Part shown: piece after piece, positions 1-64,000 of the stretch
How positions within the stretch are numbered: the first letter of the stretch is position 1
Layout: each line of letters opens with the position of its first letter
From: Symmetrospora coprosmae
Lineage: Eukaryota; Basidiomycota; Cystobasidiomycetes; Symmetrosporaceae
Length of the DNA: 64,000 nucleotides
Assembly (NCBI GenBank): GCA_008802785.1
Contig: VUYT01000005.1
Location: 496,001 to 560,000, forward strand
Reading direction: 5' to 3'
The notes under the pieces: model-generated
What the model saw: only the letters and a program-made list of their open reading frames with translations
What the model was told of the DNA's origin: nothing
Databases searched by the model: none
Translations under genes and position numbers: made by a program

Positions 1-1245
1 GTCGTGTCCGGTGAGTGTCTGCAGAAATGGTCCTACAGGAGGGACCTGAGTTGACTATATTTGCGACGGGCATGTTGCAGTCGCGGAGCACGTTCTTATG
101 ACGATTCTCCTGCTGGTCCGAAACTACACGCCCGCGCATGAGCAGATTATCTCTGGCGGATGGAACGTCGCACAGGTCGCCAAGAACACTTTCGACCTCG
201 AGGGCAAGGTCGTCGGTACTCTCGGTGCCGGGCGAATCGGCTACCGAGTGCTCGAGCGACTGGTGCCGTTCGACTGTGCCGAGCTGCTCTACTACGACTA
301 CCAGCCGCTGCCCAAGGAGGCCGAGGCAAAGGTTGGCGCAAAGAGGGTCGAGGACCTCAAGGAGTTCCTGGGCAAGCTCGATGTGCTCACCATCAATGCC
401 CCGCTGCACGAGGGCACAAAGGGCTTGATCAACAAGGAGAAGCTCGGCTGGATGAAGAAGGGCGCATGGATCGTCAACACTGCTCGAGTGAGTGCGGTCC
501 CATGCGATGAAAGTCTGATTCGGCGCTTACCAGCACTTGCTCTCGTAGGGTGCCATCTGCAACGCTCAGGATGTTGCCGATGCCGTCAACTCGGGACAGA
601 TTCGAGGCTACGGAGGGTGGGCTAAATGTCAGCTTTGAAAGCCGCACAGGTAGTGGCTGACATGGCCATTCCTGTTGGCAGTGATGTCTGGCCGCAGCAG
701 CCTGCACCGGAGGACGCCCCATGGAGGAAGATGCAGTACAAGGGCGATCAGACCAAGGGTGGTAACGGCGTGAGTAACGTTCGGCTTGCGCGAAAGGCTT
801 GGACGACACTGACTTTTACTCTGCCTGGTTTGCTGTAGATGACGCCGCACGTCTCGCAAGTCTACCTTCGTGCTACGCTTCCGTATTGCTTGCCATTGGC
901 TAACATCTCATTCTCTTGGTTGATCCCGTTGGCGCTCAAAGGGGTACCTCGTGAGTGGGAGAAGCCGATTGCGGAACTCGCTACATCACGAGCGCAGCTG
1001 ACCATGACATCCACTTGTTACACTATCTCATCCAGGATCGATGCACAGGTAAGACAAGGGCACGCCTTGGTCTGAGCCGGTGGGGAGACCCGCTAACCGA
1101 ATTCTGCTACCTCCTCCAGATCCGGTACGCCAACGGCACCAAGGACATCCTCAAGAGGTTCTTCGCTGGAGAGGCACAAGAGGATGTCAACATCATTGCC
1201 ATCGATGGCGCCATGTTCTCGCGAGCTTACGGGCAGAAGAAGTAA
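1..1245 (+). CDS. FDH1: NAD-dependent formate dehydrogenase, 5' partial
   Basis: Oxidises formate to CO2 with NAD+; a soluble D-2-hydroxyacid dehydrogenase-family enzyme. Coding exons: 1-10 (cut by the window edge), 81-487, 549-616, 682-769, 839-855, 942-950, 1036-1048 and 1120-1245. Visible motifs are the Rossmann glycine run [11 protein letters not shown], the [12 protein letters not shown] and NTARG stretches, [11 protein letters not shown], and the family C-terminal block [24 protein letters not shown]. That last block is recovered only if a 9-nt exon (942-950) and a 13-nt exon (1036-1048) are used. The intron before the microexon starts with GCAAGT, so it is a GC-AG intron; all others are GT-AG. 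The start codon and first exons lie to the left of the window. Family assignment is secure. Confidence 0.95.
942..950 (+). other. 9-nt microexon of formate dehydrogenase
   Basis: Intron 856-941 ends in AAAG and intron 951-1035 starts GTGAGT. The nine bases between them complete a split serine codon and add Gly-Thr plus two bases of the next serine. This gives VSGTSIDAQ, the sequence expected for the family. Skipping it keeps the frame but deletes three residues. Confidence 0.85.
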
Positions 1246-1451
1246 ATGCAGTCGTCACTTGTGTAGCAAGCGAGATGCCCGCGAAGGGGAATGTGCAAGC
1301 AAAGAAATTGGCACAAACGACGAAGCAGCGGCGTGTGAAGTGAGACGGTGATAGTTCCAGGTGCGACTTTGCAGATTGTTCGGATGGTTGTTCTGTAGTC
1401 GCCACCTGTGGATAGCGTTTTCGGCGCCATCCGAGACAGACCAGGTTCAGC

Positions 1452-2429
1452 ATGCTGCCAACCCTGAGAAGGCGGCTTCCGTCGAAAGTATGGCTACGCT
1501 CGCGTTTGAAGAAGAGCATCCAAGCCTACCACGAGAGCGATCCCGCTAGCGCCCTCTCCGCACAGTCCGGACATGTCCTCCACTGGATGGTCGGGGGCGC
1601 CCGAACGCAACAGGAGCTCGTGCGGATGGTGCGGCGGTATACGCGCGAGGAAGTACCGCTAGCCTATGTTCTGGGTGCGGTCCGCGTCTCACGCCGTGTC
1701 GGGAGGAAGCGCTGATGGGTGCGCGATTGTCGCTCAGGCACACAACCCTTTGGCTCATTGGACCTCCTCGTCGAATCGCCCATTCTAATCCCGCGCCCCG
1801 AAACCGAGCACTGGGCGACGGAACTGGTCAGGAAGCTAAAAGTACACACAGACGCGCCCGGAGCGCGGCCCTTGCGGATACTCGATCTCTGCTCTGGGTC
1901 AGGCTGTATCGGTCTTCTCGTGGCGCACGAGCTGCCTACCTCGCGGATCATCGGAGTGGATGTACTGGAGCAGGCTGTGGATCTCGCGAGGCGCAACGCC
2001 GTGCGTAATGACATTCCGAATGCGCAGCATCGCCGGCTGGACATCTTCGACGACTCGGCAGTCGAGGCGCTGGGTCGTTTCGACTGCATCGTCGCGAATC
2101 CGCCTTACATCCCTCGGCACGAGTACGAACGACTCGACGCATCCGTCAAGCAGCACGAGTCTCCCTTGGCGCTGCTGGGAGAACGTCCTGGGGTGGTCGC
2201 CTCGCAGGATGGCCTCGACTTCTACCGTCGGATAGCAGAGGTCTATCCGCTCCTGCGGAGAAGACATGCGCCAGCTGCGGGTATCCCGTCACTCGTCGTT
2301 GAGGTCGGGCACCAGCAAGCACAAGCTGTACGAAAGCTCGTTGATGGAAAAGGACACGGGGAGTGCAAGATCCTGAAGGATTACGCAGGCATCGAGAGGA
2401 GCGTTTGGTTGTACGACAACAACGAGTGA
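1452..2429 (+). CDS. MTQ1: Release-factor glutamine N5-methyltransferase (HemK/MTQ1 type)
   Basis: Methylates the glutamine of the GGQ motif in a translation termination factor; the fungal long form MTQ1 acts on the mitochondrial factor. Exons 1452-1674 and 1738-2429 (63-nt intron) give 304 residues. The splice restores PLAYVLG-TQPFGSLDLLV followed by PRPETE, a typical HemK hinge. The SAM-binding motif is LDLCSGSGCIGL, and the catalytic NPPY motif is present in VANPPYIPRHEYE. The N-terminal 75 residues are basic and helical, which suits a mitochondrial leader plus HemK N-domain. The ATG at 1452 is the first in frame. Paralogue MTQ2 is shorter and lacks the N-domain, so MTQ1 is the better match. 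Confidence 0.85.
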
Positions 2430-2483
2430 GAGAAAGGGCCGATAGCCAGACGCATGCATGCAATACAATTGAGGGGCCGTGAC

Positions 2484-3888
<1,405 letters not shown>

Positions 3889-4694
3889 GGCGTGTATTAT
3901 GCTTTGCGGCAGCGCCGATATCGACGTAGATGTGGAATGATGCGATGAGTTGGGAAAGAGCGGAGGGAGAAGTACGGCTGTTGGTGTGTGGGCCCACTCT
4001 AAAGTGCAGCAGCGACGCCCCTGACAAAGCACGTCAAGCGCTTTGCGAGCAGGCAGGCAAGGCTAGATGAAGCCAGCATCCCAAGTAATAGAAACCGGTA
4101 GCGAGTGCAGACTTCAATCAAGACGCATGTGTGTGAGGTCTCTCTTCCAAATATGCCGGTGCACTTCTTGCATGCGGTCTCTCCCTTCGCGGTCCGCTCT
4201 GGCTTGCAGCAGGCCTGGCTCGGAGTCGCCCGCGCTGCGCCCTTCTGCCTCTCGCTCACTGCACACACTGCACTCCAGAACAGACCAAGAAGGGACAGTC
4301 GACAGTTTGGAGACAGAGGTGTGTACAGGCAGAACGGTAGCAGGGATGCTCAACGCATCGCACTGCGTCAACTCCAATCTCCGCTCTGCTGCAACCGGGC
4401 TGACACTGAGGCGCTGCCCGTCCCTCATTCGCCAGCTTGCCCCGTCCGCCCGTCCACTGCAAATCCTCCAACCCGCCCCAAAGCCAGCACCCACCTCGTC
4501 GTATGCCTTGTGAGTTGCGGGAGAGAGCGACAGAACGCATTCCACAAGGACTCAGCTGACTGTGTCATCGCATACACGCAGCTGGAGACGACTATCTGTA
4601 CCTCATCACCTTCCCTGCCTCCGCCATCTGAGTCCCCCCTTATCGGACCACCCTCCTCCTCCATCTCGCCCGGCAATCGCCAGCAATTCACAAG
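3889..4694. promoter_or_regulatory. Divergent promoter region, CWC24 / CPA1
   Basis: No separate gene is supported. It carries the 5' sequences of both divergent genes, several short upstream ATGs, and the spliced CPA1 leader ORF listed separately (4503-4631). Confidence 0.6.
4503..4631 (+). promoter_or_regulatory. Candidate spliced upstream ORF in CPA1 leader
   Basis: An ATG at 4503 is followed after seven bases by GTGAGT (intron 4510-4581, ending CGCAG). Joining gives an 18-codon ORF reading MPSGDDYLYLITFPASAI, stopping at 4629-4631, 63 nt before the CPA1 start. Arginine-specific CPA1 genes of fungi carry a leader peptide, the arginine attenuator peptide, with a conserved Asp-Tyr-Leu core. 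The DYL core is present here but the downstream Asp-His-Leu-Trp part is not. This is a hypothesis from position and partial motif only. Confidence 0.35.
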
Positions 4695-6436
4695 ATGGTC
4701 AGCCCAGCCATCCTCCGCAAGAGCAGCAGCGCACTGCCAGCGGCATACCGTAGCTACGCTACAGTGTCGTCCATCATCCCGCCTGCAGTCGCCAATGCCC
4801 TGAGCAAGGCAAAGTCTGCCGTTACCCCGGCACTCGGCGGTAGCTCAAAGACGGCCGGCCTCCAGTACGGCGTGTCTGCAGCGAGGGACCAAAGGATCCC
4901 CGCCTCGCTCCATTTGAAGACAGGGCAGACCTTCACCGGGACCTCGTTCGGATCCACCGAGTCTCGCTTCGGAGAGACCGTCTTCTCGACTTCCATCACC
5001 TCGTACACCGAGTCAATGACGGATCCATCCTACTCGTCGCAGATCCTCGTCTTCACCACGCCCATGATTGGAAACTATGGCGTCCCCGTCAACAGCCTGT
5101 CCAACGGATCCACCAACGGTCCGCTGTTCCCGCTCGAAAGCAAAAAGATTGAGTGCAGGGGCGTCATCGTCACGGACCTGGCAGAGAAGTACTCGCACTA
5201 CCAGGCGACCGAGTCACTCCACGAGTGGTGCAAGCGCCACAACGTACCAGGTATCACCGGTGTCGACACCCGTGCCATCACCCAGCTTCTCCGCAACTAC
5301 GGTACCACGCTCGGCCAGATCGCAGTAGGCGACGAGCACCTCACTCGGCCCGCCGAGGCAGACTACTGGGACCCAGCATTGGAGAATCTCATTGCGCAGG
5401 CGAGCACCAAGGAGGTCTACACCATGAATGAGGACCCTACAAACCCGAGCCAGGTCAAGATCGCCCTTCTCGACTTCGGCGCAAAGGCCAACATCATGCG
5501 CAGCCTCGTCAAGCGCGGCGCGGCTGTAACAGTGCTGCCATGGGACACGCCCCTCGACGCCTCGCTCATGTCGAGCTTTGACGGCCTCTTCTTGTCGAAC
5601 GGGCCGGGCGACCCAAAGCACGGCATGCCTGCCGCCCAGCACGTCCGCGAGCTCCTCGACGCCGACTGGTGGTGCAACAAGCCGGTCTTTGGCATCTGCA
5701 TGGGCAACCAGATCCTCGGCCTCGCCGCTGGCATGGAGACGTATCGCATGCCCTACGGCAACCGTGGCCACAACCAGCCGGTCTTGGCCCTCGCCGGCAG
5801 CGGTGTCATCAAGAAGGGCAGGATCTACGTCACCTCGCAGAATCGTGAGTGCACTTCCTGCTTGCGATGTGTAATGTGCTCATTGCTGTCGACCCATTCT
5901 GACAACTCGTGAAAATCCCTCCAACCTCCCAATCCTTGCTCCCCGCCTCCACTTTGCCCATCGTCGACTGGCCCCATCACAGACCAGTACGCTGTCAAGC
6001 TAGAGGAATTTCCGCAGGGTTGGGAGCCGTTCTTTATCAACGCCAACGTACGTCGCTATCGCCCTCTGCGAACCGCTTGTCCTGAAACTTCCGACTGACC
6101 GAGATCTCCCTCTCCGTTCCTCCAGGACTCGTCGGTCGAAGGCATCAAGACGACTGTCGAGTCTGGCAAGAAGGTCTGGGGTGAGTGACTGGCCTCTCTT
6201 TTGCAAGTACCCGTCTTTGCAAACATGGCCTGATTCCTGCGCACGTTCCCTCAAAATCAGGCGTGCAATTCCACCCAGAATCGGCTGGCGGTCCGCTCGA
6301 CACGATTGCCATGTTTGACTCGTTCCTCGACGAGTGTGCAGCGAGCAAGATGGTCCTCTCTGGCGGAGCTGTCGGCGGCATTCCCGAAGCTCGCAAAGGC
6401 GCACCGGCCATGATGCAGCCACCTTCTGCGCTCTAG
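4695..6436 (+). CDS. CPA1: Carbamoyl-phosphate synthase small subunit, arginine-specific
   Basis: Glutamine amidotransferase subunit that supplies ammonia for carbamoyl phosphate in arginine synthesis. Exons 4695-5844, 5983-6047, 6126-6180 and 6261-6436 give 481 residues. The first 40 residues are rich in Ser/Ala/Arg with no acid, like a mitochondrial presequence. The CPSase small-chain N-domain (LKTGQTFTGTSFGS, FTTPMIGNYGVP, GITGVDTRAIT) is followed by a class I glutaminase with the nucleophile cysteine in PVFGICMGNQILGLAAG. The catalytic His and Glu are in VQFHPES, which is split by the last intron. A single small-subunit gene, rather than a CAD fusion, indicates the arginine pathway. See the leader ORF for possible translational control. 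Confidence 0.95.
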
Positions 6437-6857
6437 CACCCTGCGCGCTCTGTTGTCGGCCTGGTCTCGTCGTATCCTGTAGCTCGTTCCTTATGACCCG
6501 CAATACAGCTCTCTGCTTCCTACGCTCGCCTGCCTGCTGTTCGCTCATTGGGCAGGCTTCCTCTGCCCACGCTCGTCTCGCTCGCCGCCGGCCTCCGAGT
6601 CCTTTTGCCCTCTTTTGCCTCAAGCTGTTGTCGCAAATGCATCAGACGAAGCCGCAAGATCTCTGTCACGCACGCTTACCGCGCATCAGCACAATAGCAC
6701 GACGACAACTCCGGCTACGCTATCCGTCCTCCCCTAGGCTGGCCATCCGGCAGGAGGCCACTGCGTCCGGAAGCCACCTTGCGCGACCAGCTGGACCCTC
6801 GGCACACGGTGCACACAGCAGCAAGCGAGCACACGAGCACCGCGGGCCGCTCGCAAT
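6437..6857. other. Intergenic region, CPA1 3' end to CHD1 promoter
   Basis: Tandem spacer between CPA1 and CHD1. It must contain the CPA1 terminator and the CHD1 promoter. I see no convincing coding exon or repeat. Confidence 0.5.
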
Positions 6858-9800
6858 ATGAACCCGGCCAATGGTGAGTGCCTTCCGCTGCGTCGTACAT
6901 GCCGCACATTAGGGCCGTCGTGGTCCACACGCGGATACAGGCGTCTCGTCTCGTCTCATCGCCGTGAACAAGGCGGCATACCGGAAAGCCGTCACGAGCG
7001 AGTGCACGCGCATATCCTGCATCCTGCGCGGCAGCTGCAGCAGTGAGGTCCGCACTGCAAGCACGAAGCGACGCTCTGGACCGGCCATGGTGCTCTAGCC
7101 TCCCACACGCTGCTCTGAACGGACTGCTGCTGCTGCTCGCTGCTGCGTGCAAAGAGCACGTCCTGCTTGTGGCGCTTCTCGTGCCCGACCGGCGAAGCAG
7201 GCGGCTGCAAGGCTCGTCCGCTTGGAACTGTGCTCCGATGCTGGCAAAGTCCCAGAGTCCGCGTCTGTCGAGCCACGCGGCTGTACCGAGCGCCGAGCGC
7301 ATGGGGAGACAATTCGGATATGCGGGTCGTCGCGTGACAGAAGCTCCTCTATTCTTCCCGCACGCAATCACTCTACCCAGCAAAGAGCCGCCCCGCTGAC
7401 ATTTGCGCTCGTCCGGTCATCGCGACGCAGACCATCTTCCAGTCCCGCTGGCTGCGTCGCTCGCGCCCAACCCAGAGCTCGCCGGCTTCGATGTCTCCAA
7501 TGCTCAGGCTTTGGCACACGGCCCGTTTGCAGCCCCGACCCCCGCACCCGCATCCACGTCTGCCGGTTTAGCGGATCAGCTGTTCCCCGTGACTGCGCTC
7601 AACGCACCAACCTCACTCACCGAAGTCAACGCCGAAGGGCAGCAGAGCCCCGGTAGGGCAAATGGCGATGCGTCTGCCATGGAAGTGGATGCAGACGGCG
7701 ATCACGACGAGGAAGCACCTGAGAGCGAAGAGGATGCCAGGGGGAACATTGAGGTCGATGCTCCAGCCAGCGGATCAGAGTTCTCGGCCGGGTCTGCAGA
7801 CATGCAGAAGAGGGACGAGGAGGACGAGGCCATGGAGCACGACGTGAGCGTCAACAGCTCAACAAGCGGACCTTCTCGCATGCAAGGCGAATATTCCGCG
7901 GCCGTATACGATGAGAGCTCGGCTGGCCCTCTGAACAAGAGCATCGTCGATGTTGCCGAGCTGGATCCTGATCTCTACGGCTTGCGGAGGAGTGTGAGTC
8001 GTGCTGGCTGTGCCTACTGACGCGTTGTGGCGCTTTCGCTGACACCTTGCGATGCTATGACACTCCAGGGCCGAGCATCGCTTGCGAGGTCTTCGCAAAG
8101 GTACAAGGTCGAGGACTCGGATGATGACGATGTCAAGCCCAAGAAGCGTAGCAACGGAGCAGCGAGCAAAGGCAAGGGCAAAGGTAAAGGTGGGTCCGGG
8201 TCTTGTCTAGATGCTTTTTGCAAGTCGCGGGCGTTACACTGACACCACCGCATTCACTACGCGCTTCCAGCTCGCCTGGTCGACTCGGATGAAGAGATGG
8301 CAGGGACCTCGCGTCAGTCCTCTGCCCAGCCGTCCAAGAAGCCTTCACCCTCTGCGGACGAGAATGACAACGACGATGACGAGGAGGACGCGGAGGAGGA
8401 AGAAGAGGAAGAGGAGGACGATGACGATGGTGCCTTCAGCTTGCACGGTAAGAAGTCCAGCAAGAAGCGCAAGTTTGGACAGAAGAGCAAAGCGAGCAAG
8501 AGCAAGAAGAAGAAGAAGCTACGCCGTGCTCAGGATGACGCTGTTGCCGGAGATGATGTGGCCGACTCGTATGCTGCTTTTGGGGGCCGGAACGCGCCGC
8601 GGTCGAGCAAGCTCTCAAAGGAGGTCAACTACGATGAGAACAACGCCTACGACTCTGTCCTTAGCGAAGAAGCGACGGATGAGGACGAAGACGAGGATGA
8701 AGATGGCGTCCAGTTCTACAGGCAGCAAGAGGAGGAGGGCGATGCGATCGATGGCGTGTTCGACCATCGGCGGCATCCGGATCATCGTAGGTCTGAGTCT
8801 ACTTTGTATACGTCGTGGTCCCGTTAAGGGGGGCGGTACCTTCTCTCTGCAGTTGACGACGAGAGCGACGACGATGCGCGGAGCAACATGCAGTTCTTCA
8901 TCAAGTGGCAAGAGTGGAGCCATATCCACAGTGGGTGCCATCGTGTTTGCCGGGAACGATCATCTACTCACGCCATATGCGGCGCCCTGATCATCGATCT
9001 TGTACAGACACTTGGGAGACACTCGCCGATCTCAAGGCCTTCAAGGGCTGGAAGCGAGTCGAGAATTACGTCCGGACCGTCTATGCACCGGGCGTCCAAA
9101 TCAAGACATCTCCGTACACGTCGCGCGAAGACCTCGAGGCGTATGAGATCGATCGCGAGCGGAGGCGAGAGCAGCTCGAGGGCTTCAAGACTGTCGAAAG
9201 GGTTATCGCCAACAGAGAAGTTGACGCTACCGAGGATGCGGGCTACAAGCAACGTGAGCTGTGCACCGGACTTTCCGCTATCGACTGATGCGAGACTAAA
9301 ACTGATCTGCCTTTGTCGACCCAGTTGAATACCTGTGCAAGTGGAAGGGGCTGGTCTACGCCGATGCTACGTGGGAAGAGCACGACACCATCGCCAAGAT
9401 TGCTCAGCCAGAAATCGATGCTTTCATCGCGAGAAGCACCGCCTCAACCACGCCGCACAAGTCTGCGCCGTACACACGCAACAGGCCCGCCTTTACCGCC
9501 ATCAAGGCGCAGCCTTCGTACCTTGACGTTGGCGGACAGCTCAAGGATTTCCAGATCACTGGCCTGAACTGGCTAGCGTACTTGTGGTGCAGGCACGAGA
9601 ACGGGATGCTCGCAGACGAGGTGAGGCAGAAGCTTCAGTTCTAGCTTTTCCCGCCCGGCTTGACATGCGCTGACCCTGCTGTGCGATCTTATCGCAGATG
9701 GGTCTGGGCAAAACGGTCCAGACGTGCGCCATTCTTTCATGGCTGTTCCACGATATGCAGCAGTACGGCCCTTTTCTTGTCATCGTGCCACTGTCAACTC

Positions 9801-12800
9801 TGCCTGCATGGCAATGGCAGCTTGCACAATGGGCGCCGGACCTCAACGTTATCGCATACACTGGCAACACGGAGTCGAGAAAGATCATCCGTGACCACGA
9901 GTTTGGCGATAACAAGAAGCTCAAGTTTAATCTGCTCTTGACTACGTACGAGTTCATTCTGAAGGACAAGAACCAGCTGGGCCAGATCAAGTGGCAGTAT
10001 ATGGCGATTGATGAGGTGAGTCACATTGGCAACGAGGATCCATGTCTGAGAACGATTTGATCTGATCTTTATCCCGGACAACTACAGGCTCATCGTCTGA
10101 AGAACTCAGACTCGCAGCTCTACGAAGCACTGTCAAGCTTTACCTGCTACGGGCGACTGCTCATTACTGGCACGCCGCTTCAGAACAACGTCAAAGAGCT
10201 TCTTGCCTTGATGCACTTCCTTCAGCCCGAGAAGTACGACCTCCTCGAGTCCGATTTCGACCTGACCGACGAAGATAAGGAGGCCAAGATCAGAGACCTG
10301 CACGACAAGCTCAAGGATATCATGCTGCGCCGACTGAAGAAGGATGTTGTCAAGGAGCTGCCGACCAAGAGCGAGAGAATCCTGCGAGTTGAGATGTCGC
10401 AGATGCAGATGTGGTGGTACAAGAACATCCTTGCGAAGGTGCGTTCTCATCAGGAGTTGCTAAGCCCGGCCCTATCGCTAATAGCCTCGGCTCTCTCGCC
10501 TGCGCAGAACTACGCTGCGCTCACCTCGAACGAATCGCAAGTTTCACTGCTCAACATCGCTATGGAGCTTAAAAAGGCATCCAATCATCCATATCTGTTC
10601 GATGGTGCAGAGCAGCGAAGCGACTCGCGCGAAGTCACCTTGAAAGGCCTCGTCGTCAACAGCGGCAAGATGATTCTGCTCGACAAGCTGCTGACCCGCC
10701 TCAAGGCCGACGGACACCGAGTGCTGATCTTCTCGCAAATGGTTCGCATGCTGTGAGTAGCTTTGAGATTGCTTCGGCAACGTCATGTTTATGCTGACAC
10801 TCTTGACCGTCAAAGGGACGTGCTCTCCGATTACCTCGCTCTGCGTGGCTACATCTTCCAACGACTCGATGGTACCGTACCTTCCGACGCACGGCGTCGG
10901 TCGATCGAGCACTTCAATGCTCCCGGCTCTCCCGACTTTTGCTTCATCCTGTCAACACGAGCTGGAGGACTCGGCATTAACCTCGAGACCGCAGACACGG
11001 TCGTTATCTTCGATAGTGACTGGAACCCGCAGGCAGATCTGCAGGCCATGGCGAGAGCGCACCGCATTGGCCAACAATCGCACGTCAATGTCTATCGCTT
11101 CGTTACGAAGGACACGGTCGAGGAGGACGTGCTGGAGCGAGCGCGGAAGAAGATGATTCTCGAGCACGCCATCATCTCGCAAGTCGACACCTCGGGTCTC
11201 AACATTGGCAAGAAGTCAAAGACTGCAACGGCGAAGGAGAACTACAGCAAGGAGGAGCTCTCAGACATCCTGAAGTACGGCGCTTCGAGCATCTTCAAGA
11301 GCGAGGCTAATCAGGCTCAGCTCGAGGAGATGAACCTCGACGATGTGCTCAACAAGGCAGAAGACTACGAGACAGATGTCGCGCCTGGCGGCACGTCTCT
11401 GGGAGGCGAGGAGTTCTTGCGTATCGCGGTACAGGACGTCAAACACGACCTGACCTCGTGGGACGACATCATCCCGATTGCCGACCGCGAGCTTGCCATC
11501 ATGGAGAAGCAGAAGGCGGACGACGCACAGGCACTAGAGAGGAAGAGCAAAATCAAGAGTATGGTCTCGACCAGCTACCAGGCAGCAGCCGAATCGGACG
11601 ACGGAACCGAGAGCGCTTCATCATCCACCAACCAGAAGAAGTCGAAGAAGAGCGGGCCAAAAGCCGGGAAGACCGTTGCACAGCGGGCCGTTGAACTTAA
11701 CGAGAAGGATGTCCGCCTTCTCGTACGCGGTATTCAGAAGTTCGGCGACATTCGCTATCGCTACGACAAGATTGTACAGGACGCAAAGCTCGAACGGAAG
11801 AATCGCTCCATAGTCCAGCAGACGTCAGACGAGATTATCAAGGCGTGCAAAGCAGCCTTGGCAGAGCACGAGGAGGAGCTCAAGGTCATGCAGGCAGCCG
11901 GCGGCGATACCAAGAAGCAGAAAGCTGTCATCATCACCGTTGCAGGTGCATCCGGCATCAACGCGGAAACGACAGTCGGGCGCTACGAGTACCTGCAGAT
12001 TCTCAACGAAAGTCAGTGGCTGGTCTAACAGGGCTATACGACTTCTCCACGCTGTTTCATCCGGACTGACATACGCGTTCCTTCCCAACACGCAGTGCTC
12101 TCACCGCACAAGAAACCGGAAGCGACCTGGAAGATTCCATCGGACAGCATCAAGGGCACGCAGAGCTGGAGCGTGCCCTGGTCGGAGACAGATGACGCCG
12201 CTCTATTGGTCGGTATCTGGAGGCATGGCTTCAACAACTGGGAGGCCATTCAGGACGACGAGAGCCTCAACCTGAAGGGCAAGATGTTCCTCGAGCCGAC
12301 GCGAGGCGGCGCGACAGACAAGCAGGATACCCCAACCCCTGGCCCAGATGGAGTCGCCGACAAGGGCAAGAAGACGAAAAAGGTCAATGTACCCGGACCG
12401 GTGCACCTCGTCCGTCGGGGCGACTACCTTCTTCTCGTGTTGCGAGACTGCGAGTCCGGATCCAAGATGCACAAAGACACCCAGGCGAAGAAGTCCGTCT
12501 CCAACGAGGCCAGCGCGGCCGCCCGGCCAAAGAAGCCGAAGCCGTCTGCATCGGCTTCAGCCATAACTTCCGGATCGGCCAACGGAGCACCGGCGCAGCG
12601 GGAGGATTCGGTATCAGCTGGCGCAGCGCCAACTCCCCCTATTTCGAAGGCCATCAAGCGCGAAGGTAGCGAAGCCAAGGTGACGAACGGAGCTTCGCAC
12701 AAGCAAGGAACGCCAATCGAAAGCAAGAAGACCAAGCCTGACAAGAAGGAGGGCTCGGCAAAGGCCAGTCATGACAAGGTCAAGAAGGAGGCTGCCAAGG

Positions 12801-13231
12801 AGTCTAGCTCCGAGGAGGAGAGCGATGACGACTCTCCAGAAAGCGGCTTCAGCATTGCAGAATGCAAGGAGCGGCTCCGGACCGTCAAGAAGGACTTGTA
12901 CAAGCTCAAAGACTGCGCCACCCTACCTCGAGAGGAGAAGGTAGCGGTCCTCACACGATGCCTGCTCTCTGTGGGCGACCACATCACTACACTCCTGAAG
13001 GACCCCAAAGCCCTGCAGAAGTGCACGGAGACGCATCTGTGGATGGCGACGGCCATGTTCTGGCCGGTAAGCGGCGTTCAATGGAGCGCCATCAAGGCAA
13101 TGTGTGAGTTGACCGGAGCCTGAACGACCGCGCTGGTGGGTGCTCTGCTGAGTGTCTTTGCGCGTACCGACCCCATAGATTCTAAGATGTCGGCTTCAAG
13201 GAGAACTGCGCCTGCGCCTGCGCAACGCTAG
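6858..13231 (+). CDS. CHD1: Chromatin remodeller CHD1
   Basis: ATP-dependent nucleosome-spacing enzyme. Exons: 6858-6873, 7431-7993, 8069-8189, 8271-8786, 8853-8930, 9008-9253, 9325-9620, 9698-10015, 10088-10438, 10508-10752, 10816-12011, 12096-13103 and 13179-13231; total 1668 residues. The N-terminal 400 residues are acidic and Lys-rich. Two chromodomains follow (near 405-480 and 515-560), then SNF2 ATPase motifs GLGKT (about 614) and DEAH (717-720, split by an intron), ITGTPLQNN, and helicase-C [11 protein letters not shown] and HRIGQ. A SANT/SLIDE-like region precedes the CHD1 C-terminal helical domain ([10 protein letters not shown] onward, about 1567-1660). The second exon has no ATG before residue 88, so a 16-nt first exon (MNPAN plus one base) behind a 557-nt intron is proposed. 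Only that first exon is uncertain. Confidence 0.93.
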
Positions 13232-13606
13232 TCGAGTAAGATACTACGATCAAGATACCTCTGCAGTCGTTTGCAACATGGTTTCATCAAGCAAAGCAGT
13301 CATTCTCCAATTGTCCTGTTTCAGGTGTTGTCTCATCTATCTATTCGTCCGGCGCCGACTCGCTCAAGCCCAATGCTCTGTCGCGATCATTCCTATCGTG
13401 ATCTCAGCCTTTCGCCCTTACACCGTCTGTTGCGACTGTGCGAGGAAACAGACGCTCCTTTGCTGCCTTTCTGAACTGTGCCGGATCGATGTGCCTTCCC
13501 GCGCCGTCTGTCCATGGTCGAGCCGCTGCCCAGCCCGCCCCTTCTCTTCTGACCTCATCGCACGAAGACCGCTTATCGAACACAGCTTCTAAGTACAACC
13601 GTAGAC
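13232..13606. other. Intergenic spacer
   Basis: Short spacer between two plus-strand genes. Nothing beyond expected terminator and promoter functions is visible. Confidence 0.5.
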
Positions 13607-15008
13607 ATGACCAGCTCAAAGGGAAAGCCAACCGATCCCAAACTCCGCGAGGAGGTCAAGGAGGAGGTGAAGCAGATGGAGAAAGGTGAATGCAAGCTCC
13701 GGGAAGCTCGTTGATGCCGGACGCCCGGCCCAGCCGTGTGACCGAGCATCGCTCCATACAAGGCGACGAGACATGAAGACGAGCCCGATACTGATGCGTC
13801 CTCAATTCGATTGCGTATGCGCAGGAGGAGGTGCCGGCAACTGGTCTGCTTGGAGTGAGTCGCTTGTCTGCTCGTCGTCTTCTCCACCCTCTCTCGCCCC
13901 GAACGGGAAGGTGCGACTCTGCTGACCCTTGCTTCCACTGTCTCTTTCCCGCTCGCGCACACAGAGGCAGGGGAGATGGCCAAGGAGTACGAGAAGCGCG
14001 GTGGCGACTACGAGGTGGGTGTCCTACCCTCTTCTCCCTTGCCCTGGGCAGAGTCGCGCCGCCTTGTTGTTGCGTCGCCCAGTCTCGACTGTGGCAGCGG
14101 CGGCTCTCTCCCTCGCCTCCCTACCCCTATCCCCTAATTGATCGAAAATAGGGGGATTGACGCAGGGGCACGGGAGAGTCATAGGACAGAGCGCAAAGAG
14201 GTGCAGCACCGACATCCTGACCTCACGGTATTCCGTCTATTCCGATAGGACACTGGCGACAACAAGAACGAAGCCAAGAAAGGAGCTCCCGAGGCGAAGA
14301 GCGATGCGAGCAAGAAGCCTGCCTCCAAGGGCAAGCCTGCTTCCAAGGGCAAGCCTGCGAGCAAGGGCAAGGAGAAGAAGGCCGACAGCAAGGACGGTGA
14401 GAAGGAGGGTGATGCTGAGCCCGCTTCCGAAAAGAAGGATGCCGAAATGAAGGACATCGCCGAGGAGAAGGAGGATGAGGACCCTAACGAGAAGGAGGCG
14501 GACTCTGCGGAGAAGGACACCAAAGGCGAGGATGGCGACGAGAAGGGCGCAGAGCCCAAGACTGGCTCCAAGAGGAAGGCGCCGGCCAAGGACAAAGAGG
14601 CTACGCCCGCTTCCAGGTCGAACCCTACCCGCAGCGCTCGCTCGGCCCCCAAGGTGAGTATCCGTTGACGCCTTCCTCTCATCAGTCATGATCTGACAGT
14701 CCGGTTTCATGTAGGAGGACGAGGAGAAGACCAAGGAGCCACCTGCAAAGAAGCAGAAGGAGGAGACCGCCAAAAAGCCCGCTTCCAAAGCTGCAGAGAC
14801 GAAGAAGCCAACCTCAAAGGCGGCCGAGGCGAAGAAGCCTGCTTCCAAGGCTGCCGATAGCAAGAAGCCTGCCTCAAAGTCGGCTTCAGCTGCCGAGAAG
14901 AAGGCCCCGGCGGAGAAGAAGGCTCCCGCCGGGAAGGCTCCTGCCTCTAAGGGCAAGACGACCGAGGAGAATGGCAAGCCAAAGTCCAAGGGAAAGGCCT
15001 CTGCTTGA
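13607..15008 (+). CDS. Lysine-rich protein with KKPASK repeats, DUF5872-like N-terminus
   Basis: Function unknown. Exons 13607-13685, 13825-13854, 13965-14014, 14249-14653 and 14715-15008 give 285 residues. Three small exons encode a compact N-terminus (DPKLREEVKEEVK, then GGAGNWSAWKAGEMAKEYEKRGGDYE). It resembles from memory the DUF5872-type module found in fungi and some large viruses; I could not verify this. The rest is a highly charged tail (Lys, Glu, Ala, Pro, Ser) with many copies of KKPASK or close variants, much like a linker-histone tail, and blocks of acidic residues near 120-165. No membrane segment or enzyme motif is seen. A nucleic-acid or chromatin-associated role is inference from composition only. 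Confidence 0.75.
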
Positions 15009-15508
15009 GCAGCGGATCGACAGTAGCCTTTCGCAAGAGCCGGTAGGCGTGGATGCTGGGGACATGCAGGTGCTGCGTATAGCAGAGACGCAGGGATGTG
15101 CATGATGTGGCTGGAAGGGGCTGGTTTTGCTTGCCACGGTGTTCAGGACCCTAGTTATTGTACTCATACCAAGGATGGGGACAGTGTGAGATAGTCGTCT
15201 AAGCCATATACTGCGTCTCATCTTTGCCCGTTACCAATCCCGATCCTGGCCTTCTCGCGGACTGCCTGGGTCCATACGATGTGAGATGTTGTGATCGGCA
15301 AGGTGGTATGACTTGCTATCGTGACAAAGACGAGTCCTCAACACTTTGCGATCGCATCCTATGCTTTCGCACCGGGGCAGAAAGCTCTGTAGTCCAGAGT
15401 GCCCAATGCGGCCTGCACCCACCGATACTTTTAGTCAGTTCGCGTCAGGAGATGTCTTGGTTGCCGCCACTTCCCGCTTGACTCCTTCAGTCTCGCACCC
15501 TTGTGTGG
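15009..15508. other. Intergenic, convergent 3' region
   Basis: Lies between a plus-strand gene ending at 15008 and the minus-strand RING gene frame, which stays open down to 15509. No other coding sequence is supported. Confidence 0.5.
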
Positions 15509-15946
15509 CTACTGATATAGAGCCCTCTCTTTCCCCTTCCTGCTCCCGCCGAAATGCGATTCGATGGGAACGCTGGCGCTGACATCGCCGTTGAGGGCTA
15601 ACGTGCCAGCTGTGCCAACGAGGTCAGGATCTGGCAGGGCCAGTGCCGAGACAGCCGCACCGGCGAGCTGCTGAGGGAGGCTCTCGATGAAAGTAGTACC
15701 GGAAGGGCCGTCCATGGTACTGAGAGGTGGACTGGGCGGAGTCGTCTGTGCTCCCTCGACAGGTGGCCTGTGTGCATCGGGCATGGGTTCAAAGGACTTT
15801 TTCGGCGGTCCGTGAACCCTGTTCTTGGTTGGCGTGATAAGGTAACCCCGATGACCGTTGCGCCTCACTTTGATCACAGCGCGAGAGTTCGGTATCCGGT
15901 CGGGACAGTCTGGCTCGGTAATTGTGATGTCATCGGCCCAAAACTT

Positions 15947-16603
15947 CTATGCGTGCTCGAAGGGGTTGACTGCCGCAACGCTTTTTCTGCTGTCTCGAGC
16001 AGCGTTCCCCGCCTCGACCAGTTTCATCCGCATTGCCTCGAGCTGGGCTCGCCAGTTGTCGGAGCGCATATCCATGAGCTCCACGTGAGTAGCTTCCGTG
16101 ACTTCGCAAACTTGCTTCCAACGTGCCTTGTCCTCCTTGAGCTCCTTGATTTCCGCTTCGAGTTCTTCGATCCTAGCCTGCAGGCTCGCTACTCCCCGGC
16201 CAGAGGCGCTCGCGCTTACCGCGACGTCCAGTTTAATCGCAACGTATCCTCTGGAGAGCATGAGCGACTCGGCGTTGGAGAGCGTGCTGGGGCAATGGGG
16301 CATGCGGCAACGGCAGATAGGGCATGGCCACTCGAGGCGGGCCGGGACGATCTGACCATAGATGTCCCGGCGCCGAGCCGGTTGCTTAGACGTGATCCAT
16401 GACTCGACGCATCTACCATGGAAAAGGTGGCCTGGGCGGTAGTCAGGTCGAATCAGACCGACCGGTTCCACAGCTGGCAGTGGGGCGGCGCGGTGGCAAA
16501 AACCAGGAAGCGCACCGCATGGTATCAAGGTAACCCATTCGTGGTCTGGCTTATCCTCCGCGTTGTAACAGATTGGACATTCCAGTGTTGCGGTGCAGGA
16601 CAT
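15947..16603 (-). CDS. RING-H2 finger protein with coiled coil
   Basis: Probably an E3 ubiquitin ligase. Exons 16603-16516 and 16431-15947 give 190 residues to a TAG. The 84-nt intron (GTGCGC donor, CTGAC branch, CCCAG acceptor) must be removed to form IPCGHLFHGRCVESW. With CPIC upstream and CPICRC downstream this makes a full C3H2C3 RING. The C-terminal part (about residues 120-160) is a heptad-like Glu/Lys coiled coil. The same frame stays open for another 145 codons after the TAG, ending at 15509, beginning KFWADDITITEPDCPDRIP. That stretch reads like protein, so the true protein may be about 336 residues. Possible causes are read-through, an unseen in-frame intron ending in this TAG, a recent nonsense change, or a base error. 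Confidence 0.75.
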   Translation of the reverse strand: MSCTATLECPICYNAEDKPDHEWVTLIPCGALPGFCHRAAPLPAVEPVGLIRPDYRPGHLFHGRCVESWITSKQPARRRDIYGQIVPARLEWPCPICRCRMPHCPSTLSNAESLMLSRGYVAIKLDVAVSASASGRGVASLQARIEELEAEIKELKEDKARWKQVCEVTEATHVELMDMRSDNWRAQLEAMRMKLVEAGNAARDSRKSVAAVNPFEHA

Positions 16604-16956
16604 TTTCCGTACTCGACGCCTTGATGCTCGACTAGATGCTGTTTTGCTGTTCCCTTGTCTGACGTGATGCTGGAAAGCAGCCAAAGTGCAGGCAACCTCT
16701 GGATACGATTGGTGAAAAGGAAAGCCGCTCAGGACATGGCAATGTGATGCTGTCGATGCTTAGGATGCGTGCAGACGCCCCGGCCCTTGTAGTCGTATAT
16801 GCGCATGGACGGCCTGTCGGGAGGCAAGCTGCAAGTCCTGTACGTGGCGTGCAATTTGGAGCGCGTCAGGGGTACGCGCGCTTGACAACCATGACTCGGG
16901 GTGCATGGCGGGTCACTCGGCTGGAAGTACAAAGGACAACAACTGCATCGTATCAA
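16604..16956. other. Spacer between tandem minus-strand genes
   Basis: Lies downstream of HRD3 and upstream of the RING gene, both on the minus strand. It should hold the HRD3 terminator and the RING promoter. Nothing else is recognisable. Confidence 0.5.
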
Positions 16957-19900
16957 CTACGGCCTAGGCTCATCTTCCTGCCCATCCTCCGTTGCAGCTC
17001 GAAAAGGCTGCCTCTGCCTCGCTGCAGCTGGCTCCTGTGTAGGCGGGACGGGTACTGCTACGGCATGCTGCTGCCCTCGCCGCTGATGTTCCTCCTGTCT
17101 CTGCTGCGCTCTCGCACCATCATAGCGTGCCTGGCGGATGTAGACGAGCCAGCCGAGGACAAGGCAGAGGCCGACGATGGCGAGCGTCTCGAGGAAGTCG
17201 TCGTCGTCTCCACCGGCACCTCGGCCGCCGAGCGTGTCGCCAAAGAAGTCTGGGATGTCCAGATCATCCGCCAAATCGTCTTCTCGCAACTGCTGCTCTC
17301 GAGCAATCTCCTCACGCCGCCGTCTTGCCCAGTCGACAGGGTCGTCCTGCGCCTCCATGCGTGCCCGGGCGGCGCCTGCTCCTCCCGCACCTGCGCCCAC
17401 GCCTGCTCCTCCCGCACCTGCGCCCACGCCTACTCCAGCAGTACCCGCTGCAGGCTGCTGCCCAGCCGCCGGAGGCGCGGGAATACCAGCGTGACCTTCC
17501 TGCCCACGGGCTTCGTGATGCTGAATTTGGCGCTGCGCCTCCTGGCGAGCCATTTCTTCGCCCATCCAGCGCTTAAAAAACTCGTCTCGCACCTTCCTCC
17601 AACTCCAGAACCAGGGCCGGGCGCGCTGCTGCTGCTGCTCTGCCTCTGGCAGCGGATGTCCATCCTCGTCCACCATGACTTCATCGTCGTCCATGTAGTC
17701 GTTCGAGAGGAAGAGCGAGATGGCCTTGATGTCCCCAGCAATGACTGCCTTGTACAGCGAGCGGAGGTGCAGCCTGACCAGACTCAGGGTCACGGGCAGG
17801 TATGACTCGACGTTTGTTTCGAGGCTGAGATCATAGTATCGCTTCGCTAGGTGGAAGTCCTGGATATGCAACCGCAATCAGAAGAGTGTCCGCGAATAAA
17901 TGCATGGGCATCCAAATCAAGCTCACCTGAGACACGCCAATACCATTCTCGTGCATCCAGCCGAGGTTGTGCATAGCCAGACTTGACACTTGCGTGTTGG
18001 CTGCACTCGCATAGCAAGCCGCAGCCTTCTCTGGCTGCGGTATGCCCGACGGCACTCCAATGCCTTTAAGATAGTAGTCGCCCATCTTGACCAAGGCATC
18101 GACGTTGTCTTGGGCTGCAGACCGAGTCCAGAATATAAGGGCTAGTCGGTCCGCGCTGCTGTCTAAGCGAAGGTCATACTGCGGGAGGGTGAGGCGCTTC
18201 TTGTCTGAGAGGTCGGAGAGACGCGAGAGTCACGATCAGCATCAAGCAGGTCTAGCCGTGATAGAGAGGGATACAGAGAGGGATACGAGACGCACCCTGA
18301 TCGAGGATCCAGGCGACGTTATTCTGCGCAACCTCGTAGCCCCGCTCTGCCATAATCCAGTAGCCAAGCAGCGCTGTCGCCGTATCTCCCGTAGCCCAAG
18401 CCTTCTCCGCTTCCCACCACGGCTCGTTGGTCGACCAGTCCCCGCGCTCCGCCACAATTTTGTAGAAGGCGGTAGCCATGGGGCAATTCTCAGGGCGGTT
18501 CGGGACCTGCGAGTGCAGCTCGGCGAGATAGTAATACGACTCGAAGGTCGAGCCGTGGCGGATGGCCGACTCGAATTGCTGCGTGGCCAAGGTCCGCTCG
18601 TTGCGCTCTGCATGACCGGATTGACGTCGGCCACGGCTCCCAGCCCGAGCAAGAGTAAGCATGCACACACTCACCATAGTGAATCTTGCCCAGATTCGCC
18701 AGCGCCTCGCTGTGGTCTGCCGCTGCCGCCGTCTGAAAGTGCGCAGTGGCCTTTTGCAGGTCTTTCGGTACGCCCAGCCCATCGCGGTACATAAGACCGA
18801 GTCCGTTGTACGACTCGCGGTCGCCCTGTCCCACGCCGCGCTGGAACCACAGGAACGCCTTCTGGAAGTCCTGCTCCGGGAAACCCTCGCCGCGAAGGTA
18901 CATTCTCCCAAGATACCCGGCAGCCAGCCCGGCAGCCATCGAGAGGCTCTCCTCGACTTTGAGCTTCACGTCCTTTTCGGCATTGTAGTAGGCTGAGTAC
19001 GAGACCTGGCGGTTTGGTCCAGAGTCACGCTTGTTTGCGCTTGGCAGAGCAACGGGGTCCGTGTAGGCCGCCAAGGGGTCCCGTGGCCACAGAGAGCGCG
19101 CTATCCGCGTGAACCACCGGAGCGCCCGCGCAAAGTCTCTCCCTCCGTTGTCGGTCCCGCCAAAGCCGCCATTTGAGCCGATGGGGTTGAAGCCCTGGTA
19201 GTAGATGCGCCCGATGCGGAACATGAAGGTCGCGTCGCCCCTGTCCGCGTGGAACTGGTAGAACTCGAGAACGTCCTCCCATTCCCGCTCGGTTGTCGGG
19301 TGGTGATGCCCGGCGTGAGCTGCCGAGTGGACGTGGTGATGTTGGGTGGTACTGCTTGCGCCGGGACCATACACTCCTCCCGTCACGTCTGCAAGACGAA
19401 GCTTTGGCGGAGGCAAGTGTCGTCCACCTGGAGGTCCGGCGAGATAGTCCTTCATTGCCCTGTCGGCAGCCGACTTGTACCAGGGCAGAGCCTCCTGGCA
19501 GTTCTGCTGCGCGCCCACGCCGACCCAATGCCGATATCCCATTGAGAGCTCGGCTTCTGTCTGGCCAGCCAGGGCAGAGAAGGTGTAGTGCAGGACCGCA
19601 GAGCCCTGGTCGCCCTCACCCTCGTGCCTTTCTGATAGAGCCGAGAAACCGTAATTTGTCGACTGGAGGAAGCCCACCATGTACTGCGCGAAGGGATCTC
19701 CTGACGCAGTGGCTGCACTGCTGTAGTAGCTGTAAGCCAGTGATGCATTGACTGGTAACGAGTAGCGGCCCCACTACATGGGGCAGTTGCAGCGCATGAG
19801 CACAGCGGATTCCCATCGCAGTCCATGCGCTCCATCTACTCACAAGGTACAGATCCCCCAGCACCAACGCGGCTTCGTTTTTTCCCAGCCTGTGTGCCTT

Positions 19901-20635
19901 TTCCAGTCGCTCAACTGCCAGCTCTATTGCCTGCTTCTTGCGATTCTGCATGCTCCCGCTGCGGCCACTACCGATGCTGCCAGTGACGCCACGGAGGTAT
20001 TTTGCCTTGAGGATGCTGCTCATGAGGTCTCGCGCCTCCTCCTGGTTCCTGTCTGCCTGCTGCGACTCGGCCGAGGTGGTGGAGCCATACTTGCCTGTGA
20101 CGCGCCTGAACAGCCCGACGAGGCGCGAGAGCACCCGCGTCCGGCCTGTGAGCCCTTCTTCGAGGAAGTCGAGCGAAGGCGTGCGCGTCACAGGTGCGAG
20201 GAGACGCGAGGGCGACTTTTGGTGCAGAATCGGGTGCCCAGGCGTCGAGGCCGAGGCTGAGGCCGACCCGCTGCTGAAGGATGACGATGTGGAGGCCTCG
20301 CTCCGGGCTTTGAGATTGCTCAGTATCTTGAGGGAGGACGAGTAGAGCTTGTCGGCTGGGAGCACCAAGTGTCAGCCTGAGCTGGGTTGTGCACACCGTG
20401 GGATCACAGCGCCGCACCTTCTCGAGCCCGGTCCTGTGAGGAGGTCCCTGCCTGCGCTGTCCGTGCCTGATGCACCGGCGCCGCTTCGCCCTTTGATGGC
20501 GGCTGCACGATGGCAGGCTTCGGCGCTCCCTCTGGCGGTATTGTCCCAATATGACGCAGCTCATCCTCCACTGTCCTGTGCTGCTGCTGCTGATCCGGAA
20601 GTGCGCTGCCGCTGCCGCTGCTGTCCGCCGCCACG

Positions 20636-20666
<31 letters not shown>

Positions 20667-20811
20667 GCTGTGACGCGGCGAGGAGGGCGAGGGTGCTCAG
20701 GCAGATGAAGGCGATGGCAGCTGATCTCGACGTCGACGGGATGGACGACGACGATGATGGTGCAGCTGCATTTGACGACGACGACGCCCTTCCTCCCTTC
20801 CTGCGCGCCAT
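16957..20811 (-). CDS. HRD3: ERAD ubiquitin-ligase subunit HRD3 / SEL1L
   Basis: ER membrane partner of the HRD1 ligase that recruits misfolded lumenal proteins. Exons on the minus strand: 20811-20418, 20355-19844, 19773-18675, 18607-18296, 18204-17927 and 17859-16957; 1165 residues. A hydrophobic signal segment (about 27-45) precedes a poly-Ala tract. Many Sel1-like repeats follow, such as GYLGRMYLRGEGFPEQDFQKAFLWF, YNGLGLMYRDGLGVPKDLQKA and MHNLGWMHENGIGVSQ. One C-terminal transmembrane helix lies near 1088-1107 (LETLAIVGLCLVLGWLVYI), followed by a Gln/Arg-rich cytosolic tail. The protein is longer than the yeast one, mainly through a Gly/Ala repeat and an acidic stretch before the helix. 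It is divergent to the YIP1 gene. An upstream in-frame ATG at 20940 exists, but 20811 places the signal sequence at the N-terminus. Confidence 0.92.
17374..17427 (-). repeat. 27-bp tandem repeat coding Gly/Ala in HRD3
   Basis: Two perfect 27-bp copies (17374-17400 and 17401-17427) followed by a degenerate third start. Each encodes nine Val/Gly/Ala residues just before the HRD3 acidic segment. Confidence 0.85.
20641..20664. repeat. (TGC)8 triplet repeat, poly-Ala in HRD3
   Basis: Eight TGC units on the plus strand, read as GCA alanine codons in HRD3 just after the signal segment. A likely length-variable microsatellite. Confidence 0.85.
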
Positions 20812-21113
20812 GTCTGCCTGCCTGTCCAGTTGCTCGGTGTGAGGGAGACCTGGGCAAGGCTGCCCGCACGCTGCATATGGCATCACCACGCTTCCCTCAA
20901 GCCGATACCGACACCATCCAAGCATAGCGCTATCTTCCATTCAAGGCGCATAGTGACCACCTCTGAGCATAATCACACCCACACGCAGCGTAGTCTCGCA
21001 TCCATCACTACGGGTCCGAGTGACTAGAACCCCAATTGCAAGGCCCGCTCAAGCGCGCTCCATACGCGTTTCGCTCCGTCACCGGTCGTCGTCGTCGTCG
21101 TCACCCAGCAAGC
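20812..21113. promoter_or_regulatory. Divergent promoter, HRD3 / YIP1
   Basis: About 300 nt shared between two secretory-pathway genes transcribed away from each other. No specific site is recognised. Confidence 0.5.
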
Positions 21114-22242
21114 ATGGCAGGCTACGATCCATACGGATCGTCCGCCGCAAGCGCATCATATGGCATGGCCCCGGACCTCCAGTTCTACAGCGGCGCAGGC
21201 GCGGGCGCCACGTCAGGCACATCGGTGCACGCCTCTGCAGCGACAGGGATGGGCAGCATGTCGCACCTCGGAGGCAGCGGTGGTGCTGGTGCTGCTACAG
21301 GGTCGAGCGATTACTATGGCGCGGCCACGGGTAACATGCAGTCTGGGCCAGGCGGGCCGGGAGGGGTAGGCGGGAGCATGCTCTCGCCAGGAGGGTTCTG
21401 GTCCGCCTTCACAGCAGCCCCGCTCTACGAGAACGAGCCGCCATTGCTAGAAGGTGGGGCCAGCGGCGATACACGCTGGGTGAAGTGCCCGCTGATCACG
21501 TCTCCCCTGGCGTATATGCGCATCCCGCAGAGCTCGGCGTCAACTTTGGGCACATCAAGTCAAAGACGTGGACCGTCCTCAACCCGTTGCGGAAACCGGA
21601 CCCGCACATCATGGACGACGCAGATTTAGCAGGTCCGATGCTCTTCAGCTTCTGCTTTGGCATGTTCCTCTTGCTTGTGAGTCACTTCCTCTCGAGTCCG
21701 GAATCTGTCGGATGCAGGACGCTCCAGGCTGACTTCGTCTATGGCGGCGACGAGCCAGTCCGGCAAGCCGCAGTTCGGCTACATCTACGGCGTCGCCCTC
21801 CTTGGCGATCTCTCCATCTACTTCCTCCTCAACCTCATGTCGCCGGCAGGGATCGACGCATACCGCGTCTCGTCCGTGCTGGGCTACTGCCTTCTCCCGC
21901 TCGTCCTTACCTCACTCGCCAGCATCGCACTCAACCTCGACACGTTGATAGGCTACCTCCTCAGCGTATCGAGCATCGTCTGGTGCGCGTACAGCGCCAG
22001 CGGCATCTTCGTGAGCGTTCTGCAGATGCAGAATCAGCGCTATCTTGTCGCGTACCCCGTCATGCTCTTCTACGCGAGCTTTGCCCTTCTGACGGTGTTC
22101 CAGCATAAGGGTGAGTAGCATTTCCGCTCTGAGTGCTCGCGCCAAGATGAGGCAGATCCGCTCTAACGCAGTCTTCAACTCCGGCAGTTCTTGTCAAGAG
22201 TTAGATGGGCTGGATGGGATGCAATACGACGGTTCGCAGTAA
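21114..22242 (+). CDS. YIP1: YIP1-family Golgi/ER membrane protein
   Basis: Integral protein that works with Rab GTPases in ER-Golgi vesicle formation. Exons 21114-21453, 21531-21676, 21759-22110 and 22172-22242 give 302 residues. The N-terminal 110 residues are Gly/Ser/Ala/Tyr-rich and cytosolic. The family block ELGVNFGHIKSKTWTVLNPLRKPDPHIMDDADLAGP is present, here split in two (ELGVNFGHIKSK, then TWTVLNPLRKPDPHIMDD). About five hydrophobic helices follow, starting MLFSFCFGMFLLL. If the last intron (22111-22171) is retained, the protein ends four residues later in HKGE. If spliced it gains about 24 hydrophilic residues; most family members end soon after the last helix, so the C-terminus is the weak point. 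Confidence 0.88.
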
Positions 22243-22458
22243 TGATCTCGCATATGCGCAATGACTCTCAAACGCTTGCTACACGTGTTCTGTATTATCT
22301 CGTCTCTCTTTGCCCGAGCTGTCATCTCAGTTGTTGCCGGTTGCCCATTTGGGGGGCTCGTCCTGAGCAAGACAGACGAAGCCGTGATACGTCGGTGGTA
22401 AGAAGACAGACGAAGCCGTAGTACGTCAGCCAGGGAAGACAAACAGAGCCGTGGTACT

Positions 22459-23587
22459 TTAGCCGCTAGCTTTGCGTCTCGCCTTCGCGAAGATGCCCCC
22501 ACCCACATTGCCCTCGTCCTCCAGAGCGTCACCTTCCTCTTTTGTCTTGTGCTTACTCTTCTCATTATGCTCGGCAGGCGAGTAGACGGTGTACAGGATT
22601 AACGGCGTCTTGTGGTGAGTTGAGAAGAGGGTATGTGTGGGATCGGGGGTAGGAGGAGAGGGAAGGGGAAGGGGGGAAAGGGAGGGGGCGTTAGGTTGAC
22701 ATCATAAGGGGTACAGAGCGCAGGGCAGCGAAGCACTTAAGACATACCTGTGAAGTCACTTCGAAGTTGTGCTCGCATCCTGATGTAGTCAAAGTAGGGT
22801 GATGAGCGGCTTGCGGGGCTGGTCGGGCTGTCCGCGTCACTCACCAGCAGGCACGACGACAATGTCTCCAGCTACATACGAAACAGGTAGTCGTCAGCCT
22901 TGCCTTATTGGGGGTGCAGGCGTAGAGCGATTGAGACTGACCTCCAACGTCTCGCTCCTCGCCGTTGACGATGGCCTTTGCGGTTCCGCCTGTACAAGCG
23001 AAGTATCAGCGATCGTCGGGATAAAGCAACGCAGTAAGGTGTGACCACTGACTGGTGAAGATGAGCGTCTGGTCGACGTGGTGAGTCTGCAGTATAGAAT
23101 ACGAGGCGATGAGTGAGCTACTCCAGTGGCGCGACTGAGATCCGGAAGCCCCGCAATGCAACGGACCTCCTTGCCAATGTCACCGCCGACGGGGATGGTC
23201 ATTGCGACGAGCTGCGAGTGCTCTCCAGTCCACATGCTGCACGGTCAGGCAAGGAGGGTGTCAGATATTTTTCTACTGTCAATGCCCGGCAATACGTCAC
23301 ACGCGTGCCTGAGCACCGAGGCGAACACGCACACAGTCCTGAAGTCGCCGAACTTGCTGACGGTCTCGTTGGCCTTGGGCAGGACGTACATCTTGTTGAG
23401 GTGGGCTATGGGGCCGTGCAGCATATCGCGTCAGTCTGGCACTGCATCGATGGCCTCGAAGGTTGGCCCCGATCCCCGCAACTCGTCGAGACGGAGCGAA
23501 CGTGCCTGGCTTGGAGGTCGACATGGTTCTGATGGACGAGGCGGTGGTGGTGCGTCGAATGGAACTCGAGATGAGAGTGCGGAGCAT
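22459..23587 (-). CDS. Small cupin-domain protein
   Basis: Single-domain cupin of unknown substrate. Secure exons on the minus strand: up to 23333 (containing MYVLPKANETVSKFGDFRTV), 23236-23167, 23086-23053, 22989-22942, 22871-22845, 22779-22748 and 22608-22459. Cupin motif 1 is GGDIGKETHHVDQTLIFTSG, with two His in place of the usual HxH pattern. Motif 2 is AGDIVVVPAGCEHNF. The tail YSPAEHNEKSKHKTKEEGDALE is typical of a widespread fungal group. The N-terminus is unresolved. One frame from ATG 23587 gives an Arg/Ser-rich mitochondrial-like leader; the adjacent frame encodes LRLDELRG followed by GPTFEAIDA, which fits the family better but has no ATG. A one-base slip near 23510 or an undetected exon would explain this. 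Exons of 27, 32 and 34 nt are notable. Confidence 0.75.
22644..22689 (+). repeat. G-rich tract with G-quadruplex potential
   Basis: Six or more runs of three to six G separated by one to a few bases, inside the last intron of the cupin gene. On the transcribed (minus) sense it is a long pyrimidine tract. Confidence 0.7.
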
Positions 23588-24062
23588 GTATCTATCGAGG
23601 CTTGTGCTGTTGTAGCGAGGCTGCTGGGTGAGGCAAGAAGGAGAAAGAGGGGAGAGCGGATCAAGCCCGGATCTCAAGATCACCTCGAAGAGACGGGCGT
23701 CATCTCATCTCGTATCATCGGGCAAGACAAGCGCGCATCGTAACACGCGATCCCGCACGAATCAAAGGACATGCAGAAACGACACGACCGGCCAACCCTG
23801 CGCAAGCCGGTTCCGCATGCGAAAGCCGCTTCACGAAGTACGCTGAACCTCTATAGTCGCCGAATGACAGCCGGCGCCCGGGAGCCTCGTTGGCGAGTGA
23901 ACGGAGCAGTAAATCTGTCATTGCTCGCATCGATGCTCTCTGTACATCTAATCCACCTGTTCATCGCCGTCCTTCCCAGTCCACCGGCCTCTCCGCCCTG
24001 ATCAGACCCGCCTGGCCTTCCGCCTTCTCGGAACCTGGTCCCTCTCCATGCGGGATCACAGA
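23588..24062. other. Spacer between tandem minus-strand genes
   Basis: Separates the cupin gene from the upstream mitochondrial protein gene, so it should carry the cupin promoter. An upstream cupin exon could hide here, because the cupin N-terminus is unresolved. No clear candidate was found. Confidence 0.45.
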
Positions 24063-24980
24063 TCAGTCCTCACCGACTGGTGCATTCATGTTCGTCTTGA
24101 GCTTCAAGTCCGACAGGTCAACAGTGGAGCCAACGGGGATACCTGATGAGCAAACAACCGCCGCAAGCAGGGAGGGTCAGCAGTGAACACCGATAGCTGG
24201 CGGCCTCGCTGAGCTTGCAGGCGTCTAAGTAGGACAGACTCACCGTGTGGACTGGCCTGCTCAAACGTGCCAGAGTACCGGAACCTCCTGATCTTTGGCC
24301 TCTGCGCGTCTTGAAGCAGCAACTTATCCTCGGCCTGCTTAACCGTGAGCTCAAAGTGCTTGTCGTTTCGCTCCTTCCACATGCCTTCGCGGGGCATGTG
24401 GTAGGCGAGGTAGCGGGTGAGGTAGGGCATGTCCGCGTCCTTTGCTTCCGTGAGCTGGGCCTCTGGGTCGTGTATCTCGTCCAGGTTGATGGGCTTGGCC
24501 GAGGGCGCGTGCGAGAGCGAGAGGCGGTAGGTTGCGAAGGAGAGCACGACGGCGAGGATGGTGTTGCGCCAGAAGGTGGTGTTGAAGCCTGCGAGGAGGC
24601 GGTCAACAAGTGCGAGGAGGCGGCCCCAGTGTATGCGAGGAGGCGGTCAGTGTATCGTATCGGTGTGTGCGTGTCGAGCAGCCGGGGAGGGTCGGATTTC
24701 CGGGCGGAGCGCCAGCAGGACAGCATGCAACCAGAGAGGAGGGGGAGACAGCAGTCAGCGCAACTACCATTCTCAGCGCATGTGCTGAGCATAGCGACGC
24801 ACCTTCCGCAGGATACTGCTCCGTTGCGGCCTCGACGGCGTGCCCGCTCGCCTGCCTCTGTCCTTGTCCTGCTCCTCCTGCCCTGGCGTATCTGGGCGCC
24901 ATCCTGGCGTTCTGCAGGACTGTGCTCCGGACTGCAGCAGCCCGGAGGAGCGGCGCTGTCGATGCTGTCGCCGGTGCCAT
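24063..24980 (-). CDS. Mitochondrial one-pass membrane protein, possible complex I accessory subunit
   Basis: Exons on the minus strand 24980-24803, 24588-24244 and 24142-24063 give 200 residues. Residues 1-55 are Ala/Arg/Gln-rich without acids, a strong mitochondrial presequence. A single hydrophobic helix follows (WRNTILAVVLSFATYRLSL), then a charged soluble part (PYLTRYLAYHMPREGMWKERN, DKLLLQDAQRPKIRRFRYSG) ending VPAG-like IPVGSTVDLSDLKL. The layout and the LLxxDA/RxRY...IPVGS pattern recall the fungal NUXM/17.8-kDa accessory subunit of NADH:ubiquinone oxidoreductase. That match is from memory and tentative. Gene structure is well supported; function is not. Confidence 0.7.
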
Positions 24981-25241
24981 ATTGGTACTGCGCTTGTTCT
25001 GATGTGTGTTCGGGATTGGCAGCGAGCTGACCGCTGAAGACGGCAAGACGCAGGCGAAGAGAGCGTCGGCGGGTCGGGTCCCTCTTCGTCCATCAGACCG
25101 AGCTGACACCGCGACCAACAGCCCACAGTCCTCTCAGAGTACACAGCCTAGCGTGCCATCCACAGCATACAGCAGTCATTCCAATAACGCACTCCTGCGC
25201 GCAGATCCTGCTTCACCCTCTTTCGAGCGCCTGACCCGAGG

Positions 25242-27601
25242 ATGGCACCGGCCGACCGGCGTCACATGGCCGCTGACCGAGACGACGAGCAGGACAGCGA
25301 AGCGGCGCCTCTGTTACTGAGCGGCTCCGACGGGCAGGCAACAGCGCGCAACACGCGCAGCAATGCCAATCAGATCTCTCCCCGGAAGCGCCGCCTCTTT
25401 CTGACGCTTTCGGCTGCCGCCGTGCTCGTCGTCATCATCGTCCTCACCGTCGTTTCCGTCGTGTTCGGTTTCCGGATATCCCGCAGCAAGAAGGAAGAGG
25501 TCCCAGACTACTCCAAGCTGCCCGGTCCAAAGCCTGGTCTCAGGAACCCTAGCTACCTCGTGCGGGGCCGGAATGGAGCTGTGGCAACGGAGAGCGAGAT
25601 CTGCAGCAACATTGGACTGGACGTCCTGAAGGATGGTGGAACGGCTACGGATGCTGCCATCTCGAGCGCTCTCTGCGGTGAGTCCTAGCTGCCGGTCTAC
25701 AGCGTTCTCGCCCGCCCAGGCTGACTGGCTCCGCGCGGTCGTGACGCAGTTGGCGTCGTCAACTCGTTCTCGTCCGGCATCGGCGGAGGTGGATTCATGG
25801 TCATCCGCCCATCTTCTGGGAGCAAGGACGTGCCAATTTCGATCGACTACCGCGAGACGTCTCCCTCAGGCTCCCATGCCGACATGTACGTCAAGCCTGG
25901 GCCGGCCGCAAGCAAGATCGGCGGGCTGGCGGTCGGGGTGCCAGGCGAGCTCCGAGGGTTCCACGAAGCATATACGCGGCACGGCGGCGGCGTCTCCTGG
26001 GAGCGCCTTTTTGCGCCCAACATCGAGCTCTGCGAGAAAGGCTGGCGCGTGCCGGCAGAGCTCGATAGGCGCTTGAAGGCGTTCGGGTCTTTCATGATCG
26101 GCCTCAAGGACTGGGAAAAGATCTTTGCTCCAGGCGGAAAGCTGCTCGAGAAGGGAGACTGGATCCGTCGGGAGGCATACGGAGCTACCTTGCGTACTCT
26201 AGCGAAGAAAGGCGCGGATGCGTTCTACGAGGTGAGCGTGTGGCGACTACCAAAAGCCTGCGTCTCCCAGCTTGATTGACTGTTGTTGTACATCCATCCG
26301 ACGACCGCCAGGGACCGCTAGCGGAGTCTTCAGTGGCGACCATCCGGAAAGCAGGCGGTATCATGACGCTCCAAGATATGGCCAACTACAAGGCCAACGT
26401 ACAGCCCGCCGTCACCGGAACATACAAGAACCGAACGATCTACACCACGGATGCTCCGACGTCTGGTCCCGTGCTCATCCACCTCCTGAATGTCCTGGAA
26501 CAATACGACCTGGAAGGCGAGGGGCGGACAGAACTCAACACGCATCGATTCGTCGAAGCTCTGAAGTGTGAGCTTGCCATTTCGCGCTTGCGCAAATACG
26601 CGGAGCCGCATCTGACTGAGTGTCTTTCAGTCGCCTTTGCTCGCCGCACGAGCTTGGGAGACCCGGCTTTCGCGCCAGACCAAGAGGCCCGAGTGAAGCG
26701 CATCCTGTCCAAGTCGTTTGCCAAGGAAACGGCCGCCAATGTGACAGATGTGGGTCACATGCAAATCAGATGCTCGTAACCTAGACGCTTCAGACGGACT
26801 GAAGACGCTCTGCCCACAGGACCGGACGCACCACCTGCCGTACTACCTTCCAGAATTCGCACACCACGATGACCACGGCACGACGCATCTCTCGGTCGTG
26901 GATTCCAACGGAAGTGCCTGCTCGTTGACCACCACGGTCAATCTCATCTTCGGCAGCCGCGTGATGGATCCTAAGACGGGCATCATCTTCAACGACGAGC
27001 AGGACGACTTCGCCACGCCCGGTGTGCCCGATGCGTTCGGCCTAGCCCCTTCGCCGTACAACTTCCCGGACCACAACGCGGCAGGGAGATACGGCAAACG
27101 CCCCCTCTCGTCTACCAGCGCGACGATTATCGATGATGCCGACGGCGAGTTCTGGCTGGCGCTGGGCGGCTCGGGCGGCTCCAGGATCTTCGGAGCGGTT
27201 GCGCAGGTGCTGCTCAACCTCGACTGGGGCTACGACCTGTCGCACGCTATCGAGGAGCCTCGAGTGCACGACCAGCTGTTGCCGGCATATGTGAGTTGTG
27301 ATTGACAGAGAAGGCGCTTGAATGTTCCGTTCTGATGTGTGCGCTGGCAGGTCTCCATCGAAAGCGGTCTGCGTCAGGATCTGGTGGATGGTCTGCAGAA
27401 GCGAGGGCACAACTGCACCCTCTTTGACATTAACCTGGGCATTGCGGAAGTGCAAGCAGTGATGCAAACGCCCGATGGCTGGTACTACGGTGAGTGTCGG
27501 GTGATTCGGGCCGCTCTCGGTGCGGTGCTGACGTACGCACTATGTGCGAATGGACAGGCGCAAGCGATAGCCGAAAGAACGGAGTCGCTCTAGCGTACTA
27601 G
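25242..27601 (+). CDS. ECM38: Gamma-glutamyltransferase (glutathione hydrolase)
   Basis: Cleaves the gamma-glutamyl bond of glutathione and conjugates; membrane-anchored, vacuolar or surface. Exons 25242-25677, 25750-26231, 26312-26567, 26631-26749, 26820-27290, 27351-27489 and 27558-27601; 648 residues. A cytosolic N-terminus is followed by a type II signal anchor near 52-75 (LFLTLSAAAVLVVIIVLTVVSVVFGF). The domain begins RGRNGAVATESEICS, with GGGFMVIR and DYRETSP. The autoprocessing and nucleophile threonine lies in HDDHGTTHLSVVD. Substrate-binding motifs SLTTTVNLIFGS and ALGGSGGSRI follow, and the C-terminus SRKNGVALAY is typical. Length and motifs suggest an active enzyme. Divergent from the mitochondrial protein gene, 261 nt apart. 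Confidence 0.95.
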
Positions 27602-28695
27602 TGAACCAGAGCAGCGCGTTGTGCAAATGAGCTTAGGAGATGCGAAGGATGTCGGGATCATCATCACGTGCAGGCCTCAGGCTCTCTCGCTGAGTTCGAG
27701 CGGGATGATCCTGCACCATGCTGGCTGTGAATCCCGACGAACCTGCAGCTGCTCTGCGGGCACTTCTTGTCGACCAACTGAGCTTTGCCATGGTGAGTTT
27801 GCACATCCCGCCCCACGTGGCCGGGGCGGGAAGGTCGAGCGAGTCTGGATCGTCGGGCTGCCGCCGGTCTGGACTCCCTCCCACCAGGGCCCGGCGCCGA
27901 TTCCGAAGGCCAGGCGAGCCCGAGGGGAAGCGCGCAGGCACAGAAAGCTGGAGTCTCTCACCGAACGCGCCCAAGGGCCAACCACCATGGCGGAGCAGGG
28001 CTGCAAACATGGCTGCTGCTTCTGCACTCCCACCTACACCTGTACAAGGGGGATCGTCGTCCTCGAGTCGTGCTCGAGCCGTGCGTCTGAGCCTGGAGAG
28101 ACGGACGGACAACCGCGACACAAGCGCCTCCAACAGTCGCGCGCAGGACCGAACGGGCCGAGGCCTGCAGCGGCTCTGCGGACAGCACGGCAGAGCGACG
28201 CAGTGCTACACGGTGTAATCGTCGTCAACAGTGAACCTTGCTCAGCGGAACTCCGCCCTCCACAACGTGGCCCTCCCAGCTCCGCGACATCCGCCGCGCC
28301 ACGCGAGCTCCAGGGCATCGATCCAAACAGCACTATCCGGCCGAGCAGTATTTGGCGCTGCGAAGACTTGCGAACAAGGGGAAACGTCACGTCCGTCGCT
28401 TGACCGTCAAGCGAGGGAGTGGGTCCGCGTCCCAGTGGGATCGTTCGATCTAGAGCGGTCCCCTCATCTGGGCAATCTCCCTGGGTGGGCGCGTTCGCGC
28501 GAATACGTCCCGTCTCATCGCCTATCTAGGCCGCAGCTCTTCTTCTCCTGCTATCTGCACGTCGAGCACCTGTGAGTGAGACGTCAGCCGCCCATAGCTG
28601 ACCAATTTCCGAAGCTTTGGGTGCAAGAAGGCTGATCTGACGATCTCATCAGTCGACAGGGCGATCTTCTATCTCCGGTCGCAGTTTAGACGGAC
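27602..28695. promoter_or_regulatory. 1.1-kb intergenic region upstream of homeodomain gene
   Basis: The longest gene-free stretch in the left half of the window. Several open frames exist on both strands, but none shows splice-compatible extension or a protein motif. A long regulatory promoter for the downstream transcription factor is the simplest reading. A non-coding RNA cannot be excluded. Confidence 0.45.
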
Positions 28696-30991
28696 ATGTC
28701 GCACATGACACACAGTCGAGCCACACCAGGAGTCACCCGCTCATCCGCGTCCTCGTCACCAACAGCCGTCAACTCTCCGGTGAGAATGGCAGCAGCTGCC
28801 GTGGTGGCGCCTGCCGGGCCTTTGCACTACGGACTTCCGGGCGGAGAAAGCCTGCACTATCAGTACGATGTCCCGCAATCCCACCAACAAACCTCCTCAA
28901 CGCCATTCCCTCCACGGCCGGCACCTGCATCCGCAGAAACGCCGGTCTCTCCTGACGATGCAGGGCAGGCCGGCTACTCACCGGACCCTGCCGCTGAAGC
29001 AGATGGAGAAGAGCAGGGTGGTTCAGGTCTCAAGCAGAATTTCTACGATCCTCAATCGTGAGTATCGATGTTGACACGATATCTGCCTAGCACGGACCTA
29101 GCTGACCTGTCTCGTCTCGACCATCCCGCTGCAGCGTGAAGCACCGCCGCCGTACAACGCCGCATCAGCTCTTGGTGCTCAATGGCCACTTTCTATCGGA
29201 TCCTAAGCCGGATATGGATGTTCGCAAGCAGCTGGCTGCAGCTCTTGGGATGACTACGCGCGAGGTCCAGGTCTGGGTGTGTCTGGGCTGTTTCACGTAG
29301 CCAATATATGCAGGAGCGTGGCTTACCACCGATGTCCTGCCCCATGTGAGCAGTATCAAAATCGCCGTGCGAAGCAGAAGAAGATTGACGCCAGAGCAAC
29401 CAAGACTTCAAACACCGACACCGACGCGGCCGAAGGAGAACGTTCGCGGAGCCTCAGTGGCGGGGCGGACTCCGAGGACAGCAGACTTCGCAGCCTTTCG
29501 GATAATCAGGCGCAGCGGATCTCCCACGGCAGCGCTCAGCCTTCTGAGCGCGGACTTGCTAGAGACCGGCCGGGACCTCTACCTTACCAGGGTTGGACTG
29601 CACCACCCATCGGCGCCGCCCAGACGGAAACTCCCTATCTTTCCGTCAATCCGCCGGATCATCCGTCCTTGGCAAGCTTCAGTCGCCACTCATCCGGAGT
29701 GTCTAGCAGCAACACTTCCCTGTCAGCAGGGGATGCGTACGGCGCATCGAGCCACAGCGATTGGTGGTCGCTGTCTCCGAGCAGCCATTCAGGGCCAACA
29801 AGCTCGTACTCGACCTCCAGGACATCATCGGCGGAGGATGTGCCCAAGCACGCGCATAACGAACCCATTGCGACAAACTCGTCCGGCCTTGCCCTCTCCG
29901 ATACGTCCATCTACGCAGAAGGGGCATACTACCCCATGCCCGCCGCCTTGGCGCAACCTTTCCAACCAGCAGTGCCGGCGTCTGCCCCGCCTATGCAGCA
30001 GTCCTTCGCGGTCGGGCCTGAAGTGGGGCTGTACCCGAATGTCCTCTCTCATGAGGGCTTCGTTCAGTCTCGTACAAGCGGGGGCACCGATGGCACCAGG
30101 CGCGATTCGGTACCGGCCGACTTCCTCGCATCTTTCCAGACACTTCAGCCGTATCTCGGGTCTCCGCCCAACAGTGCCACATTCGCTTCAGCACAGCATT
30201 TCCAGCAGCAGCAGCAACAATCGCCGCTGCAGCTTCAGCCCGAGAGCCAGTATGCCCCTCCAGAAGCAAGCTTCGCTATGCCGTCTACCTCCGGTTTGCT
30301 CCCGCTGCAGCAACCTCTGCCTTCGTATGCGAGTCAGGTCGACCAGCATGCCGACTTTGTCCGCCGCCCTTCCTTTGGAACGATGGTATCGACAGGTGGG
30401 GTTGCTGCTAGCAATGGCTCCGCGTGGGCGGCTCCGGTGTCTGGTGCAGTACCGTTCTCGCTCCCGCCGTCATCAGGTGGCCCGGTTCCGGGGATGGCGC
30501 CCATGTCGCTACCGCCGTCCACAAACACGCGCTACTATCCCAGCGATGGCGCGCCAGCTGGTCCTCCCCAGGCGTACAGCCTCAGCAGCTACAAGTTGCC
30601 CTACCAACAGCATATTGGTACGTCCGACTGGGTGACTGCGGCAAGGCCAGCTCGAAGAGGCTCGGTCTCGACGCTCAACAGCATAGCCGAGCAGCCTGGC
30701 CGGCTACGCAGCGGACCTGGTGGGCACAGCGGACGCTCGCCGCTCTCGCCGACTTTCGACTTTTCTCCGTTTCCCGAGGTGGCCGAGGGCGCGTCCGGCT
30801 TGCATTTCGACCCGGCCAATCCTTCAGCCAATCAGCAAGGCGCACCATCGCATACTAGGAGGGGCTCAGCGTCGGTCATCCGCAAGGCGCGAAGCCAGTC
30901 AAAGCTGTATCAGCCGTATGTACAGCAACCGATCCGGGAAGTTGTAGGAGGATCCTTGCTGAATTACGAGGGGATCACAAGCGCACATTAG
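28696..30991 (+). CDS. Homeodomain transcription factor
   Basis: DNA-binding regulator of unknown targets. Exons 28696-29057, 29135-29276 and 29354-30991 give 713 residues. The homeodomain lies at about 122-178 and is cut by both introns. It begins VKHRRRTTPHQLLVLNGHF and has recognition helix REVQVWYQNRRAKQKK. The near-invariant WF of helix 3 is WY here. The N-terminal 120 residues are Ser/Pro/Ala-rich. The long C-terminal part is Ser/Gln/Pro-rich and disordered, with a Gln run near 310. Several RRGS/RRxS motifs (RPARRGSVSTLNSI, HTRRGSASVIRK) look like PKA-type phosphosites. It is a typical (non-TALE) class and resembles non-mating-type HD factors of basidiomycetes. No partner gene of an HD mating locus lies next to it. 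Confidence 0.88.
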
Positions 30992-31205
30992 TTGCGGTCT
31001 GTATCTGTCCGGTCTGCTTAGTATCTCCGTCTTGAGTGTAGTCGCCTTTGCGCACATATACGTGTCCCATAGGTCTGTGTGAAGCATGAGTACAGTGAAG
31101 AGAACTACTGCAGCAGAATCGCGACTATACCACAACGACATGGGTTGAACTGACCGGAGCTGCGAAGATCTCAAGTACTGCACGTCGCCTGCTAACAATC
31201 CCCAT

Positions 31206-31976
31206 TCAGAGTGTCTTCCGCATCTCGTACGCTGCAGTCCCCCCAGACACCGCCCCCCGATAGTAGCCTGATTCGGTCCTCGCGACGTGGAACCCAATGC
31301 GCTTGTAGAGCTGGACCGCCACTGCGTTGGTTACCTGCACATGGAGGAGGGCTTCCCGAGGGGCTACTGGCAGCCGGACTAGCCGGTCAGAGAGTTCTGA
31401 CAGCATGGCCAGGGCGATGCCTGGGCGGAACGCACGTGTCAGCGATGATGTCAACGCGCGCACTTCGTTGGACATACCTTGCCGCTGGACTGTCGGATCT
31501 ACGCAGAGCGTCAGGATGTGCAGTTGTCCTTTGCCTAAGCGCGCCACATCCACGAAAGCAGTCAAGCTGCCGACCAGAGCTGGCCCGATCTTGGCAACGA
31601 GCGTGATGAATCCATCCTTTAGGATGACGGAGAGGAAGAAGGCGGGATTGAAAGGCAGAGGAAGCGTGGATGTCTGCAGAAGGGTGCGGAGGTTAGCACG
31701 GCGAGACCGGGTCACGCGGAGAAAGCGGCTCACGTGCAGGCGGATCAGCGCGTCGACGTCTCTCGTGGAACCTGTTGTTACGACCGCTGCTCCAGTATGA
31801 GGTCGTCCAGAGTACCGGTGCTGATTCGGCAGACACGGCAAGAACGTCTCCCTCAAGCTCTCGATGTTGCAGCTTGCATTTGGCAGCGGACGACCACCGG
31901 CGTACACTGAGTCCGGAGCGGTTGACGTGGGTGGAGGCAGCAGCGCCAGCCAGGCAGAGGCCGGGTTGATGAGCAT
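31206..31976 (-). CDS. GNAT-family N-acetyltransferase
   Basis: Acetyl-CoA-dependent acetyltransferase, likely acting on protein N-termini or a small amine. Exons on the minus strand 31976-31734, 31673-31478 and 31420-31206 give 217 residues. After removal of two introns the GNAT core is continuous: LPLPFNPAFFLSVI, a beta strand GSLTAFVDVARLGKGQLHILTLCVDPTVQRQGIALAM containing the Q/R-x-x-G-x-A acetyl-CoA loop (QRQGIA), and the C-terminal AVQLYKRIGFHVAR. The LPLPF-AFF block resembles NAA50/NAA60-type N-alpha-acetyltransferases. The N-terminal 60 residues are unusual, with no clear target signal. Convergent with the homeodomain gene. Confidence 0.82.
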   Translation of the reverse strand: MLINPASAWLALLPPPTSTAPDSVYAGGRPLPNASCNIESLRETFLPCLPNQHRYSGRPHTGAAVVTTGSTRDVDALIRLHVSRFLRVTRSRRANLRTLLQTSTLPLPFNPAFFLSVILKDGFITLVAKIGPALVGSLTAFVDVARLGKGQLHILTLCVDPTVQRQGMSNEVRALTSSLTRAFRPGIALAMLSELSDRLVRLPVAPREALLHVQVTNAVAVQLYKRIGFHVARTESGYYRGAVSGGTAAYEMRKTL

Positions 31977-32397
31977 TGCAGCTTGAGTGCAGTGTTAATA
32001 CAGCATAGCTGCTATAGTAGAAGCGAGTAAGGGAACAGTCCGCACAGGCCGAAGAGGTGGATGAAGCGGTCGCCGCGGATCCTCTGCTCGCCGCTGGCTG
32101 CTCCAGAGTCCCGGCTCGCCCCGGCGGCTATCGGACGTCCCCGGCAGTGTCTGGATATTGCGCTTGCAGCAGCACTTTCAGGCTGTCGCGACCCTGATAT
32201 TGCAGACGAGCGAGCGCATAGCGCAATGCCCCTCCTCGCACGTATCTGCACTGCTTGATGAGGCGCTGAGTACCGGTGGACTCGGTCGGTGCCAAGCAGG
32301 GCCTCGCACCTTCACGTGTTCAGCCTCTGCGCCCTGTCCGTTGCGACCGCTCCCAGGCACAGCTGCACCGTCAGACACTCTTGCCGCCACGAGCACA
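31977..32397. promoter_or_regulatory. Divergent promoter region
   Basis: Between the minus-strand acetyltransferase and the plus-strand Ala/Gln-rich gene. No motif or other gene is recognised. Confidence 0.45.
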
Positions 32398-33041
32398 ATG
32401 AGCACCGGAAACCCCATCCTTGACGCAAGCAACGCCGCAGCCGATGACTCGTCTGCTCCTGCGTCGGTCGCACTCGAGAATAACCGACCTTCGCAGTCCT
32501 CCCCGTTAAAGGACTCGGTCGTCACAGCCGCTGATCTGCAGCCAGAACCACCTGCACCTGCACCTGCGCCTGTGCCCGTGCCTGCAGCAACGAGCGCGAC
32601 GAGTGACGCAGCTGCGCCAGGCTCTGCCTCGTAAGTGCCCTCCACCGGGGCTGCTGCTGCCTGGGTGGTTGTCGTGCCTCGATGCGAACGGAGACACGGA
32701 CCTGATGCAGTAAGCACCCTCGCAGATCCGCACCTTCTGTTGCTGAATTGCAGGAGCAAGCCAAGCGGGCTCTGTCTCAGGCCAGCAACACCGCGTCTAC
32801 CCTCGCATCTCAGGCTACACAGCTGGCTCAGCAAGCCACATCGCAGCTGCCTGCTGCTGTCTCGGCGTACCTGCCGAGCGCCCTCGGTGGGCCCGCAGCA
32901 TCACAGACAGCCCCTCCACAGCACGCCAAGCTCCCAGTCACGGGAGAGACACGCGAAACGACAACTGCGCCTCTCGTGGACTCTCAGCTCGACAGGCCAG
33001 TCGCAGTCCACCAGCCACTGGTGCCTGGCTCAGAGCCATAG
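32398..33041 (+). CDS. Ala/Gln/Pro-rich protein of unknown function
   Basis: Not recognised. Exons 32398-32630 and 32726-33041 (95-nt intron, GTAAGT donor, CGCAG acceptor) give 182 residues. The first half is acidic and Ser/Ala/Pro-rich with a PAPAPAPVPVPA run. Near 85-125 lies a predicted amphipathic helix rich in Ala, Gln, Ser and Thr (ALSQASNTASTLASQATQLA), with a periodicity like lipid-droplet or LEA-type helices. No transmembrane helix or cysteine pair is seen. Of the possible acceptors only 32725 keeps the helical frame open, which supports the model. Confidence 0.6.
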
Positions 33042-33266
33042 GCTCAGTCGACCTCCGACTGCATTCAGGACAGACTGCGACGTGTTGAGCAGCCGGTCAG
33101 AGCATGCCAATCTAAGCATGTCTCTTTGCGCTTCACTAGCTGATGAAGCGCTCTGCAGGCTTTCACCTATCCGCGCGGATTCCGGACCTGCTGGAAACAG
33201 ACTCTCGGTTCGATGTGGGTCTGGTGTGAGAGGACTCTCATATGCTAGATGTCCCCATGTGTAGCG

Positions 33267-34125
33267 CTACATCTTGGTCTTCTGTTCGAGCAACTCGGCC
33301 AGCCTGTCTTCGTCTACCTCAGACGGCTGTTTGAAGAAGAGAGCCCTATAACGTCGGAGTTCTATGCGCATCGCTGAGTGTCAGCCTGCGCACCCCCGGG
33401 CATTGTTCTAGGCGGATATTGACTCACCATCGATCGATGCCTTGATGTCGTCGAGCGCGCGGTGCGAACTCTCCCCTTGGCTCTTCCACGCCTTCTGGAG
33501 GTTGGGATACCACCGCCGCGAGATCTCCTTGACAGTTGATACGTCCAGGACGCGATAATGTAGATGGTTGCTCAGTCTTGGGAGATCTTTCTGGAGACTG
33601 CGGAGCGATGGCGAGTGGAGCGAGTAAGTTTAGCGTCAAACACTGGCGATAGTGGGCGCCCAGACGCACAACTGCTTGTCTACGTGCACGGAACTCCCAG
33701 CGAGCAGGATCTTGCCATGCGGGATGTGCTTTCGCGCATAAGCGAGCGCCATACTGTCGACAGCAGCCAGTGTCCATGGCGATTCGAGGCACGCTGCTGT
33801 CAGACCCGACTGATATGAGCAGAGGTCGATTCAGCTCTGATGTACGCTATTCTGGCTGGGGCCTTTCACGCACAGAGCCATGCTGATTAGTGCACCACTC
33901 GTCCATGCCGTCGAGAAGAGCCTTGTCTGCGCGAATGATCCACTGGACGCCCTCATCGAGCGGGTTGAGGTCTCCGTCCGTAGCAATAGCAGCGAACTCG
34001 ATTATATGATCCTTGTCCAGATCCAGCCCAGTCATCTCGCAGTCCACCCATAGCAGTTCGGTATTCTCCGTTCGAGGTGGCTCTGCAGCCTCTTTCGGGG
34101 ACGCGCTTGTGCTTGCCTGTGCCAT
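33267..34125 (-). CDS. REX2: Oligoribonuclease / RNA exonuclease REX2
   Basis: 3'-5' exonuclease of the DEDDh class that degrades very short RNAs, usually in mitochondria. Exons on the minus strand 34125-33874, 33809-33670, 33597-33428 and 33361-33267 give 218 residues. Exo I is WVDCEMTGLD (catalytic Asp and Glu). Exo II includes LAGSSVHVDKQF. Exo III is in the segment HRALDDIKASI with the catalytic His and Asp, and the HYRVLDVSTVKEISRRWYP block is diagnostic. The ATG at 34125 is the first in frame. A mitochondrial leader could come from an upstream exon not found, since the frame is open a little further. Divergent to the transporter gene. Confidence 0.93.
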
Positions 34126-34574
34126 CGCGCGTGGGAAGCGGCGGCAGGACAACGTAGGTCGCAGACGTGCGAGCAGGGTGGAAGCCGTTGCGATAGTCTG
34201 TATGATCTTAGTCGGCGTCCGAGTGAGCGGCCCTCCACTGTGGGCAGTGCGCCTGTCTCTCCCAGCTCCGCTTCTTCCGAGGCGGAGGCGAACGAATTGG
34301 TTATACTCACGAGCTCATCGATGATGAGACCGCTACACTCTCCGCTACTATGCTCAACTGTGTAGCACATCCTGGTCCTCTCGCCTCACGCCCTCGGAAC
34401 CTTGCACTTGCTGCTTCGGAAGCCCGCTTGCCGAAATCCGCTTCGGAGGACCACGGCCGGTGCGTGCCGTGCCGAACACTCAGTTCGCACGCACGGCTCA
34501 GATAAGCGAGCAAGATCTCGCGACACGTCTGCTGCATCTCTGCTCCGCCCGGATGCACATAGTCAACACTACGT
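34126..34574. promoter_or_regulatory. Divergent promoter region, REX2 / MFS transporter
   Basis: About 450 nt with no supported gene. It could hide a short leader exon for REX2. Confidence 0.45.
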
Positions 34575-36459
34575 ATGACAGCTATCGACCATGAACAGGC
34601 CATACGGAGGGGTAGGCAGCGGAGCCCAGGTCCGTCGGTTTTGACGAAAAGCAGATGCGCGTCGACTCACGATCTTACCCGGACCTCACGCGCTGTACAG
34701 ACTGCAGTCAATAGCCCCGAAGCTTCTCGCCTTTCGCTCAAGCAGCAAACTCAGCCGCGTCCTGCCAAAGCCTCCTCCACAGATGGCGGCTTGAGCGATA
34801 CATCATTGAGAGCCGAAGACTGCGAGACGCCACTGGACGAGAAGGATGTAGAAGAGCAGGCTACACTGAGGCCCGAAGAGACCTTCTATCCTGATGGCGG
34901 TCTCCTCGCCTGGTCTGTCGTTTTCGTAAGGCGCCTCTCGCGCGTTTCTCGCCCCGTGCTTCGACTGACCAGCGCAATGTCGATCTCGTCGATTTTGCGT
35001 ATAGGGCGCTTGGATTCTCGTCGCCTGCTTCCTTGGGTAAGCTACATTGAAGCACGACGTATGGCTTCATATCGCTGACATGATCCCGTCGCGCCAGCTT
35101 CGGCCTGTCGACCGGCCTCTTCATTGCTCATTACCAGACGTACAGCTTCCCGGATACATCCCCGACAGTCTTGCAGTTCCTCGGAGGTGTGCTCTGCTTC
35201 ACGCAAAATGCCACAGCGTTCGTAGCTGGTCGGCTTGGAGAACGCTTCGGTTACAAGGTAAGGCTGTCTCAGGGTGCCGCATTCTCCGCAGCGGCCCGCG
35301 ACCAGTGATTGACACGCTCTCGCCCATCCTCAGCGCGTTATTGCCGTCGGGGCAATTGGGACTGTGCTAAGTCTCGTCACGGCAGCCTTCTGCGAACATT
35401 CTTTGCCTGGCCTGTTCATAACGCAAGGTGTCGGGCTTGGCTTCAGCAATGGACTCGCCATGCCACTAGCCTTCGCAATCCCCTCACACTGGTTCAAGCG
35501 GCGGCGTGGTCTAGCTACTGGGTTGGCAACAAGCGGGGCTGGTATCGGGGGCGGTATCTCCACACTCATTATCCGATACCTCCTCACCGAGCTCGGGCCC
35601 AAAAAGACGCTCTTGATCTACGCGGGAATCCAGGCTGTCGCTCTTCTCGCTGGATGGTGCCTCGTCCGCGTTAGGGACGTTCCTGAGAACCGCATGCCGA
35701 AGAACTGGCTGCCGAAAGGCATCTGGAGGAACATTAGCTGGTACAGCATGGCTGGATCTGTCTTCATCGGGGTCTTCGGCTTCCTGGCGAGCCTTGACGA
35801 TCCGATCTTGCAGTGCGGTCCATGCTAATGATAGCTTACCTTTTGCCAGCCTCCGTACTTCCTCATCACTCAATATACGCAAGACACACTTCCTGACCTT
35901 ACGCCCGGGAGCTATCTGGCGGCTGTTCCGCTAACCATGATGAACTTCAGCGGTAGGTCGTCAGCCTACACACGGCTCCTCAGCCTACACACGGCTCCTC
36001 TAGAGTTCGCTCATCATTCTCGAATCTACAGCTGGTTTTGGCCGGATAGCCGCTGGTTTCATTGCCGACCGCATCGGCGCGGTCAACTGTCTCTTCATGT
36101 CGTTCTTCATCGGCGGTCTTTCCCAGATGGTCATGTGGCCATTCGTCAAGACCTTCGGGAGCATCACCGGCTTTGCCATCATCAGCGGTTTCTTCGGGTC
36201 GTGGTTCATGAGCCTGCTCGCTGTTGCGTGCTCGCGACTCTTTGGCGGGCACGGCCTGGCCACAATGACGGGTTTCATGATCCTTGCCAACTCGCCGGGT
36301 CAGCTGCTCGGCTCTACAGTAGCGACGTCAGTGCTGCAGGCGTCTGGTCAGCGATGGTGGGCGGTTTGCATCACATCTGGAGGCCTCATGCTGCTGGGAG
36401 CCGTGACAATCCTGCCGGCTCGATTCAAGGGGCAAAGAAGGCTCTTTGGCAAGATATGA
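34575..36459 (+). CDS. MFS transporter, monocarboxylate-transporter-like
   Basis: Twelve-helix plasma-membrane or vacuolar transporter of the MCT/Mch group; substrate unknown. Exons 34575-34925, 35005-35036, 35098-35257, 35334-35786, 35850-35952 and 36032-36459; 508 residues. A cytosolic N-terminus of about 105 residues precedes the MCT opening DGGLLAWSVVFGAWILVACFLGFG. Helix 2-5 motifs (GFSNGLAMPLAFAIPSHWFKRRRGLATG) and the second-half AGFGRIAAGFIADRIG are typical. Exon 2 is only 32 nt. Intron 4 (35787-35849) is best read as GC-AG: its donor is GCGAGC, and this joins VFGFL to PPYFLITQYTQ in frame. A 19-bp tandem duplication lies inside intron 5. Convergent with the next gene, 82 nt apart. 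Confidence 0.88.
35962..35999 (+). repeat. 19-bp perfect tandem duplication in an intron
   Basis: Two adjacent identical 19-bp copies (35962-35980 and 35981-35999), near the donor of MFS intron 5. They lengthen the intron from about 60 to 79 nt. Confidence 0.9.
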
Positions 36460-36541
36460 TCGATTGTAGATTTGCGGAAGTATCACGGCGTAAGACTCGC
36501 CTGTGCATATATTACCAGTCGTAGAGATCATGCCTCGGCAG

Positions 36542-38451
36542 TTATCGGTATGCGCTTGAGCCCAGACCTGTACCACTCGCGTATGCCGAACCTGCCACTG
36601 TGGTACCGGCGACAAAGTCTCTCCCCGCCATTTCGAAGTGAGGCGCCGGCACAGCAGCTGTTTCGTGCGACCAGGGATTGTCTTTCTTACTGACTGCGAG
36701 CGGGAATGGAATCGCCAATTAGACAGGCACACCATACATGCATCCAATCTGGCCGACGACGTACGCTGGTCGAAGAACCATGGGTTTTTGAAGTCCTGTA
36801 GATCACGTATCATCGTCAGCTTTGCGGGAGACGAGAGCAGGGGGTCGGCAGCTCGCTCACCCAAGCTATGAGGGACAAGCCTGTGACAACTACGACTGCA
36901 CTCATAACTGATGTAGCATACTGATGGGAGCAGGCTTATAAGATTCAGCGCGCTGGTCTCCGTCCCTGGCATCGGTCACTTACAAGGAGTGAAAATGCAG
37001 ATAGCAGGCTAGATTGCAAGGTGCGGGTGATGTCCCAGGCCTCGACACCAGCCGCAGACGCTCCGAAGGTGTTACGCAGGCTGATGACAGAGCCTAGATA
37101 GGATGATGGACGGTCAGCTCCGAACGATTGGCCAATACCGCTCGCGCGCCCGAACCCACCAACAACAGCAAACAAGCTGATGGTCGCGAGGCCTGTGGCG
37201 AAAGCGATAGCCCATTGACTACGAAAGTAGAGCACAAATCAGTCATAGCGTACTTGTCAGCTCCTGTCAAGACGCACTGCCGCATATCTAGACGGTGGTT
37301 GACGTAGCTGCTAGTAGGCCCGTATGTCAACGTCTTCGGTAGGAGTGAGAAAGCGAAGGTGATCAAGGTGAAGACCAGACTGATAATCTGAGAGTGACCG
37401 AGACGGTCCCTGGCCTACATCAGTACTTCCTTCGCGCACGTAAGTGGCAAGAGACCCTCACCGCTACAAGCAGACCTAGGCTCGCGCCGCCGGTGCTTCC
37501 GGGCAGCTGTGCCGTCACGTTGGCCGCCAGCCCTGTTTCCTCGTAGATTTGCGAGTAGCTCGGCATACTGTCGGTAATCATCGTCGTCAGCCTGATCGAG
37601 CGCGACTCTTCCAGATTGGCTAACTCACAAGGACGATGAAGTGCAGACGAGCACTCCCGATCTCTTCTGCAGACAGCCTCCGGATACTCCGAGGAACAGA
37701 GCTGCAAAGCTGCCCTGGACGACTGCCAGACCGGTGTCGCCCCTTCCCGTTGTTGTGCGGTTATCGTTACCACCTGGTCCTCCGGTGGTAGATGGCCCGA
37801 TGGGCTGCGCAAGCGAAGTGGGCTCAAGCGTGATGGTCGTCTTCGGATGTAGTACCTTCGTCGAGTAGCGGGTCGTTGTCGCGGTGAGTGTACGGGTCTT
37901 GACGCAGCCGCACCCTGTATCCCAATACTCTGTCTCGCCATGTTCCTGGCCACGCGCAACGAGCGGTTGCACCCCAGGCAGAAGACTTTGATCGGCCTGG
38001 AGTAGCGATGAGTATTGTTGGATGGGCGCTCTTGAGGATGCCGGCGAGTTCTGCGTGTCGGTGTCATTCGGGTACGCTGCTCGGATGACCAGCAACCCTG
38101 CGCTTGCGCTAAAGGTCGGGACCGGATTGATAGTTGCCATGATGGTCTGCTGGGCGTTTGCCGGTCAGATCTATGCATGGCGAAAGGAAGACGTCGAGCC
38201 TTGCGCTCACCAGTATCACATTGACTAGGGTGATGAGCGCCAGAACGAAGAGAACCAACTGCAGAGGGAGTAGGGCAGGGGTGAAGCGGCGTCAGTAGAC
38301 GTTTTGAGGTCGGACTCACACCGTCGCAGTCGAAGCTTACTTTTCGCTTCTTTGGTAGTGTCAGCCCTTTCGGACGTCTGTGGTCGGACCCACGAAGCTC
38401 TGGATCCCCGGCTATCTGATCTTGCCATGCTTGCTGGCCTGTTGTCGCCAT
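36542..38451 (-). CDS. Polytopic membrane protein of unknown function, nine exons
   Basis: Not recognised. Exons on the minus strand: 38451-38341, 38258-38211, 38146-37629, 37567-37462, 37414-37278, 37218-36984, 36920-36861, 36795-36765 and 36693-36542; 465 residues. The order is a basic cytosolic N-terminus (LPKKRK), helix 1 (LVLFVLALITLVNVIL), and a long Ser/Thr-rich, probably lumenal or extracellular domain with a GCGC pair and repeated TTT/TATTTR. Three more hydrophobic segments follow (SQIISLVFTLITFAFSLL, WAIAFATGLATISLFAVVGGFG, YATSVMSAVVVVTGLSLIAW), then a soluble tail rich in Gly/Ala/Ser. The continuous hydrophobic segments created at each splice support the model. The N-terminus may extend through another exon from ATG 38688. 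Fungus-specific orphan by my reading. Confidence 0.7.
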
Positions 38452-38982
38452 TGACCAGACCTACGTTTACCGAAAAGGAATGTGGAGGGGCTGTGTATAC
38501 GGGGCTGCAGGGCCTTGTGAGCAGTCGTGCACGAGACTCTCTGGTGTGGATAAACTCAGTCGAGCCCTTAGGGATGTAGTGGCAGGAATTGGGTCAGTGG
38601 AGGTTCGAGAGCTCAGTGTCGAGTTGCGATATGCTTCGGGTGACATCAGCTCGCTATCTGCGCCTCGAGATGCAGTTTCGTTCGACATGTCGGTCGGTCT
38701 GGCTGGCGGTGTCTAGCGCGCGCGGAGACCTTCGGCGGAAGCGACCCGAATGATGCATGATCCGGCCGTCAGCGCGCTATCAGTCGCAATGCACTCGCTT
38801 CACTCGCAGTGCTACGTGACAGCTGTTGCTCTGCTATCGTAGGTAGATTCATCGGGTGGGATCCGAACTAGAACCAGAGCCTGCCCCTGTCGTCATCGGC
38901 AGCCCGAGCGATGTCTTCAGGGTGCTCGTGCTCTTCCTTTCTCCAGCAATAGCAGAATACCCACCCAACAAGCGTTACCACC
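38452..38982. promoter_or_regulatory. Divergent promoter region
   Basis: It contains a minus-strand 73-codon open frame (38688-38467) opening MSNETASRGADSELM that may be an upstream exon of the polytopic membrane protein. I found no donor with the right phase, so it is not joined. Confidence 0.4.
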
Positions 38983-39689
38983 ATGAACACCGACACATCA
39001 GAGGATCTCGCAAAGCTCAAGGTAGGCCTGCCGGCGCGCTCCCAACGTTTTGAGCTGGAGTGGTGGAGGCCGGCGGAGATCGAGCGCCTCTGACGGCGAC
39101 GCGTCAAACCTCCATGCTCTGCAGGCCATCGCCGGCGAGCGACAGCAGCGAGACTCGTCCAACAACCCCCAGATTCCGGATGACAAGGTGCCCAAGGGGA
39201 GCGCAGCGAGCAAGACGTGCGTCTCCTTGCTTCGGTCGCCATCGGTCACCGAGCACAAGCTCAAGCTTCACCGCTGATGCCCCGACCTCTGTCTATATCC
39301 CATCTTACCGCTCTACAGGTCCAGCGCGCTGTCTGATTACGCCAAGGGTCTCCAGGCGGAAGAGCAGACTGTGTGTCACCGGCAGCGCTGCATCGCGCTA
39401 CTTTCTCAACAACTGGCCATGCTGATGCTTGTCTCCTTACGCCTGCCCGTAGCTCCCCTCGACCCGCTCGGATAATACCAACGCCATCCCGTCATCAGTG
39501 CAGGGCCAGCCGACATCCCTGTCTAGCGAGCCCGAGCTCATTGACAGCATCGCCTCTCAGGCGCAGGACGCCACCACGAGTGAAGGAGCGGAGCGCTTCG
39601 CGGCAGCAGCGCAGAAGCTGGAGAATGCTTACACCCAGGATCAGGAGTGGCTCAGCAAGCACCCGGAGCACGGAGAGAGAAGACTGTAG
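38983..39689 (+). CDS. Small hydrophilic protein of unknown function
   Basis: Exons 38983-39021, 39125-39216, 39319-39370 and 39453-39689 give 139 residues, in frame throughout. Sequence features are an acidic start MNTDTSEDLAKLK, a short linker, an amphipathic stretch SSALSDYAKGLQAEEQ, and a helical C-terminus (AERFAAAAQKLENAYTQDQEWLSKHPEHG). There are no cysteines, membrane segments or known motifs. The four-exon structure with good splice sites makes it more credible than a random frame. It could be a small subunit of a complex; function unassigned. Confidence 0.65.
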
Positions 39690-39952
39690 GGATGGACAGG
39701 GCCATCGGACAGAAGAGAGGGTCAAGGTCCCACATTCCGCGAGCAGGATGACTGTGGCTGGAGACCAAATGTAGCATTAGCGATGTCATGGAGAACAACT
39801 CCCACCCTACTTTACCAAGTCTGTCTTGCGTCGCGGCTCTCCTGGCTTCCTCTTCGTCTGGCCCGCTCGTCGTCGGCTCTCCACGCTTCTTCCCGAGTCA
39901 GGTCACGAGCACTCTTGCCCTCTGCTCAACTTGGTGCACATCCATCATCAAC

Positions 39953-41361
39953 ATGGCAGACCAAGAGATAGCAGCTGGGCCATCGCGATCCAGATCCAGG
40001 CCTGAAGCTGGCCACGACAGCTCTGAGCGCAACAGAAGCAGCCGTCGGCGAGACGATGACGATGACGACAGAAGCTACCGGCCAGATGGCGACCGGGAGC
40101 GCAGGCAGGACGGCGAGAGGTCGCGGGACTATAGCGGGCGAGACAGAGACAGGGACTACGATGGGCGGCGTGTTGACGAGCGAAGCCATCGTCGAAGCAG
40201 TCCTGGAGGCCGAGACCGCGACACCGAGCGGGACGGTGCAGGCGGCAGCAGCAGCAGCAGGCCGCCGAGAGAAGGAGAGCAGAGCGACAGGACCCGTAGG
40301 GACCGCAGCAGGAGCCCACGGGACGACGTCAGGAGAAGAGACGCGGAGAGGTACCGCGACCGGGACGAGCGCAGCAACGACAGACCATCGGGGCGAGATG
40401 GGGAACGCAGAGGCGGTAGCGGGAGAGACGACGACTACCGGCGGCCGTACGGGCGGGAATCGCGCAATGGGGATGACAGGAGAGACGACCGGCAGAGCGG
40501 TAGAGATCGTGAGTATGATAGCAGCTCTGAATTGCCTCACAGACGCTACGCTGACATGCTTTCACCATTTGCCTGTGCGTGCAGGCCAGGAAGAGCGGCC
40601 CACGACAACGGCAGGCATCGCAGCCGGAGGTGGCCTGCCGCCTCTGCAGATGGATGCGCCAGCGTCAGGCGCGAGCCAGACCAGGCAGTTTGTGCCTCCG
40701 ACCAGAGAGAGCATTCTCGCGGATCGGGCTGCTGCTGGAGGGGCACCCGTCAGGAAGCGCGTCGTGCCGCTCATCGAGGTCATTGCAAATGACCGGCTGG
40801 GAGGAAAAGGTGCGTGCAGAATACCGAGATCTGTTGGACCCGACATGGTCTATGCAGCTCATACTAAACCCCTTTTGCTGGCCTGCCGCCTATTCTTTCC
40901 GATCTGTGCCGCTCGTCTCGCAGTCCGCGTGAAATGCAGGTGGGTTTGCTGCAGACATGAACATACCGACTGCGCAACAGCTACTGACTTGCTAGACTGG
41001 CAACCATCTTGCAGCCCGAAAGACACAGTTGGCGACCTGAAAAAGCTCATCGCGGCACAAAAGGGCACTAAGCCGGAGAAGGTAAGTTGCAATGCGTTCC
41101 GTAATGCCCAAGCGCTTGCTCACCAGCTGCTCGTCCGTCCAGATCGTCCTGAAGAAGTGGTATACCATCTACAAAGACCACGTCACCCTCGAGGACTACG
41201 GTGAGTTGCAAGTGTTGGCTGGTATCCGGCCCACAACTCTGACAGACGCGCTTTGATACCGCAGAGATCAACGATGGCATGAGGTGAGTCATTCAGACTG
41301 AAGATGCTTTCGAAGCTGAGCTGATCTCTCATTCGTTTCACGCAGTCTTGAGATGAGTTAG
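39953..41361 (+). CDS. HUB1: RS/RD-rich protein with C-terminal Hub1/UBL5 ubiquitin-like domain
   Basis: Hub1/UBL5 is a ubiquitin-like splicing modifier that binds Snu66 non-covalently. Here it is the C-terminus of a 318-residue protein. Exons: 39953-40508, 40585-40809, 40924-40939, 41015-41081, 41143-41200, 41265-41283 and 41346-41361. Residues 1-185 are dominated by Arg, Asp, Ser, Glu and Gly ([32 protein letters not shown]). A linker ([24 protein letters not shown]) leads without any splice site into [13 protein letters not shown], then [25 protein letters not shown] and [28 protein letters not shown]. The usual C-terminal Tyr-Tyr is replaced by Met-Ser. Three exons are only 16-19 nt. An upstream in-frame ATG at 39788 would add 55 residues. 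Confidence 0.85.
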
Positions 41362-41611
41362 CCGGTGGCGACGCGTCTTTTCCATGCGTGTCTGGGAGAT
41401 CACCGTGGCACGGGAATTCCTCAAGCTTCTCCTTGTTGCGCGCATGTAAAGATGCATTTCTCGCTTCCATATCAATCATCTTGAACTGTCCTGCATTGGC
41501 TGCCGCGCAAAAAGCGAGACTCGGGTCTCCTGCCGGAGCCGCCATCCCTCGGGCGCAGCGTCCATCGCTGTTCTGCACTTCCTCCGGTCGTTGCAATTTC
41601 GCCTGCAGACC

Positions 41612-42111
41612 TTAGTTGCCCGACCGCGCAACACGCTCCTTGCTCGGCGTCCGGTTCGCGATCTGCGTCTCGAGGTCGGACCCGTCTCGCCCGTCGATGC
41701 CGCTGCGCGTGCCCTTGACAGCTTCTTGGAATGCTTCCTTGCCCTTCTTGCCCGTGTCCACACCTTGGCTGACAATTTTGCTGTGGTTCGTAGAGGACTC
41801 GCCCTGCTCTGGCAGCTTGTTCTTCATAGCGCTCGAAGTCGGGGGTGTCCCCTTTGCGGGCTGGTGGCCATCCTGTTGGAGCGGAACGGTACGTCAGCAG
41901 GTGGACAGTAGGGAAGTCCAGGGAACGGCGAGATGGACCTGCTGCCCCTGAAGGCTTCGGTATCCCCAAGCAAAGATACCAATGGCGCCCTGTAGGTAAT
42001 AGAAGCGATGGGACTGTCAGCCTTGCTCTCTGGCTACGGGCGAGGTTAAAGGCGACGTACGGCTCCGATGAGCGCGGTGGCAGGGGTGAGCTTGTGTCGA
42101 GGCATGGACAT
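41612..42111 (-). CDS. Small one-pass membrane protein, probably mitochondrial
   Basis: Function unknown. Exons on the minus strand 42111-42061, 41989-41939 and 41872-41612 give 120 residues. The first 35 residues (MSMPRHKLTPATALIGA, then GAIGIFAWGYRSLQ) form a basic N-terminus and one short helix, as in small inner-membrane mitochondrial proteins. The rest is hydrophilic with Lys, Gly, Ser and Asp (GKKGKEAFQEAVKGTRSG) and predicted disordered. The helix is created only after splicing, which supports the model. Convergent with the Hub1 gene. Confidence 0.65.
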
Positions 42112-42899
42112 CGCGACGTGTGTGTATGTGTAGGTTTACGTGTATGCGTGATTTGCGTGTGCTATGGAGAGCTTGTAGTTAGGATGAGCAAGAGGAAGCG
42201 CGTTGGCTTGAAGCCTCGATGACCGCAAGATCGACGTCAGAATCTCGAAGCGCGCCTGCGGGGCCGCCTCGAAAATAGGGGTAGGCATCAAGGTCCAGAT
42301 CGTCTTCTCACCGGTTGCGCAATCGCTGTTCGAGCTTTGACGTCTCACTTTGGAGCGTACATGAGACCTGGCTGCCTATCTTCCTTCAAGAGGAGTCTGA
42401 GTTCGCCGGTCCAGTGTCACACAAACGAGCAAATCATGGGCAATCCAGTCGCGCCCCGACAGATCTTGGACCCCGTTTACAAGGAAGAAGCGAAGATCCT
42501 GTGCATTGCACTAAACCACATCACCTGCTAAGCTCGCCAACACAGGACTGGTACTGGAAGCTTGCTCAAGTCTCCGCGTCCGAAGCGAGCGGTGTCAGGC
42601 GCGAAAGCTGGAAGGCGAGAAAGAAAAGCAGGAAGAGGGGGAAGCTCTGGAAAGCCCTCCTCATTGGGCCAAAGAGCCCGTAACGCCAAGTAGTGGCTCT
42701 CCTATATTACGCTGCGACGCATCGTTCCACTGAAGCCAGTATTGGCGCTCGGTCGATGCGTTGCGCGAAAGTTGAAAGGCTGCGGGTGGTGCCGGGGACG
42801 CTCTGCGTCGCCGCAAGATTGTTTTCACTGTGCGCATGTCTTGTGATCGTTCTGGTAGAGAGGTAGCATCCCTGCTCTGACGAGCTGAGTATTCGCTCT
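42112..42899. other. Gene-free stretch upstream of small membrane protein
   Basis: It should hold the promoter of the small membrane protein and the terminator of the CCCH-AAA+ copy A. A plus-strand frame (to 42683) with a Lys/Arg-rich end is open, but it starts without ATG and lacks a credible splice partner. Confidence 0.45.
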
Positions 42900-45880
42900 T
42901 CAAGAGACGGGCAAGTTGCCGACTCCGACGTTTCCAGCGAGGGCGAGGCGGATGCCTCTGAATCCAGTCTGGTAGCGGTAACGCCCTGCAGCTGCTCGGA
43001 CGACCTTCATCTCCTCTTTCATATCGAGAGTCTCGATGCTGTCCTTATCGATTTGCTGTCGGAAAGCGCTGAGCAGATATGCGGCCACTTCTTCCGCTCG
43101 CGCAGTTGCCAAGGGCGCAACAGGGACGATGAAGTCGGCCTCGGATGCGAAGTCCTGCCAAGATGGATGCGCTACGGCTCAGCTCATAACGCTGTGTATG
43201 CGATTAGAGCATTCGAAGGACGACACACCCCGATGCTGTCTTCCAGCGTGTCTCGCAGCTCGCCGGCCGCGAAGCTCAGGGTGGCCTCTGGGGACGGCGA
43301 GCCATGGCAAGACTCAGTGAAGGACAACCAGACACATCATCATGCGACCAGACGTACCGCTGAGAACCCTATCGTCCAGCTTCTGGCTCTCTGTCTCCTT
43401 CCACCAAGCCGCAATCTGTTTCATACCGGCACTGACAGAAGCCACGATCACAAAGGCCTGGCAGTCGATAGTGACACTTCCTTTCTCGGTCTTAGCAACC
43501 AGGCATCCTGCGCAGCGTGGAAGACTATCAGATCAGGTCAAGCTACGACGCCGCGCTCCCGCAGCTCACCGTCTCGCATCACGTCCACCCAGGCCTCTTT
43601 GAGCGCTTCAGGGTATTTATCGAACCTGTCCAGGAAGAGCAGCACGGGAGCGCCCTTGCCTTTCGCTAGCATGGTCAAAGTAGCGTCGTCGATGCCTTCG
43701 CCTCCTTCTCCTTTGACAATGTGGAACCTCATGCCCGCTGCCTGGGCCATTTGCTTGGCACAGTGCACCTGTCCGTGATCCGCGGGACCTGAAGCGTGAA
43801 GCGCACCGAGTCAGCTCATGCGACGTAGCCCTCTCGGTGCCACCGCAGCTTTTTTGGTTGTAACTCACCCGCAAAGACTGCAGTAAGAGGCCGGCTTTCA
43901 TCTCCTCCTAGAATAGCGTCCCGGTGATTGACGATGCTGGCAAAGTGATTGGCAGCGATCATGTCCGAAGCGACTGCGGCACGAGCTGCGAGAAGGCTGC
44001 GGACCGCGCAGGTGGCTCTGGTGTAGAACTGGATTATGAGTGCGACGTCCCAATCCTCGTCCTTAAGGAGGAGATCATCCAGCTCGGCCATGTTAAGAGG
44101 CTCGTGTCGGTAGAGGCGGGCCGGAATGGCAGAGATGTCGGCCCCGGCGGCCAGGAGCGCTTCCAGCATGATGGCCATGTCGTGTGCGCTGGTGACGTGC
44201 TCTGCACATATGGCGAAGACAGCAGCGTCGAGCGCTCGAGACCGTTTGCTGACCGTCGCAGCACCGCAGTGGATTAAGACGCTGGCCAGCTTAGGCCGAC
44301 CGGCCTTGATCGCGTAGAGAACGGGATGGCCGAGGTTGAGCAGCTCGGCTCGCTTGCTGACTGAGATGGTCTGCAGGCATTCGATCACGACGACGTCTGA
44401 TAACATTGCCTCTTGCTCTATCATCGAGCACAGCTGGTCGACTCCCCGCTGCATGTCGGACGGGCTCGCCTCCCAGCCGGACGCGAGGGCCTTGTCCTCG
44501 GGACGCGATACGGTGTGGACCAGAGGAGGGAGGTCAGATCCCGACAGTACCTGTTGTATGACAGAGCCTCGAATGCATCAGCAGGAGCGTATAGAATAAG
44601 TAGCCGGATCCACGCACTTCGGCAGCAACAGAGCATGCCGCTTCAGACGTTCCCTCGGCAAGATTCGATGATACGCTCTCGACGCCTTTGTCAACCGAGT
44701 CTTGCTCATCTGCGAGGTCGGAAACGCTGGCTGTACTGGCAGTAGCCCCGGCAGCAGGATTCGACAAGGATGGAGGGCTATCGGCCCTTTGCTCGTTCTC
44801 GCTGTCCTCGTCATCTTCCGGGTCGTTGACGTGACGAAGCAGCTTGAAGGGGTTGCCTTTGTCCGACTTCTGAGGAGGCTGTACGTTGACCTTCGCCTTC
44901 CCATGTGCGGCGACTGTCGCCCAGGTAGAAGTCGAGTTGCCATGGTGGGGCTTTGTGCCGGGAAGCTCGGTTTTCAGGAATTCTGCGAGGCGTGGACAGG
45001 CTTCATTATCGACGATGCGCAGAACGTGCGAACGTTGGCGTATACTCACCTTCGAGCTCTGTCTGCCTGGCGAGTCGGCGTGCTTTCTCCTCGAGCGTCT
45101 CCTCTTTCGGACGCACCGACGCCTTCACTCGACGCTCCGAAGAGTGTCGGAAAGTACAGTTTTTGCCGAAGGGGCATCCGGCATCGGTTGTAGAGTACTT
45201 GCACTCGAGACTGGCAGAGTAGGCGAACTTGCTGTTGCCGCCAGCGACTGAGCGCTTCTTCGCCTTGGTTCCGCTGTTGGTACCCTCGAGCTCTTTCTGA
45301 CGGACGTGAATGTAAGTGCAGGATGCTCCACGAGGACACTCGAGATCGGTGGAGCCGAGCACGCAAGGCAGAGTCCTGTAGTAGGGGTGTTTCTTGCCTT
45401 TGGTCGAGCTGTTCGAAGCAGGAGCGACCTCCTTGGATTCAGGCACAAAGTCTGGATGGGACCCACGTGCGGGATGGAGCGAGACATCGAGCAGGGTAAC
45501 CACAGAGCAGCAGCACATCAGCTCTGCCTTCAAGCGTACCAAGCTGCTCGCTTTGGACAGCAGGGCAAGTTCGGCGGGCTGGACCCACTGTCCAGAGACA
45601 TGGTGTCGGACGCGTCGTCGCCCTCGAAGTCGCCCGTGCTACCCGAAGGGGCGGACGATGAGACGCCTCGAGCTGGAGTAGCAGCAACTGGCTTGGCTTT
45701 TGGCTGCACCTGACTGCTGTTCCCACCGTCGTTCAATGCAGACTTTATATGTGCAGTATCTTTAGCCTTTGCAGAGCCGCCCTGCCCCGTCGCATGGCGA
45801 AATGCGCAGGCAGATGCACCCCATGGGCACTTGCCCTCTGGATAGGCACAATCCCTTGTACGATAGTTGAGGGCTGGCAT
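42900..45880 (-). CDS. CCCH zinc finger - ankyrin-like - degenerate ClpB-type AAA+ protein (copy A)
   Basis: Exons on the minus strand: 45880-45589, 45451-45050, 44982-44618, 44550-43869, 43788-43570, 43507-43358, 43287-43229 and 43154-42900; 807 residues. There are three CCCH fingers: residues 11-29 (C-x6-C-x6-C-x3-H), and two C-x8-C-x5-C-x3-H fingers near 127-146 and 182-202. A disordered acidic linker leads to an ankyrin-like region (GHPVLYAIKAGRPKLASVLIHCGA). The C-terminal AAA+ part aligns with copy B but is degenerate. Where B has the Walker A loop, this copy reads GPADHGQVHC without Lys-Thr. Walker B is LLFLDRFDK, Glu replaced by Arg. The pore-loop segment is missing, and sensor 1 reads VASVSAG rather than TTNAG. 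The C-terminal small-domain motif GFRGIRLAL remains. A pseudo-ATPase, possibly RNA-binding through its fingers. Confidence 0.82.
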
Positions 45881-47062
45881 TGTCGATGCCCTGACACTAT
45901 CAAACTTTCAGGTCGTAAAGAGGGCAAGCAGCAACCCTCCGTGCAGAACCAGATGCGAACGGAGGCGGCCTGTGCGGAGAGCCGAAATGTGGCAACAGAA
46001 AAAGGCAAGACGCGTCCGGGCGTGCAAAGAGGAGAGCAATGCTCCGCAAGACCGTATTTGCGATCATTCGTAGGAGCATCTCTACCGAAACATCGGTCTG
46101 CGACGGACAGATACCTAGAAGGGCGGAATGCCTGTATCGCGGAAAGAGACAGCTGTGAGACTTCAAGCGAGCATGTTGGTGAGAGAGAGGGAGAGACCAG
46201 GCGAGCCCGCTATCGACACCAGCATCTCCGCTTCCTGCAGATAAAGCGGCTCGCTCTCCTCATCGATGTCATGACTGTGTGGAATAGAGGAAGCGGACTT
46301 GGAGGAAGGTCCGGTGTTGGAAGCGGGCTTCTGCGCGCCCGGCGATACTTGAGAGAGCTGGGAACCGGATAGCACTTGTTCACAATGGGGCAGCTTCTTG
46401 CGATAAGGGAACCGGTCGAGCCTCGTCCCGCTTGGGACACCGCTCCTCCCTTGCGCAGTGGCCGCCCTATTTGAGCGAGACTGCCTGAGCAGCAAAGACC
46501 GACCTGCGGCCGTTAGAAACCGATCGTAAAGCGGCGGGCCTGACCTGCAGTTGGCAGATTCGCACAGCCTGCCTCGGGCCTGCCTTCTCTGATGAAGGAG
46601 ACCTGCCTTTGCGCTGGGGTACCGACGAGGAGCGAAGGCTGCTGAGCCTGCGGCAACTCAAGGTGCCGAGAAGGCAAGGGATGTTAGGGGAAGCATGCGA
46701 AGGCTTTGTCAAGGTGCAGGGCAACCTCCGTTGATTGCACGATATCGCTAATTGGCGACGTGTACGCGTACATCGGGGTTGCTCCTGTCTACTGCAAGGG
46801 CCGACCGCCAAGCTCGACAGCCTTGTCTGTGCATCAGCCAGAGACGTACGCGCGCCTCCGCTCTCTCATCAAGCAAGGTGGGCGGAGGAGATCGTGAGTT
46901 CTGCTTTGCGCAGACAAGGGGACCGAAGCTGACGACAGGCAGATATGGGAGCGGGCGAAGGAGGAAGGGGGAGGGGGAGGCGACTAACGACGATTGGGGT
47001 ATAGGACGCAGTGCACCACTTTGTTTTTTCTGCGTAGCCGAGACTTGACACGCAGGTGTATC
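45881..47062. other. 1.2-kb spacer between the two tandem CCCH-AAA+ paralogues
   Basis: It should contain the copy B terminator and copy A promoter. A minus-strand open frame at 46495-46163 is Ser/Pro-rich, but it lacks an ATG and splice partners and is not called. No repeats marking the duplication edges are obvious. Confidence 0.45.
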
Positions 47063-49256
47063 CTACGTCGAGGCGATGTTCCTGACCTGAACGCGAGCGG
47101 GTTGTTCCTCGCTGACGCCAAGTCGCTTCTCCTCGAAAGTGCGAGGCGGAGCAGCCTGCACCCCATGGTATCGCTTGGACACGGGAACGCCGACGTGCCT
47201 GGTCAAAGACTCCCGGAGACCCCGGAAGCCCGTCGCCATGCGGTACTTGTCCGCTATAACGGTAATAACGGCCATCTCTTGATCGAGCTCAAAGCTCAGG
47301 ACGTTCTTGACGCGCTTGCCGAGGCTCCTGCGGAAGTCGTAGAACATGACTGCAGCCGCTACCTGGCTCTCCTCGGGCGTGAAGGGGAGGAAGGGATGAC
47401 CATGTCAATTCGCGACATCAGAGGTTCCTGGCGCATCACGGGAGAAGCGTCAGAGCTCATCGTACACGAGGGCGCCTTAAGAACGAGTAAAGCGCCAACT
47501 CACGCCGAAAAGACCCTCAAAGTTGGCGCGCAGGATGTCCTCGCCGAAGTGGTAAAAGTCATCTGCCAAGCACAAGTTAAAAGCATTAGTCACATGTGGA
47601 CGTCTCTACCCAATACTCAAAAGAACACTCACCGGCGGAGACTTTGCCGTTGGCCATTCGCTCCTGGTGCTTGATCCACCAGGCTTTGATCGGCTCGGAA
47701 CCAGCGTTCGTCGTGATGAGGACGATGAAGCGGCTGCAGTCGACCCTTTCTTTGTTCCGGCGATCGATGTAGTAGCCTGAGTTAGTTCGACGAGAACAGG
47801 TCGTCAGCGAAGGGTACCGAGGTGAATGAAGGGTCCAACTCACCCTCCTCGAGGATATGGAGCCACGCCTCGCGGATGTCCTTGCCGCACTTGTCAAGCT
47901 CGTCGAGCAGAATAACTGCTGTCTTGCCATTGTTCTCGGCAAGGAAATTGTTGAGTGGAGAGCCCTCCTCGCATCCATGGAATGGCGGAGGTGAGCCGAA
48001 GAGCTCCCTTTGGTCCTCGGCGCCAGCCAGATCAACGAAGTAGAGGGGCGCATCGACACAGGCAGCGACATTCTTGACGTAATAGGTCTTGCCGTGCCCG
48101 GCGGTACCTGCAGGAGACAGGGTCAGCGGAGCACGAGCGCATGACCGCCAGAGAGTGTAAAGAGGCTTACCCGGAAGGATAGCCACGAGCGGCCTGCGGC
48201 TGTCCTCGTAGGTGAGGCTTCGATAGAGGATGAAGTCCTCGATCCTCTCTCCCAGAAAACGCTGCCCGACCTGACCGTATCGGGCAGCGATGATGCCAGA
48301 GGCGTCGAACTTGGCCAATGAATGTTCCTTGCGCAGGGTCTGAGGCTCAAAGCCCTGTGCGATCCGAATGTAGTATCGGATCACGCAGTTGAGTCGCTCG
48401 TGCAGCCGCTTGACGATGGCGAGTGGTAGAGCCCAGCTGTGCTCTCGATGCAGCTGGGCTACTTGTGCCGTCTTGAGAGGCTTGTGCTCGATCAGCTGGG
48501 CAGGGATGATCTTTGAGTCGCAGCCGAGCGTGAGCAAGAGTAGGACCATGGCGATAGCGTCGTCGCTTGGTCCGTACGAGTCGTGGCACAGTGCCCACAC
48601 AAGAGGATGCATTCCCTTGATGGGCGTATCGAGCTTGGCTCCGTGTTTGACGAGGATCTTAACGACTCCCGGCCGTGCGTGCTGGATGGCATACGCGAGC
48701 GGTGTGTAGCTCCCAAGTGCGAGAAAGCCAGCTCGGTAGCTGGGCTGCACCTGCTTGATGGCGTCTTCGACAGTCCCGTCATCGAAGAGATCGGGTCGGG
48801 CGATCATCGAAGACAGCTGACTGGACCCGCGAGCCTGGAGGGCGTTCCAGCGGGCAGTCTCGTCGACATCAGCCTTCTTGGTGAAGGCATACTCGGGACT
48901 CGGAGCGAGCAGGATCAGGGGAGTCTGTGCGCGGTATCAGAGGGGTCAGCGCTCTATACGGAGGGTCGGCGATCTCGCCAATGGGAACAGCGTCTTTGAT
49001 TGCGTGAACGCACCTCAGCGGGGGAAGGCTCCGGAGACGGGATTCTGCTGGTGATCCCAGAGTCGGGGGAGGGCGGCGACGCTGAGGGCTCGTCCATCTG
49101 AGACGCTACTTGACGCTTGATGTGTACGTGGAAGGGCGCTCTCGGGCATTTGGACCCTTGCGGACAGGTCTGGTCGGTGTCACCTGTTGAGCAAGTGCCC
49201 CAGTAGCTGCCGGCGGGTGCGGCGCGGTCTGATCTGGCGTTGCCTGTTTTCACCAT
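47063..49256 (-). CDS. CCCH-like zinc finger - ankyrin - ClpB/Skd3-type AAA+ ATPase (copy B)
   Basis: Exons on the minus strand: 49256-49014, 48924-48171, 48107-47844, 47776-47633, 47562-47504, and a last exon ending at 47063. A CCCH-like finger lies at Cys22-Cys31-Cys37-His43. The middle has ankyrin-type repeats (YTPLAYAIQHARPGVVKILVKHGA). The AAA+ domain has Walker A GTAGHGKT (about 333-340, joined across an intron), Walker B VILLDELDK (near 400), sensor 1 LITTNAGSE and sensor 2-like GFRGLRESL. Ankyrin plus one ClpB-D2-like AAA+ is the layout of metazoan CLPB/Skd3, a disaggregase. The last exon has a problem. Conserved SRIDMVIP is followed by FLPFTPEESQ only with a +1 shift near 47395. With acceptor 47372 the frame holds but this block is lost. 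Confidence 0.82.
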
Positions 49257-49904
49257 CGTTCTGAGGGGATTTGAAGAGTTGGAAGAATGTGCGATGTGCC
49301 GTTGGTGCAAAGGAGGAAAGGGACGCAGAAAGGGCATAGCAGAACGGCGCCAGGCCTATTCGCAGCGTTGAAATTTGCAGCGGTGCCTTTCTCGCTCGGG
49401 CACAGGGCGCCTCCGCAGGCATCTTGCAACAGAGGACGATCTGACGCATGCGTCGGAGGAGGCCTGAGGTATCCTGACGACCGCGGGCGGAGCGGGAGAA
49501 GACGGTCGCATTCTAGCGCGTCAGTACGAGCGGAGCGGAGCGGGAGGAGCGGATGATGACGGGAGAGAGGAGGAAGGAGAGACGGAGAGCGAAGAGCGGA
49601 GAGTAGAATGTGATGATGCCCGTCCCGGTCAAGAGCACTTTGGAGGTCCGCGTCGGGCATTCCGGAAGCCATGCAGAACGTTGGCAAGTGCGAGGAAAGC
49701 CTCCCGCATGTTGTGATGCTATCTCGTTGCATGGCGTTGCTTGTCCTCGTCGTCTGCTCCCGTCTGATTGTGGCTGCGAAGTGTCCAGAGCAGAAGGGGC
49801 GCCCTTGCCGTGCTGGCCGCACACGGCGCACCTGCACCGACCGAGCCGCCGCGTCCGAGCTTCCCGGCCCTCTCTGCTTCCCTCCCGCAATAGCAACAGC
49901 AGAT
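49257..49904. promoter_or_regulatory. Divergent promoter, CCCH-AAA+ copy B / SRP72
   Basis: About 650 nt between divergent genes. Purine-rich stretch near 49530-49610. No further gene is supported. Confidence 0.45.
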
Positions 49905-51245
49905 ATGGCACCTGAGCGCACAGCGTCCAAGGCGAAGCCGCGAGCTCCCAAGCACCAGCGGCCAGCACGCAAAGCGCGGCCGGTGCCCTCGGTGCAGGAG
50001 CGGCTGCAGAAGGCCTGGAGGTCAATCAAGGACCAAGTCCAGGATGGGTACCCAGAGCACGCCCTGAAAAGCGTCAACAAGCGTGAGCTCTGTTACCGAT
50101 AGTGATATGCAGCCTCGACGCACCTGACCGTCCTTCTTCCCGCTCTGCAGTGCTGCAGCTCGACCCGTCAAATCACCTCGGCAAGCAGACGCAGCTGCAG
50201 CTCCTCCTCAGCCTAGACCGCTACAGGGAGACACTCGAGATCATTGCTGCTTCGGAAAATGCTGGAGATCACCGTATCGAGCAGTGTTATGCGCTGTACA
50301 AGCTCGGAAGGATGGAGGAAGCGCAGAACGTCCTGGACGCGGTGCGCGCGGAGCAGGGGGACGCAGATGAAGGCACGCAGCGCACGCTTGACGTATTGGA
50401 TGCCCAGATTGTGTGTCTACTCTCGCCGCACCTCTCGCCCTTCCACGCTACGCTGAGCTCCGTACCTTTGACCCTCAGAAATACCGTCTCGAGCAATTCG
50501 AGGATGCTCAACTGCTCTACGAGGACCTGCTCGCAAGTGCCGAGACGGTGCGTATCGGTCACATACCGCAGTTTGACATGTAGCTTACAAGTCTCATTTG
50601 CAGGACTCTCCTGAACACGCCGACCTGTCGACCAACCTGAGCGCAGTGAACGCCCAGCTCGATTTCATCAGCAGCGTCCCTTCTCTGCTCGGCGACATCC
50701 AGTCATCGTCAAAGCCGCTGCCCAGCATCGAGCACTTGGAGAACACACCCGTTGCTCCTCTTGTCTCTTCGCATCGGGCCTACCGAGCTCGCGTGACCAA
50801 CGCCGTCGCACCGACGGCGGAACCATCAGCCTCGACATCCGCCTCGACATCTGCACCTAGCACAGCTGCAAAGGGCAAGCGCGCGAAGAAGCAGCCAAAG
50901 AAGGACGCCCCGGCCAAGACGAAGAAGGTCAAGCTGCCGCCATCCATTGCTGCGCTGCCGGAAGATAAGCGGCCCGCGCCGGACCCAGAGCGCTGGCTGC
51001 CCAAGCGGGAGAGGAGCGGATTCGCCGAGCAGATGGCTCAGAAACAGAAGGAGAAGGAGAAACAGAGGCTCAAGGCGAGAAAGAAGATGGAGGCTGCTCT
51101 CACCCAGGGTGCCGCCGCGGATGAGGGCGCTACTCCCTCTGCAACCCAGGGGCAGACTGCAGGACGGGGTCAACAGCAGCAGCAGCAGCAAGGCAAGGGT
51201 CAGCAGCAACAGCAACAGCAGAAGAAGAAGAAGGGCAAGAAGTGA
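49905..51245 (+). CDS. SRP72: Signal recognition particle subunit SRP72, short form
   Basis: SRP72 pairs with SRP68 and binds SRP RNA. Exons 49905-50082, 50151-50410, 50479-50547 and 50604-51245 give 382 residues, well below the usual 550-700. A basic N-terminus precedes TPR-like helices (YPEHALKSVNKLLQLDPSNHLGKQTQ and YALYKLGRMEEAQNVLDAVRAEQG, EQFEDAQLLYEDLLASAE). The sequence then passes quickly into the C-terminal RNA-binding region. This has a Lys-rich block and the diagnostic PDPERWLPKRERS, followed by a KKxxQ-rich tail with two polyglutamine runs. Family identity rests on PDPERWLP and the TPR start. The middle TPR superhelix of other species is absent. Confidence 0.82.
51171..51221 (+). 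repeat. CAG/CAA repeat coding polyglutamine in SRP72
   Basis: Two runs of CAG/CAA codons (seven each) separated by a Gly-Lys-Gly spacer, near the SRP72 C-terminus. A likely length-variable microsatellite. Confidence 0.85.
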
Positions 51246-51572
51246 GGCGTTGTGTTCAGGGTGCGTGCAGAAGTGCAGGGCTTTCACATTCAGAAGTGAA
51301 CCATGAGTCATCTGCAGACCGGCGGATGACCGTTGCAGTCGGCAGTGATGCATTGCATGGTTGTTATTGTCATCGACGGTCGTGAGTAAGAGGTGAGATG
51401 GCTAAAGTGAAACTAGGCTACACTGCTGGAAGGCCCCATGCTGCTGACGGGACACGAGAATTACTTCGTTAAGGGGCCTGAAAGGCGGCGAGAATAGTCT
51501 AAGCTGCTGATGCTGGTGCCCTTGAGGGATGCTGAATGATGACGACGAACGACGTGGAATGCGAGATGGCTC
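51246..51572. other. Convergent 3' spacer
   Basis: Between the SRP72 stop and the stop of the minus-strand Ser-rich gene. Two transcript ends are expected here. No other feature seen. Confidence 0.5.
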
Positions 51573-52398
51573 CTACTCCTCCTCCTCCTCCTCTGACTCT
51601 GGGAGAACAGACAACTCGGCAACGTGCGCCTGGCTCGGCTTCTTGAAAGCCGGCGAGTTGCGTGCAGGGAAGCGAGGACGGGGTCCAGCGCCGCGCAACG
51701 GGTAGCGCTGGTCGTCGAAGACCATGTCGGCCATCCTGTCGAGGGCATTCTGCATTGCCTGCTGGTAGGCCATCTGTGGAGAAGGCAAGCTCGGAGTCAG
51801 CATCGAGCTCGGGAGGGTGGAGGCATGCTTCAAGGTGCTCACTGTCTCGACCTGACGCTCAATGCATGGTCCGCAGCGAGCCTCGACGCCTCCCTGGCAC
51901 CTGCATGGTACAGCAGAGCTTGCGTGCTCGTAGTATGGCGGAGGCGGCATGGGGAGGTCGAGCTCCCGGAAGCGGGGCGACGAGGAAGGCGAGCTGCTTC
52001 TAGACGACGAAGCGGAGTGTGTCGACGAGAAAGAGCTGCGCGGGCTGGAGCTAGTCGAAGCGGCGGTGGACGCAGATGAGGATGCACCAGCCATGCCGAC
52101 GGGGCGGCGCTTGGATGCGCCCGACGCCTTGGCTGGAATGAGCATCGGTGTGGACGTAGAGCTTCGCGAGCTCGAGCCGGACTGCTTCTTTGCCCTGTGA
52201 GTTGAGGGTGGACGCGTCAGATCTGATGCACGATAAGGGGCACTATCGGGTGGCGGAGCTCAACGCGCCGAGCCGCAGTTGAGGCGCGCTGGCGAGCTCG
52301 GACCTGCTGAAGCAGGAGACTCACTTGGTCATGGACGGCGGCACCATAGTGTTCTTCTTCTGCGCCGCGGAAAGGGGAGCACCTCCGACAACGAACAT
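51573..52398 (-). CDS. Ser-rich protein with cysteine cluster, unknown function
   Basis: Exons on the minus strand 52398-52325, 52194-51843 and 51773-51573 give 208 residues. A short N-terminus (MFVVGGAPLSAAQKKNTMVPP) is followed by a long Ser/Thr/Ala run and the motif LDLPMPPPPYYEHAS. Then comes a compact cysteine cluster CRCQGGVEARCGPCIERQ (five Cys over about 16 residues) and a helical stretch MAYQQAMQNALDRMADMVFDD. It ends in an acidic run of Glu. The Cys cluster could bind a metal, but no named domain fits. The polypyrimidine tracts and GTGAGT donors support the exons. Confidence 0.65.
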
Positions 52399-53674
52399 GA
52401 TTGCTGTCTGAGTGTTGGTGGAGTTGTGCGATGAATGGAACCTGAGTGGCGGTTGCGCGATCGAGTGACTCGTTGGGAGATGGTCGAGCTCGTGTGGATT
52501 GGGCTCGCAGAGTGCGGTTGTGTGGAAGAGAACAGAGAGTAGTGTTCGTCTGTGGTTCTTATGAGAGTGGATGCCGCTGGCTGTGGTCTGATCTGACCAT
52601 GTCTCGGTGGTGACGCCCTAAGGAGGTGGGCTTGTGGTACGCTAGCGAGCTAGGGGCACTTTTTAGGGGTCGCCGGCGGGCTTTGGCAAATTGCGGCGGA
52701 GCGAGCGGGTGTTGGATGAAGAAGAGACAAGAAGGGCGGGACAGGAGAGGAGGCTCTTATGAGACGACAAGCAGACGGGCAGCCAGCACCGATGGTGCTA
52801 TGCGGCGCTTCGGAGACAATCGCTGGAGAAGTCGTGGTGCGCGCTCGCGTTCAGTGGCCGTCCGCGACTGCTCCGAGCTGGCCCGCACTCGCCCGGAAAC
52901 TTCTGGACCAGACCGATTTCACGTCCAAGCGCCCCTCGCGCCACAAACAAGTGTCCCTGGATGCCTCCGTTGTCGTCGAAATCAGCTTTGTCATCCCGGA
53001 GCCAGCTGCTCCGCGGTCCCGCGACACGTCACAGCGTGCGGGCCTCCGCGAAAATAGGGGGCAGCGAGACTGCCCGCGGCGCTGCGATGTGGGTGCCAGC
53101 CCGCGCTTGAGATCTTGAGAGGTGGTGCGACTGCCGAGGACTGCCCAAATCGCTTCTCTTCGGCGCGCGAAGCTCGAGTTCTGGATGCTTCGAGCGCGTC
53201 GCGACCTGCACAGAGCCACAAACACATTGCTCGCGAATCGGGAGCCTCTCGAAACTCGTGTTTTCCGAGATCTGGGACGGCGAACTCCGTCAAACGCTGT
53301 CGAACGGAGGCTTCGCCGGATGTCCGCCGTTGACCTGGGATGCTCACTTGACCCCTGCACTCTGCTCATAGCCTGCTTACGAGCAGCTCAACAAGTACGG
53401 CTCGCAGTAGGCTCCCTTCTCGATGTACACTGATGTACCTCTCGCGAAACGCCAAAGGACATGCCTTTTCTCGGAGACGGCTGAATCTCCCTTCCGACGG
53501 TGTTTGTCGTGAACGTGCGTCGCGCTCGTCACGGTCTGCCTGCATGACTTCTGCTCGACTCGCCTGTGCGCGAATCGCGACTGCCAGTTCGCTCGCCCTC
53601 TCGCGGCCTACCTACCAACACCAATCAGCAGGAAAGTCGGCGCCAAGAGACGAGACTCACGCGGAGCCTCCATC
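52399..53674. promoter_or_regulatory. 1.3-kb divergent intergenic region
   Basis: The longest gene-free stretch in the window, between the Ser-rich gene and the first SRR1-domain gene. Open frames on both strands lack ATG-plus-splice consistency or motifs. No repeat family is visible. A non-coding transcript is possible but unsupported. Confidence 0.45.
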
Positions 53675-54806
53675 ATGAGCGACATCCGTCCCACCACACC
53701 GCTTGCCATATATGAGGCACAGTCAGCAGATCTCGAGGTCATGGGCTTCATGGCTGCTCTAGATGGTAAGTCGCCCTCTCCCACGACCTCCGAGCTATCA
53801 GCTTGGGCTGACTCGCTTGCGATGGGCGACCGTCCCGCAATAAAAGCTTCGATGGCTTCGGTACTGGCACGCTACAACGACACCAACCTTCTACGTCCGA
53901 CGCGGGCTGTCTGCCTCGCTTTAGGCACCTTCACTCTAAGTGATTCGCCAGACGCCGAGCGTGCAGGCGCTCAGCTCGCCGCTTTCGTTCGCCTGCTAAA
54001 CGGTTTTGGTATCGACAAGACGTCCGTCAAGTGCCACGACCCTCGGTTCACCAGCGAAGATATAGAATTCCTCTGCTCGCTCGGCTTTGATGTGCCTGGA
54101 TCCCCCGAAGAGTCTAAGGCGGATTTGATTTGCGACGAGCCCACCCTGCTGTTCTTGCCGTTCCTCCCATTTCCCGTCTACGAGCTCATCTTTCAACTCA
54201 ACTGGTCGCCTGCAAGACTGAAGAATGTCGTGATGGTTGCACCTCAGCTGGAAGGCTGGCTAGATGATCAGTAGGTCTGGTCCATACAGCAACCATGAGC
54301 ATATCTCCCGACCAGGTTCTCATGCATGTCCACCATAGCATCTGGTTTCGTCACATGAAGGAGGCATACATTCCCCGGACGCAGCGCTATCGTAGGTCAC
54401 AGAGGACACAAGCAAAGGACGCCTTAACGGCCCATGCTGACAGAGCCGCATTCCGCCCCTAGTACCGCTTTGCGATCTTGAGGCATTGCCAATCGTTCAG
54501 GACTGTCGAGCTCGCTTCGTCGCATCCGGCGGGGACGATGCTTTCTTGCAAGACCGGTGCTACGGCCTGGATGACCTGCACTTGCGGTGGATCCCGCCCG
54601 CCAGACTGTCGCCCATGGGAGTCCGATTTTGGGCTATTGCGAAGCGAGACGACAGCAGTTGGGTGCATCTGGCATCGAGTGACGAGAGGGATGAATGGGT
54701 CAAGGACGCGCAAGGAGCAGAGGACGAGGTTGGACCGGATCGGCTGGGCGGCGAGCCATGGCTCCTGGTCAAGAAGCTCCGTCTTCCCGCTAGGGCTAAG
54801 CTCTGA
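53675..54806 (+). CDS. SRR1-domain protein, tandem copy 1
   Basis: SRR1/BER1-type domain; plant SRR1 acts in light and clock signalling, and yeast BER1 affects microtubule-drug resistance. The chemistry is unknown. Exons 53675-53765, 53847-54270, 54339-54391 and 54463-54806 give 303 residues. Domain signatures are RPTRAVCLALGTF, AGAQLAAFVRLL, VKCHDPRFTSEDIEFLCSLGF, PTLLFLPFLPFPVYELIFQLNW and LKNVVMVAPQLEGWL. Exon 3 encodes IWFRHMKEAYIPRTQRY. Exon 4 encodes a C-terminal extension YGLDDLHLRWIPPARLSPMGVRFW shared with copy 2. The first intron is 81 nt, divisible by three and stop-free, so retention would add 27 residues. Conserved exon borders with copy 2 show a tandem duplication. Confidence 0.85.
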
Positions 54807-55120
54807 CGGATCGAGGGGACAGCAGACGCACAGGACTGGACCGCTACGCAAGTGCTAGGGCGTCGAGCTGCATGATCGGATCCTGGGTGCGCCCTGCGCG
54901 AGTGCTAGCGAACGGCACGCGTGAGTGCACTTGTAGGCTCTGAAACCGCGAAGACACTGTCGTGCCTGCACTCAAAGTAGAACAGTGCCACAACGATGTA
55001 ATGTACCCGAGCCTTCCGATGCGCACTGACCCTCTCCGCCCGAAGCTGGTTGACGGAGCTTCGACCCGCTCCATCCCACATTCTGCCCGACTCCAGAGAA
55101 ACGTTCTCGTTGACTCTACG
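54807..55120. other. Spacer between tandem SRR1-domain genes
   Basis: About 310 nt; it must hold the promoter of copy 2. Upstream in-frame ATGs at 54962 and 55004 could extend copy 2, but the resulting N-terminus has no visible domain. Confidence 0.45.
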
Positions 55121-56387
55121 ATGCGGGCAATACTGCTAGCCGTACTAGCTATGCTCCTGCACGCTACACACTCAGTCATCAGCCATGCTCCGCTCCCCAA
55201 CAGCCACAGCAACCCTCTGCCTCGGGGCAAGCCCAAAGTCAACCGACTCGCCAATCGAAAGGTATACGAGGCACAGACAGCAGAACTGACGGCCATGGGT
55301 TACTTCGACGCCCTGGAGGGTTAGTACGGAACACGTTGGGCAGTGGAAGATTTCCGGCTGACGCGAATGACGCCCTTGACGCCCTTGACGCTTGCCACCG
55401 TCGACATTGCAGAGACCCTCCTCGACATCATGGTTCACTACGACAACAGCACTCTTCCACGACCCACACGAGCCATCTGCCTCGGTCTGGGCACGTTCAG
55501 CACCGGGCCCCGCACCGAGCCGTACGATCCACAGCGTACCGGCGCGCAGCTTGCAGCCTTTCTCCACCTCCTCGACGTCTTCGACATCGACGCCGCCGCT
55601 GCAAAGTGCCACGATCCCCGCTTCAGCGCTCGAGACAAGGCCTTCCTGCGCTCTTTCAACCTGTCGCTTTCCAACGCGCCCGAAGAGGCGAAGGCGGACC
55701 TCGTGTCGGACGTACCCACCCTCTTCTTCTGCCCCTACCTCAACTACGATGTGTACGAGCAGATCTTCAAGCAGAACTGGTCTGCTGCCAGGATGAAGAA
55801 CGTCATCATTGTCGGATCGGCGCTTGATGGCTGGCTGAACGACGAGTAAGCTAATGCCCTTCGACACTGACACAAGGGCCTTCCTGATCGTTCTGCGCAT
55901 CGATCTAGTCACTGGTTTCGAAGCAACTGGAAGGCTTATATCCCACGCACGCAGAGATATAGTACGTCTTTGATCGACTCGGATGTCACGGCCAGAAGCG
56001 TCAGCTGACAGGTCTTCCCGCTCTACCGCAGTCCCGCTTTCCGAGGTAGAGCGTCTTCCGACGACCGCAGAGGCTATCGCCGAGCTGCCGGGCAAGACCG
56101 CCGCCGCCGGCAAGTTTGGGTCTGAGGAGAAATACGGCCTGGACGATCTGCACCTTCATTGGATTCCGCCTGCTCGGGTCGCAGCGATGGGACCGCGGTT
56201 CTGGAACGTCAGGAAGCGCAGCGACAGTCGATGGAAGCACCTCGATCGGGGCCACTCCAAGCACAATATGGACCCCAACATGATCGTGTACGACGTTGCG
56301 AACGATGGAGATTGGGCAGAGACGGACAGCGCAACCTGGCTCGACGACGATGACTGGCTGCTTGCTGTCCTGCGAGCAGGGATGTAG
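55121..56387 (+). CDS. SRR1-domain protein, tandem copy 2, with signal-like N-terminus
   Basis: Exons 55121-55319, 55413-55845, 55909-55961 and 56032-56387 give 346 residues. The exon borders and phases match copy 1, including the 53-nt third exon. The SRR1 domain shows RPTRAICLGLGTF, AGAQLAAFLHLLDVF, AKCHDPRFSARDKAFL, PTLFFCPYLNYDVYEQIFKQNW and MKNVIIVGSALDGWL. The C-terminal extension reads YGLDDLHLHWIPPARVAAMGPRFW and ends acidic. Unlike copy 1, the ATG at 55121 starts a signal-peptide-like segment MRAILLAVLAMLLHATHS, then a Pro/Asn-rich linker before the shared VYEAQTAELTAMG start. SRR1 proteins are normally cytosolic or nuclear, so the start needs checking. Confidence 0.82.
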
Positions 56388-56505
56388 GCCATGCAGAGGG
56401 CGGGACAACGAATGGGCACCGAGAAGGTGGTGGAGACAACAATGAGTGTAGACAGAGCGATACCCGAACAGCAGAAGAAGCAGGAGTCTGGCAGTCCATC
56501 GTACC

Positions 56506-57757
56506 CTACTCGTCCCCTGCGTCCCGCTTGCGCTTCTTCTTCTCCGATCCTTTCGCAAGCTTTGCCGCTTTCTTTTCAGCCTTCTTGCGTGCTTTCGCAT
56601 CGTCATCGTCGTCTTTCGTTACGGATGCGGCCGCTGAGGCTGGTATGGGCAGAGTGGGAGTGGCAAGGGGCGCCGGAGAAGCAGCTTTCGAAGACGGGAC
56701 CGTGCCAGGCAGCGAGCCGGAATCCGATGGTCTGAAGAATGGCGAAGCGGGAGTGGACGAGCTGGGTGATGGTGTTGGGGCGATGCCGAGGATTTCAGCC
56801 ATGGCTTCAGCCGACGCGTGCAGCATGCGCTTCGAAGCGAGGTGTCGATGCCGAGATCTGCAGGCGATACGAGGGGATGGCTCAGTACTGTAAGTAAAGA
56901 TGACCCTATCGCTAGCGCGCAAGCAAGCGGCAGGGCACTCACGCCATGCGGGGGTTGAAAGCCATCGGCCGCAGTGGCACAATCGGAGATTCTGCGACGG
57001 CTGGGACTACAGCAACCGCTTGTTGACCGTCGTCTGATGGTGCTGGCGTGGGAAGCAACACCACTTCGACAGGCGCACCATTCTTGGCAGCTTTGCGCGC
57101 CCGCTTCGCCGCTCGCTTCTCCTCCTTCCCGAGCTTTTTCCGCCGTCTCCGCTCTTTGCGCTCTGCCTTGGTCTCACCAGCCGGCGCAGCTTCCTCCTCG
57201 TCGTCATCTCCTGCAGAGCCTTCCTCTACTGCTGGCGCAGCTTCCCCTTTGACGGGAGTGGCATCCTCATCGGCAGAGCTAGGTGCTGGACTGGCGCTGG
57301 CGGACGCAGCGTTCAAGCGCGCGAGTAGGCCCTGGAACTCGCCGCCTTCGGTCTTTGCCTTGTTGATGACCTCCTTGGTCGCTCCGGCGCTGACAAACTG
57401 GAGAGCGGCTTTGCTGCCCATGCGCGCAAAGATGCTCGACGCGGTCGACGCCCTGCTGCCAGTCCCGCCGCCGCCGGACCCGGGCAGGGCGAGGCTGACA
57501 GACGCCGCTGCAGCTGCGTTGGGTCGGTAGCCGATCCCTTCCATCCCTGCCTTTGGCACGGGAATCACGCGCAGCCGCTTCGTGCTCGCGTGTGCCATCA
57601 GGCCAGACCTCTTCTCGTCCTCCGTCGCCGCGCCGTCGGCCTTCCAGCCCATCGAGCTCAGGAGCCGGTGGCCGGGATTCGACGTGTCGTTGGCCCATTT
57701 CGTATTGCGCGGGTCCGCACCAATGAGTTGCTTCTCGCGACGTCCGCCGAGGCCCAT
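56506..57757 (-). CDS. PXR1: G-patch ribosome-biogenesis factor PXR1 / PINX1
   Basis: Nucleolar G-patch protein that stimulates the Prp43 helicase in pre-rRNA processing and is linked to telomerase inhibition in other species. Exons on the minus strand 57757-56943 and 56857-56506 give 388 residues. The N-terminus MGLGGRREKQLIGADPRN, then TKWANDTSNPGHRLLSSMGWK, is the PINX1 signature. The G-patch itself is diverged: the usual GLG after MGWK is replaced, and the next glycines occur at GMEGIGYRPN. A basic KKLGKEEKRAAKRARKAAK stretch, acidic runs and a second Lys-rich C-terminus fit nucleolar targeting. The start at 57757 is chosen by family; an open frame extends to 57922. Confidence 0.87.
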
Positions 57758-58026
57758 TGTATCCTGTACTTCCGGTGCGCGAGCAGTCGGCGTCTGCGAG
57801 ACCTTGCCTGGCCCATCCAGGATTTTTCGCGAGCGCACGTGCAGCGGCTTTGCGTACCCTTCGAAAGCGCAGACGATCCCAGCAGGCACATGATGCAGAG
57901 TCGCATATGTTTTCCTTTCCACGTCAGCGCGTCTATCTGTACATCATTGATTCTACAGTCTATAGATGTCGGTACCAGCCCGCTGGTGGCGATCCACCAT
58001 CTGCAGAACGCTCCCATTTCTCCACA

Positions 58027-59235
58027 TCATTCGCGGTCCTCGCGGTCCTCCAGCGCAGCAACGAGGTCGATGAGACTCTGCGATGCATCAAGCGGCGGCT
58101 GCCATACCCCTGCCCTTCCGCGCTTCGACCAATTTGCGAAGCTGAGAGCGCGTTCGAGCGTCTCGTCCAAGTCATTGACATGAGGGTGACGACCTCTGCT
58201 CCGGCTGGTCCGGTGCAGGCGTGGAGAAGCTCGGGCGTCACGGGCTGACCGCCTCCCGAGCTCGGTCACGGAGCCGTCTTCGTCTTTCCTTGCTGCATGA
58301 GCGAGCTTGGAAGCGAGAAGGGCTGAAGAGAAGGGGCGCGATGCGGGTGTGTCGAGGGCTTCACGAGACCACGGAGACGCGGGCGCCGGCAAGGAGAGAG
58401 CCGCGAACTGTGACAGAAGGCTACCTGCAGATGGACCGCTTGGCTGTCCTCCGCAATGGACGCAAGCTGACTCCGGCCGGTACTCCGGTTCTTCCTCTAG
58501 CTGGGACAGTTTAGGTCGAGCCAGTGCTCCGCTCGCCCGACGATGTATGTCTGCCCTCTGGCGCCGCTTCTGGACGTTCCTCGTCGATGCCGATACGAAG
58601 TCAAGGTATTCTTCCTGCGAGACCTGCGACGATGATCCGGCGGTGACGGCGGAAGTGCTGGCAAAGGCCGGAGCGGAGGACGAGTAAGTGAAGGAGGAGA
58701 TAGCCGGAGGGGACGTCGCGAGCGCGGTGTGGCTGAACCGAGAAGACCAAGACGCCATCGACGCAGAGGAAATCGACAAGCTTGGCCGCATCAACGAGAG
58801 ACTTGGGCGCTGGGCGATCCTGAAAACACGTGCGAGCGGTCAGGCACCGGAGAATGTACGCAATGGGAAGGGAGTCAGCTTCAGAACTGCGGTTACGGTA
58901 CATCGGTAGTATGCCTGGGGCAGGGTCTTGTGCGCGCATGCAACATACCTGTCTGTGGGGCTGAGGCCTCTCGACGAGCTGAGAACCGATGCTGACGGCC
59001 GCTCCGACGATCCGGCAGGGTCCGGCGAGTCAAGATCGTCAAACACGAGCTCGTCCTCGTATTCGCTGTCTGGCTCGCTGTCGATGGAGGAGACGCGGCC
59101 GAGATGAACTGCGCTGTTGAGGGTGTCGGCTGTGGCCTTGCTGCCGCTGCTGTAGTTGTGCGACTCGCCGAGCAGTTTGACGGAGAGAGGGGACAGGCCG
59201 CAGTCGACACCGGCGCGCCCGGAGCTGGCAATCAT
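58027..59235 (-). CDS. Ser-rich protein of unknown function
   Basis: Exons on the minus strand 59235-58949 and 58819-58027 give 359 residues. The first exon is hydrophilic, with an acidic stretch SSIDSEPDSEYEDELVFDDLD. The second starts with a Ser/Thr-rich region and continues EEYLDFVSASTRNVQKRRQRAD. It has one CxxC pair (ACVHCGGQP) and a region rich in Arg, Ser and Ala, ending in a helical QSLIDLVAALEDREDRE. No domain is recognised. The conserved-looking elements are EEYLDFV and the C-terminal helix. It is divergent to the LYR-like gene, with a GA microsatellite just upstream. Confidence 0.65.
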
Positions 59236-59324
59236 CGTGCTGGGGCGGGGCAGTATTTCGAGCGTGTGTATGATGGTAGATGAGCAGTGTACGATATGCG
59301 CGCGCGTAATTGTATCTTGAGGAA

Positions 59325-59339
59325 AGAGAGAGAGAGAGA
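59325..59339. repeat. (AG)n microsatellite
   Basis: Perfect AG dinucleotide run of about 15 bases, 90 nt upstream of the minus-strand start at 59235. On that strand it is a CT tract typical of fungal promoters. Confidence 0.85.
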
Positions 59340-59438
59340 AGGAACATACGATTGACTGCCTGAGTCAAAGTGGGTGAGCACCAAAAACGCCATCCGGCCG
59401 CGATGGCGCACGTGAGAGGTCGGAGCCGACTCGGAGGT

Positions 59439-59461
59439 CCCTACCCTACCCTACCCTACCC
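59439..59461. repeat. CCCTA pentanucleotide tandem array
   Basis: Four CCCTA units plus a partial fifth. It resembles telomeric CCCTAA but lacks one base per unit, so it is a simple repeat and not an interstitial telomere by this evidence. Confidence 0.8.
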
Positions 59462-59948
59462 GTGAGGTCACCACCACCGGTTAACAACCGCAGGAGCCGC
59501 AGCAGCAGCGGACAGCAGGAGCAGTGGACAGCAGCAGCATCAGCGCGATTCACTGCTATACGCTTGTCTGTCCCCGTCTGCACGCTTGTTGCTGTTGTTG
59601 CCTCGTCCTGCAGGCCTCGATGCGAGGATCTGACGCACACGTGGGCCCGCGAAGGCGACACGTTGACGTGCGTCGAGCTCATTCGCAGATGACAAAGGGG
59701 AGCACGCACATCGAGCAGGCAGGGCTGCACGGCAGAGCAGAGCACGGCACGGCAGAGTGTCGCGAGTATCGACAATACTGCAATAACATAACGATCGCCT
59801 CGTTGTGAACAGCTCGCACGCCTTTTGCGGTCACTGCTGTACGCGTGCCAGCTCCTGCTCGTGCCTTTGCCCCTCTTGCCATCGAGGCGGTAGCGTGCAG
59901 GCCAGATGCTAGCGCTCCAAGTACAGCATTGAGAGAACGCGTACGACC

Positions 59949-60708
59949 ATGCGAAGATCCCTCCTTGCTGCCCTGTCTCGCTTCTCCCGGACGAGCGCAT
60001 GCGCTGAAAGGGTCGCAAGCTTCTCTACAAGCCTGAGCCAGCGGACAGACAGCAGACCAGCGGCAGCAGGCACGGCGATTGTACCAACTCCACACACAAT
60101 CACTCGACTGTACCGTCTCGTCTTGCGTTACGCCGCCGCCTCTGTCCTGTACTCCAGGCCGGCCTCGCCGAATCTCAAGCGCCTGTACCGCCCCGAGTTC
60201 GACATCTGGATGGGCAGAGTCAAGCGGGCGGGCAACGCAGAGCGCCTCGTGCAGGACAGGGCTGAGTGGGAAGAGCTTGCGCGTCGAGGTGGGCCCCCCT
60301 CTTTGTTCCTCGATGCAGCATAGGATGGTCCAGCGGCTGACTCCTCGCACAATGAGCACAGTCCAGAACACGCTCGCCCTTCTCCACCGCTCTTCGACCA
60401 CGAAAGACGTCACACACAAGCTCACCAGCAACCTCGCCGACATGCAGTACCACATGGACCCCGTGGCCAGCGTAGCAGCTCGCACGTCTCGCAGCAGCAC
60501 ACCCTCAATCCCCATGAGTCGCCCAAAGTTCCTGCTGGGCAAGGCCGCGAACCGCACCAGCGAGGTCGAGAAGCTGCGCGCATGGGACGCATTCGCTGAA
60601 CTCGTAGGAATGGCAGAAGGCAACTCAGGCGTCCTGCTGGGCAAGCTCAGGCCGAAATGGCCGGCACTTCCGGAGGGCAAAAGACGGACTGATATGCGGG
60701 ACGGCTAG
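59949..60708 (+). CDS. Mitochondrial LYR-motif-like protein
   Basis: Exons 59949-60288 and 60362-60708 give 228 residues. Residues 1-45 (MRRSLLAALSRFSRTSACAE, then RVASFSTSLSQR) are a classic mitochondrial presequence with a processing-like RVASFSTS site. ITRLYRLVLRYA carries a Leu-Tyr-Arg motif as in LYR assembly factors. It is followed by LYRPEFDIWMGRVKRAGN, which is not standard for the family. The C-terminal half is soluble, with MSRPKFLLGKAANRTSEVEKLRAWDAFAELVG. LYR proteins act in complex I or Fe-S cluster assembly and respiratory complex biogenesis. The LYR assignment is tentative; mitochondrial targeting is stronger. Confidence 0.68.
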
Positions 60709-60735
60709 TTGCGACAAGCAGCTACGGGCAGGCGA

Positions 60736-63700
60736 CTACACGTACTCGACAGCTGCCACGGCAGTCAACAGCACTAGGAACGGTACAGTGAAACAGCTCG
60801 TCAGCTTGGCGCCATAACCGAAGCTGGCGTGCGCCAGCACTCACTGGGGTCAGTCCAATCCGGCAAAGCCCTGTCGAGCCTTTCGAGGAACTCCATCCCC
60901 GTCCTGTTCTGGTTCTCTCGGTGGTGCCACATCCGGTTGACGTCGAGCCCGGAGAAGTCAACGCGCACCCCGCCGATTTTGCGGTCTTCCTCCTCCTCGG
61001 GCCCACCTTTGGGCCGCTGTCCTTTCCGCCTCTGCGCGTTGCGCTGTGCAGCGGCAAACTGCTCGTCCGTGAGCTTGAGCGTCATCGACAGCTCCCACGT
61101 ATCAACGCCGGCGCCCGACACCTCCTTGACGTGGTGCCGGTGGTCGCCCCGCTCCGCCGGCTCGGGCAGGTCCCACTGCACGACGTCGCCGTTGAACGCC
61201 ATCACCGTCCAGATGATGCCCGGGTGACGCAGTGCTAGACGCACGTAACGTGTCTGCGTGACGGCGTTCAGGCGGGACTCGATGGCCTCTACCTTGAAGC
61301 TGTCCTGAAAGGGCGAGACGTACTCTGCTGGTGCCCATGCAGGAAGGGGGATCTTGTAGGAGTGGAGGAATTGGCTGACGGGATAGATCTGCAGAGGTGT
61401 ATGATAGTCAGTCTCTCCTCCACCGTCTGCTAAGCATAAAGGCTCCCTACAATGTCCCAATCTGGGATGGAATCGCCAATGTCGGCCCACACTGGCTTCT
61501 CGAGCATGCCCAGCTGCGCCGTGCTCGCGTGCACCAGATCCTTGAACACCGTTCCCGCCCCGTCGATGTTTGCCATGTGCAGTGAGAGGTCGTGGCTCGT
61601 GATGTTCTCCATGTACAGGCAGAGGACTCGCTTGGGGTGCATCGCGTCGAACGTCGGTCGCGTCGATGACGCAAAGACGGAGATGATGACGCCGATGGCA
61701 AGCGTGAAGACTAGTGCCACCTTGGCCAGGAAGGCAGAGCCCCATCGATGGCATAGCGCCGGCAGGGTCGGAACGACCAGGAAGCCAACACCAGATACTG
61801 TTAAGCAGAGAGGAGCGTGAGAGCCTGCATTATCAAAGCCCCGACGCACTTCAATTGGGAATCACTGACCGAGAGACGCGGTGATTATGTCGCCAGGCGC
61901 TTCTACGCCCATACGGCCAGTCAGCGGGACCACAACGTCCAGGAACGACATGAGCCCTTCCGGGCCAGCAATCATTGACGGGACCTGGGCGAGCAGGTAC
62001 GCCAGGATCGAGACTTTCTGTCTTTGTGATTGTGCTCCTTGTCTAACGCCAGCAATGACGAAATCATTGATAACCAGAGTCACGAAGAGGGCCGCGGCTG
62101 CAATGCCCCAGCAGTAGCTCGAGCTGAGAGCTTCATTGCGTCAGCACGGGCCGCTAGTACGTACGGGCGAGCGTCGGAACTCACAGCATGCCGAGGGAGT
62201 GCCCGACCAAGGCGAAGGTGCTGTTGTAGATGAGCGCGGCGTACAGTAGCGAGTGCTCGAGCGCTCCTTCTCCGGACGGGAGAAGCCTCTGCGAGTAGAC
62301 GATCCGAGCTGTCACCAGCTGGCAGAGGATGATGCCTGCGTATGTGCATGTGTGTGTCAGACGTGAGATCGTCATAGCGCATCATGCTAAGCCTTCTATA
62401 AAGTACGTACCTAGGAGAGCCGGAGTGCCGTACAGCAGCACGCTCCACCATTCCCTTCTAAAGTACGAAAGTGGCTTATCGAGAAGGTAGGCCATGGTCA
62501 CCGCAGTCAGGTTGGCGGTCAACAGAGCAGACACGAGCGAGCCAGGTAAGCTGAGCAGGGCCACAGCATAGCCTGCCCTTCGGCCTTCCTGCATCCGGGT
62601 CCAGATGAGCGCGACACATGCGAGCCAGAGGACAGCATAGCCCGCGAGGACGTAGTTGGCCTGGATGCAAACAAATATGCGGCCTCCGAGCATGGCGAAG
62701 TAGACTGTCTCTCGCGCCTTTGTGACGTTGCGCAATTCGTTGGCCGTCGTCGTGCCAGCGAGGTGGACGAGGATGGCGAGGACGTTGTCGCCAAAATGCT
62801 GCAGTGCCCCACGCTCAATGTACTGGGCCCGGTCGAGCCGTGTGTGGTACTTGTACGAGTCTTTGACCAGGGCCATGTCGAGGCCCGTCAGTCCCCCATA
62901 CTGTTCGAATTGCCGGAAGTCGGTGTCGGAGAGGATGAGTCCGGTCTGTCGCGGCAGCGCATCGCCGTATAAGCTCACGAGGCGCCTGTACGGAGGCTCA
63001 AGCTTGATGACTCACGCCAAAGACCTCCGTAGCTATCACTGCGCCGTTCGGACGCGGAACATGCGAGTACGCCTTGAGCATCTCGGTGCTCGTGGCTTGA
63101 AAGAGCATCTCGGCACCTGCAGTTCCTGCGGCCTCAAGATTCACCACAGCCCGGACGCTGTCATCGCACGCAGACGTGTGGTCAGCGTGGCGTTGGATGC
63201 CTCGGATCCTGCGTGCGCAGCCTTACGTTGAGCGCCACTCATGTTGCGTGATGAAGAGATGGCTCGCATCCTGCAGACTCTCTTCGGCGCCATTGAAGAG
63301 GAAGATGATGGCATTGCCGAGCTGGATGTCCGGCGTTTGCGACATTACCCTGAGAGCCTCAAGCATGACGCCCACGCCCGCTGCATCGTCGGCCGCCCCT
63401 AGAGAAGCAGCAAGAAGCGGCAGGCTGTCAGTTTACACTCGCCACGAAGGCGACATTGAGTGCCCAGCTGCGAGCTACGCACCGGGGGAGGGCAGGGTAG
63501 AGTCCAGATGAGCATTGACAAGTATGGCGTTCGCCTTGCTTGCGGCAGTACCGTTCGACAGTCGAACGACCACGTTCTCGAGCCCGAGATACTTCTTCCA
63601 GACCTTCTTGCCCATGCTGCAGTCACGTTAACAGCATTCAGCACGATGCACCCCGGCTGACATGCATCGAGAGGCTAATGACGACATGCTCCTGCCGTAC

Positions 63701-64000
63701 TCACAACTCGAAAAGATGATGGCCCGCGCCTATCTGATGCGAGATCTCAATCTCGACATTCGGCGCGCCAGCAGCCTCCTTCTTCAGTCCCTCGAGCACG
63801 TCGAGCGTGTACGCGACCGTGCGCGTCATCTCGGGCGTCCCGACTATCCGGTAACCAATGTCTTCGGAGTCTGTAGCCGCGCGCAGGGACGAATCAGCTT
63901 CAGCGAGAGCAGACCAGAGTATCGAGAAGCTCAGCAGGCCTCACAGTGCCGCACATAGTCCAGGGCTTTTGCCTCGCTGAATTGGGGCAGGCCCGTGTGC
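60736..64000 (-). CDS. PFF1: Vacuolar membrane M28 metallopeptidase, 5' partial
   Basis: Zinc aminopeptidase-like protein of the vacuolar membrane (PFF1/FXNA-related). Exons on the minus strand: 64000-63945 (cut by the edge), 63870-63705, 63616-63483, 63398-63227, 63157-63016, 62945-62411, 62335-62185, 62117-61870, 61797-61451, 61388-60845 and 60773-60736; all phases agree. The partial start reads GLPQFSEAKALDYVRH. Zinc ligands sit in NAHLDS, GAADDAAG and FNGAEES; the later ligand regions include LEAAGTAG and RLDRAQYIERGALQHFGDN. About eight transmembrane helices follow (YVLAGYAVLWLACVALIW, LFVTLVINDFVIAG, VALVFTLAIGVIISVF), then a large lumenal domain. The last exon is small and encodes a hydrophobic tail. 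The signal anchor lies beyond the right edge. Confidence 0.93.

Follow-up and report, generated by a model that had tools for sequence, protein, structure and literature searches.

CLPB/Skd3, a mitochondrial disaggregase found in animals and choanoflagellates, has one ClpB-D2-type AAA+ module behind an ankyrin-type region, and excerpts of PMC4339202 place the origin of such ANKCLP proteins in stem holozoans. The D2 rings of Hsp104, ClpB, and ClpA are built from AAA+ modules of the same type; Hsp104 and ClpB have two AAA+ modules together with N- and M-domains. In the Torsin system, as described in excerpts of PMC4358337, a dead ClpB-D2-like partner (LAP1) targets and activates an active ATPase and supplies its arginine finger. 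Plant ANK-RR-TZF proteins (PMC8609832) join ankyrin repeats and tandem CCCH fingers in one protein, with an arginine-rich region ahead of the fingers and, as described, no AAA+ module.

Within the window (the whole 64,000-nt stretch of Symmetrospora coprosmae DNA that was analyzed), gene models bear out two adjoining minus-strand genes, A (49256-47063) and B (45880-42900), as pointed out in an earlier note on this DNA. The domain order which that note had ascribed to both is indeed common to them: CCCH, ankyrin-like region, ClpB-D2-like AAA+, and lid (Table 1). From homology, we are confident of this anatomy (one or more CCCH fingers joined to an ankyrin-like region and one ClpB-D2-type AAA+ module) and of its presence in a single gene before an old tandem duplication. 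Like CLPB/Skd3, A has one AAA+ module, preceded by a likely ankyrin-type region; it differs in its barely recognizable ankyrin part, its dead tandem paralogue B, its fungal host, and the CCCH fingers that in A and B occupy the place of the mitochondrial leader of Skd3. Compared with Hsp104, ClpB, and ClpA, the CCCH and ankyrin-like parts are extra, and A has one AAA+ module and no recognized Clp N- or M-domain. Like the plant ANK-RR-TZF proteins, A and B combine ankyrin-like and CCCH parts, but with an added AAA+ module. Literature searches, the basis for judging the novelty of the combination, found no description of a fungal family with CCCH, ankyrin, and ClpB-D2-type AAA+ parts, in agreement with the earlier note.

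Table 1. Predicted features of genes A and B (positions in the window)
Feature	Position	Strand	Description
A exon 1	49014..49256	-	start codon and single CCCH-like finger C-x8-C-x5-C-x5-H (49193-49128); no Pfam call
A exon 2	48171..48924	-	ankyrin-like region, linker to AAA+; clearest repeat 48705-48628
A exon 3	47844..48107	-	Walker A GTAGHGKT, pore loop PFHG, Walker B ILLDE; Pfam AAA_2 (E = 7.5e-10)
A exon 4	47633..47776	-	sensor 1 TTN
A exon 5	47504..47562	-	59 nt, length as B exon 7
A exon 6	47063..47427	-	arginine finger SRID (47415-47398), frame change near 47395, lid
A lid	47395-47066	-	sensor-2-like GFR, in other frame; 37% identity to B
B exon 1	45589..45880	-	CCCH-like finger 1, C-x6-C-x6-C-x3-H (45850-45794); splice to exon 2 least certain
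B exon 2	45050..45451	-	canonical CCCH fingers 2 (45365-45306) and 3 (45203-45144), C-x8-C-x5-C-x3-H
B exon 3	44618..44982	-	acidic linker
B exon 4	43869..44550	-	homologous to ankyrin-like A exon 2 (28% identity); no Pfam Ank
B exon 5	43570..43788	-	degenerate Walker A (GPADHGQV) and Walker B (LFLDR)
B exon 6	43358..43507	-	sensor 1 lost (ASVSA)
B exon 7	43229..43287	-	59 nt
B exon 8	42900..43154	-	arginine finger lost (SEADF); GFR in lid retained

Exon models (six exons for A, eight for B with 807 aa) were drawn manually, without transcript data, and are predictions. The GC content is 59%, the genome comprises ~20 Mb, and introns are short. All 12 modeled introns are GT-AG by construction, as this was a selection criterion. 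A branch-like motif was present in ten of them, lying 12-30 nt from the acceptor in eight, and was searched for without success in introns 2 and 6 of B; intron 1 of B is long (137 nt) and its branch motif distant. Of the six frames, the modeled one had the highest codon score in 14 of the 15 coding segments, including all eight exons of B. The sole exception was the CCCH exon of A (exon 1), whose score was below zero, as was that of exon 1 of B. Training stretches for the codon model were picked by eye, and nine out of ten were used, one being left out owing to a stop; five of the seven taken from the window contained Pfam families, none was found in 60804-61829, and 12029-13120 lay outside the scan.

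Judged by their sequences, A and B are old tandem paralogues. They share 28% identity across the ankyrin-AAA part and 37% across the lid, their intron phases are alike, with a phase-0 intron ahead of the ankyrin exon in both, and a 59-nt exon is common to the two genes. A third copy was not found in the ~20-Mb genome by a search that scores best candidates only. Comparing A and B by tblastn (E ≤ 0.01) with eight loci (L001-L008) returned their own locus (L003) and, for A, also L001 on C50, which reads as an Hsp104-like gene; no other of the eight loci was hit. AAA_2 matches on C33, C4, and C44, at first considered as candidate further copies, were rejected; by eye, the open frames at these sites are presumably proteasomal-type AAA ATPases.

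CCCH fingers had been proposed for both genes. For B, this agrees with three zf-CCCH_4 stretches detected by Pfam (E = 1.8e-9), fingers 2 and 3 having canonical spacing, and the finger region gave weak PDB matches that include Roquin-1 (E = 0.011) and tristetraproline (E = 0.38). A contains one non-canonical finger, with x5-H where x3-H is expected, and the plain pattern C-x7-8-C-x5-C-x3-H occurs in B but not in A. When the A finger was aligned with the N-terminus of B, its score was reached by 14 of 5000 Cys-fixed shuffles and 10 of 5000 full shuffles. Against single fingers, the score was reached by none of 5000 shuffles for finger 2, 74 for finger 3, and 1087 for finger 1. Owing to this likeness to finger 2, the CCCH part probably existed before the duplication. 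CCCH fingers may bind proteins or DNA as well as RNA. The RNA tethering suggested earlier for both proteins appears plausible for B, as suggested by the type of its three fingers, two of them canonically spaced, and doubtful for A.

Ankyrin repeats in A and B are likely but weakly supported. The Ank_2 match in A (E = 1.1e-4, 23.1 bits) falls below the Pfam cut-off of 27.3 bits, and Pfam detects none in B. PDB searches retrieved ankyrin chains with A (E = 1.6e-5) and with an A+B profile (E = 4.5e-7), no stretch being significant singly. Structure prediction, which the earlier note had recommended, was of low confidence for the ankyrin-like region (mean pLDDT 47.5) and for this region plus half of the AAA+ module with intron 2 read through (mean pLDDT 43.1); the input alignments were shallow (2 and 3 rows), and neither model is usable. 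A Foldseek search with the former model gave a best E-value of 0.12, with DARPin or ankyrin entries in 38 of the best 50 of 415 matches.

The AAA+ module of A is of the ClpB-D2 type by Pfam AAA_2. Its catalytic motifs, which we read with the CLPB motif map in excerpts of PMC9934407, are complete: Walker A, Walker B, sensor 1, arginine finger, and the GFR of the lid, corresponding to the set in CLPB/Skd3 with its sensor-2-like residue. The pore loop reads PFHG as against GYVG in CLPB/Skd3; the aromatic residue is retained, and a few residues directly ahead of the loop are missing. Neither Pfam nor PDB sequence searches detect an AAA module in B, which is recognized solely through homology to A. 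It has lost the Walker A K, the Walker B E, the sensor-1 N, and the arginine finger, and the pore loop is absent. As far as its sequence tells, the B module is dead, the residues for ATP hydrolysis being gone. The two copies, treated alike in the earlier note, comprise one that looks active and one that is dead. The small C-terminal domain did not hold up as ClpB_D2-small (A only, E = 0.17, not significant). PDB searches with the lid retrieved nothing relevant (top rows of one search were glutathione transferase, E = 0.79; a second search had none).

As the best explanation of the whole, we tentatively favor, at less than even confidence, that A is a motor and B its non-catalytic RNA-binding partner, i.e. 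an adaptor or limiter of A. On this view, A and B descend by old tandem duplication from one gene that was already composed in this way. The motifs of an ATPase have been retained in A; most likely, it assembles into a ring and, like single-ring Clp/Skd3 ATPases, exerts pull on protein clients by way of its pore. B has lost the ATP-binding and hydrolysis residues while retaining the sequence of the fold and carrying three RNA-type fingers; most likely, it binds RNA and either hands ribonucleoprotein clients to A or restrains A. With no leader evident, the two proteins would probably act in the cytosol or nucleus rather than the mitochondrion. This reading is favored by the homology and intron phases of the two genes, the motifs present in A and lost in B, and zf-CCCH_4 in B, as well as by the kinship of the A finger with finger 2 of B, a B frame open over eight exons, and no further copy having been found among the best candidates scored. 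The frame of A, interrupted in this assembly, its departure from GYVG with residues missing nearby, and the ability of CCCH fingers to bind proteins and DNA weigh against it. A working disaggregase, as envisaged earlier, is at most possible for A, given the PFHG loop and the interrupted frame, and would not apply to B.

The precedent of LAP1 and Torsin also speaks for the partner reading. Like Torsin with LAP1/LULL1 in excerpts of PMC4358337, A and B would combine an active-looking ClpB-D2-like ATPase with a partner that lacks nucleotide motifs and possibly has a targeting role. In contrast to LAP1, B has no arginine finger to supply (SEAD stands where A has SRID) and A has its own; if A and B alternated strictly in a ring of the LAP1-Torsin kind, the sites of A would lack one. 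A and B further differ from that pair in having no membrane part and in being clear sequence paralogues. If they cooperate, a Clp-type unfolding motor would be coupled to RNA recognition, a pairing undescribed in the literature searched, and a further ClpB-D2-like ATPase with a dead partner would be added beside Torsin and LAP1. A more specific version, an RNA-addressed remodeling machine of a fungal lineage in which motor A and its dead RNA-binding sister B remove proteins from certain RNAs or refold them there, is improbable; if true, it would to our knowledge be the first case of CCCH fingers directing a Clp/Hsp100-type ATPase.

The alternative that A and B act apart is only slightly less likely. 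B would be a CCCH RNA-binding regulator with its dead AAA+ and ankyrin-like parts as a scaffold, and A a separate client remodeler with a vestigial finger. Such a division is consistent with the better-kept fingers of B, the non-canonical finger of A, and an identity of only 28%, but the two genes have remained adjacent and kept a common domain order.

That the locus is decaying, with A a recent pseudogene and B a drifting relic, has a small chance of being right. In the present assembly, A is not a single open frame, as the frame shifts near 47395, directly past the arginine finger, and B has lost its catalytic residues. Past the shift, however, A retains a codon signal of 18.8 bits, the two remaining sense frames scoring -48.1 and -39.8, and its lid has kept 37% identity to that of B, so that a break, if there is one, would be of recent date or due to faulty assembly. 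A would also be open, although without the arginine finger, if splicing used an in-frame acceptor at 47369 or at 47363. B is open across 807 codons, and its three fingers lack none of their 12 Cys/His residues.

Slightly less likely still is the view that the pair represents a fungal branch of the Skd3/ANKCLP family with an ankyrin-AAA origin common with animals. The likeness to Skd3 seen by the earlier note is present in the AAA+ module of A, for which human CLPB/Skd3 is the best solved match (50.2 bits; best Hsp104, 44.2 bits); A scores 65.5 bits against a CLPB segment and 51.2 bits against the Hsp104 D2 of its own genome. These margins, from pairwise scores, are small, though; NCBIfam ranks ClpA (45.1 bits) and ClpB (39.7 bits) first, both far under model cut-offs, and the ankyrin part has no significant match to that of CLPB (-1.2 bits for the stretch). 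A crude check revealed no evident Skd3-like mitochondrial leader, nor a hydrophobic stretch such as precedes the ankyrin domain in Skd3, in A or B: fingers begin at residues 22 and 11, the first 20 residues have net charges of +2 and +1, respectively, and the most hydrophobic 19 residues of each lie within the ankyrin-like region. The stem-holozoan origin given in excerpts of PMC4339202 also speaks against a fungal branch, and A/B would bear on whether ankyrin-Clp fusions had this single origin or arose repeatedly. Least likely, the CCCH and AAA+ exons could be separate genes lying close together, as the poor codon score of A exon 1 and the uncertain join of B exons 1 and 2 might suggest. Against this, intron 1 of A spans only 89 nt and has its branch-like motif ~21 nt ahead of the acceptor, so that the end of one gene and the promoter of another would scarcely fit; the domain order and the phase-0 intron preceding the ankyrin exon recur in both copies, whose fingers look homologous.

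No 3-unit heat-shock element (≤1 mismatch) was found in 600 bases upstream of A or ~1.2 kb upstream of B, nor in the Hsp104 control, rendering this search uninformative. Searches of collections of genome contigs and of viral contigs found no relatives, and none of 114 phage records (20 of them listed) spans 80% of the 408-aa query. PADLOC matches of AAA type, obtained for A only (DolB, E = 9.5e-11; PDC-M37B; and a weak SspF), were read as a shared fold. The AAA+ part of A alone (190 aa) matched 1656 plasmid records, and among the 40 listed, the named ones were Clp-type ATPases, e.g. ClpK, TssH, and ClpB.

Two multi-exon genes, A and B, were modelled by hand on the minus strand within 49256-42900, and the gene B model encodes a product of 807 amino acids. 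GT-AG ends were the selection criterion for all 12 modelled introns (62-137 nt). A branch-like motif was found in 10 of them, at 12-30 nt from the acceptor in eight; B introns 1 and 7 have a distant one, and B introns 2 and 6 contained none. A codon model was trained on 2556 codons from other genes of the same genome, picked by eye. The modelled frame scored highest of the six frames in 14 of 15 segments, with A exon 1 as the sole exception (-6.2 bits versus -2.8 for the best antisense frame). Codon scores were below zero for exon 1 of both genes.

Modelled exons of genes A and B and other genes of the window
Feature	Coordinates	Strand	Basis
Gene A exons	49256-49014, 48924-48171, 48107-47844, 47776-47633, 47562-47504, 47427-47063	-	hand-made model
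Gene B exons	45880-45589, 45451-45050, 44982-44618, 44550-43869, 43788-43570, 43507-43358, 43287-43229, 43154-42900	-	hand-made model
Carbamoyl-phosphate synthase small chain	4632-5909	+	CPSase_sm_chain (E 1.4e-44), GATase
Chd1-like chromatin remodeller	10061-12025	+	SNF2-rel_dom, Helicase_C, Cdh1_DBD_1; apparent introns of frame-keeping length
Gene divergent from A	50090-50611	+	SRP_TPR_like (E 5.1e-7, below Pfam cut-off)
SRR1-domain protein	53513-54271	+	E 5.6e-22

The AAA+ module of A was detected by Pfam above the cut-off (AAA_2, E 7.5e-10). Its best solved-structure match was human CLPB/Skd3 (50.2 bits; best Hsp104 44.2, best ClpB 40.4), and pairwise BLAST gave 65.5 bits with the CLPB segment versus 51.2 with the Hsp104 D2 domain of the same genome (CLPB versus Hsp104: 129 bits). 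NCBIfam scores for ClpA (45.1 bits) and ClpB (39.7 bits) were far under the model cut-offs. By these sequence scores, the module is of D2 type and leans towards CLPB, with which it may share descent. Set against a CLPB motif map (PMC9934407), A carries Walker A GTAGHGKT, Walker B LLDE, sensor 1 TTN and arginine finger SRID, as well as a sensor-2-like GFR in the lid piece. The pore loop reads PFHG, whereas that of CLPB is GYVG, and A lacks a few residues ahead of it. Intron 2 of A (48108-48170, minus strand; 63 nt) is stop-free in frame; if retained, it would add 21 residues exactly at Walker A with the frame preserved, a possible splicing-based on/off switch.

The AAA+ module of B was recognised neither by Pfam nor by PDB sequence search and was identified through homology to A; aligned directly to the CLPB segment, it scored 27.7 bits. 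GFR is retained in its lid. Walker A reads GPADHGQV, Walker B reads LDR, sensor 1 is lost and SEAD stands where A has SRID. Judged by established AAA+ motif knowledge, ordinary ATP hydrolysis is not expected of B.

The paralogues A and B are 28% identical over the ankyrin-AAA part and 37% over the lid. Both have phase 0 before the ankyrin exon, phase 1 for the next three introns and phase 0 for the last, and a penultimate exon of 59 nt. No third copy was found in a whole-genome six-frame search in which only the best candidates were scored. Apart from the pair itself, the A query matched an Hsp104-like gene on another contig, C50 (E 2.9e-7), and weakly contig C8 (E 0.13); the B query weakly matched contig C75 (E 0.84). 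The Hsp104-like gene occupies 2668-3486 and 3496-4389 of locus L036 (own numbering) on C50, a small contig of 63 kb; the first 2000 bases of L036 contained no 3-unit heat-shock element with at most one mismatch.

The arginine-finger stretch and the lid of A lie in different frames, with the junction near 47395. Since the lid retains coding signal (18.8 bits; the other sense frames score -48.1 and -39.8) and likeness to B, the frame change would reflect a recent mutation, a fault in the assembly, or the use of other splice acceptors (47369 or 47363, for example). Splicing to these would restore an open frame and leave out the arginine finger.

Pfam detected three zf-CCCH_4 stretches in B (E 1.8e-9), fingers 2 and 3 being C-x8-C-x5-C-x3-H and finger 1 C-x6-C-x6-C-x3-H; their PDB matches were weak, Roquin-1 being best (E 0.011) among seven listed. 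A has a single finger, with x5 ahead of the histidine and no Pfam CCCH call, which aligned with B finger 2 at a score of 58. Over the B N-terminus, shuffles matched the A-finger score in 10 of 5000 cases (full), 14 of 5000 (Cys fixed) and 14 of 5000 (Cys and His fixed); finger by finger, with Cys fixed, finger 2 gave 0 such shuffles in 5000, finger 3 gave 74 and finger 1 gave 1087. This better-than-shuffled alignment suggests that the CCCH part was probably already present in the ancestor of A and B. In a crude check, the fingers start at residue 22 in A and residue 11 in B, which would leave little room for an Skd3-like leader.

Ankyrin repeats are a likely, weakly supported reading of the region ahead of the AAA+ module. 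Ank_2 scored 23.1 bits in A (E 1.1e-4; cut-off 27.3), and B had no Pfam ankyrin match. Solved ankyrin chains were matched by A (E 1.6e-5) and by an A+B profile (E 4.5e-7), no single stretch passing alone. Foldseek with a low-confidence model of the region (pLDDT 47.5) returned 415 matches at E <= 10 (best E 0.12), none at 0.001; of the 50 matches listed, 38 had titles naming a DARPin or ankyrin, and the other 12 lacked either term.

Most likely, A would be an ATP-driven remodeller forming rings, and B a dead partner (catalytic residues lost) that brings RNA or ribonucleoprotein clients to A or limits it. A ClpB-D2-like ATPase with a dead partner serving targeting and activation is described for Torsin and LAP1 (PMC4358337). 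The likeness is incomplete: LAP1 supplies an arginine finger, whereas B has lost its own and A has one. A strictly alternating A-B ring should thus be inactive; rings of A to which B is attached would fit better.

In the open-licence PMC literature, we found no description of CCCH, ankyrin and Clp-type AAA+ combined (annotation elsewhere being possible) and nothing on dead AAA+ paralogues; what was listed for the combination dealt with fungal NLRs or, by title, with unrelated subjects. Earlier reports place the origin of ANKCLP, the CLPB/Skd3 family, in stem holozoans (PMC4339202), the earliest Skd3 in choanoflagellates (PMC7343390), and ankyrin with CCCH in one protein in plant ANK-RR-TZF (PMC8609832).

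Among the other genes of the window, the one divergent from A has its likely start about 0.65 kb from the A start. It resembles SRP72.
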